Below are positions 1 to 64,000 of a DNA stretch of 64,000 bases, in pieces. A program made the position numbers and the translations under genes. This DNA is from Methanoplanus sp. FWC-SCC4 (GTDB lineage: Archaea > Halobacteriota > Methanomicrobia > Methanomicrobiales > Methanomicrobiaceae): the NCBI RefSeq assembly GCF_032878975.1, contig NZ_CP043875.1:1-64000 (forward strand), in the 5' to 3' direction. A model generated the notes under the pieces. The model made no database searches. It was not told the origin of the DNA and was given only the letters and a program-made list of their open reading frames with translations. How positions within the stretch are numbered: position 1 is the stretch's first letter; each line of letters opens with the position of its first letter.

Positions 1-1365
1 ATGATTAATACATTTGAGGTAAATGAGACAAACAAGATGATCGAGCAGGAAAAACTGGATGTCAGGACTATTACTCTTGGCATCAGCCTTCTTGACTGCT
101 GTGATTCCGACCTTGATACCTTAAACCAAAACATATACGATAAAATCACCCGTGTAGCAAAGGATCTCGTTTCCACCGGCAGGGAAATTGAGATTGAATA
201 TGGTATTCCAATTGTAAACAAACGCATCTCGGTAACCCCGATTGCACTTGTCGGAGGGCGTGCATGCAGGTCTCCGGAGGATTTTGTAACGATTGCAAAA
301 ACCCTCGATAAGGCCGCCAAAGATACGGGGGTTAATTTCCTCGGGGGCTACTCAGCACTCGTTTCAAAAGGGATGACGCCGACTGATGAAAACCTCATCC
401 GTTCAATCCCGATGGCTCTCTCCTCTACGGAGAGGGTTTGCAGCTCTGTAAATATCGGCTCAACAAAAACCGGAATCAACATGGATGCTGTAAAACTGAT
501 GGGCGAGATTGTTAAGGAAACTGCAGAGGCAACAAAGGAAGACAGCTCTTTGGGATGTGCAAAACTGGTTGTCTTTTGCAATGCCCCTGATGACAATCCG
601 TTCATGGCCGGAGCCTTTCATGGCGTGACTGAAGGAGATGCTGTAATAAATGTGGGTGTCAGCGGTCCGGGTGTTGTAAAGCATGCACTTGAGGGAGTAC
701 GTGGTGAGAACTTTGAGGTTCTCTGCGAGACAGTCAAAAAAACGGCTTTCAAGGTAACCCGTGTGGGGCAGCTTGTGGCCCAGGAGGCTTCGGAGAGGCT
801 GGGTGTGCCTTTTGGCATTGTTGATCTCTCTTTGGCACCTACACCTTCGGTCGGTGACAGTGTTGCGGAAATTTTAGAGGAGATGGGTCTTGAGTCAGTG
901 GGTGCTCCCGGAACAACCGCTGCCCTTGCACTTTTAAATGATCAGGTGAAAAAGGGCGGAGTTATGGCAAGTTCTTTTGTTGGCGGACTCAGTGGTGCCT
1001 TTATCCCGGTCAGTGAAGATCAGGGCATGATCGATGCCGTAAACCGCGGGGCACTTACAATTGAAAAACTTGAGGCAATGACCTGCGTATGTTCTGTCGG
1101 TCTTGATATGATAGCAATCCCCGGAAACACCCCTGCCACGACAATCTCAGGCATCATCGCTGATGAGGCCGCAATCGGAATGATAAACCAGAAGACTACC
1201 GCAGTCCGTCTGATTCCGGTGATCGGGAAGGATGTCGGCGATACTGTGGAGTTCGGGGGCCTTTTGGGCTATGCACCCGTTCAGCAGGTAAACAAATTTT
1301 CCTGTGAGGATTTCGTAAACCGTGGCGGCAGAATCCCTGCACCGATTCACAGTTTTAAGAACTGA
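1..1365 (+). CDS. UPF0210 / DUF711 (PFL-like) family protein
   Basis: This 454-residue protein has the even, alanine/glycine-rich composition and the N-terminal wording ([18 protein letters not shown]) of the UPF0210/DUF711 family found in many archaea and anaerobic bacteria. The family is distantly related to glycyl-radical (PFL-like) folds, but no reaction is established and I do not assign one. The length matches the usual 450 or so residues. The first base of the window is the A of an ATG that aligns with the family start, so the gene is probably complete although its promoter lies outside. A T9 run at 1402-1410 follows the stop and may end the transcript. Confidence 0.85.
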
Positions 1366-1401
1366 ACTAAACGGGGAGTATTCCTGCCACCCCCTGCCGT
1401 C

Positions 1402-1410
1402 TTTTTTTTT
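1402..1410 (+). terminator. oligo-T terminator candidate after the UPF0210 gene
   Basis: A run of nine T residues begins 37 bases after the stop codon of the UPF0210 gene. Archaeal RNA polymerase commonly stops at such U-tracts without needing a hairpin. The rest of the gap up to purC (1411-1604) is A+T-rich and shows no gene. Confidence 0.45.
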
Positions 1411-1604
1411 AAATTCTCATTCCGCTATTTTTTAGGAGTATTATGTCCTTAAAGGAGGGAATATCAGTATAAATTAATAAGAAGGATCACACATATCCGG
1501 ATAAACCCAAAATTCTAAAGGGGTACAGGACTCCGCCACCTGAAAATCCAGAATAACAGATAACTGAAGTGAATGGCGATTATATTTCTGAAAAAAAGGT
1601 TTTT

Positions 1605-2303
1605 TTAATTATCAAGAATCATCTTTTCGAGTTCAAGCGGCATGACATACTCTCCGTCACGGTAAGCACGCATGTTTCCTCCTGAAATCTCGTCGATTAA
1701 AACGATCTCGTCTCCGATCCTGCCAAATTCAAACTTGATGTCATAGAGTTCGGTATTCTTCTTCGCAAGTTCGTCCTTCATGATGGTTGCAATCTGCTGG
1801 GTTAATGCTTTGACCTTATCGTATTCATTAGGGGTCATAATGCCGAGATTCCCGAGTGCATCCTTTGTAATCGGAGGGTCCTCACGGTCATCGTCCTTTA
1901 ATGTCGTCTCGACAAAAGCGGGCAGTGGTGCGGCTTCTTCCACATAATCGCCGTAACGTCTGTAAAAACTCCCGACTGCACGGAAACGGCAGATTACTTC
2001 CAGGCCGGCTCCGAAAGTCTTTGCAGGCCTGACAGTCATAGTGACGTTGTCGACATCAGCATCGATATAATGAGTGGGGATTCCCTTTTGGTTTAATATT
2101 TCAAAGAAATATTTTGTCAGCCTGATACAGGCACGACCTGCACCTTCCATAGTAAGCCCGACAGTATTCATGCCGGGGTCAAAGACGCCGTCGGCCCCTG
2201 TACAGTCATCCTTGAATTTAAGCAGATAATTTCCATCATCAAGTGCGTAGACGTTCTTTGTCTTGCCTGTATAGACAAGTTTCATGGACTCTGTTGAACT
2301 CAT
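1605..2303 (-). CDS. purC: phosphoribosylaminoimidazole-succinocarboxamide synthase (SAICAR synthetase)
   Basis: PurC joins aspartate to CAIR with ATP to give SAICAR in purine synthesis. The protein opens with the family hallmark [12 protein letters not shown], which forms the nucleotide-binding loop, and carries [12 protein letters not shown], the [13 protein letters not shown] segment and the C-terminal [14 protein letters not shown], all typical. The open frame begins at a GTG at 2315, but the ATG at 2303 is preceded by GTGAGG at a good distance, so I place the start there (232 residues, normal length). It is transcribed alone; the other purine genes in the window, purF and purM, are unlinked. 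Confidence 0.93.
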
Positions 2304-2561
2304 AGTGTTCCTCACTTTTGAAATCTAGATATTGTTTGGCGTAGAGAATTTAAAATAGATGTTGTCATGTCAGGATTGAAATTTTGATAGTTGATTATTT
2401 CAGATAATTATTGGAGATTCTTTTCTGCATTTATCCGGACAGAATTTCTTATTTTTTGGATATACAGTCCCTGTTTTCTCAACAATATATAGCGTCATTT
2501 TTTCCTTTGGAACAAAAAAAGAATTATAATTTTATATTTATTTGTTATTTCCAGAGTTTTG

Positions 2562-4652
2562 TCATGAGGAAGTTTCTATCCCGATATATTCATACAGTGC
2601 TTTTGGTCCGGGCTCTCTTCCGAGGAAGTTTTTAAGAAGCACATTTCCGTCCTCCATGTTGCCCTTTTCGAGAATCTCATTCCTGAATTTCATCCCGAGT
2701 GTCCGGTTTGTCATCCCGTTCTCTTTGAATTCATCAACAATGTTTAGTGCATAGACCTTTGACCAGAGATAGCCGTAGTATCCTGCATCATATCCCCCCA
2801 TAAGATGACCAAATGAGGCCTGATCATGAATTCCATCAGGAAGTTTAAGTCCGGTAGTATCCTCATAAGTTTCGTACCAGACAGCGGTTGTGTTTACAGG
2901 ACTGTCAAGGCTGCTGAAATACATATCCTCAAGAGAGCGGGCCAGCAGACGGCTATAGTAATATCCGTTTCCGGCATTTCTTGAAGATATTGCTTTTTCA
3001 ATGATTTCGTCAGGCATCTTTTCTGAAGGGTTTTTGTAATGGGCGGAGACAGATTTTAAAATTTCAGGGTCCCATGCCCATTCCTCAAGTGCCTGTGAAG
3101 GTGTTTCCACAAAATCCATCTCTACATTAAAACCTGACATTGTACCGTACGGGGCTTTTGTCAGGAGAAAGTGCATTGCATGGCCGGTCTCATGGAAGAG
3201 ATTATACATTTGGGGGATTGTCAGAAGAGAAGGCCTGTCGCCCTCAGGTTTGTCAAAATTCCCGATAATAGCACATACAGGCGTATTATATGTGCCATTT
3301 ACCATTCTTCCGGTGATAAGCCGGGATGCACAGAAATGACCGTATTTTCCTTCACGCGGATACAGATCAAGATAAAGGTATCCGATTGTTGCACCGTCTG
3401 TCTGATCTTCAACTTTATACAGTCTTACATCGGGATGCCATACCTGTGCATCCTCAACTTCAGTAAAATCTACTCCAAACAGGCTGCCGCAGATATTGAA
3501 GATTCCGTTAAGAACACTGTCAAGGGGGAGGTATTCCTTTAGCTCTTCTTCATCATAGCCGTAGAGCTCTTTTTTGTTTATCATCTCAAGATAGGAAATA
3601 TCCCAGGGGCGGACTTCTGTTGCAGACGCATCAGTTCTTTGTTTAATCAACAAAAGAGCGTCTGTCTCATCTTTGGTCTTCTCCTTTAAAGGCTCTTTTA
3701 AGGATGTTAAAAATTCCATGACATTTGAGGAGTTTACTGCCATCCTTTTGTCAATCTTATAGTCAGCCCATGTCGGATATCCAAGCTCCTTTGCAATTTT
3801 TTCCCTCAGGACAATTGCTTCCTCAAGAAGAGCCGTGTTTGCCTCACCCTGTATGTTGAATTTTGCCTCATACATCCTCCTCCTTGTTTCGCTGTTTTCG
3901 GCATACTTCATTATGGCATTATAATCGGGGGATTTCATTGTAACAATGTAATCACTTTTTGGAGTCTTTGAGAAGGAATTAAGGGAGGACTCAGGCACAC
4001 CCCTCAAATCATCAGGTGAGAATTGAATTGTTGTGTTATCGTTGTTCAGATTGGCTGAAAACTGTGATTCAAGAGCACTCAGCTCCTGTTTCATCTCACG
4101 AACCTTTAAGAGACGCTCATCAGGAAGGTTTAACCCGTTATGCTCAAATTCTCTTATAATCACATCATAAAGGCGTGATTCCTGAGGATTCCTGGGATTA
4201 ACACTCTTAAGTGCATTGTACAGGTCGCGGCGGGTGTAAACGTCAGCATCGAATGTATAATATGATTCCGCGGATTTCATACCTTCTTCTGCTATCTTTG
4301 CATCAGGGTAGACATTTCCCATCGCGATAAGCGGTATGACTGAATCGGAATAGTCATTCATTATACTGTCAAATGCAATGACAGTATTTTCAAAGTTCCG
4401 TTTTTCAGGAGCAATGTCTGTAATCGCATTTAAAGAGGCATTGGCAGTCTGTTCTGCACTTTCCCTCAGTTGTGTTATTTCACCATATGAGTAATGTGTC
4501 TGTATGGGACTGTCCGGGCCGGGAACGAAAACATCTGTGGATTCATCCTGCCTTGTGTTCTGAAGGCATCCGGCTGTCATGAGAAAGATGACGGTCAGGA
4601 CAATTATACACGAAAAACTGTAATGACAAATTTTGTAATCACTGCTCTGCAT
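2562..4652 (-). CDS. lipoprotein M3-family oligoendopeptidase
   Basis: This is a 696-residue zinc metallopeptidase of the thimet oligopeptidase/oligoendopeptidase F group (M3), which cleaves short peptides. The zinc motif HETGH sits at residues 487-491 in the typical context LFHETGHAMHFLL, and a downstream glutamate-rich helix is present. The N-terminus has a hydrophobic segment ending in a lipobox-like MTAGC (Cys29), so the enzyme is probably exported and lipid-anchored on the outer face of the membrane, unusual for a family that is often cytoplasmic. That location suggests degradation of external peptides. It has no operon partner: purC is downstream and carbonic anhydrase diverges. Confidence 0.88.
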   Translation of the reverse strand: MQSSDYKICHYSFSCIIVLTVIFLMTAGCLQNTRQDESTDVFVPGPDSPIQTHYSYGEITQLRESAEQTANASLNAITDIAPEKRNFENTVIAFDSIMNDYSDSVIPLIAMGNVYPDAKIAEEGMKSAESYYTFDADVYTRRDLYNALKSVNPRNPQESRLYDVIIREFEHNGLNLPDERLLKVREMKQELSALESQFSANLNNDNTTIQFSPDDLRGVPESSLNSFSKTPKSDYIVTMKSPDYNAIMKYAENSETRRRMYEAKFNIQGEANTALLEEAIVLREKIAKELGYPTWADYKIDKRMAVNSSNVMEFLTSLKEPLKEKTKDETDALLLIKQRTDASATEVRPWDISYLEMINKKELYGYDEEELKEYLPLDSVLNGIFNICGSLFGVDFTEVEDAQVWHPDVRLYKVEDQTDGATIGYLYLDLYPREGKYGHFCASRLITGRMVNGTYNTPVCAIIGNFDKPEGDRPSLLTIPQMYNLFHETGHAMHFLLTKAPYGTMSGFNVEMDFVETPSQALEEWAWDPEILKSVSAHYKNPSEKMPDEIIEKAISSRNAGNGYYYSRLLARSLEDMYFSSLDSPVNTTAVWYETYEDTTGLKLPDGIHDQASFGHLMGGYDAGYYGYLWSKVYALNIVDEFKENGMTNRTLGMKFRNEILEKGNMEDGNVLLKNFLGREPGPKALYEYIGIETSS

Positions 4653-4843
4653 GGAAAATCAGTAATCTTCTAATTTCTGTCTTAAGAGTTATAAAGACGT
4701 ACGATTAAGTAACCAGACTCTGATACGGCCGTTCCTGAGATGAAATGCCGCCCGGATATGAAAAAGAGCGGGAGTCTGTTTCTGCGGTGAACCGTTTTTT
4801 GTGATCCAAAGTATTATGCATTTTCAGTATCCCGTAGGGAGTT

Positions 4844-5491
4844 ATGCGAACGAATGTAACTGAAGATACCAAAACCGGTTCTGCCACCGGCAAAGGAACA
4901 GACAGGCCGCTCGTGGACCAGCTACTCGAGGGAAACGTGGCTTTCAGGGAGAATGAGTTCAAAGAAAATCCGGTGCGATACCGGGAACTCGCCCTGGCAC
5001 AGAGTCCGGGTGTCCTCTGGATAGGGTGTTCCGATTCGCGGGCCGCTCCGGAACGGATTACCAGTGCACCGCCGGGTGAACTGTTTGTAACAAGGAATGT
5101 CGGGAATATTGTGCCTGCCCATGACTGGAGTCTTTCCGCTGTTCTTGAATACTCGATAAATCACCTTGAAGTGAAAGAGATAATTGTCGCAGGCCATTCC
5201 AACTGCGGTGCTGTAAAGGCGCTGGATAAGGATCTTCAGGACCCTTACATCACGCTCTGGCTCAATGATGCCCGTGAGGCAAAGGCCCGGGTCGATGCCA
5301 GGATGCCAAAGGCGGTTACTCCCGAGGATCAAAAGGAGCGTACCCGCGAGATAGAGCTTGAAAATGTCAGGCTCCAGGTTGAGCACCTGATGAGTTACCC
5401 TTCAGTCCGGCAGGCTGTTGACGAGGGGAGAATAGAGGTGCATGGTCTGTACTATAATCTGGAAACAGGCACACTGTCAAGGGTGGTGTGA
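4844..5491 (+). CDS. beta-class carbonic anhydrase
   Basis: The enzyme interconverts CO2 and bicarbonate using zinc. The zinc ligands are visible as Cys62 in GCSDSR and His118/Cys121 in HSNCGAV, and the catalytic Asp64-Arg66 dyad is intact. At 215 residues it is of ordinary beta-CA length, with an N-terminal helix (residues 20-50) that normally wraps around the dimer partner. No signal peptide is seen, so it should act in the cytoplasm, where it could supply bicarbonate or CO2 to carboxylases and methanogenesis. The gene stands alone, divergent from the M3 peptidase. Confidence 0.9.
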   Translation: MRTNVTEDTKTGSATGKGTDRPLVDQLLEGNVAFRENEFKENPVRYRELALAQSPGVLWIGCSDSRAAPERITSAPPGELFVTRNVGNIVPAHDWSLSAVLEYSINHLEVKEIIVAGHSNCGAVKALDKDLQDPYITLWLNDAREAKARVDARMPKAVTPEDQKERTREIELENVRLQVEHLMSYPSVRQAVDEGRIEVHGLYYNLETGTLSRVV

Positions 5492-5566
5492 ATGTATTTT
5501 ACCCCCGGTATGTGACGCCGGGACCGGAGGGAGGGGTGAATCTGAGGTTTTGTTATAGATCAGATT

Positions 5567-6052
5567 TCATTTTGAATCACCGGCAGTTTTGACTGCGGCA
5601 ATCAGGGCGTTGATCCTGCCCTGGTCCCTGACGTCATTTCTGTCGAAGAGAAACTCCCCTTTGACCCTGACCCCTTTTGCAGTAAGAGCTTTTGTGAGTT
5701 CCGGCAGGGTATCTCCTGCCTGTCCTCCGCAGGTGGCGAACAAAACGGCGGTTTTTCCATCACATCCCTTTAGTGCTTCAACAGCCGCATTTATCGCAGG
5801 CGTTGCCCGAAACGCCCAGACCGGAGTGCCGATAACGAGAATGTCCGAGTCGGATACATCAATTGATTCCTGTTCAATTTTGTCGCACTCTCCTCTTCTT
5901 GCCCGGAAGCATCCGAGTGTGTATGCTGTTATCTTTGAATAGGGCTCTTTGGTTTTAACTTCGACAAGTTCGCCCCCTGTTTCGTCCTGTATCTTCTCTG
6001 CTATACCACAGGTGATCCCGGTGTATGAATAAAAAATGATTGAGGGTTTCAT
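5567..6052 (-). CDS. flavodoxin family protein
   Basis: This short flavodoxin-like protein (161 residues) begins MKPSIIFYSYTGITCGIAE, where the S-Y-T-G-I-T stretch is the FMN phosphate-binding loop. Later segments, VIGTPVWAFRATPA and LFATCGGQAG, match the loops that flank the isoalloxazine ring. It probably carries electrons or reduces a small acceptor in the cytoplasm. The first ATG of the open frame is at 6073, but the ATG at 6052 gives a four-base ATGA overlap with the upstream TPR gene and fits the flavodoxin start, so I prefer it. The two genes are therefore translationally coupled. Confidence 0.8.
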   Translation of the reverse strand: MKPSIIFYSYTGITCGIAEKIQDETGGELVEVKTKEPYSKITAYTLGCFRARRGECDKIEQESIDVSDSDILVIGTPVWAFRATPAINAAVEALKGCDGKTAVLFATCGGQAGDTLPELTKALTAKGVRVKGEFLFDRNDVRDQGRINALIAAVKTAGDSK

Positions 6053-6237
6053 GTTTTTCTCTTCTTCTGGCAAACAATAAAAAGCATTGTTTTCATTCTT
6101 TCCTCTGCATCGGTGTCACCCGGATCAATCTCAATAGCCCTTTTGTATGCCGCAAGAGCCTCTTTTAATTGTGAGAGGAGGTCATGGGCATTCCCTTTTT
6201 TAACCCATTCTTCTGCCTGTTCCAATGGTGTTTTCAT
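6049..6237 (-). CDS. small single-TPR protein
   Basis: This 62-residue protein contains one recognisable tetratricopeptide repeat (residues about 18-51, with ALAAYKRAIEIDPGDTDAE at its centre) and a basic tail. A single TPR usually mediates a protein contact. The gene overlaps the start of the downstream flavodoxin by four bases and is followed on the other side by a 4Fe-4S protein on the same strand, so the three probably form a transcript. A link to electron-transfer partners is only an inference from position. Confidence 0.65.
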   Translation of the reverse strand: MKTPLEQAEEWVKKGNAHDLLSQLKEALAAYKRAIEIDPGDTDAEERMKTMLFIVCQKKRKT

Positions 6238-6272
6238 TATTTTCCTCTCTGCTTTTCCTCAGCCGTTTTGTT

Positions 6273-7037
6273 TTATCTTTCAGACTTTTTTAAAAACCGG
6301 GGACACACTGTCACACACCTGCTGCACGGCATCGTTGCAAATCGGGCAAAAGAAGGTGCGACGGGGGCGGCTAACCTTAGAAGCAGACGGCGTTTTAGAA
6401 CCCATTTTGCAGGCGGAACAAACACGGGAGGAACAAAGCGGCGGATTGTGACACAACTGAATGCATCCACCCCGTCGGGACCAAAGACTTTTCCCGGGCA
6501 GTTTTTGATGCATAGCCCGCAGCCGGTGCAGAGTGTTTCAACAGGCCCTGCGGGTTCTTCTGGTATATGACGGTATTTGGGAATATGGCGGCCGGTAACA
6601 ACGCCGCTTAAAAACACCCCCGGTCCGTATGGTTTTGTTATTAAAAGTGAGCTTTTTCCTCTCTCACCAAGGCCTGCCGTTTCTGCGATCTGTTTTAGCC
6701 GGATAAGCCCCCTGACTTTTCCGTCTGTGATGGTAAGTGGCAGGTAGAGCGGAATTGGTTTTGCAGCGATGCCGCTCTTGTTAAGGAGGGAAGACAGCCT
6801 TTTTGCTGTCCTGTCGAGAGATTCGGCTATTAAAAGCATCCTTTTGGTCTTTTCTTTTGGCGGCAGATCATAGAGAGAAGCCGGAACTTCCTTTGCAAAC
6901 ACAATGACACTGCCGGCCCCCCGGAGAAATTCCTCTGCATATTCCCGGTCGGGATTTTGAATATCTTCGATACCAACCTCGCCGAAAAGCAGAATTTCCT
7001 CACTTTTAAAAAATTCATCAATATCCGGGCCGGTCAT
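6273..7037 (-). CDS. double 4Fe-4S cluster protein (epoxyqueuosine reductase-like C-terminal domain)
   Basis: A 254-residue protein whose last third holds eight cysteines: C170, C173, C176 and C180 in CTGCGLCIKNCP, then C195 and C238, C241, C245 in CSRCVTVCP. This is the arrangement for two 4Fe-4S clusters seen in the double-cluster domain of epoxyqueuosine reductase relatives and in many uncharacterised methanogen proteins. The N-terminal two thirds have no cysteines and no cobalamin signature I can recognise, so QueG function is not claimed. A small remnant of a paralogous gene lies at 8522-8566. Confidence 0.72.
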   Translation of the reverse strand: MTGPDIDEFFKSEEILLFGEVGIEDIQNPDREYAEEFLRGAGSVIVFAKEVPASLYDLPPKEKTKRMLLIAESLDRTAKRLSSLLNKSGIAAKPIPLYLPLTITDGKVRGLIRLKQIAETAGLGERGKSSLLITKPYGPGVFLSGVVTGRHIPKYRHIPEEPAGPVETLCTGCGLCIKNCPGKVFGPDGVDAFSCVTIRRFVPPVFVPPAKWVLKRRLLLRLAAPVAPSFARFATMPCSRCVTVCPRFLKKSER

Positions 7038-7298
7038 CTGTAATTCTTTTATGGGGAGGTTTTCGTATAAAGGGATTGGGTGGTGGTTGTAATCAGGCTG
7101 AATGTGACCGGAACATTAGAAAATATCCGGGCATTTTGATATATTCAGAATCCTGATATACAGGGTGGCATTTATCGATTCTTACAATAAATTCAGGATA
7201 CCGATGAGCAGCACGCTGCCAGTTCCCTGCTGAATTCCCTGGGTTTAAGTCACCCAAATGAGCATCCTTTGCTGTGCTATAAAAAAGAGGGGTGAAGA

Positions 7299-7736
7299 TC
7301 AGTTCTCTTCGCGGTTAAGACGGACAATGAAGGCCATTGAATTGTTACCGTCCTGAAGGTGCCGGAGTTCAATCTCATTTTGGTTGATGAATTCGCCGAA
7401 TGTGTAGCCATCATCGTTTTCGACAATGAAGATCTCCCCTGCAGTGGAGATGACGCCAGACAGATTTTCGGAATACTCGTTATTATCCCAGCGTGTATAA
7501 ACCTTGGAACCGAAAAAGGCAGGTCCTTTTTGTGCAGTGATGGTGTAGGTTGTATTACTTTCGCGGAATCCTGCGGTTGTGGTGTATCCGGTCGTTGTTC
7601 CTGTCCAGACGCCGACAATATCTGTAACCTGCGGCGTTGAAGCGGCCACTTCCGGCTGGCTCTGTGTGCAGCCGGCGGTTATGAGAAACAGGCCGAGAAT
7701 AAGCATTGAGATTAATGAAACTGACGTTATTTTCAT
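7299..7736 (-). CDS. small secreted lipoprotein, unknown function
   Basis: This 145-residue protein has an N-terminal hydrophobic helix followed by a lipobox (ITAGC), so the mature protein should be lipid-anchored at Cys23 or so on the cell surface. The mature part begins with a Ser/Thr/Pro-containing linker and then a beta-rich domain with repeated T-x-Y patterns (TGYTTTAGF, NTTYTIT), reminiscent of the small beta-barrel lipoproteins common in Methanomicrobiales. No enzyme motif is seen. The 260-base gap to the 4Fe-4S gene holds no obvious gene. Confidence 0.65.
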   Translation of the reverse strand: MKITSVSLISMLILGLFLITAGCTQSQPEVAASTPQVTDIVGVWTGTTTGYTTTAGFRESNTTYTITAQKGPAFFGSKVYTRWDNNEYSENLSGVISTAGEIFIVENDDGYTFGEFINQNEIELRHLQDGNNSMAFIVRLNREEN

Positions 7737-7911
7737 GATAATATTTGGATTTTTCTTATCGATAAACTATATCATTTGATAATATTTTTCGCAAAAATTA
7801 AAATGATTTTTTAGTTATTATGCATTTTTCCGTTCCGAATCTTGTTTCCCCGGTTTCCATATATTTTTAATTCGAACATTCGTATATTATCTATATCAAA
7901 AGGGTGATGAA

Positions 7912-8520
7912 ATGGACAAAAATGTATACCTGTATGTATGCCCGAATCTTGCTGACTGGGAACCGTCACTTGCTATAGCGATGATATCAAATCTCAATAC
8001 CGATATACCGAAAAAAAGAGGCTACAATATCATCACATTCGGGCTTACCAAAGAGCCGGTTACTACTTCCGGAGGAATAACTATCCTTCCCGATAAAGAT
8101 GTTGATAGCGTCGATCTCAGCGAAGCGGCGATGGTCATTCTTCCCGGGTCATCGCAATACGAACACGATGATCCTGCCCGGCTGGTTCCGCTCATCCAAG
8201 ACTGCATCCTGAATAATATCCCAGTGGCAGCAATATGCGGGGCTACATTATTTCTTGCAAACCATGGATTTCTCGATACTGTCCGGCACACCAGCTGCGG
8301 CCCTGAGTGGCTCAAACAGCATGCCCCTGGTTATCAGGGCAGACACCTGTATTTGCAGGCGCCAAGTGTAAGCGATGGTGGAATCATCACGGCAAACCCG
8401 CTGGGTTTTGTCGATTTTGCCTATAATATAATGCAAACGCTGGATGCGTTCCCGCCGGAGTTTCTGGAGTTGTGGTACGCTTCTGTTAAAAACGGCTATC
8501 TGGATGTTGATCAGTTTTAG
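7912..8520 (+). CDS. DJ-1/PfpI family protein
   Basis: A class-I glutamine amidotransferase-like protein of the DJ-1/PfpI superfamily (202 residues). The nucleophile elbow is AAICGAT with Cys109, followed by a helix, and Glu17 in DWEPSLA is placed like the acidic residue that tunes the DJ-1 cysteine. Members act as glyoxalases, chaperone-like or stress proteins; the exact role here cannot be read. The start ATG at 7912 is preceded by a GGTGAT ribosome-binding site and an A+T-rich promoter containing TATATT near 7882. It is monocistronic. Confidence 0.82.
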   Translation: MDKNVYLYVCPNLADWEPSLAIAMISNLNTDIPKKRGYNIITFGLTKEPVTTSGGITILPDKDVDSVDLSEAAMVILPGSSQYEHDDPARLVPLIQDCILNNIPVAAICGATLFLANHGFLDTVRHTSCGPEWLKQHAPGYQGRHLYLQAPSVSDGGIITANPLGFVDFAYNIMQTLDAFPPEFLELWYASVKNGYLDVDQF

Positions 8521-8521
8521 G

Positions 8522-8566
8522 TAGAGAGGCCGAAACCTCCTTTGCAAACACGATAAAACTGCAGGC
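8522..8566 (-). pseudogene. remnant of a 4Fe-4S-protein paralogue
   Basis: Read on the minus strand, these 45 bases encode ACSFIVFAKEVSASL, which matches AGSVIVFAKEVPASL (residues 41-55) of the protein encoded at 6273-7037, and the DNA is similar too (a CTTTGCAAACAC core is shared). Nothing else of that protein is recognisable on either side. It looks like the last surviving piece of a decayed duplicate, sitting between the DJ-1 gene and the exonuclease gene. Confidence 0.55.
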
Positions 8567-8605
8567 TGAATAGTGAACTGTAATTTTGTTAAAAATTAAA
8601 CAAAA

Positions 8606-9184
8606 TTATAGAATTCCTCTCTCTTTTAGTTCAAAAAAGCAGCGTGCACATGCTTTGACGTCGGCATTTGCATCATGGGCACCGGCAAATGATTCGCCGA
8701 ATAACTTTTGATGCAGTTCAATAAGTTTCGGCTGTTTATACCCGCCGTTGCTTTTCGGGAGTGCACAAAAATCCTTGACAGATTTTGGTTTCATTGTGCA
8801 TATTGGCTCTTTATCCCGGATTTCATTTTTCAGGCCATAACGGTTTAACTCGGCTGTTACAACCGGATAATCAAATGCAAAGTTATGGGCAACCAGACAT
8901 TCTGATTTTTTGGCTTCGGCATTAAACGCACTAAACACTTCGCTGCCGGGCAGTCCTTCCCGGAGTGCTCTTTCTTTTGTGATTCCGTGAACTCTCACAG
9001 TCTGCCAGGGAATATCAAAATCCTCTGGATACACGATTTCATTATAAGAGCTCATCTCCTCCCCGTGCTTTGAATATCGTGAGAAGGCAATCTGAACAAC
9101 TCTTGGCTGGATCACCTCATTGTTTAACGGATCACGGCTGCGTCTTGGGAACCCGTTTGTTTCGACATCGAAGAAGAGATACAT
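8606..9184 (-). CDS. DnaQ-like 3'-5' exonuclease
   Basis: This 192-residue protein is a stand-alone exonuclease of the DEDDh group. ExoI motif residues are Asp6 and Glu8 in FFDVETNG, ExoII is in AHNFAFDYPV, and ExoIII is the C-terminal AHDANADVKAC with the histidine and aspartate four to five residues apart. Such proteins trim 3' ends of DNA or RNA. The start ATG at 9184 opens directly with the first beta-strand, as expected. It marks the left border of the A+T-rich island: base composition changes sharply just past the start codon. Confidence 0.85.
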   Translation of the reverse strand: MYLFFDVETNGFPRRSRDPLNNEVIQPRVVQIAFSRYSKHGEEMSSYNEIVYPEDFDIPWQTVRVHGITKERALREGLPGSEVFSAFNAEAKKSECLVAHNFAFDYPVVTAELNRYGLKNEIRDKEPICTMKPKSVKDFCALPKSNGGYKQPKLIELHQKLFGESFAGAHDANADVKACARCFFELKERGIL

Positions 9185-9273
9185 TGTGATTAATTTTTAG
9201 GGTTGTTGGATATGTAGGTTTTTGGGTTGAAATGGAGGATAAATTATAGATGGGATGAATTTGGAAAGATATA

Positions 9274-10362
9274 TTAGTTGATTTTTTCTTCTTTTTTGAT
9301 TAATTCCGTCTCTAAAATCTTAAAACTTAAATCATATAGAGATTCGGCTAATTCTTTATTTATTTGCAAACCATTATGAACAAATTTGTTTCTTTTTTTG
9401 TTGCACTTACTTAACTTTTCATATTCCTCATCAGAAATACTTCCATAAAGATTTAAAAATTCGATTTTGATATCGCTTGACCACCTGTCAGGATCTTTAA
9501 ATTTTCCTTTTCGCTCAGTTGACATATTTTTCTGATTTATGATTTCCTCAAATCTATTTTTTATATACTGTTCGACAATCAACCAGCTATATAGATAGGA
9601 TTGAGAATATTCTTTATTGTGCAAATGTGTGTAACTCTCAATAAGTGATAACAGAGAATTTGAAAGATTTTGATTATCAAGAGCCTTTTCAAAATCCTGA
9701 ATAATTTCGTACATCTTTTCTAAAGAAATTCCTTTTTTTCTTTGTCCCTGAAAATTTGTGGGTGTGAAGCGTTTCGTATGTGAAATATGCCACTTTAGTC
9801 CTCCCAAGGGCTGACCAAGAACTTCACGATCTTCATATATTTTTGAATGAATTATTTCTGTATTCCTAACTGAAAGCACAGGAAATCCTTTAATAAGAGA
9901 TATTGCGAAAATAAGGTTTAATTTTTTTATTGTCTCCGCTTCTGAAGTGCATTGTAGGATTACAAGGCCGTATTTATCAAAATAACCTTTTTTTCTCCCA
10001 AAAGAAAATTCATGCTCATACATAGGATATTTCCAGGTATTTGGCCCATATAATTTCTCTTCAAAGGATTGTTCAAATGAGTCACCTATGTATAATCCCG
10101 GATAATAATATGCCCCTGCGAAACGGGTAAATCCTTTGTTTTTTATCTCATGAACCGGTAAAGTTTCTCCATTTTTCTCTATGTTTCTTCTCCGAATAGC
10201 CTCTTGTCTGGCCGATTCAATTGAGTCTAAAAGAAGTAATTTTGGTTTGTTTAATGATGCAAGATTTCCATTTATTATACTGTACCAATCCTCATTTCCA
10301 AAAATTGATCCACTGTATTGGCCTTTTTTTATATTGAATTGTTGAACTGTTTCTGAGCTTGT
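9274..10362 (-). CDS. HEPN-like protein, C-terminal part of a frameshifted gene
   Basis: The frame is open from the stop codon at 10363-10365 down to 9274, although the first ATG is only at 10023. The stretch before that ATG reads like normal protein (for example NEDWYSIINGNLASLNKP), so the gene does not truly begin there. The C-terminus (residues about 145-249 of the ATG-started form) is helical and has SYLYSWLIVEQYI followed by RNKFVHNG, the R-x4-H arrangement of HEPN domains, nearest in feel to the Apea-like HEPN group, often RNases of defence or toxin systems. It appears to be the continuation of the gene at 10292-10804; the two frames meet at a 7-A run. Removing one base gives a 509-residue protein. 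A+T content is far above that of flanking genes. Confidence 0.6.
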   Translation of the reverse strand, partial: TSSETVQQFNIKKGQYSGSIFGNEDWYSIINGNLASLNKPKLLLLDSIESARQEAIRRRNIEKNGETLPVHEIKNKGFTRFAGAYYYPGLYIGDSFEQSFEEKLYGPNTWKYPMYEHEFSFGRKKGYFDKYGLVILQCTSEAETIKKLNLIFAISLIKGFPVLSVRNTEIIHSKIYEDREVLGQPLGGLKWHISHTKRFTPTNFQGQRKKGISLEKMYEIIQDFEKALDNQNLSNSLLSLIESYTHLHNKEYSQSYLYSWLIVEQYIKNRFEEIINQKNMSTERKGKFKDPDRWSSDIKIEFLNLYGSISDEEYEKLSKCNKKRNKFVHNGLQINKELAESLYDLSFKILETELIKKEEKIN

Positions 10363-10804
10363 TCAATAAATCATAAAAGGGGTTCACAAAAAGATCTGAA
10401 TATTTGTTTTCCTGATTTCCTGCATCAAAGTCCAGTTCGATAAAGAAAGAATCGTTTTCTGATTTTTTGTATCTGGCTTTTCTTTTCCATCTGGGTTCAT
10501 CCATGATCTTGATAACCTCGGATTCAAGCTCATAACCCTGATAAGGCCCGTTAATTATTACTTCCTGATCTTTCCTTTCCGGATCATGAAATATCACAAC
10601 AAGTTGAAATTCGGTGGGATTAGATACCCAAAAAATTTCTATCTGGCAGGGAGCTAATAAAGAAAGAGATTTTTGTATACAGGATTGTTCTAGAGGATCA
10701 AGAGAATCATATTCCTTCCTGAACATGTGGATAGTTTCTTTGCACCATTTTTCAAGTTCATTAACTTTCTGTTCTTTTGATTTATCCGTTATTTCCATAT
10801 CCAC
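10292..10804 (-). CDS. N-terminal part of the same frameshifted HEPN-like gene
   Basis: This 170-residue frame starts with ATG at 10804 and encodes a helical N-terminus followed by a mixed alpha/beta domain that I do not recognise (QIEIFWVSNPTEF, FFIELDFDAGN). Its last residues after the poly-A tract at 10324-10330 (minus strand A7) look random and end quickly at 10292, while the other frame continues as good protein to 9274. The pieces join if one A is dropped from the run. That may be a real inactivating or phase-variable indel, a +1 translational frameshift, or a sequencing error. Its neighbour across a 427-base A+T-rich gap is a divergent nuclease-like gene. Confidence 0.55.
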   Translation of the reverse strand: MDMEITDKSKEQKVNELEKWCKETIHMFRKEYDSLDPLEQSCIQKSLSLLAPCQIEIFWVSNPTEFQLVVIFHDPERKDQEVIINGPYQGYELESEVIKIMDEPRWKRKARYKKSENDSFFIELDFDAGNQENKYSDLFVNPFYDLLNKLRNSSTIQYKKRPIQWINFWK

Positions 10805-11231
10805 TTATCATTCCCCATATTATTAGTTGAATATAAGAGACAAAATAGGAAATGGTTTGTGCCATATAGTAAATTAAGTTTTATTTTATTTTGAATGATT
10901 TATGCTTCTAAAATATCCACAATGAGGATATTTTAAAGATAGTATTTCTAAATCTCTAAAATTATCAAATTCTATTTTAGAATTATCTGATGAATTGGGG
11001 TAAAGTGATAAACTTAAATTTTTAGACTTTTAAAAATTATTTTTTTACTAAATTTTGTAATATTTATATAATTAATCAAAAAAGTGATAGTAGAATATAT
11101 ATTGGAATTTTGGTATAAGTTATATTGATTGAGGAGAATTATCATAATCATATTAAGTTGAATTTATATTATATGTCTCTAATACAAAGAAATAAAGCCC
11201 AAAGATCACCAACAAAAAATTTTACTATCTG
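10805..11231. other. A+T-rich divergent intergenic region, no gene seen
   Basis: This 427-base gap separates the HEPN-like gene (minus) from the nuclease-like operon (plus). It is extremely rich in A and T, with several TATA-like words such as TATTTATATA at 11061-11070, and multiple stops in all frames. It presumably carries the divergent promoters. I see no strong hairpin, tRNA or repeat in it. Confidence 0.5.
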
Positions 11232-11741
11232 ATGTTTATGAGAGAGAGATCCCACGAAAAAGGAAAAAATTACCAGAAAAAAGTAAAAAAATGGTTATAT
11301 GGGCGCCCATTTTTAGGATATGAATCTGATGTATTTGGAGATGCATATGATGTGTCTAATTATGCAACCTGCATTGGGGAAATGGGGTATGATATTTCTA
11401 TGTGCCTTAAAAAAAATGAAGAAGCCAAAAAAATCCTGTACATAGAATGTAAGTATCGTGATGAACTTTCGGGTAGCATAAATACTGATTTTCATGGATT
11501 TTTGCTAAATTCATATAATGCATTTTCAAGTGCAAAAAGTGATCAAGCTGATGCAGCCCAATTCTGTTTTATTAGTAATATTCCTCCAACAAAGTTGCAT
11601 CAATTTTTTAAGGACTCTCAAAGTTACACCATTGAACAATTTAAGAAAAAAGGCATTGAATTTGATGAACAAAAATTCCGTAGATTTGTTGATCGAATTC
11701 ATGTATTAATATTGTCTAAAACAATATTGGGGTTAGAATAA
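11232..11741 (+). CDS. PD-(D/E)XK restriction-endonuclease-like protein (predicted)
   Basis: A 169-residue basic protein. The N-terminal helix HEKGKNYQKKVKKWL resembles the first helix of restriction-endonuclease-like nucleases, and the following strands carry an aspartate in GYDISMCL and the pair E-x-K in LYIECKYRDE, spaced as the D...E-x-K active site of the PD-(D/E)XK fold. The C-terminal half resembles the mixed alpha/beta end of such domains. A DNA-cleaving role is therefore plausible but not shown. The gene is the first of two, overlapping the next by one base (TAATG), and has the same high A+T content as the HEPN-like gene. The start could also be the ATG two codons later. Confidence 0.55.
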   Translation: MFMRERSHEKGKNYQKKVKKWLYGRPFLGYESDVFGDAYDVSNYATCIGEMGYDISMCLKKNEEAKKILYIECKYRDELSGSINTDFHGFLLNSYNAFSSAKSDQADAAQFCFISNIPPTKLHQFFKDSQSYTIEQFKKKGIEFDEQKFRRFVDRIHVLILSKTILGLE

Positions 11742-12322
11742 TGGGATTAAATATTAGAAGAGTTGATTTTTCAGACTGGATAATTCAGACAATTCCAAAA
11801 AAGGAACGTCAGATCTTAGTTGATCTTATTAGCCAAAATATCGAAGGTTATTATTCTGGAAAATTTCCTTATGATGGGGATGATGAATATCCACGAATAG
11901 GTAGTTATGGTTCTTACAATATTTTTAGAACATGCCTGCAGATTTTAACTGGTGAGTCTATGGAGATAGATTCAGATTATATGGATGAATATGATATCTG
12001 GGCAGTCAATTACTTCAAGGAAAATCTCAATATAAAACCAGTTAAGATTCCATACGTCAATCATATCCTTAGAACAGGAGATTGTGATACTATATTACTT
12101 CCAATATTATTCGATGAACCATTTGAATATAATGACTATTTTTTCGGGAGTTCTTATGGATATATAATAGTATTGGAACATCTTGAAAAATTACTAAATT
12201 TTAATTTATCCGAGCCTGAGGAATTAAGCGAATCTAATCCGTTGATAACATCAAAAAATATTGCGAAGATTATATACAAATTTTTAAAAGAGAAACCTGA
12301 TGTTTCAGTTGAATTCTGTTAA
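11741..12322 (+). CDS. unknown acidic protein, partner of the nuclease-like gene
   Basis: I do not recognise this 193-residue acidic protein. Visible features are an acidic, aromatic-rich middle (EYPRIGSYGSYNIF, then MDEYDIWAVNYF), a GDCDTILLPILFDEPF segment and a helical C-terminus. The start codon overlaps the stop of the nuclease-like gene by one base, so the two are translated together. An acidic small protein coupled to a nuclease could be an immunity or regulatory partner, but this is inference. Its 3' end overlaps the convergent tfuA gene by 18 bases, which marks the right border of the A+T-rich island. Confidence 0.5.
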   Translation: MGLNIRRVDFSDWIIQTIPKKERQILVDLISQNIEGYYSGKFPYDGDDEYPRIGSYGSYNIFRTCLQILTGESMEIDSDYMDEYDIWAVNYFKENLNIKPVKIPYVNHILRTGDCDTILLPILFDEPFEYNDYFFGSSYGYIIVLEHLEKLLNFNLSEPEELSESNPLITSKNIAKIIYKFLKEKPDVSVEFC

Positions 12323-12991
12323 AGTATTATTTCTTTTAAGCATTTCCCCAACAACCCTCAAAAGCTCCTTTGCATCCTTCTCCTTCTGCGAAAACGAATG
12401 CTCCTTCAGGTACCCCGAAAGCCTCTCAAAAGTCTCAACGGAAATCAGACCTTCGGCTTTGGCAGTCTTTAAAACTTTTCTGTAAGTCCTATTTGGGTAA
12501 TAAATCCCCGATGCAGTCTTAATTAAAACATCCCGCTCTTTTTTTGAGATAACACCTGCAAAAACGGCACTCTCAAGATTAATCCTGATGTCAACAAGTG
12601 CATCAGACACAGCCTCGTCTGTGAACGGATCACAGGCAAGTGCAACCTCATCGTCTGACTCGATAACTCCGTCCCTGAACATCTCAAAGACTCTCCCAAC
12701 ACCTGTCATCCCGAACGGCTCAAGCTCACAGGCACGAAGGGCACCCATCGAAGACGAGCCGTATACCTTTATTCCTGACTTTAAAAGCTTTAAAATCTCG
12801 CGGTGGCCGACAGAACAGTCCTGAAAAAAAAGTCCGTCGATGATGCAGACAACTTTTGGCTTATCCAAAACTGCCTTTTCAAGATCGCCTCTTTTTACAG
12901 GCGGACGGAATTCTGCAACAGAGGGGGAAAGAATCTCCTCTGCCTCATCTCTTCTCAGACTTGGCCCTAAGTACACGATTACGTCTGGCAC
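12305..12991 (-). CDS. tfuA: TfuA-like McrA-glycine thioamidation protein
   Basis: TfuA works with YcaO to convert a glycine in the active-site peptide of methyl-coenzyme M reductase to thioglycine. In studied YcaO-TfuA pairs, TfuA is reported to release sulfide from a thiocarboxylated ThiS-like carrier. The core reads VIVYLGPSL at the start, then VVCIIDGLFFQ, SGIKVYGSSSMGALRACEL and a C-terminal helical part, the standard TfuA layout. The open frame runs up to 13078; the GTG at 12991 lies just before the first strand with GGGGAG upstream, whereas ATG 13018 is an alternative. Either start overlaps the end of ycaO, so translation is coupled. Confidence 0.85.
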   Translation of the reverse strand: MPDVIVYLGPSLRRDEAEEILSPSVAEFRPPVKRGDLEKAVLDKPKVVCIIDGLFFQDCSVGHREILKLLKSGIKVYGSSSMGALRACELEPFGMTGVGRVFEMFRDGVIESDDEVALACDPFTDEAVSDALVDIRINLESAVFAGVISKKERDVLIKTASGIYYPNRTYRKVLKTAKAEGLISVETFERLSGYLKEHSFSQKEKDAKELLRVVGEMLKRNNTLTEFN

Positions 12992-14171
12992 TTCTGCATC
13001 TCTCCCCTGCACGTTCATTGTCCATCGCAAACGTCTCAAGTCCGGGGACTGTGACACGGACAACAGGCACGGATACATCCGGCATTGTCAGATCGTTTAC
13101 GATAATCCTGTCAAGGCCGGACTTTTGGAGTTTCTCAGAAACATAATTAATGTCTTTTAGGAAATCATCGGAGACGAACTCATCAAACTCTGAAAAGTCC
13201 TTTGAGTCGGCTTTGTCAAACCACTTTTTGTTAAGCCTCTTTGTCCTCTCGTATCCGATCTGTTTCCTAAAGTCCGCCTCTGTCGTATCCTCCCTTGCAC
13301 CGTGAATCTGTGTTGCCCTGCTCTGTGCAACCTCGGTAATCGCCCGCATTGCCGCAATAACCGGTGAAACATGTGTTCCCATTCCGATGCAGAGAAGCGA
13401 GGGGTCTTTAAGCCTGACATCATCCGCAACGGCGGCAACTGTTGGAATGCCGTTGTCGCTTGTGATATCCCTTAAAATCAGCTCAACCTCGTTCTCCGAA
13501 AACGCATCAATCATGGAGTTAAGCTGATCGTTCCCGATGTTTTCAATAACAGGCCCGGCATACCCGGAAGCCTCCACAAGTGACCAGGCATCACGTTCAA
13601 CAACCTCGCAGAGTCCGTGAAAAGTCGCCTCCTCAACAGTATTGCCCGAAGCTATCCCGTTTGTGCTTGTCCTGAAAAACCTGGCAGTCCCGTGCGGAAC
13701 CGGGTGGAAAACAGCGTGTGCCGGGACATAGACCTCCTCCTCATTAACAATGTCAAAGCCCCTGTGCCAGGGAATTTTGGTATCGGGATCAACACCGTTT
13801 GGAAGAATAAGATCAGAAGGGTTCACCGCCTCCGCCTCTCCGAGCTCGGAGAACCTGCCCGTTATCAGTTCCCTCTCATTAATCTCGGCAGAATATCTCT
13901 CGATACCCTCCATAATGGCAGACACCCTTGCCGCTGTCGGCGTCGCACCTTTTCCGTTGTAAACCGATATTGCACCATCAGCCGCTCCCGGACGGATGCA
14001 GGAGAACACCGGAATATTGAGCCTGTCAAGACCTGTGATGTCTGCAACCCTTGTGATACCGCAGCTTCTTGCAACCGGTGACACTATCTCAAGTGTCTCC
14101 TCGGGTGATTTTGTTCTGTGGGTCTCTTTAGTATAGTTTTTTTTGCAGTTCTGAAGTCTTATGCATGCCAG
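12945..14171 (-). CDS. ycaO: YcaO-type McrA-glycine thioamidation protein
   Basis: YcaO uses ATP to activate a peptide backbone amide; the methanogen form installs thioglycine in McrA. ATP-binding signatures are visible: SAIMEGIERYSAE, TFHGLCEVVERDAW and TEVAQSRATQIHGARED. The first in-frame GTG (14084) would omit conserved sequence: the frame stays open upstream to 14187 and encodes KKNYTKETHRTKSPEETLE, matching the usual N-terminus. A CTG at 14171 with GGGAGG before it would give 408 residues, close to family size. Alternatively the ATG at 14166 in another frame could be the start if the 8-A run (14137-14144) had one base fewer. The start overlaps the end of moaE. Confidence 0.88.
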   Translation of the reverse strand: MACIRLQNCKKNYTKETHRTKSPEETLEIVSPVARSCGITRVADITGLDRLNIPVFSCIRPGAADGAISVYNGKGATPTAARVSAIMEGIERYSAEINERELITGRFSELGEAEAVNPSDLILPNGVDPDTKIPWHRGFDIVNEEEVYVPAHAVFHPVPHGTARFFRTSTNGIASGNTVEEATFHGLCEVVERDAWSLVEASGYAGPVIENIGNDQLNSMIDAFSENEVELILRDITSDNGIPTVAAVADDVRLKDPSLLCIGMGTHVSPVIAAMRAITEVAQSRATQIHGAREDTTEADFRKQIGYERTKRLNKKWFDKADSKDFSEFDEFVSDDFLKDINYVSEKLQKSGLDRIIVNDLTMPDVSVPVVRVTVPGLETFAMDNERAGERCRSARRNRVLRAKSEKR

Positions 14172-14557
14172 TGTTCTTTCCCTCCCTCAGATATGTCTTT
14201 CTTCCAGATTGGTACATAATGTTTTATCTCTTCAAGGATATAGCGGCAACCATCAAATGCCTCCGGTCTGTGTCCCGCTCCGACAACGATAACTAAAATT
14301 GTGTCTTCTACTTTTAAAAGTCCGTTTCTGTGAATGATGTCGACAGAATTCAGTGAAAACTTTTCCGTTGCGGCCTTTGCAATATTTTCCATATCAGATA
14401 TTGCAACCTCATCGAACGACTCAAATTCTATCGCCTCCATACCGTCGTCCCTGACAGTGCCGACAAATATTACAATTCCACCTGTTCTCGGGTCCTTTGC
14501 ATCCTTCAAAAGCTGTGCAACATCAATATCCTCTCTTGTTATCGCAATAATTCCCAT
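14159..14557 (-). CDS. moaE: molybdopterin synthase catalytic subunit
   Basis: MoaE is the large subunit of molybdopterin synthase, which inserts two sulfurs into cyclic pyranopterin monophosphate using thiocarboxylated MoaD. Typical elements are GGIVIFVGTVRD near residue 25, a conserved IIHRNGLLKVED and VGAGHRPEAFDGCRYILEEI, with a C-terminal IWKKDISEGG that carries the active-site lysine pattern. The ATG at 14557 follows AGGAGG at ideal spacing, so the longer frame from 14602 is not used (132 residues). It lies directly after moaD and overlaps ycaO. Confidence 0.9.
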   Translation of the reverse strand: MGIIAITREDIDVAQLLKDAKDPRTGGIVIFVGTVRDDGMEAIEFESFDEVAISDMENIAKAATEKFSLNSVDIIHRNGLLKVEDTILVIVVGAGHRPEAFDGCRYILEEIKHYVPIWKKDISEGGKEHWHA

Positions 14558-14561
14558 ATTA

Positions 14562-14849
14562 TTATCCTCCTGATACCGGCGGGTACAGGACAATACCGTC
14601 ACCGTCTTTTATTATTATTTTGTCTGCCTCATCAGGGTCGACTCTTTTTTTATTGTGCATTAAAAGGACACTGTCAAGGAATTCCCCGTCATCGTCAAAA
14701 AGTATCTCAAAACCGCCTTTGGTTTCATCGCAGAGTTTTTTAAGGGCATCTTTAAGATAGACTTCACTGCTCTCTTCGAATTCAATTGTTCTGTGGCTTC
14801 CGAATGTTTCCCTGAATCTTGCAAATATTGTAATTTCTGTTTTAATCAT
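14562..14849 (-). CDS. moaD: MoaD/ThiS-family sulfur carrier protein
   Basis: A 95-residue ubiquitin-fold sulfur carrier ending in the diglycine needed for adenylation and thiocarboxylation (PPVSGG). The N-terminal ITIFARFRETFG and the acidic middle are typical of archaeal MoaD. It sits between the E1-like gene and moaE, so it should be activated by that E1 and deliver sulfur to MoaE. Because ycaO and tfuA are in the same overlapping operon, it may also feed McrA thioamidation (inference). Confidence 0.88.
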   Translation of the reverse strand: MIKTEITIFARFRETFGSHRTIEFEESSEVYLKDALKKLCDETKGGFEILFDDDGEFLDSVLLMHNKKRVDPDEADKIIIKDGDGIVLYPPVSGG

Positions 14850-14870
14850 TGGAGATCACCGTTAATATTA

Positions 14871-15587
14871 TCAGATTTTTGAGCATGCGGGACATTTTTC
14901 ATCCCTTAAAAGATGCATCTCGTCAATGGAGGAGGCCCTTCCGTCCCAGATGAGAAGTCTTCCGGCCATCGTTGCGCCGTTTCCGGTAAGAATTCTCACA
15001 GCCTCGTTTGCCTGCATTGTTCCGATAACTCCGGCAGTAGTCCCGACTATCGGAAACTTTTCTTTCGGCGGGATGTTTGGGAATATGCATTCAAGACAGG
15101 GGGTGTGCCCCGGAATAATTGTGGTTGCCTGCCCGTCCCATCCTGATACGGCACCATGAATCAGGGGTATGTTTTTCTCTATCGCCGCACGGTTCAGGAC
15201 ATGTCTTGTCTTAAAGTTGTCAAGACAGTCGATAATCAGATCACACCCAATGGTTAATCCAAGGATATTATCTTTTGACAGCGGCTCGGTGACTGTCATA
15301 ATTTTCACATCGTCATTGAGCCTTTCAAGTGTTTCCCTGGCAGAATCGGTTTTATTACTGTTTATATCGGTTTTTGTATGAAGAAACTGTCTGTTCAGGT
15401 TTGAGAGTGAGACTGTGTCGCAGTCTGCGATGACAAGTCTTTTAATACCTGCAATTGCGAGGTAGACAGCCACCGGGCTTCCGAGTCCTCCGGCGCCTGC
15501 AATGAAGACCTTTGCCTCAGAAAGTCTTTTTTGTCCCTTTTCACCAAAAAGCATTATCTGTCTGTCATACCTGTCACTGAATTTCAT
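14871..15587 (-). CDS. HesA/MoeB/ThiF family E1-like adenylyltransferase
   Basis: A 238-residue E1-like enzyme that adenylates the C-terminal glycine of a sulfur carrier. The dinucleotide-type ATP loop GAGGLGSPVAVYLA is at residues 31-44, followed by LNRQFLH, the DCLDNFKTRHVLN segment and two Cys pairs (CLEC and CPAC) that bind structural zinc. It lacks a rhodanese domain. It is the first gene of the ThiF-MoaD-MoaE-YcaO-TfuA run, 21 bases before moaD, so MoaD is its likely substrate. Confidence 0.88.
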   Translation of the reverse strand: MKFSDRYDRQIMLFGEKGQKRLSEAKVFIAGAGGLGSPVAVYLAIAGIKRLVIADCDTVSLSNLNRQFLHTKTDINSNKTDSARETLERLNDDVKIMTVTEPLSKDNILGLTIGCDLIIDCLDNFKTRHVLNRAAIEKNIPLIHGAVSGWDGQATTIIPGHTPCLECIFPNIPPKEKFPIVGTTAGVIGTMQANEAVRILTGNGATMAGRLLIWDGRASSIDEMHLLRDEKCPACSKI

Positions 15588-15762
15588 ACCGGTTCATCCT
15601 ATATCTTTATGATGAATAAATTTATTCCCTTTTTTTATCCTGCTTTTTTATCCGGCAGAACAATTTTTATGTCTTCTGGTTTTATGTCTCTAACACAAAA
15701 CTGGTATATCATATTTGATAAATTAATATTCACGATTGTGATTAGATATAGGTTGTGATAAA

Positions 15763-16086
15763 ATGAATACGCCGTGCCAGCAGATAGTCTGGGAATTATT
15801 GCCTGCAATTCGTGCCTCTGTTGCAGTTGAACTGGTAAAAAGAGGCATCCCGCAGAAAAAAGCGGCAGAAATGCTTGAGATTGCACCCTCGGCAGTATCA
15901 CAGTATGTCTCCGGAAAAAGAGGATGCAGGGTGGAGTTTTTAGGCGATGCAAAAGAGCTTGTCTCAAAACTTGTTGATGATATAATAGCAGACTCCGCCG
16001 GTGACATCTCTAAGAGAATGTGTGAGATATGCATGGCTTCAAGAGGGGTTGAAGGGAGCTGCGCCGGGGATTCGTGCTCTGACTAA
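15763..16086 (+). CDS. predicted HTH transcriptional regulator with cysteine-rich tail
   Basis: This 107-residue protein has a helix-turn-helix of the archaeal COG2522 type (QKKAAEMLEIAPSAVSQYVSG, residues about 31-50) and a C-terminal cluster of cysteines (CEIC followed by CAGDSC). The cysteines could bind zinc, an Fe-S cluster or sense redox state. The gene is 45 bases before larE on the same strand and diverges from the ThiF operon, so it may control either, but no operator can be identified. Confidence 0.75.
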   Translation: MNTPCQQIVWELLPAIRASVAVELVKRGIPQKKAAEMLEIAPSAVSQYVSGKRGCRVEFLGDAKELVSKLVDDIIADSAGDISKRMCEICMASRGVEGSCAGDSCSD

Positions 16087-16130
16087 AATAAATCAAAAGA
16101 TAATTTAATTTTAAACACAGGTGTTCTCTT

Positions 16131-16931
16131 TTGTCATCCTTAAAAAACCGTCTTGAAAGGCTGAAATCCTTTATAATTGATAAACAGAGTCTTCTGGTGT
16201 CATATTCCGGAGGAGTTGACAGCACCCTTCTGGCGGTTGTTGCGCATGAGGTTTTAGGGGATAAGATGTCATGTGCGATTATTAAGAGTCCTCTTATGCC
16301 AAAAGCTGAGTTTTCAGATGCCCTCCTGGTTATAAATGATCTGAATATTCCCTGTAATGTTCTAAACTCCGGAATTCTCGCAGATTACGATTTTATAAAA
16401 AACCAAAAAGACCGTTGCTATGTCTGCAAGAAGAAAAACTCAAAACTTCTATTTAATGAGGCCAAAAGGCAGGGGCTGACATCTGTTGCAGATGGCACAA
16501 ACTTTTCCGATACAAAAGTATTCCGTCCCGGGTTTCAGGCAGGAAAGGAAGCCGGTATTGCTCATCCCTTTGTGGATGCGGAGATCACAAAAGATGATGT
16601 CAGGGAACTTGCCCGTCAATATAATCTTAAAAATGCAGAAAAACCATCCGCCTCATGCCTTGTAACAAGGTTTTCCTACGGCAGCGTAATCTCTCCGGAG
16701 ATGCTTTCTGCGGTTGAAGAAGCTGAGGATTTTATCAAATCCTTTGGCTGCGGACAGGTCAGGGTAAGATGCCACGGATATATTGCACGAATAGAGGTGG
16801 ACCCGGGCGACATGGGCATAATTCTAGAAAAAAGAGAGGAAATTTCAGAAAATCTGAAAAAATCAGGTTTTTTGTATGCAACACTCGATCTGGACGGATT
16901 TGTAAGCGGAAGTATGGACAGGGAGATTTAA
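16131..16931 (+). CDS. larE: ATP-dependent sacrificial sulfur transferase LarE family
   Basis: LarE proteins are PP-loop ATP pyrophosphatases that donate sulfur, in lactate racemase maturation to a nickel-pincer cofactor. The PP-loop SYSGGVDSTLLA starts near residue 24, CYVCKKKN and SASCLVTRF hold the cysteines, one at the position used as sacrificial sulfur donor in characterised LarE. Length (266) is normal. The start is a TTG at 16131 after AGGTG. No larA, larB or larC is in the window, so its acceptor here is unknown and may differ from lactate racemase. It likely forms an operon with the HTH gene. Confidence 0.85.
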   Translation: MSSLKNRLERLKSFIIDKQSLLVSYSGGVDSTLLAVVAHEVLGDKMSCAIIKSPLMPKAEFSDALLVINDLNIPCNVLNSGILADYDFIKNQKDRCYVCKKKNSKLLFNEAKRQGLTSVADGTNFSDTKVFRPGFQAGKEAGIAHPFVDAEITKDDVRELARQYNLKNAEKPSASCLVTRFSYGSVISPEMLSAVEEAEDFIKSFGCGQVRVRCHGYIARIEVDPGDMGIILEKREEISENLKKSGFLYATLDLDGFVSGSMDREI

Positions 16932-16943
16932 TCTCTGTCCGCG

Positions 16944-17846
16944 TTATACCCCCGGCACTACCGGTCTGAACATTATCACCCTCCATTCCTGCCCGTATTT
17001 TGATACAGTATCCCAGTAGGCCTGCTTTTTTACCTGTGTCTGACCTGCCTGTGACGAATCATAAAACGTGTAGGTTCCGTAACCGCTCTTTTGTGAGGAT
17101 ATCTTTCTGCCCATATTCTGGAGGTTTGGGTATTTTTTAAACAAATCGTCAGTAAAAAGATTTTTTCCGACCTGATTCTTGTCACTGTCATAGAGGATGC
17201 AGCCGTCTGTCTGCATTACCGTGATGCTGACACCCTTCTCCTTTTCAAGAGGTGTGACTATCTCTGAGAGGAATTCGTCCGGGTTTGCCATTGCAAGAAC
17301 ACTTCCTGCATATTCTCCCCTGCCTGTCATCACAGGCTGGGCAAATTCAACTCCGGTGAATCCCTCCTGTGCAGTAAATGCATCGGTTAAGAGCGGCTTT
17401 TTTTCCGAGATTATCGTTTTTGCTGGCTCAAAGCCCCCTATGTCAAGGCCTACGGATGATTCATATTCTTCCGGGACAGCGTATTCAATAATCCCGTCTG
17501 CTGAAAGCATGGCGTAGGATACTGCCCACTTTGTTGAATTATATGTCTGATAAAGAATATTTTCAGTGTTTTCACCTGAAATATCCTCTGAAATTTCGCC
17601 GGCAGCGCTCATTGCCCTTTTATCTATATCATCAAGGACTGCCCGGACTTCGCTGCAGATTTGGGTGAGTTCACCCGGAATCCGGGTTTCCCCCTGACTT
17701 TTGTTATCATCTCCGGGGATCAGACAGGTTAGTATCACAAGCACTGTAAAAGTGATTATCAGAATCACAAACAGTGCGGGAAAGATCTTTTTTGTCGGGT
17801 GCTCCATTAAAAAATAATTGTCATGAGTGTTTTTTAGCTTATGCAA
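16944..17846 (-). CDS. membrane-anchored Cache (PDC) sensor-domain protein
   Basis: A 300-residue protein with one N-terminal membrane helix (residues about 22-46) followed by an extracellular region that looks like a double PDC/Cache ligand-binding domain (YAVPEEYESSVGLDIGG, then DGCILYDSDKNQVGKNLF). It has no kinase, HAMP or chemotaxis signalling domain after the sensor, so it is a stand-alone binding protein. The start may be the second Met (17807), nearer the membrane helix. The gene is convergent with larE, with only a 12-base gap. Confidence 0.7.
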   Translation of the reverse strand: MHKLKNTHDNYFLMEHPTKKIFPALFVILIITFTVLVILTCLIPGDDNKSQGETRIPGELTQICSEVRAVLDDIDKRAMSAAGEISEDISGENTENILYQTYNSTKWAVSYAMLSADGIIEYAVPEEYESSVGLDIGGFEPAKTIISEKKPLLTDAFTAQEGFTGVEFAQPVMTGRGEYAGSVLAMANPDEFLSEIVTPLEKEKGVSITVMQTDGCILYDSDKNQVGKNLFTDDLFKKYPNLQNMGRKISSQKSGYGTYTFYDSSQAGQTQVKKQAYWDTVSKYGQEWRVIMFRPVVPGV

Positions 17847-17985
17847 ATGTCCCGCGTGAAATTAAAATAATGATATATTATTGCGTGTCAAAAATAAATT
17901 AAATTTTGTTGCTTTTTTGGCAATCACTAAATATTTATCTTTTCATTCCAAAATAGGACAGACACCTTTATAAAAAACACACGTT

Positions 17986-20466
17986 ATGCACATCAAAATG
18001 GAATTGCCTCTATATATGCCTTATCAATCGATCATGTTTTTTAGTATGGGTAATAAAAAACTATTTACTATGTCTGGTCGACTTAGAGAACTTGGATTAA
18101 TGGTTTTAATATTGTTAATCATCATGCCGGCATCTGTTATGGGTGCAGATATAATTGTAGGCAATCAGCCTTCCGATGATTACAATGCACTGGATGTCGC
18201 TTTGCAGAATGCAAACTCCGGTGATGTAATCTATCTGAATACAACATCTGACAATGAGATCATAAACTCAACAATGACACCCGGAAATGTGACGCTCTTT
18301 GACAAGGATGTCAGAATAGATGTTTGTTATAGCACAACATCTGTCACGACACCGTGGATTAGAATGAACAATACAATAGCATTCTCTGATGCAAAGGTTA
18401 ATTTCAGCACCCATGTCGGCGGGCAGGTTCTGAATTTTTGGTATGATCCGGATTTTGCAGCCGGATTTAAGAATAATTCAATGGTGATGGTGCTTGGAAA
18501 TGTTGATTTCAACACAGATACCACAGTTGGGAATACCGGTTCTTTAAAGCTTAATTTAACAGGCTGGTCAGGAACTGCTTTGAATATCACCGGCTCAAAT
18601 AATAATTTTAATCTTCACACCCCCGGATATGAGGAGAAGGATGAGATACTTGGTACCAGCAGCATTGCCTTAAATATGTCTGGAAGCAACAACAATTTTA
18701 CAATCGGAAAAACTTTAACCATAAATTCTACCGGTATTGGTGTAAATCTGGTTGGAACAAATAATTTCCTGACTTTTAATTCAGATAAGATTACTGCCCC
18801 GTCAGGGAAAGTATATCTAGCCCCCGCGGCAACCGGAAACCTTGTAACTGATTATATGACTGGTCTGAGTGTTCCCGAATTTTCAATGTATAACGGAACA
18901 GCATACAGCAGCTCAAACAAAATCGGGTACTTTTACAACAGCACATGGTCTGTAAATGGCGGTAACATGAATCCGACAATAAATGTAAGAAATCTTCCTT
19001 ATTTCGGTAATGTTTCCGTAAAAGCTGTATTCGACAATGTCACAGGCAACAGCAATGATTTTGTTTTGAACACTTCAACTGTTGTTAATTCAGCGGGTAT
19101 TGCAAGTGGTATCCTGTTTAACGACACCGCTTCTGTTGTTTTTGCAAATATGAACAGTGAAGTTCCGGTGAAGTACACGCTTGGTGGAAATACTATCCAC
19201 ATAGACCTGGTAAGTACCGATTATGTAAATGAATATGATGTTGGTTCAGTCAATATAGTAAATTTCAACCCTTACAATTCAATTACAAACCTGAACATAA
19301 ACGGTTCATACTCATCAAACTGGACTGAATACACAGACTTTAGTGCTGTTCAGCCTTCAATTGTAGTCGATAACGGTTCGGTTGACCATAAACTCCTTGG
19401 AAACCTGACATTTGCTGAAAACATAAACCTGCTTGATACAACAACAATATCAGAGCTTGATAATCTTGGAACCGGTATTGTGGTTACAAACAGCTCCATA
19501 TATCTGAATTCAGCCCTGACAGCGTTTAACAAAAAAGCAGTTCTCACAATGTACCCTGCATTTGCATTTAGTGCTGTAAGTGATCTTGTTTTAAGCGTGA
19601 CACCGGACGGCGGTTCCAAAACAACACTCTGGGATGGAATTAGTTTTAATTCACAGGGTTATCTGACAAGTGATACTATTTCCGTAAACACAACTGCCAA
19701 TTCAACAACCATATGGACAAACCACTTCAGCAACTATGAATTTTCAAAGTACGTGGCTCCGGTAACACCAACACCGACTCCTGCACCAACAGCAGCCCCT
19801 GTTACATCCGGTGGTGGCGGAGGTAACCCCAACATTGGTTCAGGTGTTGCAGAAAAAATAGATGAGGGTGAAACCGCAGGATTCAGTGTTGACAGCACTG
19901 CAATATACGAAGTCACTGCAACTGTAAATGAATATGTTCCAAAGATGATGGTGACAGTTGAGAAGAGAGCTCTTCCGCGTGGAATTAACAAGCTTCCTCT
20001 TGATGTCTATGAACATGATCAGGTGACAGTATACTGGGCTGATGAAACCGACATCTCAAAGGGCACACTTGAGTTCAGGGTCTCAAAGGACTGGCTCAAA
20101 AAGAACGGATATTCATCCGGTGACATTGTAATGTTCAGATACAATGAGGAAGATTTGGTATGGGAAGGCCTCCCTACTGAATACATCGGTGAGAGTGGCA
20201 GCAGTTACCTCTACCGTGCAACAACACCAGGATTCTCATATTTCGCAATAGCAGCCGAAAAAGGCTCTACAATGGTATCTGATGAAAAATCAATAAAGAC
20301 CATCAGTGTTGTGGCAGAGGCCGAGGGTGCTGACCAGACTCCCACACCTGTCATGACAGAAGATGTGGCAAAGACACAGGCTGAAACAGCAAAGAGTCCT
20401 GTTGGACTCGCTCCCATTGCAGCACTGCTGTTTGCAGGACTCCTGATAGCAATCAGAAGAAAATAA
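17986..20466 (+). CDS. large surface protein with PGF-pre-PGF domain
   Basis: An 826-residue secreted protein. After a signal peptide (hydrophobic segment ending SVMGA, near residue 54) comes a long Asn/Thr/Ser-rich region with many N-x-S/T sites and beta-helix-like repeats (for example LNMSGSNNNFTIG). A Pro/Thr linker and Gly run (about 595-625) lead to a PGF-pre-PGF type domain, and the end is a hydrophobic helix with a basic tail (LLFAGLLIAIRRK), a surface-anchoring signal. It is probably a cell-envelope glycoprotein. The true start is likely 18046 (MGNKKL) since a TTTATAAA box lies at about 17969. Confidence 0.75.
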   Translation: MHIKMELPLYMPYQSIMFFSMGNKKLFTMSGRLRELGLMVLILLIIMPASVMGADIIVGNQPSDDYNALDVALQNANSGDVIYLNTTSDNEIINSTMTPGNVTLFDKDVRIDVCYSTTSVTTPWIRMNNTIAFSDAKVNFSTHVGGQVLNFWYDPDFAAGFKNNSMVMVLGNVDFNTDTTVGNTGSLKLNLTGWSGTALNITGSNNNFNLHTPGYEEKDEILGTSSIALNMSGSNNNFTIGKTLTINSTGIGVNLVGTNNFLTFNSDKITAPSGKVYLAPAATGNLVTDYMTGLSVPEFSMYNGTAYSSSNKIGYFYNSTWSVNGGNMNPTINVRNLPYFGNVSVKAVFDNVTGNSNDFVLNTSTVVNSAGIASGILFNDTASVVFANMNSEVPVKYTLGGNTIHIDLVSTDYVNEYDVGSVNIVNFNPYNSITNLNINGSYSSNWTEYTDFSAVQPSIVVDNGSVDHKLLGNLTFAENINLLDTTTISELDNLGTGIVVTNSSIYLNSALTAFNKKAVLTMYPAFAFSAVSDLVLSVTPDGGSKTTLWDGISFNSQGYLTSDTISVNTTANSTTIWTNHFSNYEFSKYVAPVTPTPTPAPTAAPVTSGGGGGNPNIGSGVAEKIDEGETAGFSVDSTAIYEVTATVNEYVPKMMVTVEKRALPRGINKLPLDVYEHDQVTVYWADETDISKGTLEFRVSKDWLKKNGYSSGDIVMFRYNEEDLVWEGLPTEYIGESGSSYLYRATTPGFSYFAIAAEKGSTMVSDEKSIKTISVVAEAEGADQTPTPVMTEDVAKTQAETAKSPVGLAPIAALLFAGLLIAIRRK

Positions 20467-20634
20467 AAAAGTTGCGGTACAGCAACCACCAAATATCTTT
20501 TTTGATATGTTTTTTAGTAATTTATTGCATTCATACTGATTTCCTGTAAAAAGAAAAGCAAAAGCTCTCTTTTCCTGACTGCAAGGGTTTATTATTCATA
20601 TTTACCATATAATCTAAAAAAAGGGAGTGATAAT

Positions 20635-21705
20635 ATGGCTTTTAATAAAAAATCTGCCCTGTGTTTTGCATTCTGTTTATTGTCCCTCGTGCTTTTTGCA
20701 GTACCTGCATCAGCGGCGATAAACAACATACACAAGGGGGACACTGTATTTGTCGGAGAAGAAAACCTGATCCTTGATGATGATGTGTTTTACAGTTCAG
20801 GTGGTGTTTTGGACACACAGCTTGCATACTACAAGAACACTCCGGCAACATCTGCACCTGATTATGTAATGACTCCTTCTAAGGAGAGTTTTTTCCTCTC
20901 ATCATCGGAGTTTAAGGACAGAACCGGAGGATGGTATTCATATCCGAACGGATCATCCGCAGGTCACATTGCATTCTACGTTCAGTACCCCTACCTTCAG
21001 TTAAAACTCTGGGCATACCGTACCGGTGGAAACAGCTTTGACATAACAGAGGGAAAAATCGTTTCCGGTGAAGCACTTGACTTCAGGATTGATTCAAATC
21101 TTTATCCGCTCTTCTCACGGACAGGTGTTCTGCCGTCAGATGATGGTGTTGACATATATGTAGAGACGGAGGACGGTGCAACATACACAGCCCTTTACGA
21201 CTGCTCCGGAAACAGTGTTTCGATAACAGACATCCACGTTGCAAACAGCGCCTTCTTTGTCCCTGACGGAAGCGTCACATGTGTCTGGGACACCGGAAAT
21301 TCCGCATATAAGACCGGAAGCTACACAATATGGGCTGAATGCAATGTAAACGGTATGAAGGACAATCTTGGCTCAATATCGGGTGTAACGGTAACTGATC
21401 CGATAGGAACAGTTCAGAAGACTGAAGAGGTAACGGTCGGGTTCACACCTGCTCCGGAAGATACACCGGCACCGACTGCCTCTCCCGAAGTCACAACAAC
21501 CCCTCAAAAGACAAAAACACCGACAATTCCGCCGGTAACGGATACACCTGCCCCTGTTAAGACGACAATGCCGGAAACAGTAAAGCCAACAGCAGAAAAG
21601 CCGCAGACTGAAAAACTGCCTCAGACTCCTGTATCTGGAGTTGTAATAATCTCAGCAGTTATCGGTTCATTTATGCTGGCGGTCCTGATCCGCAGAAACG
21701 AGTGA
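20635..21705 (+). CDS. DUF3821 domain S-layer-type surface glycoprotein
   Basis: This 356-residue protein has a signal peptide, a DUF3821 domain starting INNIHKGDTVFVGEENL (typical of Methanomicrobiales surface glycoproteins), a second beta-rich region, a long Thr/Pro linker (residues about 265-325) and a C-terminal membrane helix with an RR tail. Related proteins are S-layer or envelope components; the linker is probably O-glycosylated. A GGGAGTGAT ribosome-binding site precedes the ATG. It is adjacent to the other large surface gene, but 169 bases and a possible terminator separate them. Confidence 0.78.
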   Translation: MAFNKKSALCFAFCLLSLVLFAVPASAAINNIHKGDTVFVGEENLILDDDVFYSSGGVLDTQLAYYKNTPATSAPDYVMTPSKESFFLSSSEFKDRTGGWYSYPNGSSAGHIAFYVQYPYLQLKLWAYRTGGNSFDITEGKIVSGEALDFRIDSNLYPLFSRTGVLPSDDGVDIYVETEDGATYTALYDCSGNSVSITDIHVANSAFFVPDGSVTCVWDTGNSAYKTGSYTIWAECNVNGMKDNLGSISGVTVTDPIGTVQKTEEVTVGFTPAPEDTPAPTASPEVTTTPQKTKTPTIPPVTDTPAPVKTTMPETVKPTAEKPQTEKLPQTPVSGVVIISAVIGSFMLAVLIRRNE

Positions 21706-21724
21706 AATCTAAAAAAATTAAAAT

Positions 21725-22381
21725 TTAATATCTTCTTTTTAAGACAGCCATCGCACAGATTCCTGCTGCAAGAATTGTGAATACAGAAAGTGGGGAGTCC
21801 TGTTTGCCTGTCTCTTTTTTGATCTGGTTTTCAGCATATTTTTTGTTTGCCCATGCACGGCTGTCCTTCGGGCTTATCTCTATTGCCTTTTCTGATGCCT
21901 CAAGCTCTTCTTCATATCTTCCGAGTTCCCCTAAAGCCGTTCCCTTATTCAGCCATGCCTCAAGGTATTCAGGATTTATCTCAATTGCTTTTTCGGATGC
22001 AGAAAGACTCTCCTCATATCTTTCAAGTGCGATGAGTGCTGTTCCCATATTCACCCATCCGTCTGCCTGATCAGGTCTTATTGAGGTTGCCTTTTCCGCC
22101 GCTTTAAGTGCTCCCTCATAATCGCCGGTGGCGATCATGATACCTGACTTTGTTGTGAGTGCAAGCGTGAAGTTTTCATCAGCGGCGATGGCCTGATCAA
22201 TTAAAAGAAGTGCCTCGTCAAATCTCCCCTCGTTTGCAAGGTCTGTTGCCTGGTTGTAAAGTGCTATTTTGTTTGTCCCTTCATTTGTCATCGTCATGTT
22301 CTCTTCCGCCAAAACTGGTGTTGCAAAGAGTGCTGACAATGTAAAAATCAGGAAGAGGGTCGTTATCATAAAATTTTTCAT
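21725..22381 (-). CDS. secreted TPR-repeat protein with C-terminal anchor
   Basis: A 218-residue protein with a signal peptide (cleaved near VLAEE), about four tetratricopeptide repeats (for example ALERYEESLSASEKAIEINP), and a hydrophobic C-terminus with a KRRY tail. It is probably displayed on the outer surface, where TPRs would mediate protein contacts. It points toward the DUF3821 gene and is convergent with it. Similar surface TPR proteins are frequent in these archaea, and no specific partner is evident. Confidence 0.72.
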   Translation of the reverse strand: MKNFMITTLFLIFTLSALFATPVLAEENMTMTNEGTNKIALYNQATDLANEGRFDEALLLIDQAIAADENFTLALTTKSGIMIATGDYEGALKAAEKATSIRPDQADGWVNMGTALIALERYEESLSASEKAIEINPEYLEAWLNKGTALGELGRYEEELEASEKAIEISPKDSRAWANKKYAENQIKKETGKQDSPLSVFTILAAGICAMAVLKRRY

Positions 22382-22506
22382 AAATATCTCCTGTGATTTT
22401 TTTGATATTGTAATTTTTTTCGGTATTATTCTGTATGTGATTTTAATCAGAAAAAAGATATTGTGGTTTTTCGGTTTGGTTTTATAGTCTGCTGATTGCT
22501 GACAGC

Positions 22507-23406
22507 TTATTTTTTAGGTTTTATGTCGATGCCGTACTTTTCGGCATTTCTGTCTGCTATTGCCTGAATCTTGGCGATCTCTGCCTCGTTTGGCTGGGGT
22601 TTGAAGAGGTGGCGGAATCTCTTCTGGGATTTTAAGTAGTCCTCTACAGGGACACGCTTTACCTTTCTTGATTTGACGATTTCGCCGTCCACCATCTCAA
22701 AGTTTGCCCACAGACCGCAGTCGAGAGCCATCTTTCCAATCTCCATGGTTTTTGCGCCGTCAAATCCCCATCCGGTGCAGCACGGTGTGTGAACCTGGAT
22801 GTAGCACGGACCCTCTGTGTTTATTGCACGGGTAACCTTGTCCATTAAGTCCTTTGGGGTTGCAATCGATGTGGTTGCAACGTAAGGTGATCCGTGTGCC
22901 GCAAGAATTGCCGGGAGATCTTTTTTGGGTCTCTGGTTTCCTGTCGAATACTTTCCGGCAGGGCTTGTTGTTGTGCTTGCATCGTACGGTGTTGCACCTG
23001 AACGCTGGATACCTGTGTTCATGTATGCCTCATTGTCGTAGCAGATGTATGTTATATCATGGCCTCTTTCAAAAGCACCGCTGATACAGAGAATGCCTAT
23101 ATCGAATGTTGCACCGTCTCCTGCGATAACAACAACCTTTTCGTCCCTGCCCTGTCTTTTGATGGATGCCTCGACACCTGATGCAACTGCTGCTGCATTC
23201 TGGAAGAGTGAGTGTATCCACGGTGTCTTCCATGCAGTCTCGGGGTATGGTGTTGAGAAAACTTCCATACATCCGGTTGATGCGACAATAATTGTGTTCT
23301 CGCCGGTTGCACGGGTGATCAGGCGTGCTGCAAGTGCAGGACCGCATCCTCCACATGCACGGTGTCCGGGTTCGAAAAATTCGCATGTTTTTTCATCGCA
23401 TGACAT
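22507..23406 (-). CDS. porB: pyruvate:ferredoxin oxidoreductase (pyruvate synthase), beta subunit
   Basis: PorB binds thiamine diphosphate and a 4Fe-4S cluster in pyruvate synthase, which makes pyruvate from acetyl-CoA and CO2 with reduced ferredoxin. Cys motif ACGGCGPALAARL and the GDGATFDIG...NEAYMNTG thiamine-diphosphate motif are visible. The open frame begins at 23559, but the ATG at 23406 follows GAGGAGGTG and fits the family start (299 residues). It is the last of four genes in the order C-D-A-B. Confidence 0.93.
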   Translation of the reverse strand: MSCDEKTCEFFEPGHRACGGCGPALAARLITRATGENTIIVASTGCMEVFSTPYPETAWKTPWIHSLFQNAAAVASGVEASIKRQGRDEKVVVIAGDGATFDIGILCISGAFERGHDITYICYDNEAYMNTGIQRSGATPYDASTTTSPAGKYSTGNQRPKKDLPAILAAHGSPYVATTSIATPKDLMDKVTRAINTEGPCYIQVHTPCCTGWGFDGAKTMEIGKMALDCGLWANFEMVDGEIVKSRKVKRVPVEDYLKSQKRFRHLFKPQPNEAEIAKIQAIADRNAEKYGIDIKPKK

Positions 23407-23407
23407 A

Positions 23408-24568
23408 TCAGAGCACCTCCTCACGAAGTCCAAAGAAGCAGTCGTTTCTGCCTTCTCTGGCCCAGTCAACAAGCTGTTTAATATCTTTTTTGCGGATGTC
23501 ACGACCTCCGAGACCGCCGACATAGGAGTATACCGGAATTCCGGATTTGTAGACCGCATCCTTTACTTCAAGGCCGACTGCACCGAGCATTCTTGAACCG
23601 ATGTTTATGTTCTTTTCAAGAACTGCAACCTGTGAAACGCCTTTTAGGGCCTCTTTGATCTCTTCTGCCGGGAATGGTCTGAACGAACGGATCTTCAAAA
23701 GTCCGACCTTCTCTCCTGCATCCCTCATTTCGTCTATTGCGTCTTTTATTGTTCCGCATATGGAACCGAGTGCAACAATTGCAGTGTCTGCATCCTCAAG
23801 TCTGTAACCTTCAACAAGACCTGAATAGTCGCGACCGAACATCTCGCCGAACTCTTTTCCGGTTTCCCTTATTGCGTCCTTTGCCCTTGTCATTGCGGCG
23901 TTGATCTCATAGCGGAATTCCTGGTAATAATCCGGTGTAGCATACATACCAAACGACATCGGCTTTTTTGCATCGAGACGCTGGTACGGGTTGAATGCCG
24001 GAAGGTACGCATCTATCTCTTCCTGTGTCGGAATGTCGACAGGTTCGAATGTGTGCGAGAGAATGAATCCGTCAAAACATACAAATGCCGGGAGAAGAAT
24101 GTCATGTCTTTCGGCAACCTTGTATGCAAGGAAGTGAAGATCTGTCGCTTCCTGAGCATCCTCTGCGTAGAACTGCATCCATCCGGAGTCACGAAGGAAT
24201 AATGAATCCTGCTGATCATTCCAGATATTCAAAGGTGCTCCGAGTGCACGGTTTGCGATTGTCATAATGATTGGCTGACGCATACCTGCCGCATTGAATA
24301 CGACCTCGGCCATGAATGCAAGACCCTGTGAGGTTGTTGCGGAGTAAACCCTTGATCCTGCGGCTGATGCACCTATGCAGGATGAGAGTGCGGAAAACTC
24401 ACTTTCCACACAGATGTACTCGCCATCGAGGTCGCCGTCTGCAACCATTTCAGCAAGGCGTTCTACAATGTGTGTCTGTGGTGTTATCGGATAGGCTGAT
24501 ACCACTTCAGGTCTGCAAAGCCTTACCGCCTCTGCGACTGCGTGTGATCCTTCCATTATCTGAAGCAT
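23408..24568 (-). CDS. porA: pyruvate:ferredoxin oxidoreductase, alpha subunit
   Basis: PorA carries the pyrimidine-binding half of the thiamine site. Visible signatures are VSAYPITPQTHIVERLAE at the N-terminus and YSATTSQGLAFMAEV, which match the family, and the 386-residue length is normal. The start codon lies immediately after the porD stop, and the stop lies just before porB, so the four genes are tightly coupled. Substrate is assigned as pyruvate from the gene order and overall wording. Confidence 0.93.
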   Translation of the reverse strand: MLQIMEGSHAVAEAVRLCRPEVVSAYPITPQTHIVERLAEMVADGDLDGEYICVESEFSALSSCIGASAAGSRVYSATTSQGLAFMAEVVFNAAGMRQPIIMTIANRALGAPLNIWNDQQDSLFLRDSGWMQFYAEDAQEATDLHFLAYKVAERHDILLPAFVCFDGFILSHTFEPVDIPTQEEIDAYLPAFNPYQRLDAKKPMSFGMYATPDYYQEFRYEINAAMTRAKDAIRETGKEFGEMFGRDYSGLVEGYRLEDADTAIVALGSICGTIKDAIDEMRDAGEKVGLLKIRSFRPFPAEEIKEALKGVSQVAVLEKNINIGSRMLGAVGLEVKDAVYKSGIPVYSYVGGLGGRDIRKKDIKQLVDWAREGRNDCFFGLREEVL

Positions 24569-24829
24569 TTATTTCTCCTCCTGTTTCATTTCAATAGCAT
24601 CCTTTGGGCATTCGTTTGCGCAAAGTCCGCATCCCTTGCAGAAATCATAATCAACTTTCGGATATCCTTCCTCATCCTCTTCGATGCAGACTTCCGGGCA
24701 GATCATGATGCATGTTCCGCACTTGTTGCATTTCTCAAGATCAAACTCAGGTTTGAAGACACGCCATGAACCTGTTTTATTGTCGCGTGCCTTTCCCGGT
24801 GCTGCTGCACATCCTACATTGAGAGCCAT
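24569..24829 (-). CDS. porD: pyruvate:ferredoxin oxidoreductase, delta (ferredoxin) subunit
   Basis: An 86-residue two-cluster ferredoxin: the cysteine motifs CNKCGTCIMICP and CKGCGLCANECP each bind a 4Fe-4S cluster. It passes electrons between external ferredoxin and the catalytic subunits. The gene lies between porC and porA with gaps of two and zero bases. Confidence 0.92.
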   Translation of the reverse strand: MALNVGCAAAPGKARDNKTGSWRVFKPEFDLEKCNKCGTCIMICPEVCIEEDEEGYPKVDYDFCKGCGLCANECPKDAIEMKQEEK

Positions 24830-24831
24830 GT

Positions 24832-25389
24832 TTATGCTGACCCTCCTTTGACAATTTCATATGCCTTTTTGGCAGCGGCGATATTCTTTTCGGCAAGAGG
24901 GAGCGGGAATCTCTCTTTTAATGCCTCTTCTATCGCAGCCATTTCTATTTCGCCTGTTGCGGCTGCAAAGGCACCCATGAGGGTTGTATTCTCAATCGGC
25001 AGTCCAAGCACTTCGAGAGCGATTGAGGTTGCGTCTATTTTTATAATTTTTACGCCCTCGGGAAGACCTGCCTCAAGATCTTTTTCCGTATTTATTATTG
25101 CAATTCCGCCTTCTTTGAGACCGCTGAATACATCCACGTCCTTTATCAGTGTGCTGTCCTGGACAATGATGTAGTCCGGTTCATAAATCTGGCTTCTGAG
25201 TCTGATTTTTTTATCGTCAAAGCGTACAAACGCCTGTACAGGTGCTCCCCTTCTCTCTACGCCGAAAGCAGGAAACGCCTGTGAGTAGACCTTGCTCTTG
25301 AAAGCCGCCGTAGCAATCAGTTCGGCAGCAGTCACAGAGCCCTGACCGCCTCTTCCATGGATTCTAAGTTCTCTCAAAAAAATCCCCAA
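24832..25389 (-). CDS. porC: pyruvate:ferredoxin oxidoreductase, gamma subunit
   Basis: The 185-residue gamma subunit, with the typical start RELRIHGRGGQGSVTAAELIA and the AFGVERRGAPVQAF motif. It helps form the CoA-binding part of the complex. It is the promoter-proximal gene of porCDAB. Confidence 0.92.
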   Translation of the reverse strand: MGIFLRELRIHGRGGQGSVTAAELIATAAFKSKVYSQAFPAFGVERRGAPVQAFVRFDDKKIRLRSQIYEPDYIIVQDSTLIKDVDVFSGLKEGGIAIINTEKDLEAGLPEGVKIIKIDATSIALEVLGLPIENTTLMGAFAAATGEIEMAAIEEALKERFPLPLAEKNIAAAKKAYEIVKGGSA

Positions 25390-25797
25390 TTAATTTATCA
25401 TGATTAATTAATAAGAATTTTTGGTCTGGTCGTAATGTGACTTTTTTTCAAAAAAAGGGCATTATAATCAGATATTCACTTTATCCATATACATCTGGGA
25501 GATAATTCAAAAATGGAAAAATATACGGCTGTTAAAATTTAATTCAGGTGAACAAAATTTTGTATGAGTGCAAATCTTACAGAAATGTCCCTTATATTAA
25601 CTATATTGGTTCAATCAGGGAAACAGGCGGAGCTTTGGGTTTAGGTTTTGCCGGCCTGTGGATTTATGCCCGCAAAGGAAACGCCTTTGGTGCGGCACAT
25701 GTGTTAGAATTCCCCGTAGTGAACTGAAAATCTCAAATATTTCAATTTAAGGCAATAAATATTGAGTTTCCAATTTTGATCAGAATATATTTATTGA
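25390..25797. other. 408-base gap between porC and the dehydratase gene
   Basis: This divergent gap should hold the promoters of porCDAB and the dehydratase gene. The left part is A+T-rich and contains TTATCATGATTAATTAATAAG near 25396. The right part has a G+C-richer patch that could encode a 59-residue peptide (listed separately). No tRNA or hairpin of note is seen. Confidence 0.45.
25548..25727 (+). CDS. possible small ORF with a membrane-like segment
   Basis: A frame starting with GTG could encode 59 residues with a good-looking segment (GGALGLGFAGLWIYARKGN), hydrophobic then basic, as in a membrane helix with a cytoplasmic tail. Base composition is richer in G and C than the surrounding gap. 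The ribosome-binding site is weak, so this may be a real small protein or the tail of a decayed gene. Confidence 0.22.
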   Translation: MNKILYECKSYRNVPYINYIGSIRETGGALGLGFAGLWIYARKGNAFGAAHVLEFPVVN

Positions 25798-26154
25798 ATG
25801 ATGCATATGAATGCTCTGATGGACATGCATAATGAGAGATGTGATCCCGATGTGGGGAGGACTGCACCTCTGACAAGGAAGGAGGTTCTTTCTCTTGTTC
25901 CGAAAGTTACCGGGTGGGAAATTCGGGAGAGTAAACTCCGGAGACTTTACAGAGGCGAAAATTTTGAAGACTGCGTTATATTTCTGGATGATCTGACCGA
26001 TTTGTGCAATACCCAGTGCCATTATCCTGACATCAGCATTTCAAAGGGGAGGCTGATTGAGGTTTCATGGTATACATATGCAAGCGGCGGACTGACAAGA
26101 AATGACTTTATAATGGCATCAAAAATGAACAGCAGTGAAAAATTTAATATTTAG
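25798..26154 (+). CDS. pterin-4a-carbinolamine dehydratase-like protein
   Basis: This 118-residue protein has the fold signature of the PCD/DCoH family: GWEIRESKLRRLY for the first strand and FLDDLTDLCNTQCHYPDISI carrying the conserved His-x-Pro-Asp motif. In the classical enzyme the motif is H-H-P; here the first position is Cys (C-H-Y-P-D), so activity is uncertain. In methanogens, which use methanopterin rather than biopterin, the physiological substrate of such proteins is not known. Several Met codons lie near the start; ATG 25798 or 25807 are both possible. It ends overlapping the convergent thioredoxin gene by four bases. Confidence 0.75.
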   Translation: MMHMNALMDMHNERCDPDVGRTAPLTRKEVLSLVPKVTGWEIRESKLRRLYRGENFEDCVIFLDDLTDLCNTQCHYPDISISKGRLIEVSWYTYASGGLTRNDFIMASKMNSSEKFNI

Positions 26155-26564
26155 AGGGGGAATGCCCTGTTTATTGCAGAGATTATATTCTCTTTAGGGT
26201 AAGCTCCCGTGAGCCTGTGGACCATACGGCCGTTTGCGAAGAAGAGTAGTGTCGGTATTGCAGTTATCTGGAATGATGCTGCAAGACTCTGGTTTTCATC
26301 AGTATTGCACTTGCCAAATGCCACTCTTCCCGCATATTCGGATGAGAGTTCCTCAATTACGGGTGCAACACGTCGGCATGGTCCGCACCATTCGGCCCAC
26401 AGATCGATTACGACAAAAGAATTTTTGGAGATGAAATCATTGAAGTTTATCCCGGTAATTTCAGTTACGCCGGGATTTTTGCTTTTCTGAACCATATTTG
26501 AAAGCTCCTCAAGTTTTTTCTCCCTGATTTTTTTTATTTCATCATCGAATGTGTTGTCGGTCAT
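26151..26564 (-). CDS. thioredoxin family protein
   Basis: A 137-residue thioredoxin with the redox centre WCGPC (in LWAEWCGPCRRVAP), cis-Pro in AIPTLLFF and a normal C-terminal helix. The N-terminal 45 residues form a charged helical extension (DDEIKKIREKKLEEL). It should reduce disulfides in the cytoplasm, possibly with the thioredoxin reductase fusion encoded at 51301-52467. It converges on the dehydratase gene and overlaps it by four bases. Confidence 0.87.
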   Translation of the reverse strand: MTDNTFDDEIKKIREKKLEELSNMVQKSKNPGVTEITGINFNDFISKNSFVVIDLWAEWCGPCRRVAPVIEELSSEYAGRVAFGKCNTDENQSLAASFQITAIPTLLFFANGRMVHRLTGAYPKENIISAINRAFPL

Positions 26565-26777
26565 TAATTACCAGATAATGATCTCTTTTACAATTAAGCA
26601 TTCGATAACCGTTATGGCGGTATAGTATGAAATTCAGAGATAATCTCCTGGTTTGTTTTGATTTCTGCCTTAGATATGGATAATAACTAAATTTTTGAAG
26701 TTTATGCAAATCCAATATTAATATCAAAAGTTTAATTAGTGTTCACGTAGACTTGATATAGCACACGAGCGTAGTGG

Positions 26778-26852
26778 AGCGAGGTGGGGTAGTCAGGAAA
26801 TCCCGACGGGCTCATAACCCGTAGATCAATGGTTCAAATCCATTCCTCGCTA
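26778..26852 (+). tRNA. initiator tRNA-Met (CAT)
   Basis: The acceptor stem pairs AGCGAGG (26778-26784) with CCTCGCT (26845-26851), followed by discriminator A. The anticodon arm is ACGGG/CCCGT around CTCATAA, with anticodon CAT at 26813-26815, and the T arm is built around TTCAAAT. The A1-U72 pair and three consecutive G-C pairs next to the anticodon loop are marks of an initiator, not an elongator, tRNA. The CCA end is not encoded. A T-rich stretch (TTTTCTCTTTT, 26870-26880) may stop transcription. Confidence 0.92.
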
Positions 26853-27066
26853 TAAAAAAAGCGGTGTAATTTTCTCTTTTATGAATGTTATCCGAGTAAT
26901 CTTTTGAATTCTTACAATTTGACTGATCTGATTTTGGTTATTTCACAGTGCTTTGCTGACTCTGATTTTTTATCTGGTAAATTCTTATTAGTGTCTGTTT
27001 CCCCGGTAAAAAAGTTTAAAAAAATGGATTTAAAGGTTTATCCGGATTTTGTTATTCCGTCCGGAA

Positions 27067-29175
27067 TCATTCTGATCCTGAATAGAATATTTTTGCAAGC
27101 TCCTTTGTGTCTTCCATAGCTTTGTCCGGCAGTTCTGGTATAAAAAGCGCAGGCAAAACGCCTTTCTTTGAATAGCGCTCATTGCCAATGACCACTTCGG
27201 CGGATGCACGGATTCCTGAAAATTCTGCAAAAACCTTTGTTTTGCCCTGATTTTCTGCCGTAAACATACCCTCTTTTGAAATGGAAGCGACACTTTCATC
27301 CCCAACACTCCAGTTGGGATATACAATTCTGGTAACGCCTTTTGTGTCTGTTGCGGCTGCGACAAACCTGATTACATCACCTTTGATGGCACCCGCACTT
27401 CCAGGCACGATAATTATTTTTTCTACCGGGTACTCAGACATCCTCGCTATTGCAACATTTCTTTCTGTATGGATGTCGCTTCCATATCTGTTTTCGACCT
27501 TCAGGCTGACGTCATAAACTCCCGGCGTCTCAAATGTGTGAACCGGATTCTGCTCCTCTGAGAAGGTGTTGTCGCCGAAGTACCAGAGCCATGAGTCGGC
27601 CTCTCCTGACGAGATGTCGCTGAAGCTGACTACCGGCTTTTCCGGTGTGCTCTTTTCATCATAGCTGTAGACAAAAGCGGCTTTGGGCGCACCCCCAACA
27701 TCCACCAGATCTGTCTTTGTCCTGGTAACCCCTCCGTAGCTGTTTTTAACAGTAAGGCTTACGGTATATTTTCCGGCACTCTGGTAGATATGCTGCGGGT
27801 TTTTGAGAACAGAGCCTGTTCCGTCTCCAAAGTTCCACAACCTTCCCGTGATGATGCCTGATGAGTGATCATAGAATCTGGTTGTAAACGGCATCTCTCC
27901 TGTTATCTCATCCTCGCTGAAGTCAGCTAAGGGCAGTGCCCCTGTTGTGATGTATCCGGGAAGTGTCTTTGTCGTGCTTCCGTAGATATTTGAAACTGTA
28001 AGCGAGACATTGTATGAGCCGGGGATTTTGTAGATATGGGCAGGGTCGGTTTCCAAAGATGTTTCACCGTCTCCGAAATCCCACTTAAAGTTTGTTAAAA
28101 CACCTGGTGTTATCGCCGCACCTGATGAGAATTTAACATTCAGAGGGGCAAGCCCGTCCCTTACATCCGCTTCGAAGAATGCTTTTGGTGTATCCGATCC
28201 TGATATTTCAAAATATACTATCCTGTAATCATTCCCTGTTTTGTCAGTCCAGACTATGTTTCTCTCCCAAATATCCGGACTTCTCAGGTCGCCTTTTCCC
28301 GAATATACGAATGCGGATATTGAAGTTGAGAGATCGTGCAGGATTATATTCTGGTTTTCGCTCTCTGAATCTCCCCAAACAATAAACGGCCCTGATATTT
28401 TCGGATTTCCGGGGTTTTTCAAATTTTCGGAAATATTTTTAATTGTGCCTGTGTTCTCATCAAACAGCAAAATGGTGTATGAATCGCCTTCCTTTACTTC
28501 CCAGACTGCCCTTCCCGATGAGACCGAAAAATCATTCGGAACAGGGCTGTAAAGGTTTTGTGCGGTTCCGCCCGAAAGCGGCTTTTTATATAGCGTTCCC
28601 TTCTCAGTCCAATACAGAAAATCGCCGGAAATTGTTGGTGAATGCTTGTCGCTTGTCCGTGACTCCCTTAAAAGTCCCGTTTTTCCTGTTTTTTGGTCAT
28701 GCACCATTATGTTTGTATAGCCGCGGTAGCGTCCGTCAAGCCAGACTATTGACTCATCCGAAATAGCCGGAGTTCCCTGATTTGCCGGGTATTGGGAGAC
28801 ATAATTTTTTGTCTTATCCTCAGCGTTGTAAATTATAATTTGTGAGGGCGAGGAGAATGATCTTTTCTCCCCCCATACCACAAGGCTGCCTGAGATATCA
28901 GTCAAAAAGGAGGTATATCGTGATGATTCAACAGGATTTATCTCACCGGTCTTCAGTTCGCTGATATACAGGGACTGGCCCTTTTGTTCCTTCTCTGTCC
29001 AGATAACATATTTGTCTGAAACAAGAGGATTCCATTTGACGCCCGTGTCGTTTGTTATTTCCCTGAATTCGCCGGATACTGTGTATTCTGCTGCCATAAC
29101 CGGCATTACGGATAACAGCAAAAAAAGTCCCAGAAGTATTGTTGTGTATAGCAGTGTTCGGGAATTCGGGTTCAT
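27067..29175 (-). CDS. secreted beta-propeller and PKD-domain surface protein
   Basis: This 702-residue protein has a signal peptide, then a region of about 290 residues with TolB/WD-like propeller repeats (SDKYVIWTEKEQKG, SDESIVWLDGRYRG, SGPFIVWGDSES), three PKD domains (each with the WxFGD motif, as in FKWDFGDGETS, RLWNFGDGTG and WLWYFGDNTFS), and a C-terminal Big-2-like immunoglobulin domain. Such proteins usually sit outside the cell and bind surfaces or polymers. There is no C-terminal membrane anchor visible. The gene is alone between the tRNA and purF. Confidence 0.8.
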   Translation of the reverse strand: MNPNSRTLLYTTILLGLFLLLSVMPVMAAEYTVSGEFREITNDTGVKWNPLVSDKYVIWTEKEQKGQSLYISELKTGEINPVESSRYTSFLTDISGSLVVWGEKRSFSSPSQIIIYNAEDKTKNYVSQYPANQGTPAISDESIVWLDGRYRGYTNIMVHDQKTGKTGLLRESRTSDKHSPTISGDFLYWTEKGTLYKKPLSGGTAQNLYSPVPNDFSVSSGRAVWEVKEGDSYTILLFDENTGTIKNISENLKNPGNPKISGPFIVWGDSESENQNIILHDLSTSISAFVYSGKGDLRSPDIWERNIVWTDKTGNDYRIVYFEISGSDTPKAFFEADVRDGLAPLNVKFSSGAAITPGVLTNFKWDFGDGETSLETDPAHIYKIPGSYNVSLTVSNIYGSTTKTLPGYITTGALPLADFSEDEITGEMPFTTRFYDHSSGIITGRLWNFGDGTGSVLKNPQHIYQSAGKYTVSLTVKNSYGGVTRTKTDLVDVGGAPKAAFVYSYDEKSTPEKPVVSFSDISSGEADSWLWYFGDNTFSEEQNPVHTFETPGVYDVSLKVENRYGSDIHTERNVAIARMSEYPVEKIIIVPGSAGAIKGDVIRFVAAATDTKGVTRIVYPNWSVGDESVASISKEGMFTAENQGKTKVFAEFSGIRASAEVVIGNERYSKKGVLPALFIPELPDKAMEDTKELAKIFYSGSE

Positions 29176-29246
29176 TTAAAATTTATTTAATTCGCAACTT
29201 ATAAAAATGGGTAGTTTTTTTGTTCCTGTAAACCAGGAGCCTTAAA

Positions 29247-30662
29247 TTAAAAGTCTTTAAGATCACTCTGGAAGGTTCCGGCCACATATTCAATGTGCCT
29301 TGGGCATCCCTTCTCGCCTTTTATGCAAAGCGGATATTCGCCTGTGATGCACCCGACACAGAGGTCGTCATTTGGAATACCTGTTGCCTTAATTAGTGAC
29401 TCCAGTGAGACATGATGAAGCGATGTTGCTCCGATCTGTTCACAGACTTCATCGTTTGTTTTTTTGCTTGCAATAAGCTCTTCTCTTGTAGGCATATCAA
29501 CGCCGAGATAGCACGGCGCCTTAATCGGCGGTGAACCGATTCTCATGTGAACCTCTCTTGCCCCTGCATCCTTAACGATGTCAATTATGCGGCGTGAGGT
29601 TGTACCTCTAACAATACTGTCGTCCACCAGCACAACCGACTTACTATTCAGATGCTGTTTTACCGGGTTGAGCTTGATTCTTACTGCATTTTCCCTCGCT
29701 TCCTGGTTAGGCATGATAAATGTCCTTCCCATGTAGCGGTTTTTGATAAGACCTTCCCTGTAAGGTATACCTGAGCTCTCGGAATATCCGGTTGCATGGG
29801 CAATCCCTGAGTCAGGAACCGGGGATATAATATCCGCATCGACCGGTGCTTCTTGATGAAGTGATTCTCCGATTCTGCGGCGGACGTCATAAACCAGTCT
29901 TCCGTCAATTACAGAATCAGCACGGGCAAAGTAGATATATTCAAATATGCAGTGTCCGTGTGATGAGGCCTCTGTAATCTGTGTGCACTTTACACCTTCA
30001 GATGAGATGCAGAGCATCTCGCCGGGTTTTACATCCCGGATTAGTTCTCCGTTTAAAGCGTCGATTGCTACTGTTTCAGAACAGACGATGTATCCTTCTC
30101 TTGTTTTTCCAATGCAGAGGGGGCGGATTCCAAGAGGATCGCGGAAAGCGTATATTTTGTCATTTATCATTATGACGACAGAATAAGAACCCTCAAGATT
30201 TTTCATGCATGAAAGGACTGCGTCCTCCATTTTATCCGTCTTTCTTAGTTCATCCACAATGATATTGCCTATTACTTCGGTATCGGTTGAAGTGCAGAAT
30301 ATTTGTCCCCTGTCTTCGAATTTTTTCCGAAGTTCCGTTGTGTTTGTCAGGTTTCCGTTGTGGGCGACTGAGATTTTTTTGTTTTGAAATGTAAAGTTAA
30401 AAGGCTGGATGTTCTCCGGAATTTTAGAGCCTGTGGTTGGGTATCTTACATGCCCTACACCGACATCGCCTTTTAGTTCTTTTAAAATATCTGCATTGAA
30501 AATATCGGCTACCAGACCCTGGTCTTTGCACTTATGGAGTCTTTCACCGTCAAAAGTGGTAATTCCCGCACTCTCCTGGCCCCTGTGCTGGAGCGCATAG
30601 AGAGCGTAATATAACGGGAATGATACGCCGCCAGCATCGACGATGCCAACGATTCCGCACAT
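29247..30662 (-). CDS. purF: amidophosphoribosyltransferase
   Basis: PurF makes 5-phosphoribosylamine from PRPP and glutamine, the first step of purine synthesis. The N-terminus MCGIVGIVD gives the Ntn nucleophile Cys2 with no propeptide, and the PRPP loop is in KSVVLVDDSIVRGTTSRRI. C-terminal cysteines (CVGCITGEYPLC) are compatible with the Fe-S cluster of the larger PurF type. Length 471 is normal. It follows L37e by four bases, in a run LSm-L37e-purF. Confidence 0.93.
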   Translation of the reverse strand: MCGIVGIVDAGGVSFPLYYALYALQHRGQESAGITTFDGERLHKCKDQGLVADIFNADILKELKGDVGVGHVRYPTTGSKIPENIQPFNFTFQNKKISVAHNGNLTNTTELRKKFEDRGQIFCTSTDTEVIGNIIVDELRKTDKMEDAVLSCMKNLEGSYSVVIMINDKIYAFRDPLGIRPLCIGKTREGYIVCSETVAIDALNGELIRDVKPGEMLCISSEGVKCTQITEASSHGHCIFEYIYFARADSVIDGRLVYDVRRRIGESLHQEAPVDADIISPVPDSGIAHATGYSESSGIPYREGLIKNRYMGRTFIMPNQEARENAVRIKLNPVKQHLNSKSVVLVDDSIVRGTTSRRIIDIVKDAGAREVHMRIGSPPIKAPCYLGVDMPTREELIASKKTNDEVCEQIGATSLHHVSLESLIKATGIPNDDLCVGCITGEYPLCIKGEKGCPRHIEYVAGTFQSDLKDF

Positions 30663-30666
30663 GGTT

Positions 30667-30849
30667 TTAGTGGGTTGGTGTTTTTGATTTCTTGGTTACC
30701 CAGTTGTACTTGCGCATCTTTGTGCTCTTTCCAAAGCCGCATGCAGAGCATACCTTGTGGCGCTCATGGAATGATATTCTTCCGCATCTTCTGCACACAA
30801 TGTGTGTTGTTTTCTGTCTTTTGCCTCTTGATGGCGTTCCTTTACTCAT
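30667..30849 (-). CDS. rpl37e: large ribosomal subunit protein eL37 (L37e)
   Basis: A 60-residue basic ribosomal protein starting [16 protein letters not shown], with a C4 zinc site from CRRC and CSAC. The length and start are exactly those of archaeal L37e. It sits between LSm and purF; the LSm-L37e pairing is conserved in many archaea. Confidence 0.95.
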
Positions 30850-30896
30850 TTTAAGTCACCTGTTATATGTATAAATAAAAAATTATGTCTCTTTGT

Positions 30897-31124
30897 TTAC
30901 TCTACTGACGGAGAGATGTAGATAACATTATCTCCACGGACAATGAGAGTGCCGGCTTTTTGTGTGACACCATCTATCTCTTCTTCTGCATTCTCAAGCA
31001 CAAGGTTCATGTGAACATCGTAACCCTGAAGAATTCCGCGAATTTCTCTTCCTCCCTTGAGGCTTACAATTACGGGCTTCTGGTTAAGTGCCTTATCTAA
31101 AATTTCCAACGGTCTTTTTGTCAT
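30897..31124 (-). CDS. Sm-like archaeal RNA-binding protein (LSm)
   Basis: A 75-residue Sm-fold protein. The Sm1 motif [22 protein letters not shown] and Sm2 motif [12 protein letters not shown] are both intact. It forms a heptameric ring that binds U-rich RNA. The promoter region is shared with the divergent PUA gene. Confidence 0.93.
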
Positions 31125-31262
31125 GAGATTCCCTGGTTTATTCTATGAGGATAGTATAATTGCGAGTGGAACATAAATAAATATAGCGCCACGATGCCGG
31201 GGGATCCCGGCAGGTTTTTCAGGAGAAATTATATCTTTGCAACAGTTGATAGGAATGATTAA

Positions 31263-31760
31263 ATGGGTAAACTGAGTGTCAGAAAGCGTTATACTGTTCG
31301 TAAATCCAAGCTTTCAAAAATATATGAATCACTCCGTGAACAGATTGGTGATTCAGCGGAACTGTATAAATCAGACCGGGTTGAGATAGTCGAGACAACC
31401 GGTGATGCAGTAATTTACCTTGTCGACAAAAAACCGCTTCTGATGGATTTGGATGGAATTGTGTTTCCTACATTACGGGGAGCAATTGCATTTCCTTTTC
31501 CTGAAAGAAGGGTCGTTGTGGATTCGGGTGCGATATCATTCATGGCAAAGGGCGCTGATCTCATGCGTCCCGGTATTGTATCACTGACAGATGATATCGA
31601 AAAAGATCTTCCCTTTGTGATCGTTGAGGAATCATACAATAAGCCCCTTGCAATAGGAATTGCCTCAATGGACGGTGCTGATATTGAGAGTGCCGAAAAA
31701 GGAAAGGTTGCAAAGAATATCCATTATGTCGGAGATGACATATGGAGCCTTGAGATTTAG
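31263..31760 (+). CDS. PUA-domain RNA-binding protein
   Basis: A 165-residue protein whose C-terminal 80 residues form a PUA domain (VVVDSGAISFMAKGADLMRPGIV, then PLAIGIASM). This is the architecture of small archaeal PUA proteins related to eukaryotic MCT-1/Tma20, which bind the ribosome or tRNA. The N-terminal part is a short basic domain. It begins a four-gene plus-strand run with sepF, the ZPR1-like and Vms1-like genes. Confidence 0.85.
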   Translation: MGKLSVRKRYTVRKSKLSKIYESLREQIGDSAELYKSDRVEIVETTGDAVIYLVDKKPLLMDLDGIVFPTLRGAIAFPFPERRVVVDSGAISFMAKGADLMRPGIVSLTDDIEKDLPFVIVEESYNKPLAIGIASMDGADIESAEKGKVAKNIHYVGDDIWSLEI

Positions 31761-31819
31761 GTGATTTGCTCTGCTCTCAATGGATACAATTAAATAAAAT
31801 TCACTCTACAATTTTTCAT

Positions 31820-32197
31820 ATGGCTAAGAAGTTCGCATCCCTTTTCAAAAGGAATAACCAACCCGATGAGTCGGACTATATGGAGCTTGATCTGGCTTCA
31901 ATTGAGACATCGGGCTCAGGTTCCGGTTCACCAGCTTCAATGTACGTAAAAATAGCTACGATAAATGAACTGCGGGACACCCCCCGTATAAAAGATGAGG
32001 TTTACAACGGAAATATTGTAATTGTTGATATCGGGCGTCTTAAGATGGATAAAATAACCTATGAGCGTGTCTTAAAGGATCTCCGCGATGTCGCAATGGA
32101 TGTAAACGGCGATATCGTTGGTCTTGGCGACCAGAAATATGTAATTCTTACACCAATGTCTGTAAAAGTCTCCCGTGATAAGATTGGAGGAGCCTGA
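31820..32197 (+). CDS. sepF: cell division protein SepF
   Basis: Archaeal SepF tethers FtsZ to the membrane. The protein has a short amphipathic N-terminus (MAKKFASLFKR) then an acidic linker and the SepF fold (EVYNGNIVIVDIGRLKMD, then DVAMDVNGDIVGLGDQKYVIL). The frame is open to 31766, but ATG 31820 gives the correct membrane-targeting start (125 residues). It ends two bases before the ZPR1-like start. No ftsZ gene is in the window. Confidence 0.88.
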   Translation: MAKKFASLFKRNNQPDESDYMELDLASIETSGSGSGSPASMYVKIATINELRDTPRIKDEVYNGNIVIVDIGRLKMDKITYERVLKDLRDVAMDVNGDIVGLGDQKYVILTPMSVKVSRDKIGGA

Positions 32198-32199
32198 AA

Positions 32200-32739
32200 T
32201 TGCGGCGTGTAATTGTCGCACCTTGTCCGGTTTGTTCCACTGAAATCCAATATATATACCAGACAGAAAGAATCCCCTATTTTTCCGAAGTTATGCTTGC
32301 AAGCGCAATTTGTGAATGCGGTTTTCGTTCTGTGGACACTCTGGTTCTGGGTGACGGGGAGCCTGTTAGATACACTCTTGAGATAAACAGTGCCGAGGAT
32401 CTTAATTCAAGGGTTATCAGGAGCAGTCAGGGCACAATAGAGATCCCTGAGTTCGGTGTTTTAATCGAGCCCGGGCCAATGTGTGAGGCTTTCATCTCAA
32501 ATGTTGAGGGAGTCATATTCAGGATAATCAAGGTGCTGGACAACATTCTTCTCTCAGCCGATGAAGAACAGAAAAAAAATACCCTTGCATTAAAGGAGAG
32601 ACTTCTAAATGCGTGTGAGGGTAAAGAGCCCTTCAGACTCATTATTCAGGATATGGACGGAAACAGCGGGATTGTGAACAAAAAAGCTGTCAAATCCGAA
32701 CCCATACCATATGATATTGAAGATGAATGTGACGAATAA
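32200..32739 (+). CDS. ZPR1-type zinc finger protein
   Basis: A single ZPR1-like module of 179 residues. The zinc site uses CPVC near the start and CECG about 30 residues later (with the GFRSVDTLVLG strand after it), followed by the alpha-beta domain IEIPEFGVLIEPGP. Eukaryotic ZPR1 binds eEF1A; the archaeal role is not known. The start is a TTG at 32200, two bases after sepF. Confidence 0.82.
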   Translation: MRRVIVAPCPVCSTEIQYIYQTERIPYFSEVMLASAICECGFRSVDTLVLGDGEPVRYTLEINSAEDLNSRVIRSSQGTIEIPEFGVLIEPGPMCEAFISNVEGVIFRIIKVLDNILLSADEEQKKNTLALKERLLNACEGKEPFRLIIQDMDGNSGIVNKKAVKSEPIPYDIEDECDE

Positions 32740-32781
32740 AGGCTGAAAATAAAAAATTCTTTTTTTTGGGGATGTGTTTTA

Positions 32782-33753
32782 TTGGTTTTTGACCGGATTT
32801 TTAAAAAAGATCTCGAAGAAGAGCTTGAAAGATGCAGGGGAGAGGCTGAGAGCCTTTCAAAGGATAATGAAAAACTCCGGTCAAGGCTTGCAAAACGTGA
32901 GGAGAAGGCAAAATCAGAGCCCGGCATGATTCAGGAATTAAAAGAGGCTCTCAATCGTGCAGAAAATAAAATTCAGGTTCTCGAACACACAATATCCGAA
33001 CAGAAAAGCAATAGTGAGATGTCTGCATCCTCCGTTTGTGCCGAAACATTTTATCTCCCGGCAAGGAAGTCGCTTGAGGTTTTATCCCGTCTTTCATCCT
33101 TAAAATCCGGGAGTGAAAATCTCCTCTCCTTTTACCTCCCTGCCGGCAGGGCCGTATCATCCATAGAAGGCCTTGACGGTGAAGCGGCAGGTTTCATCGG
33201 CGGTGCTGGTGCACAGAATGGAATTGCCGGGTTTTTTGACCTTTCTGATGTTTCACTGTGCAGGATTTTTGCAGTCCTTCCTTTTTCCCCGGAATCTCTC
33301 TCAGAGTCCCTCTCCCTTTCATTCAATACCGGCCCTGCCGAAGAGATTGTCGGAAAAAAGATCACTGTCGCGTTTGTACTTGCACACGGAGGGGAGTCGT
33401 TTATAGGTGTTTCAAACGAGACGGATCTTTTATACGGACAGCTTGTAAAAAGCAGCGTCAAGGAGAAGCATACCAAGGGAGGCTGGTCTCAGAAGCGTTT
33501 TGAGAGGCTTCGTGAGGAAGATATCAGACATCATGCAGAAAAGGCAGGGGAAGCCTTCATGGGGATGATGGACGAGTACAGGGGTATTGTGGATTTGATT
33601 GTCATCGGAGGCGACAAGGCACTTGGTGATTTAATTGTTGGAAATCCGCCTGTTCCGAAGATCTACCGCCAGTTTGAGACCAGGCCTGAAAAGCATGCAG
33701 GCGAGAAGATAAAAAAAGAGATCTGGTCATGCCGCTTTTATAAACTCAGCTAA
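32782..33753 (+). CDS. Vms1/Ankzf1-like peptidyl-tRNA hydrolase or release factor
   Basis: This 323-residue protein has an N-terminal coiled coil (about 1-75, heptads LEEELERCRGEAESL and so on) and a C-terminal eRF1-like domain. The conserved loop is GGWSQKRF, where the Gln and Arg match the catalytic Q loop (GGxxQxRF) of Vms1/VLRF1 proteins, which free nascent chains from stalled ribosomes. The downstream VDLIVIGGDKALGDLIV matches the same family. Start codon is TTG. It is the last gene in the PUA-SepF-ZPR1 run; an oligo-T region follows at about 33797. Confidence 0.8.
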   Translation: MVFDRIFKKDLEEELERCRGEAESLSKDNEKLRSRLAKREEKAKSEPGMIQELKEALNRAENKIQVLEHTISEQKSNSEMSASSVCAETFYLPARKSLEVLSRLSSLKSGSENLLSFYLPAGRAVSSIEGLDGEAAGFIGGAGAQNGIAGFFDLSDVSLCRIFAVLPFSPESLSESLSLSFNTGPAEEIVGKKITVAFVLAHGGESFIGVSNETDLLYGQLVKSSVKEKHTKGGWSQKRFERLREEDIRHHAEKAGEAFMGMMDEYRGIVDLIVIGGDKALGDLIVGNPPVPKIYRQFETRPEKHAGEKIKKEIWSCRFYKLS

Positions 33754-33796
33754 AACAGAGAAAACTAAAATACAGAAAAAATATTTTGGTATAATT

Positions 33797-33817
33797 TTTT
33801 TAAAAGGCTTTTTTTAA
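33797..33817 (+). terminator. oligo-T terminator candidate
   Basis: Two T7-type runs separated by AAAAGGC lie about 45-65 bases after the stop of the Vms1-like gene, a likely U-tract terminator between convergent transcripts. Confidence 0.4.
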
Positions 33818-33830
33818 AAATTTAAGATTA

Positions 33831-34841
33831 TCAGATAATCTCTTTTCCTCTGAGCCAGATGCCTTCTTCCGCTTTGATCTTACCGACCACCTGTGCATCA
33901 GGAACGATCTCGAGTAAGCAGTCTGCCTCAATTTCGGGGACTACAAATACATAGCCCATGCCCATGTTGAAGGTGCGGTACATCTCATCTTCGGCAACCT
34001 CTCCGACTTCCTCCATCCATTCATATACGGGCTGTGGCTTGTTCGGGTCTGTTATATCGAATCCGAACTTTCCGAGTCTTTTGAGGTTTCTGAGTCCTCC
34101 GCCTGTGATGTGGCACATTCCGTGCACCTCACACTGTGCTGTAACTTCGAGAACCTCACTGTAGATTCTTGTAGGTGTTAAAAGTTCATCGCCGAGAGTC
34201 TTTCCCCATGGCATCATGTCATCGTATGATGCGTAGGATTCCACAAGTTTTCTTGCAAGTGTGAGTCCGTTTGAGTGGATGCCGCTTGAGGGAACTCCTA
34301 TAATGACATCTCCTGGCACAATTTTTTCGCCGTTTATGATCCTGTCCTTCTTCTGAACACCAAGGCATGTGCCTGCAAGGTCGAGACCGTTTACAATGCC
34401 CTTTAGCGTTGCTGTCTCTCCGCCGATAAGGTTCATGTTGGAAAGCCTTGCACCTTCGTTTAAGCCCTCTCCGATCTGGCGCATTTTGTCGATCTCAACG
34501 CCTTCTGTTGCGATGTAGTCAACGAATGCGACAGGCTCCATGTTCATCACGTAGAGATCGTTTACATTCATTGCAATACAGTCGATTCCAAGGGTGGACC
34601 AGTTTTCCATCCTGTCTGCCACAAGCATCTTTGTGCCGACACCGTCCACTGCAAGTGCAAGGACATAGTCTCCGAATTCTATGAGTCCTGCAAAGTGTCC
34701 TACATCACTGCACATTGAAAAGTCGCCTTTCCTTCTGTATGTGAGCATGTTGACGAGGGTTTTTACTCCCTCTGCCTCAAGGTCTATGTCTACGCCTGCA
34801 TCACGGTATGTGTGCCCGCCGGTTTTGAAAAATCCAGTCAA
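33831..34841 (-). CDS. purM: phosphoribosylformylglycinamidine cyclo-ligase (AIR synthetase)
   Basis: PurM closes the imidazole ring of AIR in purine synthesis. Signatures are AVDGVGTKMLVADRM, GGETATLKGI, GVPSSGIHSNGLTLAR and HITGGGLRNLKRLG. The 336-residue length is normal. It overlaps the end of the upstream aspartate kinase gene by four bases. Confidence 0.93.
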   Translation of the reverse strand: MTGFFKTGGHTYRDAGVDIDLEAEGVKTLVNMLTYRRKGDFSMCSDVGHFAGLIEFGDYVLALAVDGVGTKMLVADRMENWSTLGIDCIAMNVNDLYVMNMEPVAFVDYIATEGVEIDKMRQIGEGLNEGARLSNMNLIGGETATLKGIVNGLDLAGTCLGVQKKDRIINGEKIVPGDVIIGVPSSGIHSNGLTLARKLVESYASYDDMMPWGKTLGDELLTPTRIYSEVLEVTAQCEVHGMCHITGGGLRNLKRLGKFGFDITDPNKPQPVYEWMEEVGEVAEDEMYRTFNMGMGYVFVVPEIEADCLLEIVPDAQVVGKIKAEEGIWLRGKEII

Positions 34842-36235
34842 TTTTCTTCCTCCGAAAGTTCAAATTCATCGTGTAGCACTCTGAGTGCTTTTGGTCCTTC
34901 CTCTTCCTTTACAACGAAGGATATGTTTACCTCCGAAGAGCCCTGTGAGATCATCATCAGGTTGACGCCTGCCTTTCCTAGAGCCGTAAAGATTCTTCCG
35001 GAAATTCCCGGAGTGCCTGCCATGCCGACGCCCACGACTGCGACTGCGACAACGTCCCTGTCGTATGTGACCTCACGGACATATCCGCCGTGCTTCACAT
35101 TTGAAAGGGCGTCAATGGAACGCTCAAGGTGTTCATCGACCACTATCACCGATATATTCGCTTCAGACGATCCCTGCGAGATCATCATCACATTTACATC
35201 ACTCTCGGCAAGTGCTGTAAATATAGCTTTTGCAACCCCCGGTCTTCCGACCATCTGTGCCCCTGTGATGTTTATTAAGGAGACTTTTTCGATGTATGTG
35301 ATGCCCTTTACAACTCTTGAGTCCTTGTGTTCTGTTGCACGGACACAGCTTCCTCCGGCAGAGGGGTTGAAAGTGTTCTTGACCCTTACCGGAATTCCCT
35401 TCTGCATTGCAGGTTCGATTGAACGGGGGTGGAGAACTTCGGCACCGAAGTACGAGAGCTCCATTGCCTCAAGGTATGAGATGTCTGCTATCACCCTTGC
35501 ATCTTCTATGATGCGGGGGTTGGAGGTCATGATTCCGTCGACATCAGTCCAGATCCAGATCTCATCTGCATCAATACCGGCACCTATGATTGCCGCTGAG
35601 TAGTCTGAACCGCTTCTGCCGAGGGTTGTGACTATTCCCTGTTCGGTGCATCCCATGTATCCCATTACAACCGGAATACCGTCCTGCATCTGCGGAACAA
35701 CTCTTGACTTGATGCGGGGTTCGCTCTCGGGGAGAACATGTGCACAGCCGTGCCTTGCGTTTGTTAAAATTCCCGCCTCGCATCCGTTCATTGGTATTGA
35801 GTTGATTCCTGCCTGTCTGAGTGCCGCACTTACGATCTGTGCTGAGAGTCTCTCACCAAATGATATGATATAATCCCTTGAGCGGGGAGTGAGCTCGCGC
35901 AGGTTGTGGACTGCTGTCAGAATATTTTTGAGGTTTTCAAGGCGCTTGTCGATCTCTTTCATAACCTCTTCTGATTCGTCTTTTGCAACCGCATCAAGCA
36001 CTTTTTTGTGTTTTGTGCGTATGGACTGCACAAATGAATCAACCGGCGGTTCGTCAGATGATTTCTCAACTTCCTCTGCAATTGCATGGAGCTGATCTGT
36101 TACTCCTGACATTGCGGATACTACAACCGCGATTTCGTTTCCGGATTTATAGTAGTGTTCAAGAATTGACACAACACGCCCGATGCATTTTTCATCGCCG
36201 ACTGAAGTGCCTCCAAATTTCATTAAAAGCCTCAA
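34838..36235 (-). CDS. aspartate kinase
   Basis: Aspartate kinase starts the lysine/threonine/methionine branch. The N-terminus LMKFGGTSVGDEKCI is the phosphate loop, SFGERLSAQIVSAA and GRSGSDYSAAIIG follow, and the C-terminus has two ACT domains (residues about 300-380 and 385-455, each with VMMISQGSSEANIS or LMMISQGSSEVNIS). Two ACT domains indicate feedback control by an amino acid. The 465-residue length is normal. It pairs with purM by overlap. Confidence 0.92.
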   Translation of the reverse strand: MRLLMKFGGTSVGDEKCIGRVVSILEHYYKSGNEIAVVVSAMSGVTDQLHAIAEEVEKSSDEPPVDSFVQSIRTKHKKVLDAVAKDESEEVMKEIDKRLENLKNILTAVHNLRELTPRSRDYIISFGERLSAQIVSAALRQAGINSIPMNGCEAGILTNARHGCAHVLPESEPRIKSRVVPQMQDGIPVVMGYMGCTEQGIVTTLGRSGSDYSAAIIGAGIDADEIWIWTDVDGIMTSNPRIIEDARVIADISYLEAMELSYFGAEVLHPRSIEPAMQKGIPVRVKNTFNPSAGGSCVRATEHKDSRVVKGITYIEKVSLINITGAQMVGRPGVAKAIFTALAESDVNVMMISQGSSEANISVIVVDEHLERSIDALSNVKHGGYVREVTYDRDVVAVAVVGVGMAGTPGISGRIFTALGKAGVNLMMISQGSSEVNISFVVKEEEGPKALRVLHDEFELSEEEN

Positions 36236-36400
36236 TTTAGCTCACTCTGCCTCTTAATTATCGTTGCTTATATAATCTGAATTTACTTTGTATTAAGAAT
36301 ATTACGGAAGAAGGGTTTTTTGGTATTCCAAAGTCCGCCAGTCATAGTAACGTACATTGCCATTTATTTATCATATCCGAATGCCTAAACGATTATTGAC

Positions 36401-38026
36401 ATGCATACAGACAATGTGGTTGACTGCCACGTTCTTGTTATCGGAAGCGGAGGTGCGGGGGCACGCGCCGCAATTGAGGCCTCTAAGTATGGGCACACCA
36501 TACTTGTTTCAAGATCGATTACAGGAAAGGGCGGATGCACACCTATGGCGGAAGGCGGGTACAATGCCGTAATAAACAGCGAGGATTCCTGCAATTTACA
36601 TGAAGGGGACACGCTCAAAGGCGGTGCTTACCTAAATGACCCTGAACTTGTAAAAATTCTCGTTGAAGAGTCGCCTGAGCGTATGAGCGATCTCGTAAAC
36701 TGGGGCGCGGTTTTTGATGTGACAGCTGAAAGGGAGCTTGCGCAGAGACCGTTTGGGGGACAGAAATTCCCACGCACCTGCTATGCGGGAGACCGCACGG
36801 GCCACGAGATGATGATGACTTTAATAGAGCAGCTCAGGGTAAGCGATGTTGAGCTGGTCCAGGAGGTAACAATTATCGATCTTTTAAAAGACGGCGATAT
36901 TGTTTCAGGTGCAATCGGTCTTGACAGAAGGGGCGGAATGATTGTATTCCGTGCTGATGCGACTGTTGTTGCAACAGGGGGGCTTGGTCAGATTTACGAT
37001 GTCTGCACAAACTGTGCGACGGGAAACGGGCAGGGCTATGCATTTTCATACCGTGCCGGAGCAGAGCTTATTGATATGGAGATGGTTCAGTTTCACCCGA
37101 CAGGTGCCGTTTATCCGTATGATGCAAGGGGAAGGCTGATTACAGAGGCTGTAAGAGGCGAAGGAGGGCTTTTGAAAAATTCCAAAGGAGAGCGCTTCAT
37201 GGAGAAGTATGATCCTGAAAGGATGGAGCTTTCAACCCGTGATGTTGTCGCACGCTCTATTGCCACCGAAATCCTTGAAGGCAAAGGGACAAAAAACGGG
37301 GGTGTCTTTCTGGATGTGACGCATCTTTTGCCTGAAGAGATTGAAAAGCGGCTTCCTGTTATGCTTGAGCAGTTTTTGAACTACGGTGTCGATATCAGAA
37401 AAGAGCCGATGGAGGTTGCACCAACAGCCCATCATATGATGGGTGGTCTGAGGATTACACCTGACTGTATGACAACAAAGAAAGGACTCTACGCCTGCGG
37501 TGAGGTGACAGGAGGTATTCACGGGGCAAACAGGCTCGGTGGCAATTCGCTTGCAGATACCCAGGTATTTGGGAAGCGTGCGGGAGAATCTGCCGGAAAG
37601 ACCGTGAATCGTGACATAGTCATTGATACAGAGCAGATAAAGGCACAAAGAGAGAGGCTGAAGAGGTTCGCCGAAGGTGATGTGAACCCCGCAGAGATAA
37701 GGCATGCACTCAGGAAGGTAATGTGGAAGGGTGCCGGCATCTTCCGTACAAAAGAAGGGCTTCAAAATGCCAAATCAGAGATAGATGCTCTGAGGACTTT
37801 AAAACCAAAGGCTGTCACTCCCCAGAACTACGCTGAATGCTGTATTCTTGAGGATATGCTAACGGTTGCGGCAATGGTCGTTGAAAGCGCCCTTATCAGG
37901 AAGGAGTCCCGCGGAGCCCATTTAAGAAAGGACGTTCCGACAGAATGGAAACCGGAAAAATCACCGTACGGACATACCTTTCAGTCGCTGAAAGGGTCGG
38001 GAGTTGAAAAGAGGGAGGCGGCTTAA
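36401..38026 (+). CDS. tfrA: CoM/CoB thiol:fumarate reductase, subunit A (flavoprotein)
   Basis: TfrA is the flavoprotein of the methanogen fumarate reductase that reduces fumarate with coenzymes M and B and yields the CoM-S-S-CoB heterodisulfide. The FAD loop is VLVIGSGGAGARAAIEA at residues 11-27, and the His-x-Pro-Thr-Gly (QFHPTGAVYP) and THDHMMGG-like (APTAHHMMGG) active-site motifs match succinate dehydrogenase/fumarate reductase. Length 541 is normal. It is translated together with tfrB (TAATG overlap). Confidence 0.93.
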   Translation: MHTDNVVDCHVLVIGSGGAGARAAIEASKYGHTILVSRSITGKGGCTPMAEGGYNAVINSEDSCNLHEGDTLKGGAYLNDPELVKILVEESPERMSDLVNWGAVFDVTAERELAQRPFGGQKFPRTCYAGDRTGHEMMMTLIEQLRVSDVELVQEVTIIDLLKDGDIVSGAIGLDRRGGMIVFRADATVVATGGLGQIYDVCTNCATGNGQGYAFSYRAGAELIDMEMVQFHPTGAVYPYDARGRLITEAVRGEGGLLKNSKGERFMEKYDPERMELSTRDVVARSIATEILEGKGTKNGGVFLDVTHLLPEEIEKRLPVMLEQFLNYGVDIRKEPMEVAPTAHHMMGGLRITPDCMTTKKGLYACGEVTGGIHGANRLGGNSLADTQVFGKRAGESAGKTVNRDIVIDTEQIKAQRERLKRFAEGDVNPAEIRHALRKVMWKGAGIFRTKEGLQNAKSEIDALRTLKPKAVTPQNYAECCILEDMLTVAAMVVESALIRKESRGAHLRKDVPTEWKPEKSPYGHTFQSLKGSGVEKREAA

Positions 38027-39510
38027 TGTCTGAAGAAAACAGGACAAAAGAGATCACATTCAATATCTATAGATTTGATCCGTGCAGGAACCTAAAACCC
38101 AGGACTGTTGAATACACTGTCCCTGTTCACGAGGGTGCGATGGTTCTTGATGTTTTAAAGGCAGTCCGGGATAAAATCGATCCAACACTTTCAATAAGAT
38201 ACTGCTGCAGTGCAGGGCAGTGCGGGAGCTGTGCCGTCCGTATAAACGGAAGGCCGGGGCTTGCGTGCATGACAGAGGCTGTGTCAGGCATGACGATAGA
38301 ACCCCTTGATCTTCCCGTAATAAAGGATCTTGTGGTTGATCTGACAACATTTCTCCGTGAGATGCCGGGCCTTGTTCCGTCCGAATGCACCGTTCTTCCT
38401 TCCCGCGGGGATGTTGACAAAATTCGGGAATTAAGGGACTGTATCGAGTGTCTCTGCTGTGTATCTGTCTGTCCCGCGATGGACGTTGCCGAGTTTGACG
38501 GACCGCTGACTATGAGGCAGGAGATGAGGCTTGCACTTGATCCGAGAAATGCGGATGACAGGCTGAAAGTCTGCGTTGAGGAGGAAGGTCTTTTCAAGTG
38601 CACAAGCTGTCAGGCATGTGCCGATGTATGTCCGAAAAAGATAAGCATCCCCGGCAAGGCGATTGAAAAACTCCGTGAACTTGCGGCACATGAGGGTCTG
38701 TATCTTAAAAGGCACCGTGAGGTTGCGGAGCTTGTCGAGACTACCGGAAGGAGTGTTGAGCGCAGCGGTGACACCTTTATGGAGCAGGTGCCGGAAATTA
38801 TCGAGCCATACGGCGAGGTAAAGGCTGAAATCGGCTTTTTTGTTGGCTGTATGTACAACATGAGGGTTGTTCAGACCGCCCTTGATACGATAGAGGTGTT
38901 AAAAAGAAACGGCATACGTGTTATCATTCCAAAAAAGCAGGTCTGCTGTGGTTCACCTCTTATCAGAACCGGAAATACAAAAATTGTCCCGGAACTTATG
39001 AAAAAGAACATAGAATGCTTCCGCGAGCGTGGCATAAAAACCGTCATGACCATGTGTGCGGGATGCGGTTCGACTCTTAAGAACGATTATATGGATAAAC
39101 CCTTTGAGGTTCTTGACATCAATGAGGTTTTGCTGAAATACGGTATAGAGGAGCCTGAAAAACTTGACCTGAAGGTAACCTACCATGACCCGTGTCATCT
39201 TATTCGCGGTCAGGGTATAAGCGAGGAGCCAAGAAAGCTGATCAGCCTTTTTGCATCCGAATTTATTGAGATGCCAAACAAATGCTGCGGTTCCGGCGGC
39301 GGTGTCAGGGCGGGCTATCCCGAAGAGGCGGCTTCACTTGGACGTGAGCGTCACAACGAGATTGTAAAGACAGGCTGTGATGTTGTCGTCACATCGTGTC
39401 CGTTTTGTGAATACCACATCCAGTCATGCACGGACAGGCCTGTCCGGAATATTAACTCACTGATTCTTGAAGGATACAGGAAAAAGGATCAGAAGAAAAA
39501 GGGAAAATAA
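38026..39510 (+). CDS. tfrB: CoM/CoB thiol:fumarate reductase, subunit B
   Basis: TfrB is the Fe-S and heterodisulfide-forming subunit. It has a 2Fe-2S domain (CCSAGQCGSC near 64), two 4Fe-4S motifs (CIECLCCVSVCP and CTSCQACADVCPKK), and a C-terminal half with two CCG domains as in HdrB (CCGSPL and CCGSGGG). The 494-residue fusion of SdhB-like and HdrB-like parts is characteristic of TfrB. Confidence 0.94.
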   Translation: MSEENRTKEITFNIYRFDPCRNLKPRTVEYTVPVHEGAMVLDVLKAVRDKIDPTLSIRYCCSAGQCGSCAVRINGRPGLACMTEAVSGMTIEPLDLPVIKDLVVDLTTFLREMPGLVPSECTVLPSRGDVDKIRELRDCIECLCCVSVCPAMDVAEFDGPLTMRQEMRLALDPRNADDRLKVCVEEEGLFKCTSCQACADVCPKKISIPGKAIEKLRELAAHEGLYLKRHREVAELVETTGRSVERSGDTFMEQVPEIIEPYGEVKAEIGFFVGCMYNMRVVQTALDTIEVLKRNGIRVIIPKKQVCCGSPLIRTGNTKIVPELMKKNIECFRERGIKTVMTMCAGCGSTLKNDYMDKPFEVLDINEVLLKYGIEEPEKLDLKVTYHDPCHLIRGQGISEEPRKLISLFASEFIEMPNKCCGSGGGVRAGYPEEAASLGRERHNEIVKTGCDVVVTSCPFCEYHIQSCTDRPVRNINSLILEGYRKKDQKKKGK

Positions 39511-39579
39511 GTCCTTAATTTTTTTAAAATTAGATAAAGGGTGAAGAAATTTTTATCTTCACCTTTCAACTCATATTTT

Positions 39580-40464
39580 TCAGAGTGCAAGTTCTTTTTC
39601 TACAGGCTCTGTTCCTGTGATTTCGCCTTTTTCATTGTAAACGGGCTTGTTTACTACTGTTTCCTGTCCGTTTGCCTTGTAGTACAGGTCCCATGCAATT
39701 ACTTCTGTTCCGTCAGGGAGTACTGCAATTCCGTATTCGCTGCCTTTTGTGTCCTTGACTATTTTGTATTCGTATCCCTGCTCTTCACACCATACAGCTG
39801 AGGGGTTTGCCATTCCGGAGATCTGTGATTTTGTGTAATATTCAGGGTTTACTTCAACCGGCTCTTTTCCTGTAATCTCGCCTTTTTCATTGTAAACGGG
39901 CTTGTTTACTACTGTTTCCTGTCCGTTTGCCTTGTAGTACAGATCCCATGCAATTACTTCTGTTCCGTCAGGGAGCACTGCAATTCCGTATTCGCTGCCT
40001 TTTGTGTCCTTGACTATTTTGTATTCGTATCCCTGCTCGTCGCACCATACAGCTGACGGATTTGCCATTCCGATCATGCCTCCGTGAGTGTATGAGACAT
40101 CGGATATCTCCATTTCTTCTATCTCAACAGGTGTTCCCCACTGCTGGACTGTCATTGTGTCCTTCTTTTCTGTTGCAGTGAATTTAACTGTCAGGTTGTC
40201 TTTTTTGAAATAATCGTCGAGGTTTAGGGGCAGGTACTTTGTGCCGTCATCTGCGATGATTCCGTAGAACCCGCCTTCGAGATCTATGTATGTGACTGTT
40301 CCGGTTTTTACGATTTTTTCCGTATCTTCTGTCGGGGTTGCAGGATTTTGATTGTCCTGGCCTGTGCATCCGGCAAACATTGTTGCCATAACTGCTATTG
40401 CTATCAGGAAGACCGCAATTGCAAGGGATTTTTTTGCGGTTCCTGTTCTGATTTTTTCTGTCAT
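39580..40464 (-). CDS. lipoprotein with tandem, recently duplicated DUF333 modules
   Basis: This 294-residue protein has a signal helix with a lipobox (MFAGC), a beta-rich middle and two near-identical 85-residue modules, each containing GMANPSAVWC and KGSEYGIAVLPDGTEV, which is the DUF333 pattern. The DNA repeats are nearly identical too: about 39606-39822 and 39861-40077 align at an offset of 255 bases with only scattered substitutions. This indicates a recent in-frame tandem duplication. Role unknown, surface-anchored. ATG at 40464 is preferred to the GTG at 40473. Confidence 0.75.
   Translation of the reverse strand: MTEKIRTGTAKKSLAIAVFLIAIAVMATMFAGCTGQDNQNPATPTEDTEKIVKTGTVTYIDLEGGFYGIIADDGTKYLPLNLDDYFKKDNLTVKFTATEKKDTMTVQQWGTPVEIEEMEISDVSYTHGGMIGMANPSAVWCDEQGYEYKIVKDTKGSEYGIAVLPDGTEVIAWDLYYKANGQETVVNKPVYNEKGEITGKEPVEVNPEYYTKSQISGMANPSAVWCEEQGYEYKIVKDTKGSEYGIAVLPDGTEVIAWDLYYKANGQETVVNKPVYNEKGEITGTEPVEKELAL
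39606..40077 (-). repeat. near-identical 255-base tandem duplication inside the DUF333 lipoprotein gene
   Basis: Two copies of a segment of a little over 200 bases lie 255 bases apart. They share long exact stretches (for instance TTGTAAACGGGCTTGTTTAC in both, plus-strand reading) with only occasional differences, for example GTC/ATC and AGT/AGC. The period equals 85 codons, so the frame is kept. Confidence 0.85.
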
Positions 40465-40666
40465 GCTCCTCACTGAATAATCATATGATATATTTAATTA
40501 TAAATTCATCCCTGACTTCAAAAAAAATCGAAGTTATAAACGGACTGATCAGATAAATCAGGGTAATATACGGGGTTCAAAAGAATTGGGGATTCATGAA
40601 AAAACCATTGAAATAATTTTGGCGCAATCTCAGATGCAAAATGTGGAGATTTTTTATAGTATTTTT

Positions 40667-41512
40667 TTATAGTAATTTGTAACTGCATCCCGAGCCTGTT
40701 TCCCGCACTTTGTTCTTTTGTAAAATCGCGGTTTTGGCGGCGAGGTCTGTGCAGTGTGCCGGAAAAATGCATCCACTGATATTTAGAGAGAGATATTCTG
40801 CCGTTTTGTTCAGTCTTTCCTCCGTTTCGTTTAGCAGATGAAATCCGCCAATGACTCCGGTCACTTTGTCTGCTGGGCATACCTGTTTTGCCTTCTCAAC
40901 GACCGAACATATTCCGTGATGTGAGCATCCGGTGATTATGAAAATTCCGTCTTTGCCTGAATACACAATTGCAGAATCGTCTTTAACCGGGTCGGGTTTC
41001 ATCCTGTCTCTTTCCCCGTCTGGTATAAAACCTGTCGGCTGTGATGATTCAAAGTCAAACAGGGTTTCTGTTTCGCCGAGGTATGTACTCCTCTCTGTTA
41101 TTTTAAAGGGGGAATTTGTCAGGATTATGTCTGCAAAATTTTCGACTTCCTCTTTTGAAACCGGCATCCCGATGTTTCCAAACCCTTCAGCCTCAATGGT
41201 TCTGAAAATATCGGGGTGTGCAATTAATACCGGCCTTTTTCTCTCTGCACCTGAATTTTCCGCGGCTTCATGATAGTGCATGAGAGCCGGGAGTCCGCCT
41301 GTGTGATCAATGTGTGCATGCGAGAGCACTATGTAGTCGGTCATCAGAAGGTTTATGCCGGATTTTTCAGCGTTTTCAATAAAGATGCCGGAGTAACCGG
41401 TGTCAAATAAAATCTGTTTGCCGCCGTCTTCGATATGGTATGAGAGGGCAGGTTCTCCTTTGTAATAACTGTCGGTTATTGTGTTGTTATCCACAAGTAC
41501 TGTAAGCTTCAT
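40667..41512 (-). CDS. MBL-fold metallo-hydrolase, methanopterin-synthase-like
   Basis: A metallo-beta-lactamase-fold enzyme of 281 residues with the two-metal motif HAHIDHTGG near residue 65 and a second-metal His in TGCSHHGICS, plus a C-terminal FPAHCTD. The pattern resembles the family of MJ0301-type enzymes that make 4-(beta-D-ribofuranosyl)aminobenzene 5'-phosphate derivatives for methanopterin, but related hydrolases with other substrates look alike, so the substrate is not fixed. Confidence 0.78.
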   Translation of the reverse strand: MKLTVLVDNNTITDSYYKGEPALSYHIEDGGKQILFDTGYSGIFIENAEKSGINLLMTDYIVLSHAHIDHTGGLPALMHYHEAAENSGAERKRPVLIAHPDIFRTIEAEGFGNIGMPVSKEEVENFADIILTNSPFKITERSTYLGETETLFDFESSQPTGFIPDGERDRMKPDPVKDDSAIVYSGKDGIFIITGCSHHGICSVVEKAKQVCPADKVTGVIGGFHLLNETEERLNKTAEYLSLNISGCIFPAHCTDLAAKTAILQKNKVRETGSGCSYKLL

Positions 41513-41542
41513 AAAAATTATACGTAAATTACGGGGATTTTA

Positions 41543-42181
41543 TCAGGCTGTTCCTGACTCGTTGTCCCCGGTGGCTTTAGATTCGTTTTTGGCCGGTGTA
41601 TTCTCTGTATCAAGTCTTTCCAAAAGGCCCTTTGTTGCATAGATTGATCTGATTATTGCATCGATTTCAGGTGCTGATTTGGCATCCCCTGCATTGAGTT
41701 CAACTCCGAGGAACGGTAGTGCCGGCTCACCTATCTTGATTATTGTAATTGATGCCGCTTCCTTTGAATTTGGAGTTCCTGTTTTGACCTCTTCAATAAG
41801 TGCCGGAACAGCGTCTTTGCCGATGCATGCCAGTGTGTTGCCTGCCCACTCCCTGACCTCCTCATTTGAGTTTCTGAGAAGTTTTACCACAGGTTCGATT
41901 GCCGGTTCTCCGATTTTGCAGAGTGCAACCGCCGCCCACATGGATGCTTCCCTGTCGCCTTTTTCAAAAACTTTTGTAAGCGGTTCTACGGCAGGTTCTC
42001 CTGTTTCAATCAGTTTTTCCACCGATTCCTTAATTTTATCCGTATCTTCCGAGAAGAGACTGTTTACAAGTGCATCAGTCTGACTCTCAGAGTTTCCAGC
42101 CTGTGTGCATCCTGAAACCAGTATTGCGGCAAAAAAAAGACAGACCGCAATAATTACTGCTCCCTTTGATTTCATCATCAT
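41543..42181 (-). CDS. HEAT/PBS-lyase repeat lipoprotein
   Basis: This 212-residue protein has a signal helix and lipobox (LVSGC), then four or five HEAT-like helical repeats (for example EPAVEPLTKVFEKGDREAS, GEPAIEPVVKLLRNSNEEV, DAVPALIEEVKTGTP). HEAT repeats bind proteins. It is exported and lipid-anchored. It diverges from the PP2C gene across 249 bases that contain an operator-like palindrome, so a link to the kinase module is possible but unproven. Confidence 0.75.
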   Translation of the reverse strand: MMMKSKGAVIIAVCLFFAAILVSGCTQAGNSESQTDALVNSLFSEDTDKIKESVEKLIETGEPAVEPLTKVFEKGDREASMWAAVALCKIGEPAIEPVVKLLRNSNEEVREWAGNTLACIGKDAVPALIEEVKTGTPNSKEAASITIIKIGEPALPFLGVELNAGDAKSAPEIDAIIRSIYATKGLLERLDTENTPAKNESKATGDNESGTA

Positions 42182-42274
42182 TATAGACTTTTGCAGGTAT
42201 TAACATAAAATAGGTTCATGATAATTTTGGAGTGGCCGGCCGGCATTTTTAAAAATCCCCATGATTTTTACGGA

Positions 42275-42299
42275 TGTGTATAACTTTCCGGTTACATGT
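42275..42299. promoter_or_regulatory. operator-like dyad upstream of the PP2C gene
   Basis: A 25-base element with left arm TGTGTATAAC and right arm CCGGTTACATGT, separated by three bases. A copy identical at 22 of 25 positions lies at 46644-46668, after the kinase gene. The arms are imperfect inverted repeats, the form expected for a dimeric HTH protein. It lies 132-156 bases before the PP2C start. Confidence 0.5.
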
Positions 42300-42430
42300 C
42301 CGTAACACACGTATAGTGAATATTAATATATAATTCAAAGCAAAAACTGACAGCATTATATCACAAACCATGCTGACATTACTTTACGGTAAATTCAGGG
42401 CCGGCAGTTTGTGTAAACGGACTAACATAT

Positions 42431-43144
42431 ATGGATTACAGCGGATTATCGGTTGCCGGAAAAAGAGTCTACAATGAAGACTGTTATCTTGCGGTACCTG
42501 TGGGAAACGGCATCCTTCTTGCGGTTGCAGACGGCCTGGGCGGGCATGCTGCTGGTGATGTTGCGTCCAAAATGGCTGTTGAAGTCCTTCGGAGAGTCTT
42601 TTGCGAAAGCTACCGGGACGGGATGAGTGAAACTGAAAAAACGGCGATTCTCAAATCCGCATTTAAGGAGGCTGACGCCCGTATCATGGATGAGGCAGAA
42701 GGTGATCGTCTTGGTATGGGGACGACGCTCGTTGCGGCTTACGTGGAGGACGGTTTTGCAATCGTTGCAAATACTGGCGATTCGCGTTTTTACAAAATGA
42801 GCGGTGATCTGCTTGAACAGATAACCGTTGATCATTCGCTTGTGCAGGATCTTGTCAGAAGGGGCCTTGTTGATGCCGGTTCTGCAAGGTTTCACCCGAT
42901 GAAGCATGTGATCAACCATTCTCTCGGGGGTGATTTTGCAGTGGATGTCTTCTCTGTTCACCTCTCAGAAAACGACAGGATCATGCTTTCAAGCGACGGC
43001 CTGCATGATTACCTTGACAGCGGTCTGATTGCAAAATGCCTCAATTCCGGGAAAAGTGCGAATGAATCTGCAAAAAATCTCGTAAAGGCCGCTCTTGATA
43101 CTTCTGATGACAATATTACAGTAGTTGTAATGATTGTCGGATGA
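42431..43144 (+). CDS. PP2C-family protein serine/threonine phosphatase
   Basis: A 237-residue metal-dependent phosphatase. The motif order is complete: VYNEDCYLAV, VADGLGGHAAGD, GMGTTLVAA, VANTGDSRFYKM, LSSDGLHDYL and DDNITVVV, the Asp residues binding two metals. It is cytoplasmic (no signal or membrane segment). It is followed by the HTH-FHA and kinase genes on the same strand, so it probably reverses phosphorylation made by the kinase at 44160. Confidence 0.9.
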   Translation: MDYSGLSVAGKRVYNEDCYLAVPVGNGILLAVADGLGGHAAGDVASKMAVEVLRRVFCESYRDGMSETEKTAILKSAFKEADARIMDEAEGDRLGMGTTLVAAYVEDGFAIVANTGDSRFYKMSGDLLEQITVDHSLVQDLVRRGLVDAGSARFHPMKHVINHSLGGDFAVDVFSVHLSENDRIMLSSDGLHDYLDSGLIAKCLNSGKSANESAKNLVKAALDTSDDNITVVVMIVG

Positions 43145-43162
43145 GTTTTAAAAAGATTAACG

Positions 43163-43181
43163 AATGTATAACCAATTGGAA
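43163..43181. promoter_or_regulatory. related operator-like dyad before the HTH-FHA gene
   Basis: The words TGTATAACC and GGAAGTT surround the palindrome CCAATTGG, giving the same left arm (TGTATAACC) as the 42275 and 46644 elements and a weaker right arm. It lies 79-97 bases before the HTH-FHA start, a position that would suit autoregulation. Confidence 0.35.
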
Positions 43182-43259
43182 GTTTTCCGTTTGTCTGAAG
43201 CGGAAAACCCGTAAGCAGAAAAATTAAACTTAAAGATTTATGAAAAATCCGGAGATGAT

Positions 43260-44042
43260 ATGAATATGAATGAGGATATTAGTGAAAATACGATTGCTAT
43301 CTCAAGTGATCCAGATTTTTATGAAGATTTGTCTGAATACCTAAACGTTCTCTCAAACTCTACCAGGCTTAGGATACTCAAACTTATTGAGCACCATCCA
43401 AAAGAAGTCCGTGAGATTGCAAGGGAGATTGACACGAGTTACGAGAACACAAAAAAACACCTTGACAAGCTTTTAAAGACGGGAATTGTCAAGAAAGAGG
43501 CAGGAATGGGGAGGCAGACATCAAAGGGCAGCCTTCCGGTATGGAAGTACTCGATGATCTCCGGCGGAATGGAGAGCATAATCCGAAACTTAAGCATATT
43601 CAGCAACATCGATGTAAGAATCGGGGAAGAAGAACTCCGTTCAAAGATCGATGAGGTGAACGGGCTTCTCGCATCGGAGTACGGCTCTGATATACCTGTT
43701 ATTGTCATCCTCGGCGGTGATGAGGACGGGAAGGCATATCCGCTCAAAAAAGATGAAGTCAGGATCGGACGTGAGGATCTATCGTCCCCTGAATATGCTG
43801 CATCAGAGTATGCCATTGTTCTTTCGGCCGGTTATGAGGCGGTAACAAGGGTCTCAAAACCTCACGGCAGGTTTGTCCTTAGAAATGGGCAGTGGTATTA
43901 TGAAGACTGCAAAAGCACCGGCGGTACGTTTATCAACAACAGGCAGATTCCTCCCGGAAAGGAAGTTCCGGTTAATAACGGGGATATGCTTGATCTGGCA
44001 CGCGGTGCAAAGGGTGCAAGGTTAATCTTCAATATGACCTGA
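43260..44042 (+). CDS. ArsR-type HTH regulator fused to an FHA domain
   Basis: A 260-residue protein with two parts: an N-terminal winged-helix domain of ArsR type (LSNSTRLRILKLIEHHPKEV, then YENTKKHLDKLLKTGIVKKE, residues about 28-85) and a C-terminal forkhead-associated domain (EVRIGRED, VSKPHGRFVLRNGQWYYEDC, STGGTFINNRQI, residues about 170-258). FHA domains bind phosphothreonine, so DNA binding could be switched by a phosphorylated partner. Position between PP2C and the kinase makes this the likely output of the module. Start ATG at 43260; a second Met follows two codons later. Confidence 0.85.
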   Translation: MNMNEDISENTIAISSDPDFYEDLSEYLNVLSNSTRLRILKLIEHHPKEVREIAREIDTSYENTKKHLDKLLKTGIVKKEAGMGRQTSKGSLPVWKYSMISGGMESIIRNLSIFSNIDVRIGEEELRSKIDEVNGLLASEYGSDIPVIVILGGDEDGKAYPLKKDEVRIGREDLSSPEYAASEYAIVLSAGYEAVTRVSKPHGRFVLRNGQWYYEDCKSTGGTFINNRQIPPGKEVPVNNGDMLDLARGAKGARLIFNMT

Positions 44043-44159
44043 GGTCTGTACGGAAGTATCCGGCGTTTTGGATAACATTTCTGCCGGATAAATTGTTTGC
44101 AGCAGAAAATATCAGGAATATAACATTAAGGCAGGAAACCGGGCTGACAGGTATTTATT

Positions 44160-46595
44160 ATGGGTGAAGGATTCAGGAATTCTCTGAATGAGAATAAAAG
44201 ACATGTTTCAGGGTTTTTCCCGTTCATTGTACTTTCACTCGTATTATTTTCAATCTTCATACTTCCAGCCGCTGCCGGAGAGATAAGTATTGGAGACAAT
44301 CATTATCTGACCATAGGTGATGCCCTGAATAGTGCATCCCCCGGGGACACCATTTTTGTAGGCAGCGGCAGTTACGATGGGAATTTTGCAATAAATAAAC
44401 CCGTCCAGCTTATAGGTATTGATTCAGGCGGGGGAATGCCTCGTATTGATACTATGGCCGGTGTCGCGGGACTGACACTGAACGCCAACAATATAGTTAT
44501 TGAGGGGTTCAGCATATCCGGGGATTCGGACAGTGCAATTCTGGTAAATTCCAATGATAATCTTATAATAAAAAATGATATTACAAAGACACCTGTAGGA
44601 ATAACGGTTTATTCGTCATCTGGAACAGTTCTTACACAGAACACTATAAGAGGGCACAGGGTCCGCCTTTACATAGACAAATCCGAAAATATTGAAGTTT
44701 ATCTGAACAATTTTGAGAACATAATCAATGCCAAGTCGCTTTCGCCGTCTGTCATCTGGTCTACCCGGATGTCTGAATATTATTACGGGGGTATGAATTA
44801 TACTTCAGGTCTTGGAAACTACTGGAATGATTATGTCGGTATTGATAATGACGGAAACGGGATCGGCGATATCCCTTATGATCCTTATCAGACCTCTGGT
44901 CAGAATAATCTGACCTCAAATCAGCTTTTTAGGGACAAAAATTATCTGAATACTATTTCATCGGGAAGTATCTACTGGGATAATATGGTGCTTACAACAG
45001 GGTACCTTATTGACAAATATCCCCTGGTCGAGCATAACTCGATGTACATCCCGGTGTTTGATTTTAAAACCGGTGAGATATATTCTCAAAATATAACCGG
45101 CGGCTATGCTTTTATAAGGGGTGACATAAATCCGGAGGGTGCGTGGTGGCTTGGACAGTCCCCGTTTGAGATAATATTTGTGATGTTTCTGATCTCAACC
45201 GTCTCTGCCGGTCTTCTGGTGCTTGTTGGCGGCACAGGTTCGCTTCATTCAGTAAGACGTACCCGTAAAAGTGAGATATTCTTCTTTACCGCAGGTTATT
45301 CCCTGCTTGCCGTGGCGCTTTTGTACGCGGTTATCTCATATGTCTCCTTTCCCTTCCTGTTCTTATCGCAGGATCTCATGATAATTCAGCTCATGTTTGT
45401 TTTCATGACGACATATCTTGTGTCTTCCTCGTTATTTCTTGGGATTGGGTTTGCGAAATCAAAGGTTCCTGTTCTTCTTAATGCAATCCACGGATATCTG
45501 GCAGTAATCTCCGCCCTGCTTTTCATCTTTATATACATGGCCGGGGGAGCAGGGTTTGATCCTGTAATAATGCTTGTATACCCGTCTGTTCTGATTCTTT
45601 CAGGGCTTATACCGTTTGTCTTCAGGCATCTTTTCAGGGACAGTTTCATGGGATGGAAGAAGGACAAAAAGCGGATAATCCGTGACACCACCTGGATTCC
45701 CTCACGTGATCCGGATTCAACGCAGGTATTTCCGGGAGAGGAGGATATCATGAACTCTTCGCTTGGAAGTTCGTATTTCCCGGCTTCGTTAAAGGAGAGG
45801 TATGATCATGTGGAGTTTGTCGGAAAGGGGGGGATTGCAAGAGTCTTTAAGGCTGTCAGGAGGACTGACGGGCAGATCGTTGCAGTGAAGGTTCCGATAA
45901 GCTTTGATGAAACAACAGGCCGTCTTTTTATGAAGGAGATGAGGATATGGGAGGATCTCGATCACCCGAATATAGTGAAGCTTTACTCGGTGAACATTCT
46001 TCCTGTGCCTTTTGTCGAGATGGAGTTTGTGAGAAAGTCACTTTCGGATGTTGAGCTTCCTCTTTCAAAAAGGGAAGCGGTTTCCATCATTGAGGGTATT
46101 GCCGAGGGACTTTCCTATGCACACTCCCGGCACATAATCCACCGTGACATAAAACCGCAGAATATTCTCATTTCGGATGACGGGACTCCGAGGATTACAG
46201 ACTGGGGTCTTGGAAAGATTATGGGAGACGGGCATGAGACGACTGTTGTCGGCTTTTCACTGAATTATGCGGCACCAGAGCAGATTGCACCAAAAAAATT
46301 TGGAAAGCCGGATGAGAGGACTGATATATACCAGATCGGTGTTTTGTTCTATGAACTTCTTATCGGAATGAGGCCGTTTTTTGGTGTCGGTGTCGGTGAG
46401 ATGAGTGATGAAATAATGAACAGAATCCCGATGAAGCCTTCAGAGAATAAGCCTGAGGATATCATTTTTGATGACATCATTATGAGGATGCTTGAAAAGG
46501 AGCCTTCGATGCGTTACCAGAGTGTTGAGGATATGCTCAGGGATTTAAGGGCACTTGAGGACAAAATCCCTGATGAGAGTCAGGGACATTTCTGA
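44160..46595 (+). CDS. membrane Ser/Thr protein kinase with NosD-like extracellular beta-helix
   Basis: An 811-residue protein. After a signal sequence comes a NosD/PbH1-type right-handed beta-helix (residues about 45-220; LTLNANNIVIEGFSISG, SNDNLIIKNDITKT), an extended external region to about 335, then six or so membrane helices (about 345-500), and a cytosolic Hanks-type kinase domain (about 545-800). The glycine loop GKGGIARVFKA is near 555, HRDIKPQN near 661, the DFG motif is replaced by DWG (near 680) and APEQ follows. Catalytic Asp and Lys are kept, so it should be active. The outside part may sense an envelope or carbohydrate signal. Confidence 0.88.
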   Translation: MGEGFRNSLNENKRHVSGFFPFIVLSLVLFSIFILPAAAGEISIGDNHYLTIGDALNSASPGDTIFVGSGSYDGNFAINKPVQLIGIDSGGGMPRIDTMAGVAGLTLNANNIVIEGFSISGDSDSAILVNSNDNLIIKNDITKTPVGITVYSSSGTVLTQNTIRGHRVRLYIDKSENIEVYLNNFENIINAKSLSPSVIWSTRMSEYYYGGMNYTSGLGNYWNDYVGIDNDGNGIGDIPYDPYQTSGQNNLTSNQLFRDKNYLNTISSGSIYWDNMVLTTGYLIDKYPLVEHNSMYIPVFDFKTGEIYSQNITGGYAFIRGDINPEGAWWLGQSPFEIIFVMFLISTVSAGLLVLVGGTGSLHSVRRTRKSEIFFFTAGYSLLAVALLYAVISYVSFPFLFLSQDLMIIQLMFVFMTTYLVSSSLFLGIGFAKSKVPVLLNAIHGYLAVISALLFIFIYMAGGAGFDPVIMLVYPSVLILSGLIPFVFRHLFRDSFMGWKKDKKRIIRDTTWIPSRDPDSTQVFPGEEDIMNSSLGSSYFPASLKERYDHVEFVGKGGIARVFKAVRRTDGQIVAVKVPISFDETTGRLFMKEMRIWEDLDHPNIVKLYSVNILPVPFVEMEFVRKSLSDVELPLSKREAVSIIEGIAEGLSYAHSRHIIHRDIKPQNILISDDGTPRITDWGLGKIMGDGHETTVVGFSLNYAAPEQIAPKKFGKPDERTDIYQIGVLFYELLIGMRPFFGVGVGEMSDEIMNRIPMKPSENKPEDIIFDDIIMRMLEKEPSMRYQSVEDMLRDLRALEDKIPDESQGHF

Positions 46596-46643
46596 GTTCC
46601 TCCCTGATTTTTTTTATTTTTCATAGTCTGATTAATTTAATGT

Positions 46644-46668
46644 TGTGTATAACCGGCCGGTTACATGT
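46644..46668. promoter_or_regulatory. operator-like dyad downstream of the kinase gene
   Basis: Second copy of the element at 42275-42299, identical at 22 of 25 positions. The central part TAACCGGCCGGTTA is a perfect 14-base palindrome. It is 49 bases past the kinase stop. Confidence 0.5.
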
Positions 46669-46731
46669 ACGAATGAAATGCATTTGTTTCATTTATTATA
46701 CCCTTTGACAATCTATTATTCAGGGTGGTAA

Positions 46732-46771
46732 GGAAACCAGGGGGACAAAGAGTTTTCCCATTGGTTTTTCC
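46732..46771 (+). other. hairpin in the region after the kinase gene
   Basis: GGAAACCA pairs with TGGTTTTTCC (two-base bulge), and inside it GGG pairs with CCC around a loop that includes CAAAGAG. It may be a transcript end or part of a structured RNA. Confidence 0.3.
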
Positions 46772-47478
46772 GATGCGCCATCCCGATTAAGTTTTGAAAT
46801 ACCGGAGGTGATGTGTTAGTATTGAAAGAGAAGGCCATCATTTTAAAAGAAAACCTGAACGAATCTATTCGTTAACAATTTGGTATGATCAAAAATCCAA
46901 TAGAATTAACAAAAAAGGCAACCAGAAAGCCAAATGCAAAATATATACAACCACAAATGAACGGGATACTCCTCTGATATCCAAAAAAACGGAAAAAATA
47001 AAGAAAAGATCGACTCGAAGTTTGCATAAATCCAATATCGACAGGGGTTAATGTTCCCTGATATGAGGAATTGTGCAGGATGTATTTTTTCCGTTTTTGA
47101 AATTTTAAAAGAGGAAAGATCAGTCAGAAAATATCTTGTCCAAACCAACCCGACAAACCAAATAAATTTTTTTATCAGGCGTGAATGAAATTTGTCTCCG
47201 ACGCCTCTGTTTTGAAGCCTGAATTTAAAGGACCTGACTTTTAAGAAAGGTTCTGTTTTTTTTGCATATATGGTCTAACCGGGAGATTAAACCTCATAAT
47301 CCCGGGTATTCTATTCATATATAACGCCGTGGTCTGAAATTTATATTTAGGGAAGCACGAAACTCTCTGATGTCTGGAAAAGCCAGGGGAGAAAAAAGCA
47401 AAAAAAGTTTTTCCCGGGGGCCAACCGGTCCGGCAGATCTTTTCGTAGTCTCCCAAAAAAAATCAGGAGTAAATAATC

Positions 47479-47571
47479 ATGAAACAAATTGAGCTAAAAA
47501 CGGCAGTAATTATTCACATGATCGCACTTATGGTGCTTTTGGGAACAATAGCAATGGCAGGTGCAGCCTGA
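47479..47571 (+). CDS. predicted 30-residue membrane peptide
   Basis: An ATG preceded by AGGAGT at nine bases starts a frame MKQIELKTAVIIHM followed by IALMVLLGTIAMAGAA and a stop. The peptide is a basic start plus a single hydrophobic helix, so it would sit in the membrane or act as a signal-like leader. The ribosome-binding site is among the best in this otherwise empty stretch. A 63-base dyad at 47605-47667 follows shortly after the stop. I know no family for it. Confidence 0.45.
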   Translation: MKQIELKTAVIIHMIALMVLLGTIAMAGAA

Positions 47572-47604
47572 ATATTAAGACGACAGAATACCTAAACGTA
47601 TTTG

Positions 47605-47667
47605 TTCCGCCGGATGTCAGAGGAGAGTTTTCTAAGCAGGAAAAGTTTCCTGACTGTTATGGCGGAA
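47605..47667 (+). other. large stem-loop after the 30-residue peptide gene
   Basis: TTCCGCC (47605-47611) pairs with GGCGGAA (47661-47667), and inside GTCAG pairs with CTGAC. Such a nested dyad could fold as a long hairpin in RNA, as a terminator, processing site or regulatory element before the lipoprotein gene at 47841. Confidence 0.4.
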
Positions 47668-47705
47668 TAAATAAAATTTATGCTTATACCGGTTTTTTAG
47701 GTTGT

Positions 47706-47727
47706 CTGTTTAACCGTCCGGTTCAAT
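47706..47727. promoter_or_regulatory. third operator-like dyad, before a lipoprotein gene
   Basis: TAACCGTCCGGTT occurs here; it matches the core TAACCGGCCGGTT of the 46644 element at 12 of 13 positions and lies about 115-135 bases before the lipoprotein gene at 47841. Confidence 0.3.
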
Positions 47728-47840
47728 CACCTAATTGCAGGGATTTGGATCATTTATATCCGGTTTTTGCAAATGATAAAAAATGATTTTCGCCACCGGC
47801 TTTATTGTCCGGAGAAAATTTAAGGGAAATTCCATTAATT

Positions 47841-48215
47841 ATGAATACTAAGAGAATCACTGCCGGAGCACTGGCCATATGTATACTGGCCGGAGCTGTA
47901 CTTGTATCCGGATGCACTTCTGGTGAGCCTGTTGTGGAGACGGGACCTTCTCCGGTGCGGATGAGTGTTGAGGCTGTGCCAGTCCAGGAGAGCATTTTGT
48001 CGAGTCCTGAGACTGAACTGATATTTATGGAGGGGATGATCGATGAGATACAGGAGAGGAAAAAGAATGTTACTGTCCTTTTCAAAGTCTATAACGACGC
48101 TGTAAATGATTTTAATGCAAACAATACAACCGAATTCAATCTGAAAAAAGACGAGTTTTATTATCTTTGCAATGTGGTTGTGACAGGTGAGATTCCTGAG
48201 AGTTCTTCTGTTTAA
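47841..48215 (+). CDS. small lipoprotein, unknown function
   Basis: A 124-residue protein with a signal helix and lipobox (VSGCTSGEP). The mature part is helical and acidic, with EMMIDEIQERKKNV-like amphipathic sequence and no enzyme motif. The ATG at 47841 starts the signal peptide; the frame extends upstream to 47805 but those residues do not resemble one. It lies after the operator-like dyad at 47706. Confidence 0.6.
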   Translation: MNTKRITAGALAICILAGAVLVSGCTSGEPVVETGPSPVRMSVEAVPVQESILSSPETELIFMEGMIDEIQERKKNVTVLFKVYNDAVNDFNANNTTEFNLKKDEFYYLCNVVVTGEIPESSSV

Positions 48216-48617
48216 AGTTTTTATAATAAATTCCTGATTTAAAACATATTCTTTTAAGGAGCCGCCGGATAAAATATGTCTAAAGAGCGGTAGCTGATGA
48301 CACCTCGGGGTAAATCAGGGGAAAAATTGACAGTATGCCTGCTGATGCGGGGTGGGTGCCTCTCTACATTTTGGGCTTTTGTCGACGATCTGGAGAATAT
48401 AATGAGCGAATTGAATGAGGTTTTGGGGGTGTATGAATTATGAGTAATAAAAAGGGGATAAATTTTTCAAACAGGTCTAATGATCCTAATTTAGAAGGAA
48501 GCAAAAAGGCAGTGGGGAAAAAGGGTTAGGAAACCGTCAAATGTCGCAAAAGCATAGTGATGTATTGTAATAGACAGTCTTTTGTCAGAATATATTATGA
48601 GAGGATGTTTGAAAACA
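48216..48617. other. 402-base gap with only very small frames
   Basis: Between the lipoprotein and the convergent beta-propeller gene nothing is recognised except two tiny overlapping frames at 48297-48529 (listed separately). No hairpin stands out. Confidence 0.4.
48297..48529 (+). other. two possible overlapping micro-ORFs
   Basis: ATG 48297 opens 48 codons ending TGA at 48443, containing FWAFVDDLENIMSELNEVLG, which looks like a real helix. Its stop overlaps ATG 48440 of a second 29-codon frame that ends at 48529. GGGGGTG precedes the second start. Coupled micro-ORFs or gene debris are both possible. Confidence 0.2.
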
Positions 48618-50165
48618 TCATTTCTCATCAATTTCCAACGCTGTTTTTTGTTCTTTACTGATTAATACAACCTTCTGACCTGAATTTATACCAGGGTCCT
48701 TATTACAGTATGCGGCAACAATATTTTCTCCGGCCCAAAATCCTGTTGTGTTTATAGCAGCCGACCATCTGTTGAATCCTGATTTGTTGGTTACAACTTT
48801 TGTCATCACTTCTGTTGAAGTTTTTTCAGGCCTGATTTTCATTCCAGAAACAAAGGCATTCCGATAAAAAAGTACCCTGATATCTTCCCCTTCTGCAAGT
48901 GTCGTATTTCCTGAAACAATTAACATATCCCCTGCGTAATACTCCTGATTTAATGGATCAATCTCTATTTTAAGAATTTTCGGGAAATCCTGCATTTCAT
49001 TTTTTATAAACCCTGGACGGGTGCCCCGTTCAGAATCCGGATTCCTAAAAAAGAACAGTTTCTTATTGTTTATCGCCACGATATCACTGCCGTCATATGA
49101 AATATCCACACCTGATATTGAATCTTCACAGGAGAAATTGCCTGTCTCATATCCTGTCTTATTTAATAGGATAAATGACTGCCCTGTGGCAATAACGGAA
49201 TAAGAGCCGTTTTTTGAGAGTGACATTATCTGGGGGGATAATGTATGAACCAGAGGCTGCCGGGAACTCGTATTATATTGCCACTTCGGGTTTCCGTACC
49301 GATCATAACAGGAAACCGCTCCTGTTGTTCTAACAACAATATTGTCTCCACTATGCGACAACTCACAGATTACCACATCTGTATCCGGCATTGTCCTGTT
49401 CCAAAGTATTTCCCCTTTATTGTCAAGATAATACAGTGTTCTAAATGAATCCCCTGAGATGCAGATGTAATTTCCGTCACCGGATATTTTCATCTCATTT
49501 ACGTTTGAGAATTCGTGTTCCCATAATACCGAACCGCTTATATTCAGGCAGACAACTGGTCCCTGTTCTGTTGCAGCGATGGTATAAACCCCGTCCTCCG
49601 ATATGTCAAGTGATGTGACCGGAGATTTGACAGGATGATTCCATAAAAATGATCCGTTTATATCGAAGCACGAGATATTGTCGTGTGATCCAAACACGCT
49701 GCGTGAGCCGTTTGATGAAATTGCCGAATGAAAAATAAAAGTCCGTGCCGAATAATTCCATAATGCTTCTCCCGCCTTATTCATAAGGCCGATTTTCTTT
49801 GGAGGATTGGATGCCGGAGCAGAACCTGAATCTGAAAATGCAATATAGTTTCCGTTTGATGAAAGTCTTAAACTATTGGTGTAAGAAGTGTCGTATAAAG
49901 CCGTTTTGTTCCATAAAACTGCTCCCGTTTCATTTATGAAATATATGCTGCCGTCATATGTTCCTGTAACAATGTTTTTGCCGTCCTCCGAAATTGCCAG
50001 ATAATTAAGAAAATGGCTGTCGGTGTCCTGAAAACTTGTAATATTTTGATCAGTTCCCGTAAGAGATGATATCCATAACGGGGATAGTGCATGGGCAGGA
50101 ATAATGATGAATGATGTCATTATCATAAGCAGACCCAAAGCCCGCATGTCATATTTCAATTTCAT
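48618..50165 (-). CDS. secreted beta-propeller (PQQ/WD-like) repeat protein
   Basis: A 515-residue exported protein. A signal peptide (ending IPAHAL) is followed by about seven propeller-like repeats with the pattern SxDGxYxxxG and GxxLWxx (GTYDGSIYFINETGAVLWNK, SLDISEDGVYTIAATEQGP), then a C-terminal beta-sandwich (PLNQEYYAGDMLIVSGNTTLAEG). Such propellers bind ligands or proteins outside the cell. The frame opens at 50210, but ATG 50165 follows AAAGGTGG and begins the signal peptide. Confidence 0.78.
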   Translation of the reverse strand: MKLKYDMRALGLLMIMTSFIIIPAHALSPLWISSLTGTDQNITSFQDTDSHFLNYLAISEDGKNIVTGTYDGSIYFINETGAVLWNKTALYDTSYTNSLRLSSNGNYIAFSDSGSAPASNPPKKIGLMNKAGEALWNYSARTFIFHSAISSNGSRSVFGSHDNISCFDINGSFLWNHPVKSPVTSLDISEDGVYTIAATEQGPVVCLNISGSVLWEHEFSNVNEMKISGDGNYICISGDSFRTLYYLDNKGEILWNRTMPDTDVVICELSHSGDNIVVRTTGAVSCYDRYGNPKWQYNTSSRQPLVHTLSPQIMSLSKNGSYSVIATGQSFILLNKTGYETGNFSCEDSISGVDISYDGSDIVAINNKKLFFFRNPDSERGTRPGFIKNEMQDFPKILKIEIDPLNQEYYAGDMLIVSGNTTLAEGEDIRVLFYRNAFVSGMKIRPEKTSTEVMTKVVTNKSGFNRWSAAINTTGFWAGENIVAAYCNKDPGINSGQKVVLISKEQKTALEIDEK

Positions 50166-50322
50166 TTTTCCACCTTTTTTCGTTTTTAAAGACCGGCAGG
50201 CAAAACACATGCTGTGATAATGATTTTAATTACAATGCTGGTAATTTAAGTTGGCGAATGGAAGGGATGAAACCGGGATTTATACATAAATATAGATGAG
50301 CCGGTCGGGAATATGCCGGAAA

Positions 50323-50594
50323 CTAATAATCTCTGTAAATCTTATTCCTGTGACCTGCCTCGATCACGTGAATAATCATAATGTTGTCCTCAATATTTAG
50401 AATAACTCTGTAAATTCCAACGCGGAGTGAGTAAAACGGGGGATTTTTATTGCCTTTCAGTTTTTTTACGTGGATTTTTGGATTTTTTTCAGATGAGAGG
50501 GCTTTTAGTTTTTGATATATTTCCACTGCGGTATCCTTTGGAAGCTGTGCAATACTCTTTTTTGCACGGTTAGTAACCAGAACTGTTAAACCAT
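50323..50594 (-). pseudogene. RelE/ParE-type toxin with a frameshifted start
   Basis: The protein sequence TVLVTNRAKKSIAQLPKD then KIHVKKLKGNKNPPFYSLR, GIYRVILNIEDN and HVIEAGHRNKIY is a RelE-family mRNA interferase. The expected start ATG (50594-50592) is one base after the antitoxin stop but runs into TAA at codon three; the rest of the gene is in another frame. Adding one base after codon two would restore a continuous 90-residue toxin, the family size. Otherwise initiation would have to use CTG (50580) or GTG (50526). It may be inactivated, or this could be a sequencing error. Confidence 0.55.
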
Positions 50595-50595
50595 A

Positions 50596-50832
50596 TTATT
50601 TAAGATCCAGTTCTTCTGCTACCTCTTCGAGAGTAAAAACCCTGCCTGCCTTAATATCGGCCAGTGATTCCTCTGTTGCCTTTATTGTCGCCTCACTTAA
50701 CGGTTCATCATCAACTGCCATTTCGACAAGCCGCTTTATTACGTCTTCATAGGATTCCTTTTGATGCACTTTCAGATTTGAAAGAATATCTCTCATGTCA
50801 GTGCTAATCCTTATTGACGTTACGCCGGACAT
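50596..50832 (-). CDS. antitoxin of a RelE-type pair
   Basis: A 78-residue protein: an N-terminal strand-helix-helix likely to bind DNA (MSGVTSIRISTDMRDILSNL, then YEDVIKRLVEMA) and an acidic C-terminus (SLADIKAGRVFTLEEVAEELDLK is the toxin-wrapping part). It directly precedes the toxin gene. A perfect 14-base palindrome at 50841-50854, between a TATA-like TTATAT and the start codon, is a likely operator for autoregulation. Confidence 0.75.
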   Translation of the reverse strand: MSGVTSIRISTDMRDILSNLKVHQKESYEDVIKRLVEMAVDDEPLSEATIKATEESLADIKAGRVFTLEEVAEELDLK

Positions 50833-50840
50833 ATGTGCAT

Positions 50841-50854
50841 ATATGCATGCATAT
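50841..50854. promoter_or_regulatory. palindromic operator of the toxin-antitoxin pair
   Basis: ATATGCATGCATAT is perfectly palindromic and starts nine bases before the antitoxin ATG, with a TATA-like box (minus strand TTATAT, 50858-50863) just upstream. Binding here would cover the transcription start. Confidence 0.5.
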
Positions 50855-51300
50855 GGAGATATAACTATTAGTGCTCTAATTCAGAGGGGCCGGGAACAAA
50901 GGAAGCCTTCCGGGATTTGATTTTTAGCAACTGCTCGGGATGGCAAAAATATGTTCGTATATACCAACAATGAATTTATAGCAAAAAATCCTCTTTGTTA
51001 AATGCTTAAATAACCCGTTCCCGTCATTTATCTTTACGGTTATACAAATGAAGTGAACCAATTTAACTCATTTATATGTCTCCGGGGTGATGTTATCTCT
51101 AAGGGAGGCAAAAACCCTCCAAAAGATCCGGCATCCCCAAAAAATTTCCGGATTTTGGCAAAACATGTCTCCCCCGCATCATTTGAAAAACCATCCCACC
51201 TATTCAAAATAAATTTTTTTTAAAATCCCCTGGTTAAGACACATAGTGAATCTTTGCGGTTTAATTATTCAGAGTTTGAGAAAAAAGAAAAATATCAGAT
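50855..51300. other. gap of about 450 bases upstream of the antitoxin, with dyads
   Basis: No gene is seen. The gap contains GGAGG-CAAAAAC-CCTCC at 51104-51120 and, directly after, an imperfect inverted repeat at 51119-51158 with arms containing ATCCGG and CCGGAT. The remainder is A+T-rich. Confidence 0.4.
51119..51158. repeat. inverted repeat
   Basis: CCAAAAGATCCGG pairs with CCGGATTTTGG with small bulges around a 16-base loop. It could be a hairpin terminator of the reductase gene transcript or a structured RNA element. Confidence 0.4.
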
Positions 51301-52467
51301 TTATTGTTTATCCATCCTATTATCTGAAATATATCCATATGCTGACAAAGCCGCCTTTGCACCCTCTCCGGCCGCAATAATCACCTGCTTTCCCTCAACA
51401 TCGGTAACATCCCCTGCCGCAAAAACTCCCGGATGGCTTGTTCTTCCGTTTTTGTCTGTTATTATCTCCCCCTTATCGTTAAGTTTGACAAAACCGTCCG
51501 TAAATGATGTATTCGCATCGTGCCCGATTGCAAGGAAAAGTCCGTTTGTTTCAAGAACAGTCTCTTCTCCTGTATCCCTGTCGGATATCACTATCGATTC
51601 GAGCAGATTCTCACCGACAACCCCCGTGACAACGGAGTTTTTGTAGGTCTTAATATTTTCAATATCTTCATACTGCTTTTTGTAGATCTCATCAGCCCGT
51701 ATTTTGCTTCTTACAATCAGATAAACCTCCTTTGCAATCGAACTCATCTCAATTGCGGTTGTCAGTGCATAGTTTCCCCCGCCGACTATTGCGATTTTTT
51801 TGTCCTTAAAAAGCGGTCCGTCACATGTCGAACATATGCTTATTCCCCGTCCTATGAATCTGTCCTCGCCCTCAACTCCAAGCATCCTTGGTTTGACTCC
51901 TGTCGTGATAATCAGGGAATCCCCCGAGAACTCCTGATCAGATTGGGTATAGGCGGTAAACAAACCGTTCTCCTCTTTTAGGGATTTAACGCTGTCAAGC
52001 TCGATTCTTATATCCTCCGATCTGATCTGCTCTTCAAACTTCTGCATCAGATCACCGCCTGTTGTGATCCGAAAACCCATGTAATTTTCAATAGCCCACG
52101 ACTCAAGCGCCTGTCCGCCGATATTTTCTGTTATAATCATCCCTGTGAGCATCTTTCTGGAAGCATACATTGCAGCCGTAAGGCCGGCCGGCCCTCCGCC
52201 GATTATAAGCACATCATATTTATCCGGTTCAGGCCTGCTTCCGAAAATCTCCTTCAGCCTTTTTGTATCAAATCCGACAATAATCTCATCATCAACAACA
52301 GTCACCGGGACTGAATACTGTCCTGAGATCTTTACCATCTCCTTTGCGGCATCGATGTCCTCCCCAACATCAATGGGTATGTAATCTATACCCTGCCTTT
52401 CGAGATAGGCTTTTAAAAGGCGGCAGTACTGACAGGCCCTTGTAGAGTAAACTTTTACTTCAGGCAT
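51301..52467 (-). CDS. glutaredoxin domain fused to thioredoxin reductase
   Basis: A 388-residue fusion. Residues 1-80 form a glutaredoxin-like domain with ACQYC (in STRACQYCRLLKAYL), followed by a thioredoxin reductase with FAD loop GGGPAGLTAAMYAS, a redox CSTCDGP, a NAD(P)H loop GGGNYALTTAI and the C-terminal FAD motif GVFAAGDV. Such fusions pass electrons from NAD(P)H or F420 enzymes to glutaredoxin within one chain. ATG 52467 begins the glutaredoxin strand; the frame opens seven codons earlier. It faces the rubrerythrin gene 135 bases away on the same strand. Confidence 0.85.
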   Translation of the reverse strand: MPEVKVYSTRACQYCRLLKAYLERQGIDYIPIDVGEDIDAAKEMVKISGQYSVPVTVVDDEIIVGFDTKRLKEIFGSRPEPDKYDVLIIGGGPAGLTAAMYASRKMLTGMIITENIGGQALESWAIENYMGFRITTGGDLMQKFEEQIRSEDIRIELDSVKSLKEENGLFTAYTQSDQEFSGDSLIITTGVKPRMLGVEGEDRFIGRGISICSTCDGPLFKDKKIAIVGGGNYALTTAIEMSSIAKEVYLIVRSKIRADEIYKKQYEDIENIKTYKNSVVTGVVGENLLESIVISDRDTGEETVLETNGLFLAIGHDANTSFTDGFVKLNDKGEIITDKNGRTSHPGVFAAGDVTDVEGKQVIIAAGEGAKAALSAYGYISDNRMDKQ

Positions 52468-52602
52468 ACTCTCTGCTATGAATTTCAATTATATTAAAAT
52501 ATGACTGCTAAAAAAATGAAAATATATCTTTAAAAATTAAAGTGTCCGTAACTCAAAAACGGACAGACTACCACAGGATCTAAAAAAGATAAAATCGGGA
52601 AA

Positions 52603-53103
52603 TTATTCAATTTCCCTGAACATTCTTGCCGGAACACCGCATATCGGACAGGATGCAGGTGCCTCATCAAGCTCAATGTTACCACAGACAGGGCAGAGGA
52701 AAACCTTTTTGATCTCCATATCCTTACCCTTTGAAACAGAATCAAGTGCAATCGAGTAACGGCCTGCATGAACCTCTTCCGCTCTCATTGCGTGTGTGAA
52801 AACTGTCTCTGCCTCAGACTCGCTCTCTTCCTGTGCCTTTTTGATGAACGAAGGATACATCTTGGTGTATTCGTCGGTTTCCCCTGCAACTGAACCTTTT
52901 AAATTCTCCTCAGTTGTCCCGACCTTCTGCATTGCAAAAAGCAGTCTCTTTGCGTGAATTGCCTCTGCCTCCGATGCTGCCTTAAAGAGTTTGGCAACAT
53001 TCGGGTACCCTTCAGCCGCTGCCTTTTCAGAAAATACAAAGTACTTGCGGTTGGCCTGAGATTCGCCTGCAAAAGCTTCTGCTGCATTATCCATTGTCGT
53101 CAT
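52603..53103 (-). CDS. rubrerythrin
   Basis: A 166-residue rubrerythrin: a diiron four-helix bundle (ESQANRKY, EAEAIHAKR and AEEVHAGRYS carry the ligands) and a C-terminal rubredoxin-like domain (CPVCGNI and CPICG). It reduces hydrogen peroxide in anaerobes. The frame opens at 53145, but ATG 53103 is the family start (MTTMDNAAEAFAGES). Confidence 0.92.
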   Translation of the reverse strand: MTTMDNAAEAFAGESQANRKYFVFSEKAAAEGYPNVAKLFKAASEAEAIHAKRLLFAMQKVGTTEENLKGSVAGETDEYTKMYPSFIKKAQEESESEAETVFTHAMRAEEVHAGRYSIALDSVSKGKDMEIKKVFLCPVCGNIELDEAPASCPICGVPARMFREIE

Positions 53104-53179
53104 AATAACCACTTTTAAACAATATTCAATAATGAAGCTTCTCATATAAATGATTGATCAGGATTGGGGGAAAAATCCC

Positions 53180-55066
53180 TCAATCCTCCATAGTTGACAG
53201 ATCGCCAGGGTCGACTCCCATATCCTGTGCCTTTAACACCCTTCTCATGATCTTGCCGCTGCGTGTCTTTGGAAGAGTCTCCATGAAATTGATTTCAGCA
53301 GGCATTGATATGGGCCCGAGTGTCATTCTGACGTGATACTTGAGTTCGTTTGCAAGCTTTTCACTGCCTGAATAGCCGTTTCGAAGTATCAAGAATGCCT
53401 TTATTAAATTCCCCTTCAGTGGATCGGGCACTCCTATAACAGCCGCCTCTGCAACTGCCTCATGTGCAACAAGTGCTGACTCAACCTCTGCTGTGCCTAT
53501 GTTGTGTCCGGCAACGATGATGACATCATCAGCCCTTCCGATGATCATTATATAGCCGTCCTTATCTTTGACAGCCATATCCCCGACAGTATAATAACCG
53601 TTGATTTCCGACCAGTATTTCTCGTATATCTCTCTGCTGCCCCAGATACCCCTCATCATCGAAGGCCAGGGTGTTTTGATTACAAGACGCCCTGCCGTTT
53701 CAGGCGGAACAGGATTTCCCGTTTTGTCAACAACATCAGCGACAACTCCGGGTAGCGGTTTTCCGACAAATCCGGGTTTCATAGGCTCGCCGACAAGTGT
53801 GGTTATCATATGCATACCTGTTTCAGTCTGCCACCATGTATCCACAATCGGGAGTTTTTCCTTTCCAATAACCCTGTAAAACCACTCAAACGCTTCCGGA
53901 TTCAAAGGTTCCCCGACCGATCCGAGTACCCTCAGGCTCTCAAGGTTATACTTGTCAGGCCACTCGCTTCCGAATTTCATAAACATCCTGATTGCTGTCG
54001 GAGCGGTGTAAAGGATTGTGACACCAAACTCCTCAACAATCTCCCACCAGACGCCCGGGTCAGGATAGTCAGGGGTGGTTTCGGTGAACAGGATTGTGGC
54101 GCCGGCCTGAAGCGGACCGTAGACAACATAACTGTGGCCTGTGATCCACCCGGGATCTGCCGTACACCAGTGAACATCCGACTCTTTTATGTCAAACACA
54201 TACTTTGTCGAGTAGTATGAACCTAGCATATAGCCTGCACATGTGTGCAGGATTCCTTTCGGAGCGCCGGTTGTTCCGCTTGTGTACAGGATAAAGAGCG
54301 GATCCTCCGCATCCATTATTTCAGGATCGCAGTGTGGTTTTTCATCTTTTATCAGCTCGTAGTAGTCAAGCTCCATCTCGGTATACAGCTCGATGTCGGG
54401 TTTTGTTCTCCTGTAAACAATAACTCTTTCAACTGACGGTGCGTTTACAATTGCCTCGTCTACAATTGACTTGAGATCAATTCTTTTGCCTCTCCTGATG
54501 CTCACGTCTGCTGTTATGACAAGCTTTGATTCGGAATTGACTATTCTCTGATGAAGTGACTCGGCACCAAACCCTGCATAAACAATTGTGTGCACAGCAC
54601 CGATTCTTGCGCATGCAAGGATGGATATGATGTGTTCGGGTACAAAAGGCATGTAAAAGCAGATGCGGTCACCTTTTTTGATGCCCAGCTTTTTAAGGCC
54701 GTTTGCAAACCTCATTACCTCTCTGTACAGCTGACGGTATGTGAAAATACGCTCACTTCCGTCATCCCCCCGCCATATGAGAGCTACCTTGTTTTTTCTG
54801 CTGTTGTTTACATGCCTGTCAAGACAGTTGCATGTGATGTTCAGTTTTGCGCCTGAAAACCACTTAGCGTCCGGGTAATTCCACTCAAGGACATTATCCC
54901 ATTTTTTCTCCCAGTCAAGCTCTTTTGCTATTCCTTCCCAGAATTTTTCCGGGTTTTCAACAGATTCCCTGTATATCTTTTCATAATCCCCCATCCACCT
55001 GAAATCCTTGTAGGATTTGTCCGGGGTGTATACCGGGACTTTTGTGATTTTTTTCTCTTCTGACAT
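53180..55066 (-). CDS. acs: acetyl-CoA synthetase (AMP-forming)
   Basis: Acs activates acetate with ATP and CoA through acetyl-AMP. Motifs are the phosphate loop LYTSGTTGAPKGI, VDTWWQTETGMH, IIGRADDVIIVAGHNIGT and the PKTRSGKIMRR motif with the lysine that is acetylated in regulation. Length (628 from ATG 55066, after GGGGGGTATCAG) is normal; the frame opens 15 codons earlier. It lets the cell assimilate acetate, then feed pyruvate synthase. Confidence 0.93.
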   Translation of the reverse strand: MSEEKKITKVPVYTPDKSYKDFRWMGDYEKIYRESVENPEKFWEGIAKELDWEKKWDNVLEWNYPDAKWFSGAKLNITCNCLDRHVNNSRKNKVALIWRGDDGSERIFTYRQLYREVMRFANGLKKLGIKKGDRICFYMPFVPEHIISILACARIGAVHTIVYAGFGAESLHQRIVNSESKLVITADVSIRRGKRIDLKSIVDEAIVNAPSVERVIVYRRTKPDIELYTEMELDYYELIKDEKPHCDPEIMDAEDPLFILYTSGTTGAPKGILHTCAGYMLGSYYSTKYVFDIKESDVHWCTADPGWITGHSYVVYGPLQAGATILFTETTPDYPDPGVWWEIVEEFGVTILYTAPTAIRMFMKFGSEWPDKYNLESLRVLGSVGEPLNPEAFEWFYRVIGKEKLPIVDTWWQTETGMHMITTLVGEPMKPGFVGKPLPGVVADVVDKTGNPVPPETAGRLVIKTPWPSMMRGIWGSREIYEKYWSEINGYYTVGDMAVKDKDGYIMIIGRADDVIIVAGHNIGTAEVESALVAHEAVAEAAVIGVPDPLKGNLIKAFLILRNGYSGSEKLANELKYHVRMTLGPISMPAEINFMETLPKTRSGKIMRRVLKAQDMGVDPGDLSTMED

Positions 55067-55249
55067 TTCTGATACCCCCCTTGCTGTCGGGGTTTTGTCA
55101 TTATTAATCATTATAAATTAAATAGTTGTCGGTCGAAGCATAATTCGGCAATTAACGAATGAGCTGTCGATATCTTAAAATTTCCGCCGATTAAAATAAC
55201 CAAATCTATAAACAATCAAAGAAAAAATGATTTTTATTATAATTTACTG

Positions 55250-55930
55250 ATGGCCGGTTTACACATGAAAAAGATTACAGAGATCAGGGCTGAAGACCGC
55301 CCGCGTGAGAAAATAGGGAGGCTCGGGGTAAAAAATCTGAAGAACCAGGAACTTATTGCGGCAATTATCGGCAGAGGTATTCCGGGCAGGGATGTAAACA
55401 GGATTGCATCGGATATTGAAAAAATGCTGGATGACAAAAAAGGATACATTTGTTATGATGATCTGCTCTGTGTAGGGGGTGTCGGTGAGGCAAAAGCTGC
55501 GCAGATAGTTGCATCTTTTGAACTTGTCAGAAGATATTTTCCTGAAACGGAGGAGTGCATTAAAATCTCACGCCCTGAAGACGTTCTTCCGCTTGTAAAT
55601 GATCTTAAATATAAAAAGCAGGAGCATTTTGTCTGCATCTCAGTTAATGGTGCCGGTGAAATGATCGAGAAGAGAACGATTACTGTGGGCATCCTGAATC
55701 ACAGCCCCGTTCATCCAAGAGAGGTATTTTCCGATGCCATAACAGACCGTGCCGCATCCGTAATTTTTGTTCACAATCATCCTTCAGGCAATCCCGAACC
55801 CTCAATGCAGGATATTGAAATTACAAAGAGGCTGAATGAGGCCGGTGAAATACTCGGAATAACAGTTTCTGATCATGTTATTGTGGCAAAAAAGGGTTAT
55901 GTGAGTCTTAAGGGACGGGGATTTTTTTAA
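55250..55930 (+). CDS. radC: RadC-family (JAB/MPN) protein
   Basis: A 226-residue RadC. The N-terminal half is the UPF0758 helix-hairpin-helix part, and the C-terminal JAB domain has the metal motif HNHPSGNPEPSMQDIE (H-x-H, S and D). Despite the old name, a DNA repair role is not established; related proteins are found near mobile elements or are housekeeping. The start may be the second Met (55265). It stands alone. Confidence 0.85.
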   Translation: MAGLHMKKITEIRAEDRPREKIGRLGVKNLKNQELIAAIIGRGIPGRDVNRIASDIEKMLDDKKGYICYDDLLCVGGVGEAKAAQIVASFELVRRYFPETEECIKISRPEDVLPLVNDLKYKKQEHFVCISVNGAGEMIEKRTITVGILNHSPVHPREVFSDAITDRAASVIFVHNHPSGNPEPSMQDIEITKRLNEAGEILGITVSDHVIVAKKGYVSLKGRGFF

Positions 55931-55981
55931 ATCATAATAATTCCGGAGATTTACCCCATTTTAAAAATATTTTACAATATC

Positions 55982-56602
55982 TCACTCATTTTGTCCTGAA
56001 GCTTCCATATCCTTTTTAATCAGGCTGCACATCTCGTAACTCTTTTTGTATGCGGCATCCATAATTTCGGGCTTCGTTGTGATATCCGATATTTTGTCCA
56101 TGTTGTTTTGGAAAACCCCGTCCCAGTACGGGCAGTCTGTAATCTGACAAAATGCCTTTGTGGAGAGTATGACGCCGTCAAAGTCATTTTCAATATCCAT
56201 TCCCCCGATGGAGATGAGAAGTGTCTTCCGCCATTTTTTCTGTTCTTTGGTAATGAAGGACGCATGCCTGACATATTTCGCCATGAAATAGACCTGAAAC
56301 CTGTCCATGAATGACTTAAGGGCTCCGGGGATTCCCATAGTCATCACGGGGGTTGCGATTATAAGCCCGTCAATCGATTTAAATCTCTCAATGAATGGGG
56401 TAAAATCGTCTTTAATCATGCAGGTCTCATTTTTTTCACAGAAGAAATATTCCATGCAGGGCGAGAACTTCAGTTGTGTTACATCGACCTTTACAACCCT
56501 GCATCCCGCATCCTCAGCTCCTTTAATCGCTTGTTCAAGGAGCTTTCCCGTGTTGCCATCCGGAACCGGGCTTCCCATTAGTGCAATTATCTCAGGATTC
56601 AT
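55982..56602 (-). CDS. NAD(P)H-dependent flavoprotein, cysteine-poor Isf relative
   Basis: A 206-residue flavodoxin-like protein (SPVPDGNTGKLLEQ phosphate loop). It belongs with the two iron-sulfur flavoprotein genes at 58267 and 58885, but its cysteine patch is SPCMEYFFCEKNETCMIKDD, with only three cysteines where the others have the compact C-x2-C-x2-C-x5-C. It may have lost the cluster or bind it differently. It is oriented opposite to the stress cluster that starts at 56752. Confidence 0.75.
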   Translation of the reverse strand: MNPEIIALMGSPVPDGNTGKLLEQAIKGAEDAGCRVVKVDVTQLKFSPCMEYFFCEKNETCMIKDDFTPFIERFKSIDGLIIATPVMTMGIPGALKSFMDRFQVYFMAKYVRHASFITKEQKKWRKTLLISIGGMDIENDFDGVILSTKAFCQITDCPYWDGVFQNNMDKISDITTKPEIMDAAYKKSYEMCSLIKKDMEASGQNE

Positions 56603-56751
56603 GATGTTTATCTATTCATGCTTTTACATAATTTAAATTTAATCCCTCTTTTAAATCAGATTCTTTGAAAAAAAGAAATTCTCAGGTTTTTTTGTTTTCG
56701 ACAAAAGAAATATATAGATCTGGTCATAATGAAAGGCTAAGGTGAGAAATA

Positions 56752-56973
56752 ATGTCAGAAGCACCACAGAGGGTAAAAGCAGGAGACACGGTCGGGCCGG
56801 GAACATACATCTGTGTTGACTGCGGCCTTGAGTACAAAGTCACGGAAACACAGCAGAGCGATTTAAGAAAGTGCCCTGCATGTGCATGTGAGATGTATGA
56901 CTGTTTCCCGATCACTCATATAAGAGATGATGTAAAGACGCCGGAAGATGCAAAGCATCCTCCAAAGAGATGA
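56752..56973 (+). CDS. small zinc-ribbon (rubredoxin-like) protein
   Basis: A 73-residue protein with two Cys pairs, ICVDCGLEY and KCPACACEM, spaced as a zinc ribbon or rubredoxin-like site, followed by an acidic tail. The start ATG is preceded by AAGGTGAG. It opens a run of redox genes to 59478. Confidence 0.75.
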   Translation: MSEAPQRVKAGDTVGPGTYICVDCGLEYKVTETQQSDLRKCPACACEMYDCFPITHIRDDVKTPEDAKHPPKR

Positions 56974-56998
56974 TAAAATTATCAGGGGGGTAAAGAGT

Positions 56999-57127
56999 AT
57001 GGTAAATGTAACTGAGGAAGGCGAGCTTTTCGTCTGTGAAGTTTGCGGAAATGTTGTTGAAGTAAAAGAGGTAGGGGGAGGAGAGCTCTACTGCTGTGGA
57101 GAGGCAATGTACCTTCAGGAGAAATGA
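56999..57127 (+). CDS. desulforedoxin-like protein (42 residues)
   Basis: The frame MVNVTEEGELFVCEVCGNVV continues EVKEVGGGELYCCGEAM to a TGA stop. The C-x2-C and CC cysteines are the desulforedoxin pattern, which binds one iron. Desulforedoxins and the N-terminal domain of desulfoferrodoxin carry electrons to superoxide reductase-type centres. Start ATG follows GGGGGG at ten bases. The CMD gene begins three bases after the stop. It is short enough to be missed by length filters. Confidence 0.8.
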   Translation: MVNVTEEGELFVCEVCGNVVEVKEVGGGELYCCGEAMYLQEK

Positions 57128-57129
57128 TT

Positions 57130-57468
57130 ATGGGGGGAATGGAAGATCTTGAGAAAAATATCGGTAAGGTTCCGCTGATATTCCGTGAACTTGCTGATAT
57201 GGATCCGGAAATGCATGATAAGATTCTTGCAATTGACAACATGATCTGGGGTGACGGGGCACTCACCCGTCAGCACAAGAAAATCATTGCAATCGCAATC
57301 GCAGCCTCTCTTCGTGACGGGGATGCTGTCTCCGCCCAGATGGCGGGTGCAAAGAATCTTGGAATCAAAAAGGAAGAGATTGAAGAGGGTCTAAAGGTTG
57401 CCTTCCTGCTTTCAGGAATGCCTGCATATGTGCAGGGAAGAGCAAAACTTGAGAAACTCTATCAGTAA
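57130..57468 (+). CDS. carboxymuconolactone decarboxylase (CMD) family protein
   Basis: A 112-residue CMD-fold protein (IAIAIAASLRDGDAVSAQMAGA and GLKVAFLLSGMPAYVQGRAKL). Family members include AhpD, which has a CxxC redox pair, but this protein has no cysteine in that position (DAVSAQM), so peroxidase-partner function is not supported; some CMDs are redox-independent. ATG 57130 has AGGAG eight bases upstream; 57124 is closer and would overlap the desulforedoxin stop. Confidence 0.78.
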   Translation: MGGMEDLEKNIGKVPLIFRELADMDPEMHDKILAIDNMIWGDGALTRQHKKIIAIAIAASLRDGDAVSAQMAGAKNLGIKKEEIEEGLKVAFLLSGMPAYVQGRAKLEKLYQ

Positions 57469-57492
57469 TTTTTTTTGGGGGGGCTGAAGTTT

Positions 57493-58152
57493 ATGTGTAT
57501 TGATATTGAGCATGAATGTGAATGCTTTTCCATGCCGGTTTTGGGCGAGCCTGCACCTGAATTTGAAGCCGTAACCACTCAGGGGACGATTAAGCTTTCA
57601 GATTATCGCGGGAAATGGGTTGTCCTCTTTTCTCATCCTGCCGATTTCACGCCTGTCTGTACAACAGAGTTTATGGCGTTTGCAGGAATTTATGACGAAC
57701 TTACTAAAATGAATGTGCAGCTTATAGGGCTTTCAATCGACAGTGTTCATTCGCACCTTGCGTGGGTTAGGAATATCCGCGAAAAAACGGGGGTAGATAT
57801 TCCGTTTCCTGTCATAGCCGATCTGGACATGAATGTTGCATCGCTTTACGGTATGATACATACCGGGCAGAGCAGCACAGCAGCGGTAAGGGCAGTATTT
57901 TTTATTGATCCGGAGGGAAAAGTCAGGGCGATGATCTATTACCCGCTCTCAAACGGGAGGTACATGCCGGAGATAATCAGGATTTTAAAGGCGTTTCAGA
58001 CAAGTGATGAGCACGGTGTTGCAACGCCTGCCAACTGGCAGCCTGGTGACAAAGTGGTTGTACCGCCGCCAAAGACACAGAAGGAAGCTGAGGAAAGGCT
58101 TTTTAAAGGATATGACTGCAAGGACTTTTATCTCTGCTTTAAAGAGATCTAG
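57493..58152 (+). CDS. peroxiredoxin (Prx6/AhpC type)
   Basis: A 219-residue peroxiredoxin with peroxidatic cysteine in HPADFTPVCTTEFMAF (Cys57 or so) and a long C-terminal part as in archaeal 1-Cys or 2-Cys peroxiredoxins; further cysteines near the end (GYDCKDFYLC) may resolve. It removes peroxides. ATG 57493 follows GGGGGGGCTGA; the frame opens at a TTG six codons earlier. It sits between CMD and the Isf genes. Confidence 0.9.
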   Translation: MCIDIEHECECFSMPVLGEPAPEFEAVTTQGTIKLSDYRGKWVVLFSHPADFTPVCTTEFMAFAGIYDELTKMNVQLIGLSIDSVHSHLAWVRNIREKTGVDIPFPVIADLDMNVASLYGMIHTGQSSTAAVRAVFFIDPEGKVRAMIYYPLSNGRYMPEIIRILKAFQTSDEHGVATPANWQPGDKVVVPPPKTQKEAEERLFKGYDCKDFYLCFKEI

Positions 58153-58266
58153 AAAAGTTTTGTTATCAGATCCATTTTTTTAAATTTTCAGAAATTTCGG
58201 CCAGGCGTAATTTTTAAAATGCTAAGTAAATTCTTTTATGCGTTGGTTGACAAATAAGCGAATGAT

Positions 58267-58878
58267 ATGACAATATCGGTTGTGGGATTTGCAACAAGTC
58301 CCCGGAGGCATGGCAATTCCGAGGATCTTCTCGACTATGTTTTAGGTTTCATGGCAAAAGAAGAGGATGTTATAACTGAAAAAATCGCCCTCTCGGAATA
58401 CGATGTAAAACCGTGCCGGGGTTGCAACTCCTGTGAAAAAAACGGTATATGCGTTATTAAGGATGACGTTGCGGGACTTCTTCAAAAGATAATCGATGCC
58501 GATGTTGTAATTCTTTCATCCCCGATATACTGCATGGGGCTTTGTTCGCAGGCAAAAGCCCTTGTTGACAGGACACAGGTGTTTCGATCAAGAAAATATG
58601 TCCTGAAAATTCCCGTTGCACCCCCTGAAAGAATCGGAAAGAGGGTTGGTCTTTTCCTCTCAACAGCAGGTCAGGACTGGGACTTTGTCTTTGACGGGTC
58701 CATACCTGCGGTAAAATGCTTCTTCCATGTATCTGACATAAAAGACAGGGATATTGAATATCTTATGATAAACAATGTTGATGAAAAGGGTGCAATTCGT
58801 GCCCACAAAACCGCAAAGTCCGATGCCGAAGAGATGGCAAAAAAACTAATCCGAAAGGTCCGAAAATTACAGGAATGA
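58267..58878 (+). CDS. iron-sulfur flavoprotein (Isf) family
   Basis: A 203-residue Isf: flavodoxin-type N-terminus (ATSPRRHGNSEDLLDY) and the compact motif CRGCNSCEKNGICVIKDD, binding a 4Fe-4S cluster. Methanogen Isf accepts electrons from ferredoxin and reduces oxygen or peroxide. It is followed six bases later by a paralogue, so they form an operon. Confidence 0.87.
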   Translation: MTISVVGFATSPRRHGNSEDLLDYVLGFMAKEEDVITEKIALSEYDVKPCRGCNSCEKNGICVIKDDVAGLLQKIIDADVVILSSPIYCMGLCSQAKALVDRTQVFRSRKYVLKIPVAPPERIGKRVGLFLSTAGQDWDFVFDGSIPAVKCFFHVSDIKDRDIEYLMINNVDEKGAIRAHKTAKSDAEEMAKKLIRKVRKLQE

Positions 58879-58884
58879 ACAAAA

Positions 58885-59478
58885 ATGATTAAAGTAACGG
58901 GAATATCCGGCAGTCCGAAGAAGTACGGCAACACAGAAAAACTCCTTGACAGTTTTTTGGAAGGTGCAGAGTCGGCAGGTGCCGCGACAGAAAAAATCCT
59001 TTTGAAAAAAATGAAATACAGGAGCTGTCAGGGCTGCAATGCCTGTCATAAAACGGGTTATTGTGTAATCACGGATGATCTGACGGAAATTTTTGAAAAG
59101 ATTATGAATGAGACGGACATTCTCGTTTTGGCATCACCTATATATTCTATGTCAATTACGGCTGAAATGAAGGCTTTTATTGACAGAGGACAGTACCTCT
59201 GGGCAAGAAAGTTCATCAAAAAAGATCTTGTCTTTGATGAAGAGCACCTCAAAACTCACAAGGGGGTATTTGTCTCAACAGCAGGTCAGGACATAAAAAA
59301 TGTGTTTGATGCCGCCCATCCTGTTGTAAGAGCATTTTTCAACGATGCCGGTTTTGAATATTATAAGGATATAAACGTACACGGGATGGACAAATACAAA
59401 GGAATTGATGGTCATCCATCAGCCCTGACTTATGCATACGGTGAAGGGAAAAAAATTGTTTCAGAACTTTCAAAATGA
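58885..59478 (+). CDS. second iron-sulfur flavoprotein (Isf) family protein
   Basis: A 197-residue paralogue of the preceding gene with SGSPKKYGNTEKLLDSFL and CQGCNACHKTGYCVITDD. It may form a heterodimer or serve a different acceptor. Divergence between the two is moderate, so the duplication is not recent. Confidence 0.87.
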   Translation: MIKVTGISGSPKKYGNTEKLLDSFLEGAESAGAATEKILLKKMKYRSCQGCNACHKTGYCVITDDLTEIFEKIMNETDILVLASPIYSMSITAEMKAFIDRGQYLWARKFIKKDLVFDEEHLKTHKGVFVSTAGQDIKNVFDAAHPVVRAFFNDAGFEYYKDINVHGMDKYKGIDGHPSALTYAYGEGKKIVSELSK

Positions 59479-59589
59479 TATATTAAAACCCGCATGAATA
59501 TTTTTATCTCATATTTTCAGATTTTTTTTGGAAAAGCTGATATGCTATAAACCTGACATTTCCCAGTATATCTTTGAAAATACCGGCAG

Positions 59590-60723
59590 GTGATAAATAC
59601 GGAGAACTACCAGCAGAGAAGAGAAGATCTAATAAACAGACTTAAAGAGTCATTATCTTCTGCAAAAGAAGAGACAGATAAAATACCGCAGATGTCCTTA
59701 AAACTGAAATACACAGGAATTATAATAATTCTGGCTTTATTTGTTAATATATTTCTTTTCTTCGGAGACAACTCTGAATACATGCAATACTGGGTAATCA
59801 GTGCTTTCATATTTCTGATGGTAAATCCGTTTATCATGATGATCCCGACCGAGAGGAAGGGCGCTCTTCTCTCTAAGAAATCAGATAAAATTGTTGTGAA
59901 AAATCTGCTTCTGGAGCTTAAGGTTGATCTTACTGGTGGTATCCGGGCCGTAAACTCAGAGAAGAAGGTTCTCTCCGAGATGGCGTGGAATCTCTTTTTC
60001 ATCAATTGTCATCCGCTTGCACCCGGCTTTTTCATGCTGTTTTTCATGAATATTTTCTTTGTTGTTCTTGGGTACTTCATGGGCTCGTTTGAGTATAATT
60101 CAGCTTTAATTATCGGGATACAGTCGTTTGCGATAATAGTGTTTTACTCCGGCATCATGATGGTAAAGCCGTACTCCAGTGGTTTTTTCTCAGGGATTCT
60201 TGGGATACGCATGAAAGTCCGGGAGAAGTACAGCTCAGGACTTGTCTCTGTACTGAAGTATGTGCTGATAATTGCGGTTTTGGCGGCCTTAACCGGGACT
60301 CTCCTTGTATTTGCGCTTATTCTTCCGGGTATGACGCTTGGCAGATTCATGACAATTGAGGATGTTGTAAAATTCAGGTTCTTATTGTTTGCAGTGATCT
60401 TTGTATCCCAGGTAATATTTGTCAGGTATTTACAGGGAAGATACAGCAGGGAACTGGTCAACGGCTTTTTGTCTTACAAAACAGAAATCCTTGGGGAAGG
60501 TCTGTTAAAAGAGGCGGAAAATCTGCCCGAATCTTATGACGGTCCGGTGGATGAGGAAAATGAGTCCTATGAAAAAAGGCTTGATGAACTTGAGAAGGCA
60601 TCCGTTAAGGTTATGCTCTTAAAAACCGACTATCACCACTTCTTTGGTTATTTCCCTGTATTTTTGATAGTTCCAAATACCGATTTCATTCTTGAAATGG
60701 CCAAAAAATACGGCCGGATATAA
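59590..60723 (+). CDS. multi-pass membrane protein, unknown function
   Basis: A 377-residue protein with a charged coiled N-terminus and about six membrane helices (residues about 37-57, 65-85, 145-165, 175-195, 215-245 and 265-285), then a cytoplasmic C-terminal domain (about 290-377) that is acidic and helical. No transporter or enzyme motif is visible. The start is GTG 59590 with CCGGCAG upstream, not a strong site. It is followed by a secreted protein gene. Confidence 0.6.
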   Translation: MINTENYQQRREDLINRLKESLSSAKEETDKIPQMSLKLKYTGIIIILALFVNIFLFFGDNSEYMQYWVISAFIFLMVNPFIMMIPTERKGALLSKKSDKIVVKNLLLELKVDLTGGIRAVNSEKKVLSEMAWNLFFINCHPLAPGFFMLFFMNIFFVVLGYFMGSFEYNSALIIGIQSFAIIVFYSGIMMVKPYSSGFFSGILGIRMKVREKYSSGLVSVLKYVLIIAVLAALTGTLLVFALILPGMTLGRFMTIEDVVKFRFLLFAVIFVSQVIFVRYLQGRYSRELVNGFLSYKTEILGEGLLKEAENLPESYDGPVDEENESYEKRLDELEKASVKVMLLKTDYHHFFGYFPVFLIVPNTDFILEMAKKYGRI

Positions 60724-60862
60724 TCCCCGGCCCTCAAATTTTTTTACCATTGCGTCTGGCTGTGTGCTGGTTATATATACCCGGGATGAAAAGAGTTGGG
60801 TAAATTATTTCGGGTATTTGGCCCGGGGATAATATTCTAAAATTGAGGGGGGGTGGATTTGA

Positions 60863-61750
60863 ATGGATCCAAAAGAAAAAGAAGGAAAAATTATTTTTTT
60901 TATATCAGCGATTTTAATCGCTGTTTTCGGAGTGGCAGCTCCGGTGACTGCGGTAACGGATACGGTGACGGTTGCAGGGGAGATTCTGGAAATATCAGCT
61001 GATGATGCTCTTGCAACCGTCAGGGTGACGAATGTATGGAACGGAGAGTCATGGGTCGGTGTTTCGGTAAGGTTCATATCAAGGGAGATGGTGACAGGCC
61101 ATTACCCGAAATCCTTTTACGGCGGAGAAATATCAGAAGGTGACTTTGTTCATGCAACCTTTACAGGTGATGCGGGAGAGATCGTAGAATGGGTCACGTT
61201 TTCAAAAGTCCTTGCACATGGCACCGGGAAGTACATTTCTGATTCATATGGCGATCCGTCATATCTGATATCACGTTTCTCCGGGAATTTCAAAATGAGC
61301 TATGAGACATATCCCGACTGCAGCGACTGCAACGCTCAGGTGTGCAGTGCGGTCTCTTCAAACGTAAAAGTGTCTCAGGGGTGGGAAGAGAAGAATTACA
61401 ATCAGATTTATTCCATGATGCCTGGTGAGAGGCGTGTATTTACAAGCCCGGAAGGCTCGGAACAGGAACTCATGGTAACCTTTGTAAGCGGGCAGGCCGG
61501 CCGTGAAAACTGTGCCGGATATGGGGAAACAACAGGTTCACAGCCATTCTCGGACTTTAAAATAAGTGTTATTCAGAAAGGGACCGGTTCTGACATTACT
61601 TTTACGCCTACTCCTTCGCCGGAAAAGACAGTCCCTATTAAGACGGAGATTCCTGCAACTCCCACTCAGGAAAGTCCCGGTTTTATCTGGGTGACGACTC
61701 TTGCAGCATTATTCTGCATTGCCGCAGTGCTTAAAAAACGTGGGTTATAA
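60863..61750 (+). CDS. secreted protein with C-terminal PGF-like surface anchor
   Basis: A 295-residue protein: signal peptide (cleaved near VTAVTD), a beta-rich domain with three or more cysteines (DCSDCNAQVC) that may form disulfides or bind metal, a Thr/Pro linker, and a C-terminal SPGF motif before a hydrophobic helix and KKRGL. The SPGF plus helix plus basic tail resembles the PGF-CTERM archaeosortase signal. Role unknown. Confidence 0.68.
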   Translation: MDPKEKEGKIIFFISAILIAVFGVAAPVTAVTDTVTVAGEILEISADDALATVRVTNVWNGESWVGVSVRFISREMVTGHYPKSFYGGEISEGDFVHATFTGDAGEIVEWVTFSKVLAHGTGKYISDSYGDPSYLISRFSGNFKMSYETYPDCSDCNAQVCSAVSSNVKVSQGWEEKNYNQIYSMMPGERRVFTSPEGSEQELMVTFVSGQAGRENCAGYGETTGSQPFSDFKISVIQKGTGSDITFTPTPSPEKTVPIKTEIPATPTQESPGFIWVTTLAALFCIAAVLKKRGL

Positions 61751-61795
61751 GCAAGAATCTGCCCGGGAAAAAGTATAGAGTAAAAAAAACTCGAA

Positions 61796-61825
61796 AACCC
61801 CGGGATGATTATCATCCCTTGGGTT
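61796..61825. terminator. hairpin between convergent genes
   Basis: GGGATGA-TTA-TCATCCC forms a perfect seven-base-pair hairpin, extended by AACCC and GGGTT, with TTTATTCTTTT after it. It lies between the stop codons of convergent genes and would end transcription from both sides. Confidence 0.6.
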
Positions 61826-61841
61826 TATTCTTTTATTTATC

Positions 61842-62522
61842 TCAGAGGATGATACTCAGTATCTCTGAGAGGATTCCACCGTAATCGTAGGATATTAGGA
61901 GTATCACAAAGGATGATACAATAAGGGCTGCAAAAACAGCCGGATTCCATGAAAGCACTTTTTTACCGTCCAGCACACTTACAGGAAGCATGTTGAAGAA
62001 TGCTATCATTGAGTTTACGGAAAGTCCGAATGTACCGGTAAGGAAGAGGTAGAATCCCAGTCCCCCTGAAGAAATACCTCCAAGAGCCGCACCTGCAACG
62101 ATGAGCAGGAAAAACGGTACGCAGAGTATAAGGTTTACAACAGGCCCCGCTGCTGATATTTTTCCGTCCTCCTCCTTTGTCATCATTCTGCCCTGCTGGC
62201 CGTATATGACGGTTGCACCCGGTGCCGCAAACACAACACCGACAAGGGCTGCAAGTGCGACTGCAACAAGAAGCATCTGGTTATCTTTGTGAAATTCAGC
62301 CCAGTATCCGAATTTCATAGCACTGAATTTATGAGCAAGTTCATGGAGAAGAAATCCTATGCCGACGGTTACCAGGGATATTGCAAAAAATATGGCGAAT
62401 GTGACTGGTGTTACACTTCCCCTTGTGAAAACAAGTGTAAATGCGACTGCGATTGCGATCCACCCGATAATGAGATCGTTTCTCTCCCTCGCAGGTATTT
62501 TTGATATCACTTTTTCGTACAT
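61842..62522 (-). CDS. site-2-protease-like M50 metalloprotease
   Basis: A 226-residue membrane protease with the zinc motif HELAH (in LLHELAHKFSAMKFG) within a membrane helix, and a second motif NMLPVSVLDGKKV that provides the third zinc ligand (N-x2-P-x4-D-G). Six or so membrane helices are visible. Such proteases cut membrane-bound regulators or signal peptides. Confidence 0.88.
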   Translation of the reverse strand: MYEKVISKIPARERNDLIIGWIAIAVAFTLVFTRGSVTPVTFAIFFAISLVTVGIGFLLHELAHKFSAMKFGYWAEFHKDNQMLLVAVALAALVGVVFAAPGATVIYGQQGRMMTKEEDGKISAAGPVVNLILCVPFFLLIVAGAALGGISSGGLGFYLFLTGTFGLSVNSMIAFFNMLPVSVLDGKKVLSWNPAVFAALIVSSFVILLISYDYGGILSEILSIIL

Positions 62523-62631
62523 CTATGTTATATAGATATATTCTATGCTATCTTATGCTTGTTGGACGAACCCTCATTCTTTTCCGTGCATGAAATATTT
62601 TCTATAAGTTGCGGTTACAATAAGTTATTCA

Positions 62632-62901
62632 ATGGATCTAAAAGAGGCAAGGGAAGAACTGGCCGCAATAGATAGGGAAATAGTAACGCTCATCAAAAAA
62701 AGGAGTGATTTTGCCTCTGTTATCAGGGATGCAAAAAAAGAGTCGGGAACTCCCGTGCGTGATGAAAAACAGCGTATGGGGGTTCTTTTAAGGGCGATGG
62801 GATTTGCAGAGGATAGCGGTCTTGATCCTGAAAGAATATGCGAAATTTTTGAAATTCTGATTGAGATGAACGAGGATATGCAGCGAAAACTCTCAAAATA
62901 A
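62632..62901 (+). CDS. chorismate mutase (AroQ type)
   Basis: An 89-residue all-helical chorismate mutase, converting chorismate to prephenate. Residues that match the AroQ active site are in EAREELAAIDREIVTLIKKR, the Arg in VRDEKQRM, and ICEIFEILIEMNEDMQRKL. It is a stand-alone mutase; no prephenate dehydratase is adjacent. Confidence 0.88.
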   Translation: MDLKEAREELAAIDREIVTLIKKRSDFASVIRDAKKESGTPVRDEKQRMGVLLRAMGFAEDSGLDPERICEIFEILIEMNEDMQRKLSK

Positions 62902-62917
62902 ACCAATCCTGATATTT

Positions 62918-63292
62918 TTATGCCGGCAGTGCACAAATCAGGAAATTATCGTCGTCAATTTTTGCACCTGAGAGTCTTACACTAAATATCCTACCTGTTT
63001 TAGTCTCTATGGTGTATGGTGCCTCAAAAACCGTGCCGGCGGTTCTGAGGGAGACCATAAATTCGTCCCTTTCTCTGCATTTAGTCCAAATCTCTGCGAA
63101 AAGTTTCCCTGTAATCTCATCTTTTCCAAGTCCGAACAGATCTGCAAAAGCTTCGTTTACAATCTTTATCAGAAAGCCGGGGTGTGTTATTACGCACATT
63201 CCGACAGGGGATTTTAAAAAAACTTCCATGTAGATGTTTTTATCTTTTTTATCCTGTTTGTCACGGAAAAAATCAGGCAGAAATCCTGTCAT
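62918..63292 (-). CDS. stand-alone PAS-domain protein
   Basis: A 124-residue protein made of a single PAS domain (FLKSPVGMCVITHPGFLIKIVN, FADLFGLGKDEITGK and later TIETKTGRIFSVRLS). PAS domains sense ligands or redox state. With no kinase or HTH attached, it may be a partner for another protein. Its stop is 16 bases from chorismate mutase, convergent. Confidence 0.72.
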   Translation of the reverse strand: MTGFLPDFFRDKQDKKDKNIYMEVFLKSPVGMCVITHPGFLIKIVNEAFADLFGLGKDEITGKLFAEIWTKCRERDEFMVSLRTAGTVFEAPYTIETKTGRIFSVRLSGAKIDDDNFLICALPA

Positions 63293-63333
63293 AAAAGCAC
63301 CATGAAATTTTGTTTTTTTGAAAATTTGGGAAT

Positions 63334-64000
63334 TTATGATTTCTTTTTGATCATTGTGCCTATGCCGTCATGGGTGAAAAGCTCAATTAGAAGATTGTGA
63401 TCCTTGTTCCCGTTTATTATGTGGCAGTGGCGGACACCGTTGTCAAGGCATTTAAGGCATGCAGAGAGTTTTGGAATCATACCGCCGACGATTGTTCCGT
63501 CCTTAATAAGATTCATTGCCTCGCTGTAATTTAAGCGGTGATAAATTCTTGTTCTCTGTGCATTCATAACGCCGTCAATATCTGACATGTTGATGAATTT
63601 GTAAGCATTGAGTGCAATTGCAATGTCACCTGCCGCAGTATCGGCGTTCACATTAAGGCTCAGCCCTTTTCTGTCGATTGCAATCGGAGTAATAACGGGT
63701 ATATATCCGCTTTCAAGGAGCCTTTCGAGGATTTCCGGGTTTACCTCTTCTATCTCTCCGACATGGCCCAGATCAACCTCTTCCTCTATCTCGTTGACCA
63801 TGATCTTCTGCATGGCCATCTTTTTTGCAATGAGAAGATTTCCGTCATTTCCGGAAAGACCTACACCGGCTGCCCCGAACTTTGCAATAAGGGAGACGAT
63901 ACCGTCATTTATTTTTCCGACAAGAACCATCTGGGCGATCTCAAGCGTTTCGTTGTCTGTGATGCGGAGACCCCCGACAAATTTCGGCTCCTTGCCCATT
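63334..64000 (-). CDS. argB: acetylglutamate kinase, C-terminal part (truncated by window end)
   Basis: ArgB phosphorylates N-acetylglutamate in arginine synthesis. The visible 221 residues cover [33 protein letters not shown] and [15 protein letters not shown], all typical. A complete ArgB has about 290 residues, and the conserved N-terminal kinase loop is missing here, so the true start lies beyond base 64000. The first Met seen is internal. Confidence 0.9.

Follow-up and report, generated by a model that had tools for sequence, protein, structure and literature searches.

A Ser/Thr kinase, HTH-FHA regulator and PP2C phosphatase gene set in Methanoplanus and a probable new class of palindromic promoters

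Three adjacent genes and their products

The window analysed here is a stretch of 64,000 nucleotides from Methanoplanus sp. FWC-SCC4 (NZ_CP043875.1, positions 1 to 64,000). It contains three intact open reading frames that are adjacent on the forward strand, in the positions given in an earlier note on this DNA. The first (42431 to 43144) encodes a PP2C-type Ser/Thr phosphatase of 237 amino acids, the second (43260 to 44042) an HTH-FHA regulator of 260 amino acids, and the third (44160 to 46595) a membrane-bound Hanks-type kinase of 811 amino acids with a NosD domain in front. The phosphatase matched PP2C_2 in Pfam (1.2e-12) and contained the metal-binding aspartate motifs DG, DG and DN, which were kept in 18 relatives, along with other PP2C motifs. 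It scored 197.9 of the 230 bits required by the NCBIfam model for Stp1, and thus fell under the cut-off.

The regulator contained an ArsR-type winged helix (43329 to 43556) and an FHA domain (43758 to 43997), and the 2 Pfam matches in a single protein (HTH_5/ArsR 1.2e-07, above its cut-off, and FHA 1.4e-11) bore out the fusion that had been proposed. Neither a BTA domain nor a Zn-ribbon was matched in Pfam. No NCBIfam model scored above its cut-off; the metalloregulator model gave 35.8 of 55 bits, and metal sensing is therefore not claimed. A Foldseek search with the predicted structure retrieved FHA domains, with EmbR (2ff4) at rank 5 and the FHA domain of ArnA (5a8i) at rank 30, and a profile search of PDB sequences gave, as separate matches, FHA domains and a regulator of the ArsR family, EmbR being found by the FHA part only. 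The FHA residues R171, S199, H202, S219-T220 and N226 were all present. The phosphothreonine-binding residues are intact: in an alignment of 50 sequences, R171, H202, S219 and N226 were invariant and position 199 was either serine or threonine, and the canonical STNG was replaced by STGG throughout the family. The recognition helix, TSYENTKKH, was nearly invariant in the HTH-FHA alignment.

Matches to Pkinase (1.5e-43) and NosD (2.7e-17) were found in the kinase, and the AlphaFold2 model consisted of a signal helix at residues 8 to 33, a β-helix at residues 42 to 240 (44283 to 44879), 5 transmembrane helices within residues 335 to 491 (45162 to 45632) and a C-terminal kinase domain (45801 to 46520). 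The signal helix and the topology of the model place the β-helix outside and the kinase domain inside the cell. PASTA repeats were not found with Pfam or NCBIfam, which identified the NosD/β-helix domain instead, and the score against the NCBIfam model for PASTA kinases was 187 bits, with a cut-off of 450 bits. The catalytic residues were identified as K577, HRD (661 to 663) and DWG (681 to 683; 46200 to 46208), and the lysine, the HRD motif and the metal-binding aspartate of DWG were conserved in the alignment, as is characteristic of Hanks-type kinases. The earlier note was correct in that DWG takes the place of DFG, but this is no peculiarity of this kinase: the third position was a tryptophan rather than a phenylalanine in 58 of the 58 aligned kinases, and DWG is thus a trait of the family. 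We rejected the idea that DWG marks a pseudokinase, since it is shared by all 58 relatives and the remaining catalytic residues have been kept.

The ectodomains differed among the relatives: several families had NosD/β-helix domains, others had PEGA domains, and yet others had short or unrecognized segments. This is the pattern to be expected if a shared core of kinase and reader were fitted with exchangeable sensors. With the β-helix being one among several swappable sensors, the suggestion that it senses a carbohydrate signal is unsupported. The residues of the activation loop were variable among the aligned kinases. A candidate juxtamembrane threonine in a DxTxxF/TxxF context was identified in several group-A kinases only; the anchor used by the script was unreliable for the other kinases, for which reason this docking site is treated as hypothetical.

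Distribution of the kinase and regulator pair

Relatives of the HTH-FHA protein were identified in 134 of 199 genomes and in 31 of 38 genera sampled from Methanomicrobiales. Among 393 genomes of the phylum, 64 were positive, all from Methanomicrobiales. The named records were nearly all from this order, including Methanomicrobium, Methanoculleus, Methanoregula, Methanogenium, Methanofollis, Methanolinea and others, while a few metagenome-assembled genomes carried broader or other labels. Methanomicrobium mobile and Methanogenium marinum, which have been cultured, are among the species with relatives. The family has no name in the curated family libraries searched.

We examined the gene neighbourhood in 61 loci, that is, 60 loci plus the window. 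A Hanks-type kinase gene adjoined the HTH-FHA gene in 59 of them, the remaining 2 being truncated by contig ends, and of the 59 pairs, 58 had both genes in the same orientation and one had them on opposite strands. The genome studied here encoded 3 FHA proteins, every one of which was an HTH-FHA protein adjoining a kinase. The trio with PP2C was found in 18 loci, all within a single clade of 21 rows with support values of 98/97, which was assigned to the Methanomicrobiaceae, the family of the window, from the names of its members. At one locus elsewhere (L081), the kinase gene was flanked by a PP2C gene on its opposite side. Neither an unconserved neighbourhood nor a loss of the FHA residues, 2 of the findings that the earlier note named as refuting its reading, was observed. 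The idea of a write-read-erase circuit holds in that the gene set is conserved, but the core unit is the HTH-FHA protein and the kinase, and PP2C belongs to one clade. No description of such a pair in archaea was found in the literature searched, the coverage of which left out most subscription journals, and the pair represents a separate, apparently undescribed archaeal family.

It was also noted that the only other PP2C gene found in the genome (G000:C1:1285048-1286738; L042, L039) adjoins a gene for a protein with a partial match to kinases and without an FHA domain. Judging from their sequences, the 2 probably form a separate kinase/phosphatase pair.

Palindromic promoters and their predicted targets

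The DNA elements previously noted near positions 42275 and 46644 proved to be real promoter elements, palindromes located 26 bp before a TATA box. At the promoter of the operon, the palindrome TGTATAACTTTCCGGTTACATGT (42277 to 42299, forward strand) is followed 26 bp downstream by a TATA-like box (TATTAATA, 42321 to 42328), and a like element was situated 103 to 163 bp before the PP2C gene in 8 of 12 group-A loci. A second promoter (46646 to 46697), located directly behind the kinase gene on the same strand, consists of the palindrome TGTATAACCGGCCGGTTACATGT (46646 to 46668) and the TATA box CATTTATT (46690 to 46697). The 2 repeats agreed at 20 of 20 fixed positions, had no other match in the 2.31-Mb genome when up to 3 mismatches were allowed, and would be expected by chance 0.01 times within the window. 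An alignment of the relatives resolved the repeat into the palindrome TAACC-N4-GGTTA, with the TATA box exactly 26 bp downstream of it, and placed it at the operon promoter, immediately after the kinase gene and ahead of 2 further small genes. Copies with the same layout were identified on the forward strand of the window at 47276 to 47323 (palindrome, 26 bp, CATATATA) and at 47711 to 47758 (palindrome, 26 bp, CATTTATA). A weaker copy with 2 mismatches at 51029 to 51076 (forward strand) was followed by the inverted repeat AAGGGAGGCAAAAACCCTCC, a candidate small RNA.

Among the 31 pairs of AACC-N4-GGTT with a CATTTATA-like box in the 60 loci plus the window, 29 had identical spacing, with none for 3 control palindromes. 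The 16 genomes that contained the module had 72 sites, versus 3 for a reversed-pattern control. No sites were found in 2 genomes without HTH-FHA genes, and 3 were found in 30 further genomes in which the PP2C-type module was not detected; 2 of these were in one genome (G115), where the contig that bears them breaks off within a kinase gene of the same kind. Furthermore, a site was located behind the kinase gene in 18 of 19 testable modules in the clade with the PP2C trio, versus 2 of 36 outside it. A sister lineage contained the half-site GCAACC instead of TAACC, along with the substitution E62V in the recognition helix; this co-change is a single evolutionary event, but in the direction expected. 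We conclude that the flanking elements mark a new promoter class that the three-gene switch probably controls.

The promoter was absent genome-wide from 16 HTH-FHA-bearing genomes of other families, which means that either their sites differ or the binding is clade-specific. A palindrome common to the HTH-FHA proteins of those families was searched for and rejected, there being no genome-wide signal and only scattered similar elements behind some kinase genes. In 4 loci with HTH-FHA paralogues without PP2C (L061, L095, L098, L099), a palindrome resembling AACC-N4-GGTT and a TATA box with other flanks were located directly behind the kinase gene, and their sequences possibly reflect a paralogue-specific code.

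In the genome studied here, sites with at most 2 mismatches were located before the transcript behind the kinase gene, the 30-amino acid peptide and lipoprotein genes described below, the element at 51029, a gene for a 163-amino acid protein with that of an XRE regulator after it, a gene for an exported protein of Ig-like type, an ABC-2 exporter gene and an open reading frame of 88 amino acids. The operon's own promoter had 3 mismatches to the pattern. A scan of the genome at this level yielded 13 sites versus 6 for the control, and weak sites therefore need independent support. The transcript predicted from the 46646 promoter (46698 to 46875, forward strand) contained no large open reading frame, a possible frame of 20 amino acids (46813 to 46875), and blocks conserved in relatives. 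A structured RNA was rejected since the predicted fold was not better than those of shuffled sequences (z -0.44), and no Rfam family exceeded its curated threshold between positions 40000 and 52000. The predicted target of the 47276 promoter is a gene (47479 to 47571, forward strand) for a hydrophobic peptide of 30 amino acids, MKQIELKTAVIIHMIALMVLLGTIAMAGAA, with counterparts of 28 amino acids in L046 and L053. That of the 47711 promoter is a gene (47841 to 48215, forward strand) for a small lipoprotein of 124 amino acids, which matched no Pfam family and had counterparts in the same position in L044, L046, L048 and L053. In genera g5 and g7, the targets (L175, L058, L063, L093) included small exported proteins in which helical segments are repeated (MIxKMQANGVDTTxLETAxExGD, for example) and for which Pfam gave no convincing family. 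We infer that the regulon is related to the envelope on the basis that many of its protein-coding targets are predicted to be exported or membrane proteins, rather than on their known functions.

Tandem units at positions 2230486, 2230859 and 2231178 of the genome shared the promoter, the start TATCAGAGTGTT and the downstream sequence, which provides independent support for the weak promoters of this group; none contained an open reading frame of at least 80 amino acids. The array (L301, G000:C1:2230486-2231500), which has the same promoter geometry, is a candidate small-RNA array. Genus g6 has a comparable multicopy transcript, about 190 nucleotides long, of which 3 genomes together contained 8 copies; it bears C-rich CCTCC stretches and, on the 3' side, an inverted repeat with T after it. 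Conserved, non-coding, multicopy transcripts of about 190 nucleotides were likewise predicted behind the same promoter in L123, L125 and L180 to L183; they contain CCTCC/CCCCCC stretches, and their 3' end resembles a terminator. By their sequence features, the tandem units and the g6 transcripts look like small RNAs.

A predicted phosphothreonine circuit and its alternatives

We consider it likely that the kinase phosphorylates, that the HTH-FHA protein reads the phosphothreonine and switches on a small regulon related to the envelope, and that PP2C resets the circuit, which would make the module the eukaryote-like analogue of two-component systems. The kinase in the membrane would sense a condition of the envelope by its β-helix ectodomain and autophosphorylate, with the juxtamembrane DxTxxF threonine as the candidate docking site. 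The FHA domain would bind this phosphothreonine, or one made on the HTH-FHA protein itself, and binding would alter the activity of the winged-helix dimer. The dimer would act on the TAACC-N4-GGTTA palindromes and turn on the operon itself, the transcript behind the kinase gene, small exported proteins, the ABC-2 exporter and small RNAs. The genes present, their conservation, the domain residues, the layout of the promoters and the co-occurrence are seen directly in the sequences, and phosphorylation, docking, DNA binding, the sign of regulation and the signal are all predictions here. The half-site change as a single event, the other families without sites, STGG in place of STNG and the variable activation loop weigh against this explanation.

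In archaea, a site ahead of the TATA box is usually that of an activator and not of a repressor, and activation is favoured by the location of the site upstream of TATA at a fixed distance. It is unlikely that the HTH-FHA protein is instead a repressor whose release would follow phosphorylation or docking by the kinase. Repression is the mode of action of most ArsR proteins and of Phr, the heat-shock regulator of Pyrococcus, the HTH domain weakly resembles ArsR- and Phr-type repressors, and autoregulation is typical of repressors, but the palindrome ends 26 bp upstream of TATA, clear of both TATA and the start site. We hold it to be still less probable that another regulator owns the palindromic promoters and controls the operon, with the HTH-FHA protein acting elsewhere or mainly via protein contacts. 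The occurrence of HTH-FHA proteins without such sites in other families would fit, yet the sites track the PP2C-type module genome by genome, they occur at the operon as well as immediately after its kinase gene, and the half-site change accompanies E62V. The XRE regulator, the sole regulator found among the targets, was rejected as the owner by co-occurrence: it does not co-vary with the sites and is also present in genomes without them. That the 4.4-kb segment is a mobile cassette, its direct repeats being attachment sites or a target duplication, is most improbable: the repeats, alike at all fixed positions, flank exactly the three genes, but the segment contains no integrase or transposase and has no phage match, the repeats diverge inside each relative while the positions, the palindrome and the TATA spacing are conserved, and the same element is found at unrelated genes elsewhere.

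The best functional analogue of the archaeal module would be PknH-EmbR of Mycobacterium tuberculosis with its phosphatase MstP, which likewise combines a membrane Hanks-type kinase, an FHA domain fused to a DNA-binding domain and a reversing phosphatase, and in which the FHA domain of EmbR is required for the interaction between kinase and regulator (PMC4601284). EmbR has an OmpR-type (SARP) HTH domain and a central BTA domain, whereas the HTH-FHA protein has an ArsR-type HTH domain and no BTA. The module further differs in its near-constant kinase-regulator gene pair, present in up to several copies per genome, its archaeal host and its palindromic promoter class. The ArnA/ArnB network, which regulates the archaellum in Sulfolobales, has been called the first Ser/Thr/Tyr phosphorylation cascade of archaea to be known in some detail (PMC6509490). 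It also includes an FHA protein that acts on transcription under the control of a Ser/Thr kinase, but ArnA is a Zn-ribbon-FHA protein that works with a vWA partner and the phosphatase PP2A, and lacks the HTH fusion, the kinase gene pair and PP2C (PMC6509490, PMC10470591); the neighbours of the HTH-FHA gene are kinase and PP2C genes rather than a vWA gene. Stp1/Stk1 (PrpC/PknB) also has a PP2C adjoining a membrane Hanks-type kinase, but here there are no PASTA domains, an HTH-FHA reader is added, and the kinase has a β-helix sensor and multiple transmembrane helices.

With bacterial two-component systems the module shares a membrane sensor kinase with a variable ectodomain, a DNA-binding reader, autoregulation and a local regulon, but a Ser/Thr kinase, a phosphothreonine reader and a separate phosphatase stand in for His/Asp phosphotransfer. 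More tentatively, the Ser/Thr-kinase/HTH-FHA pairs of Methanomicrobiales may do the job of two-component systems, with an envelope response in Methanomicrobiaceae that includes multicopy small RNAs with anti-Shine-Dalgarno stretches. The set of kinase, reader and phosphatase is compact, and the operator sites predicted for it, along with a putative regulon of about 10 promoters in a genome of 2.3 Mb, open an entire archaeal phosphothreonine circuit to experiment and suggest a physiological role in the envelope for the widespread HTH-FHA family. In addition, we noted that a gene on the reverse strand of the window (39580 to 40473) encodes an exported protein of 297 amino acids with 2 nearly identical DUF333 repeats, the similarity of which points to a recent internal duplication.
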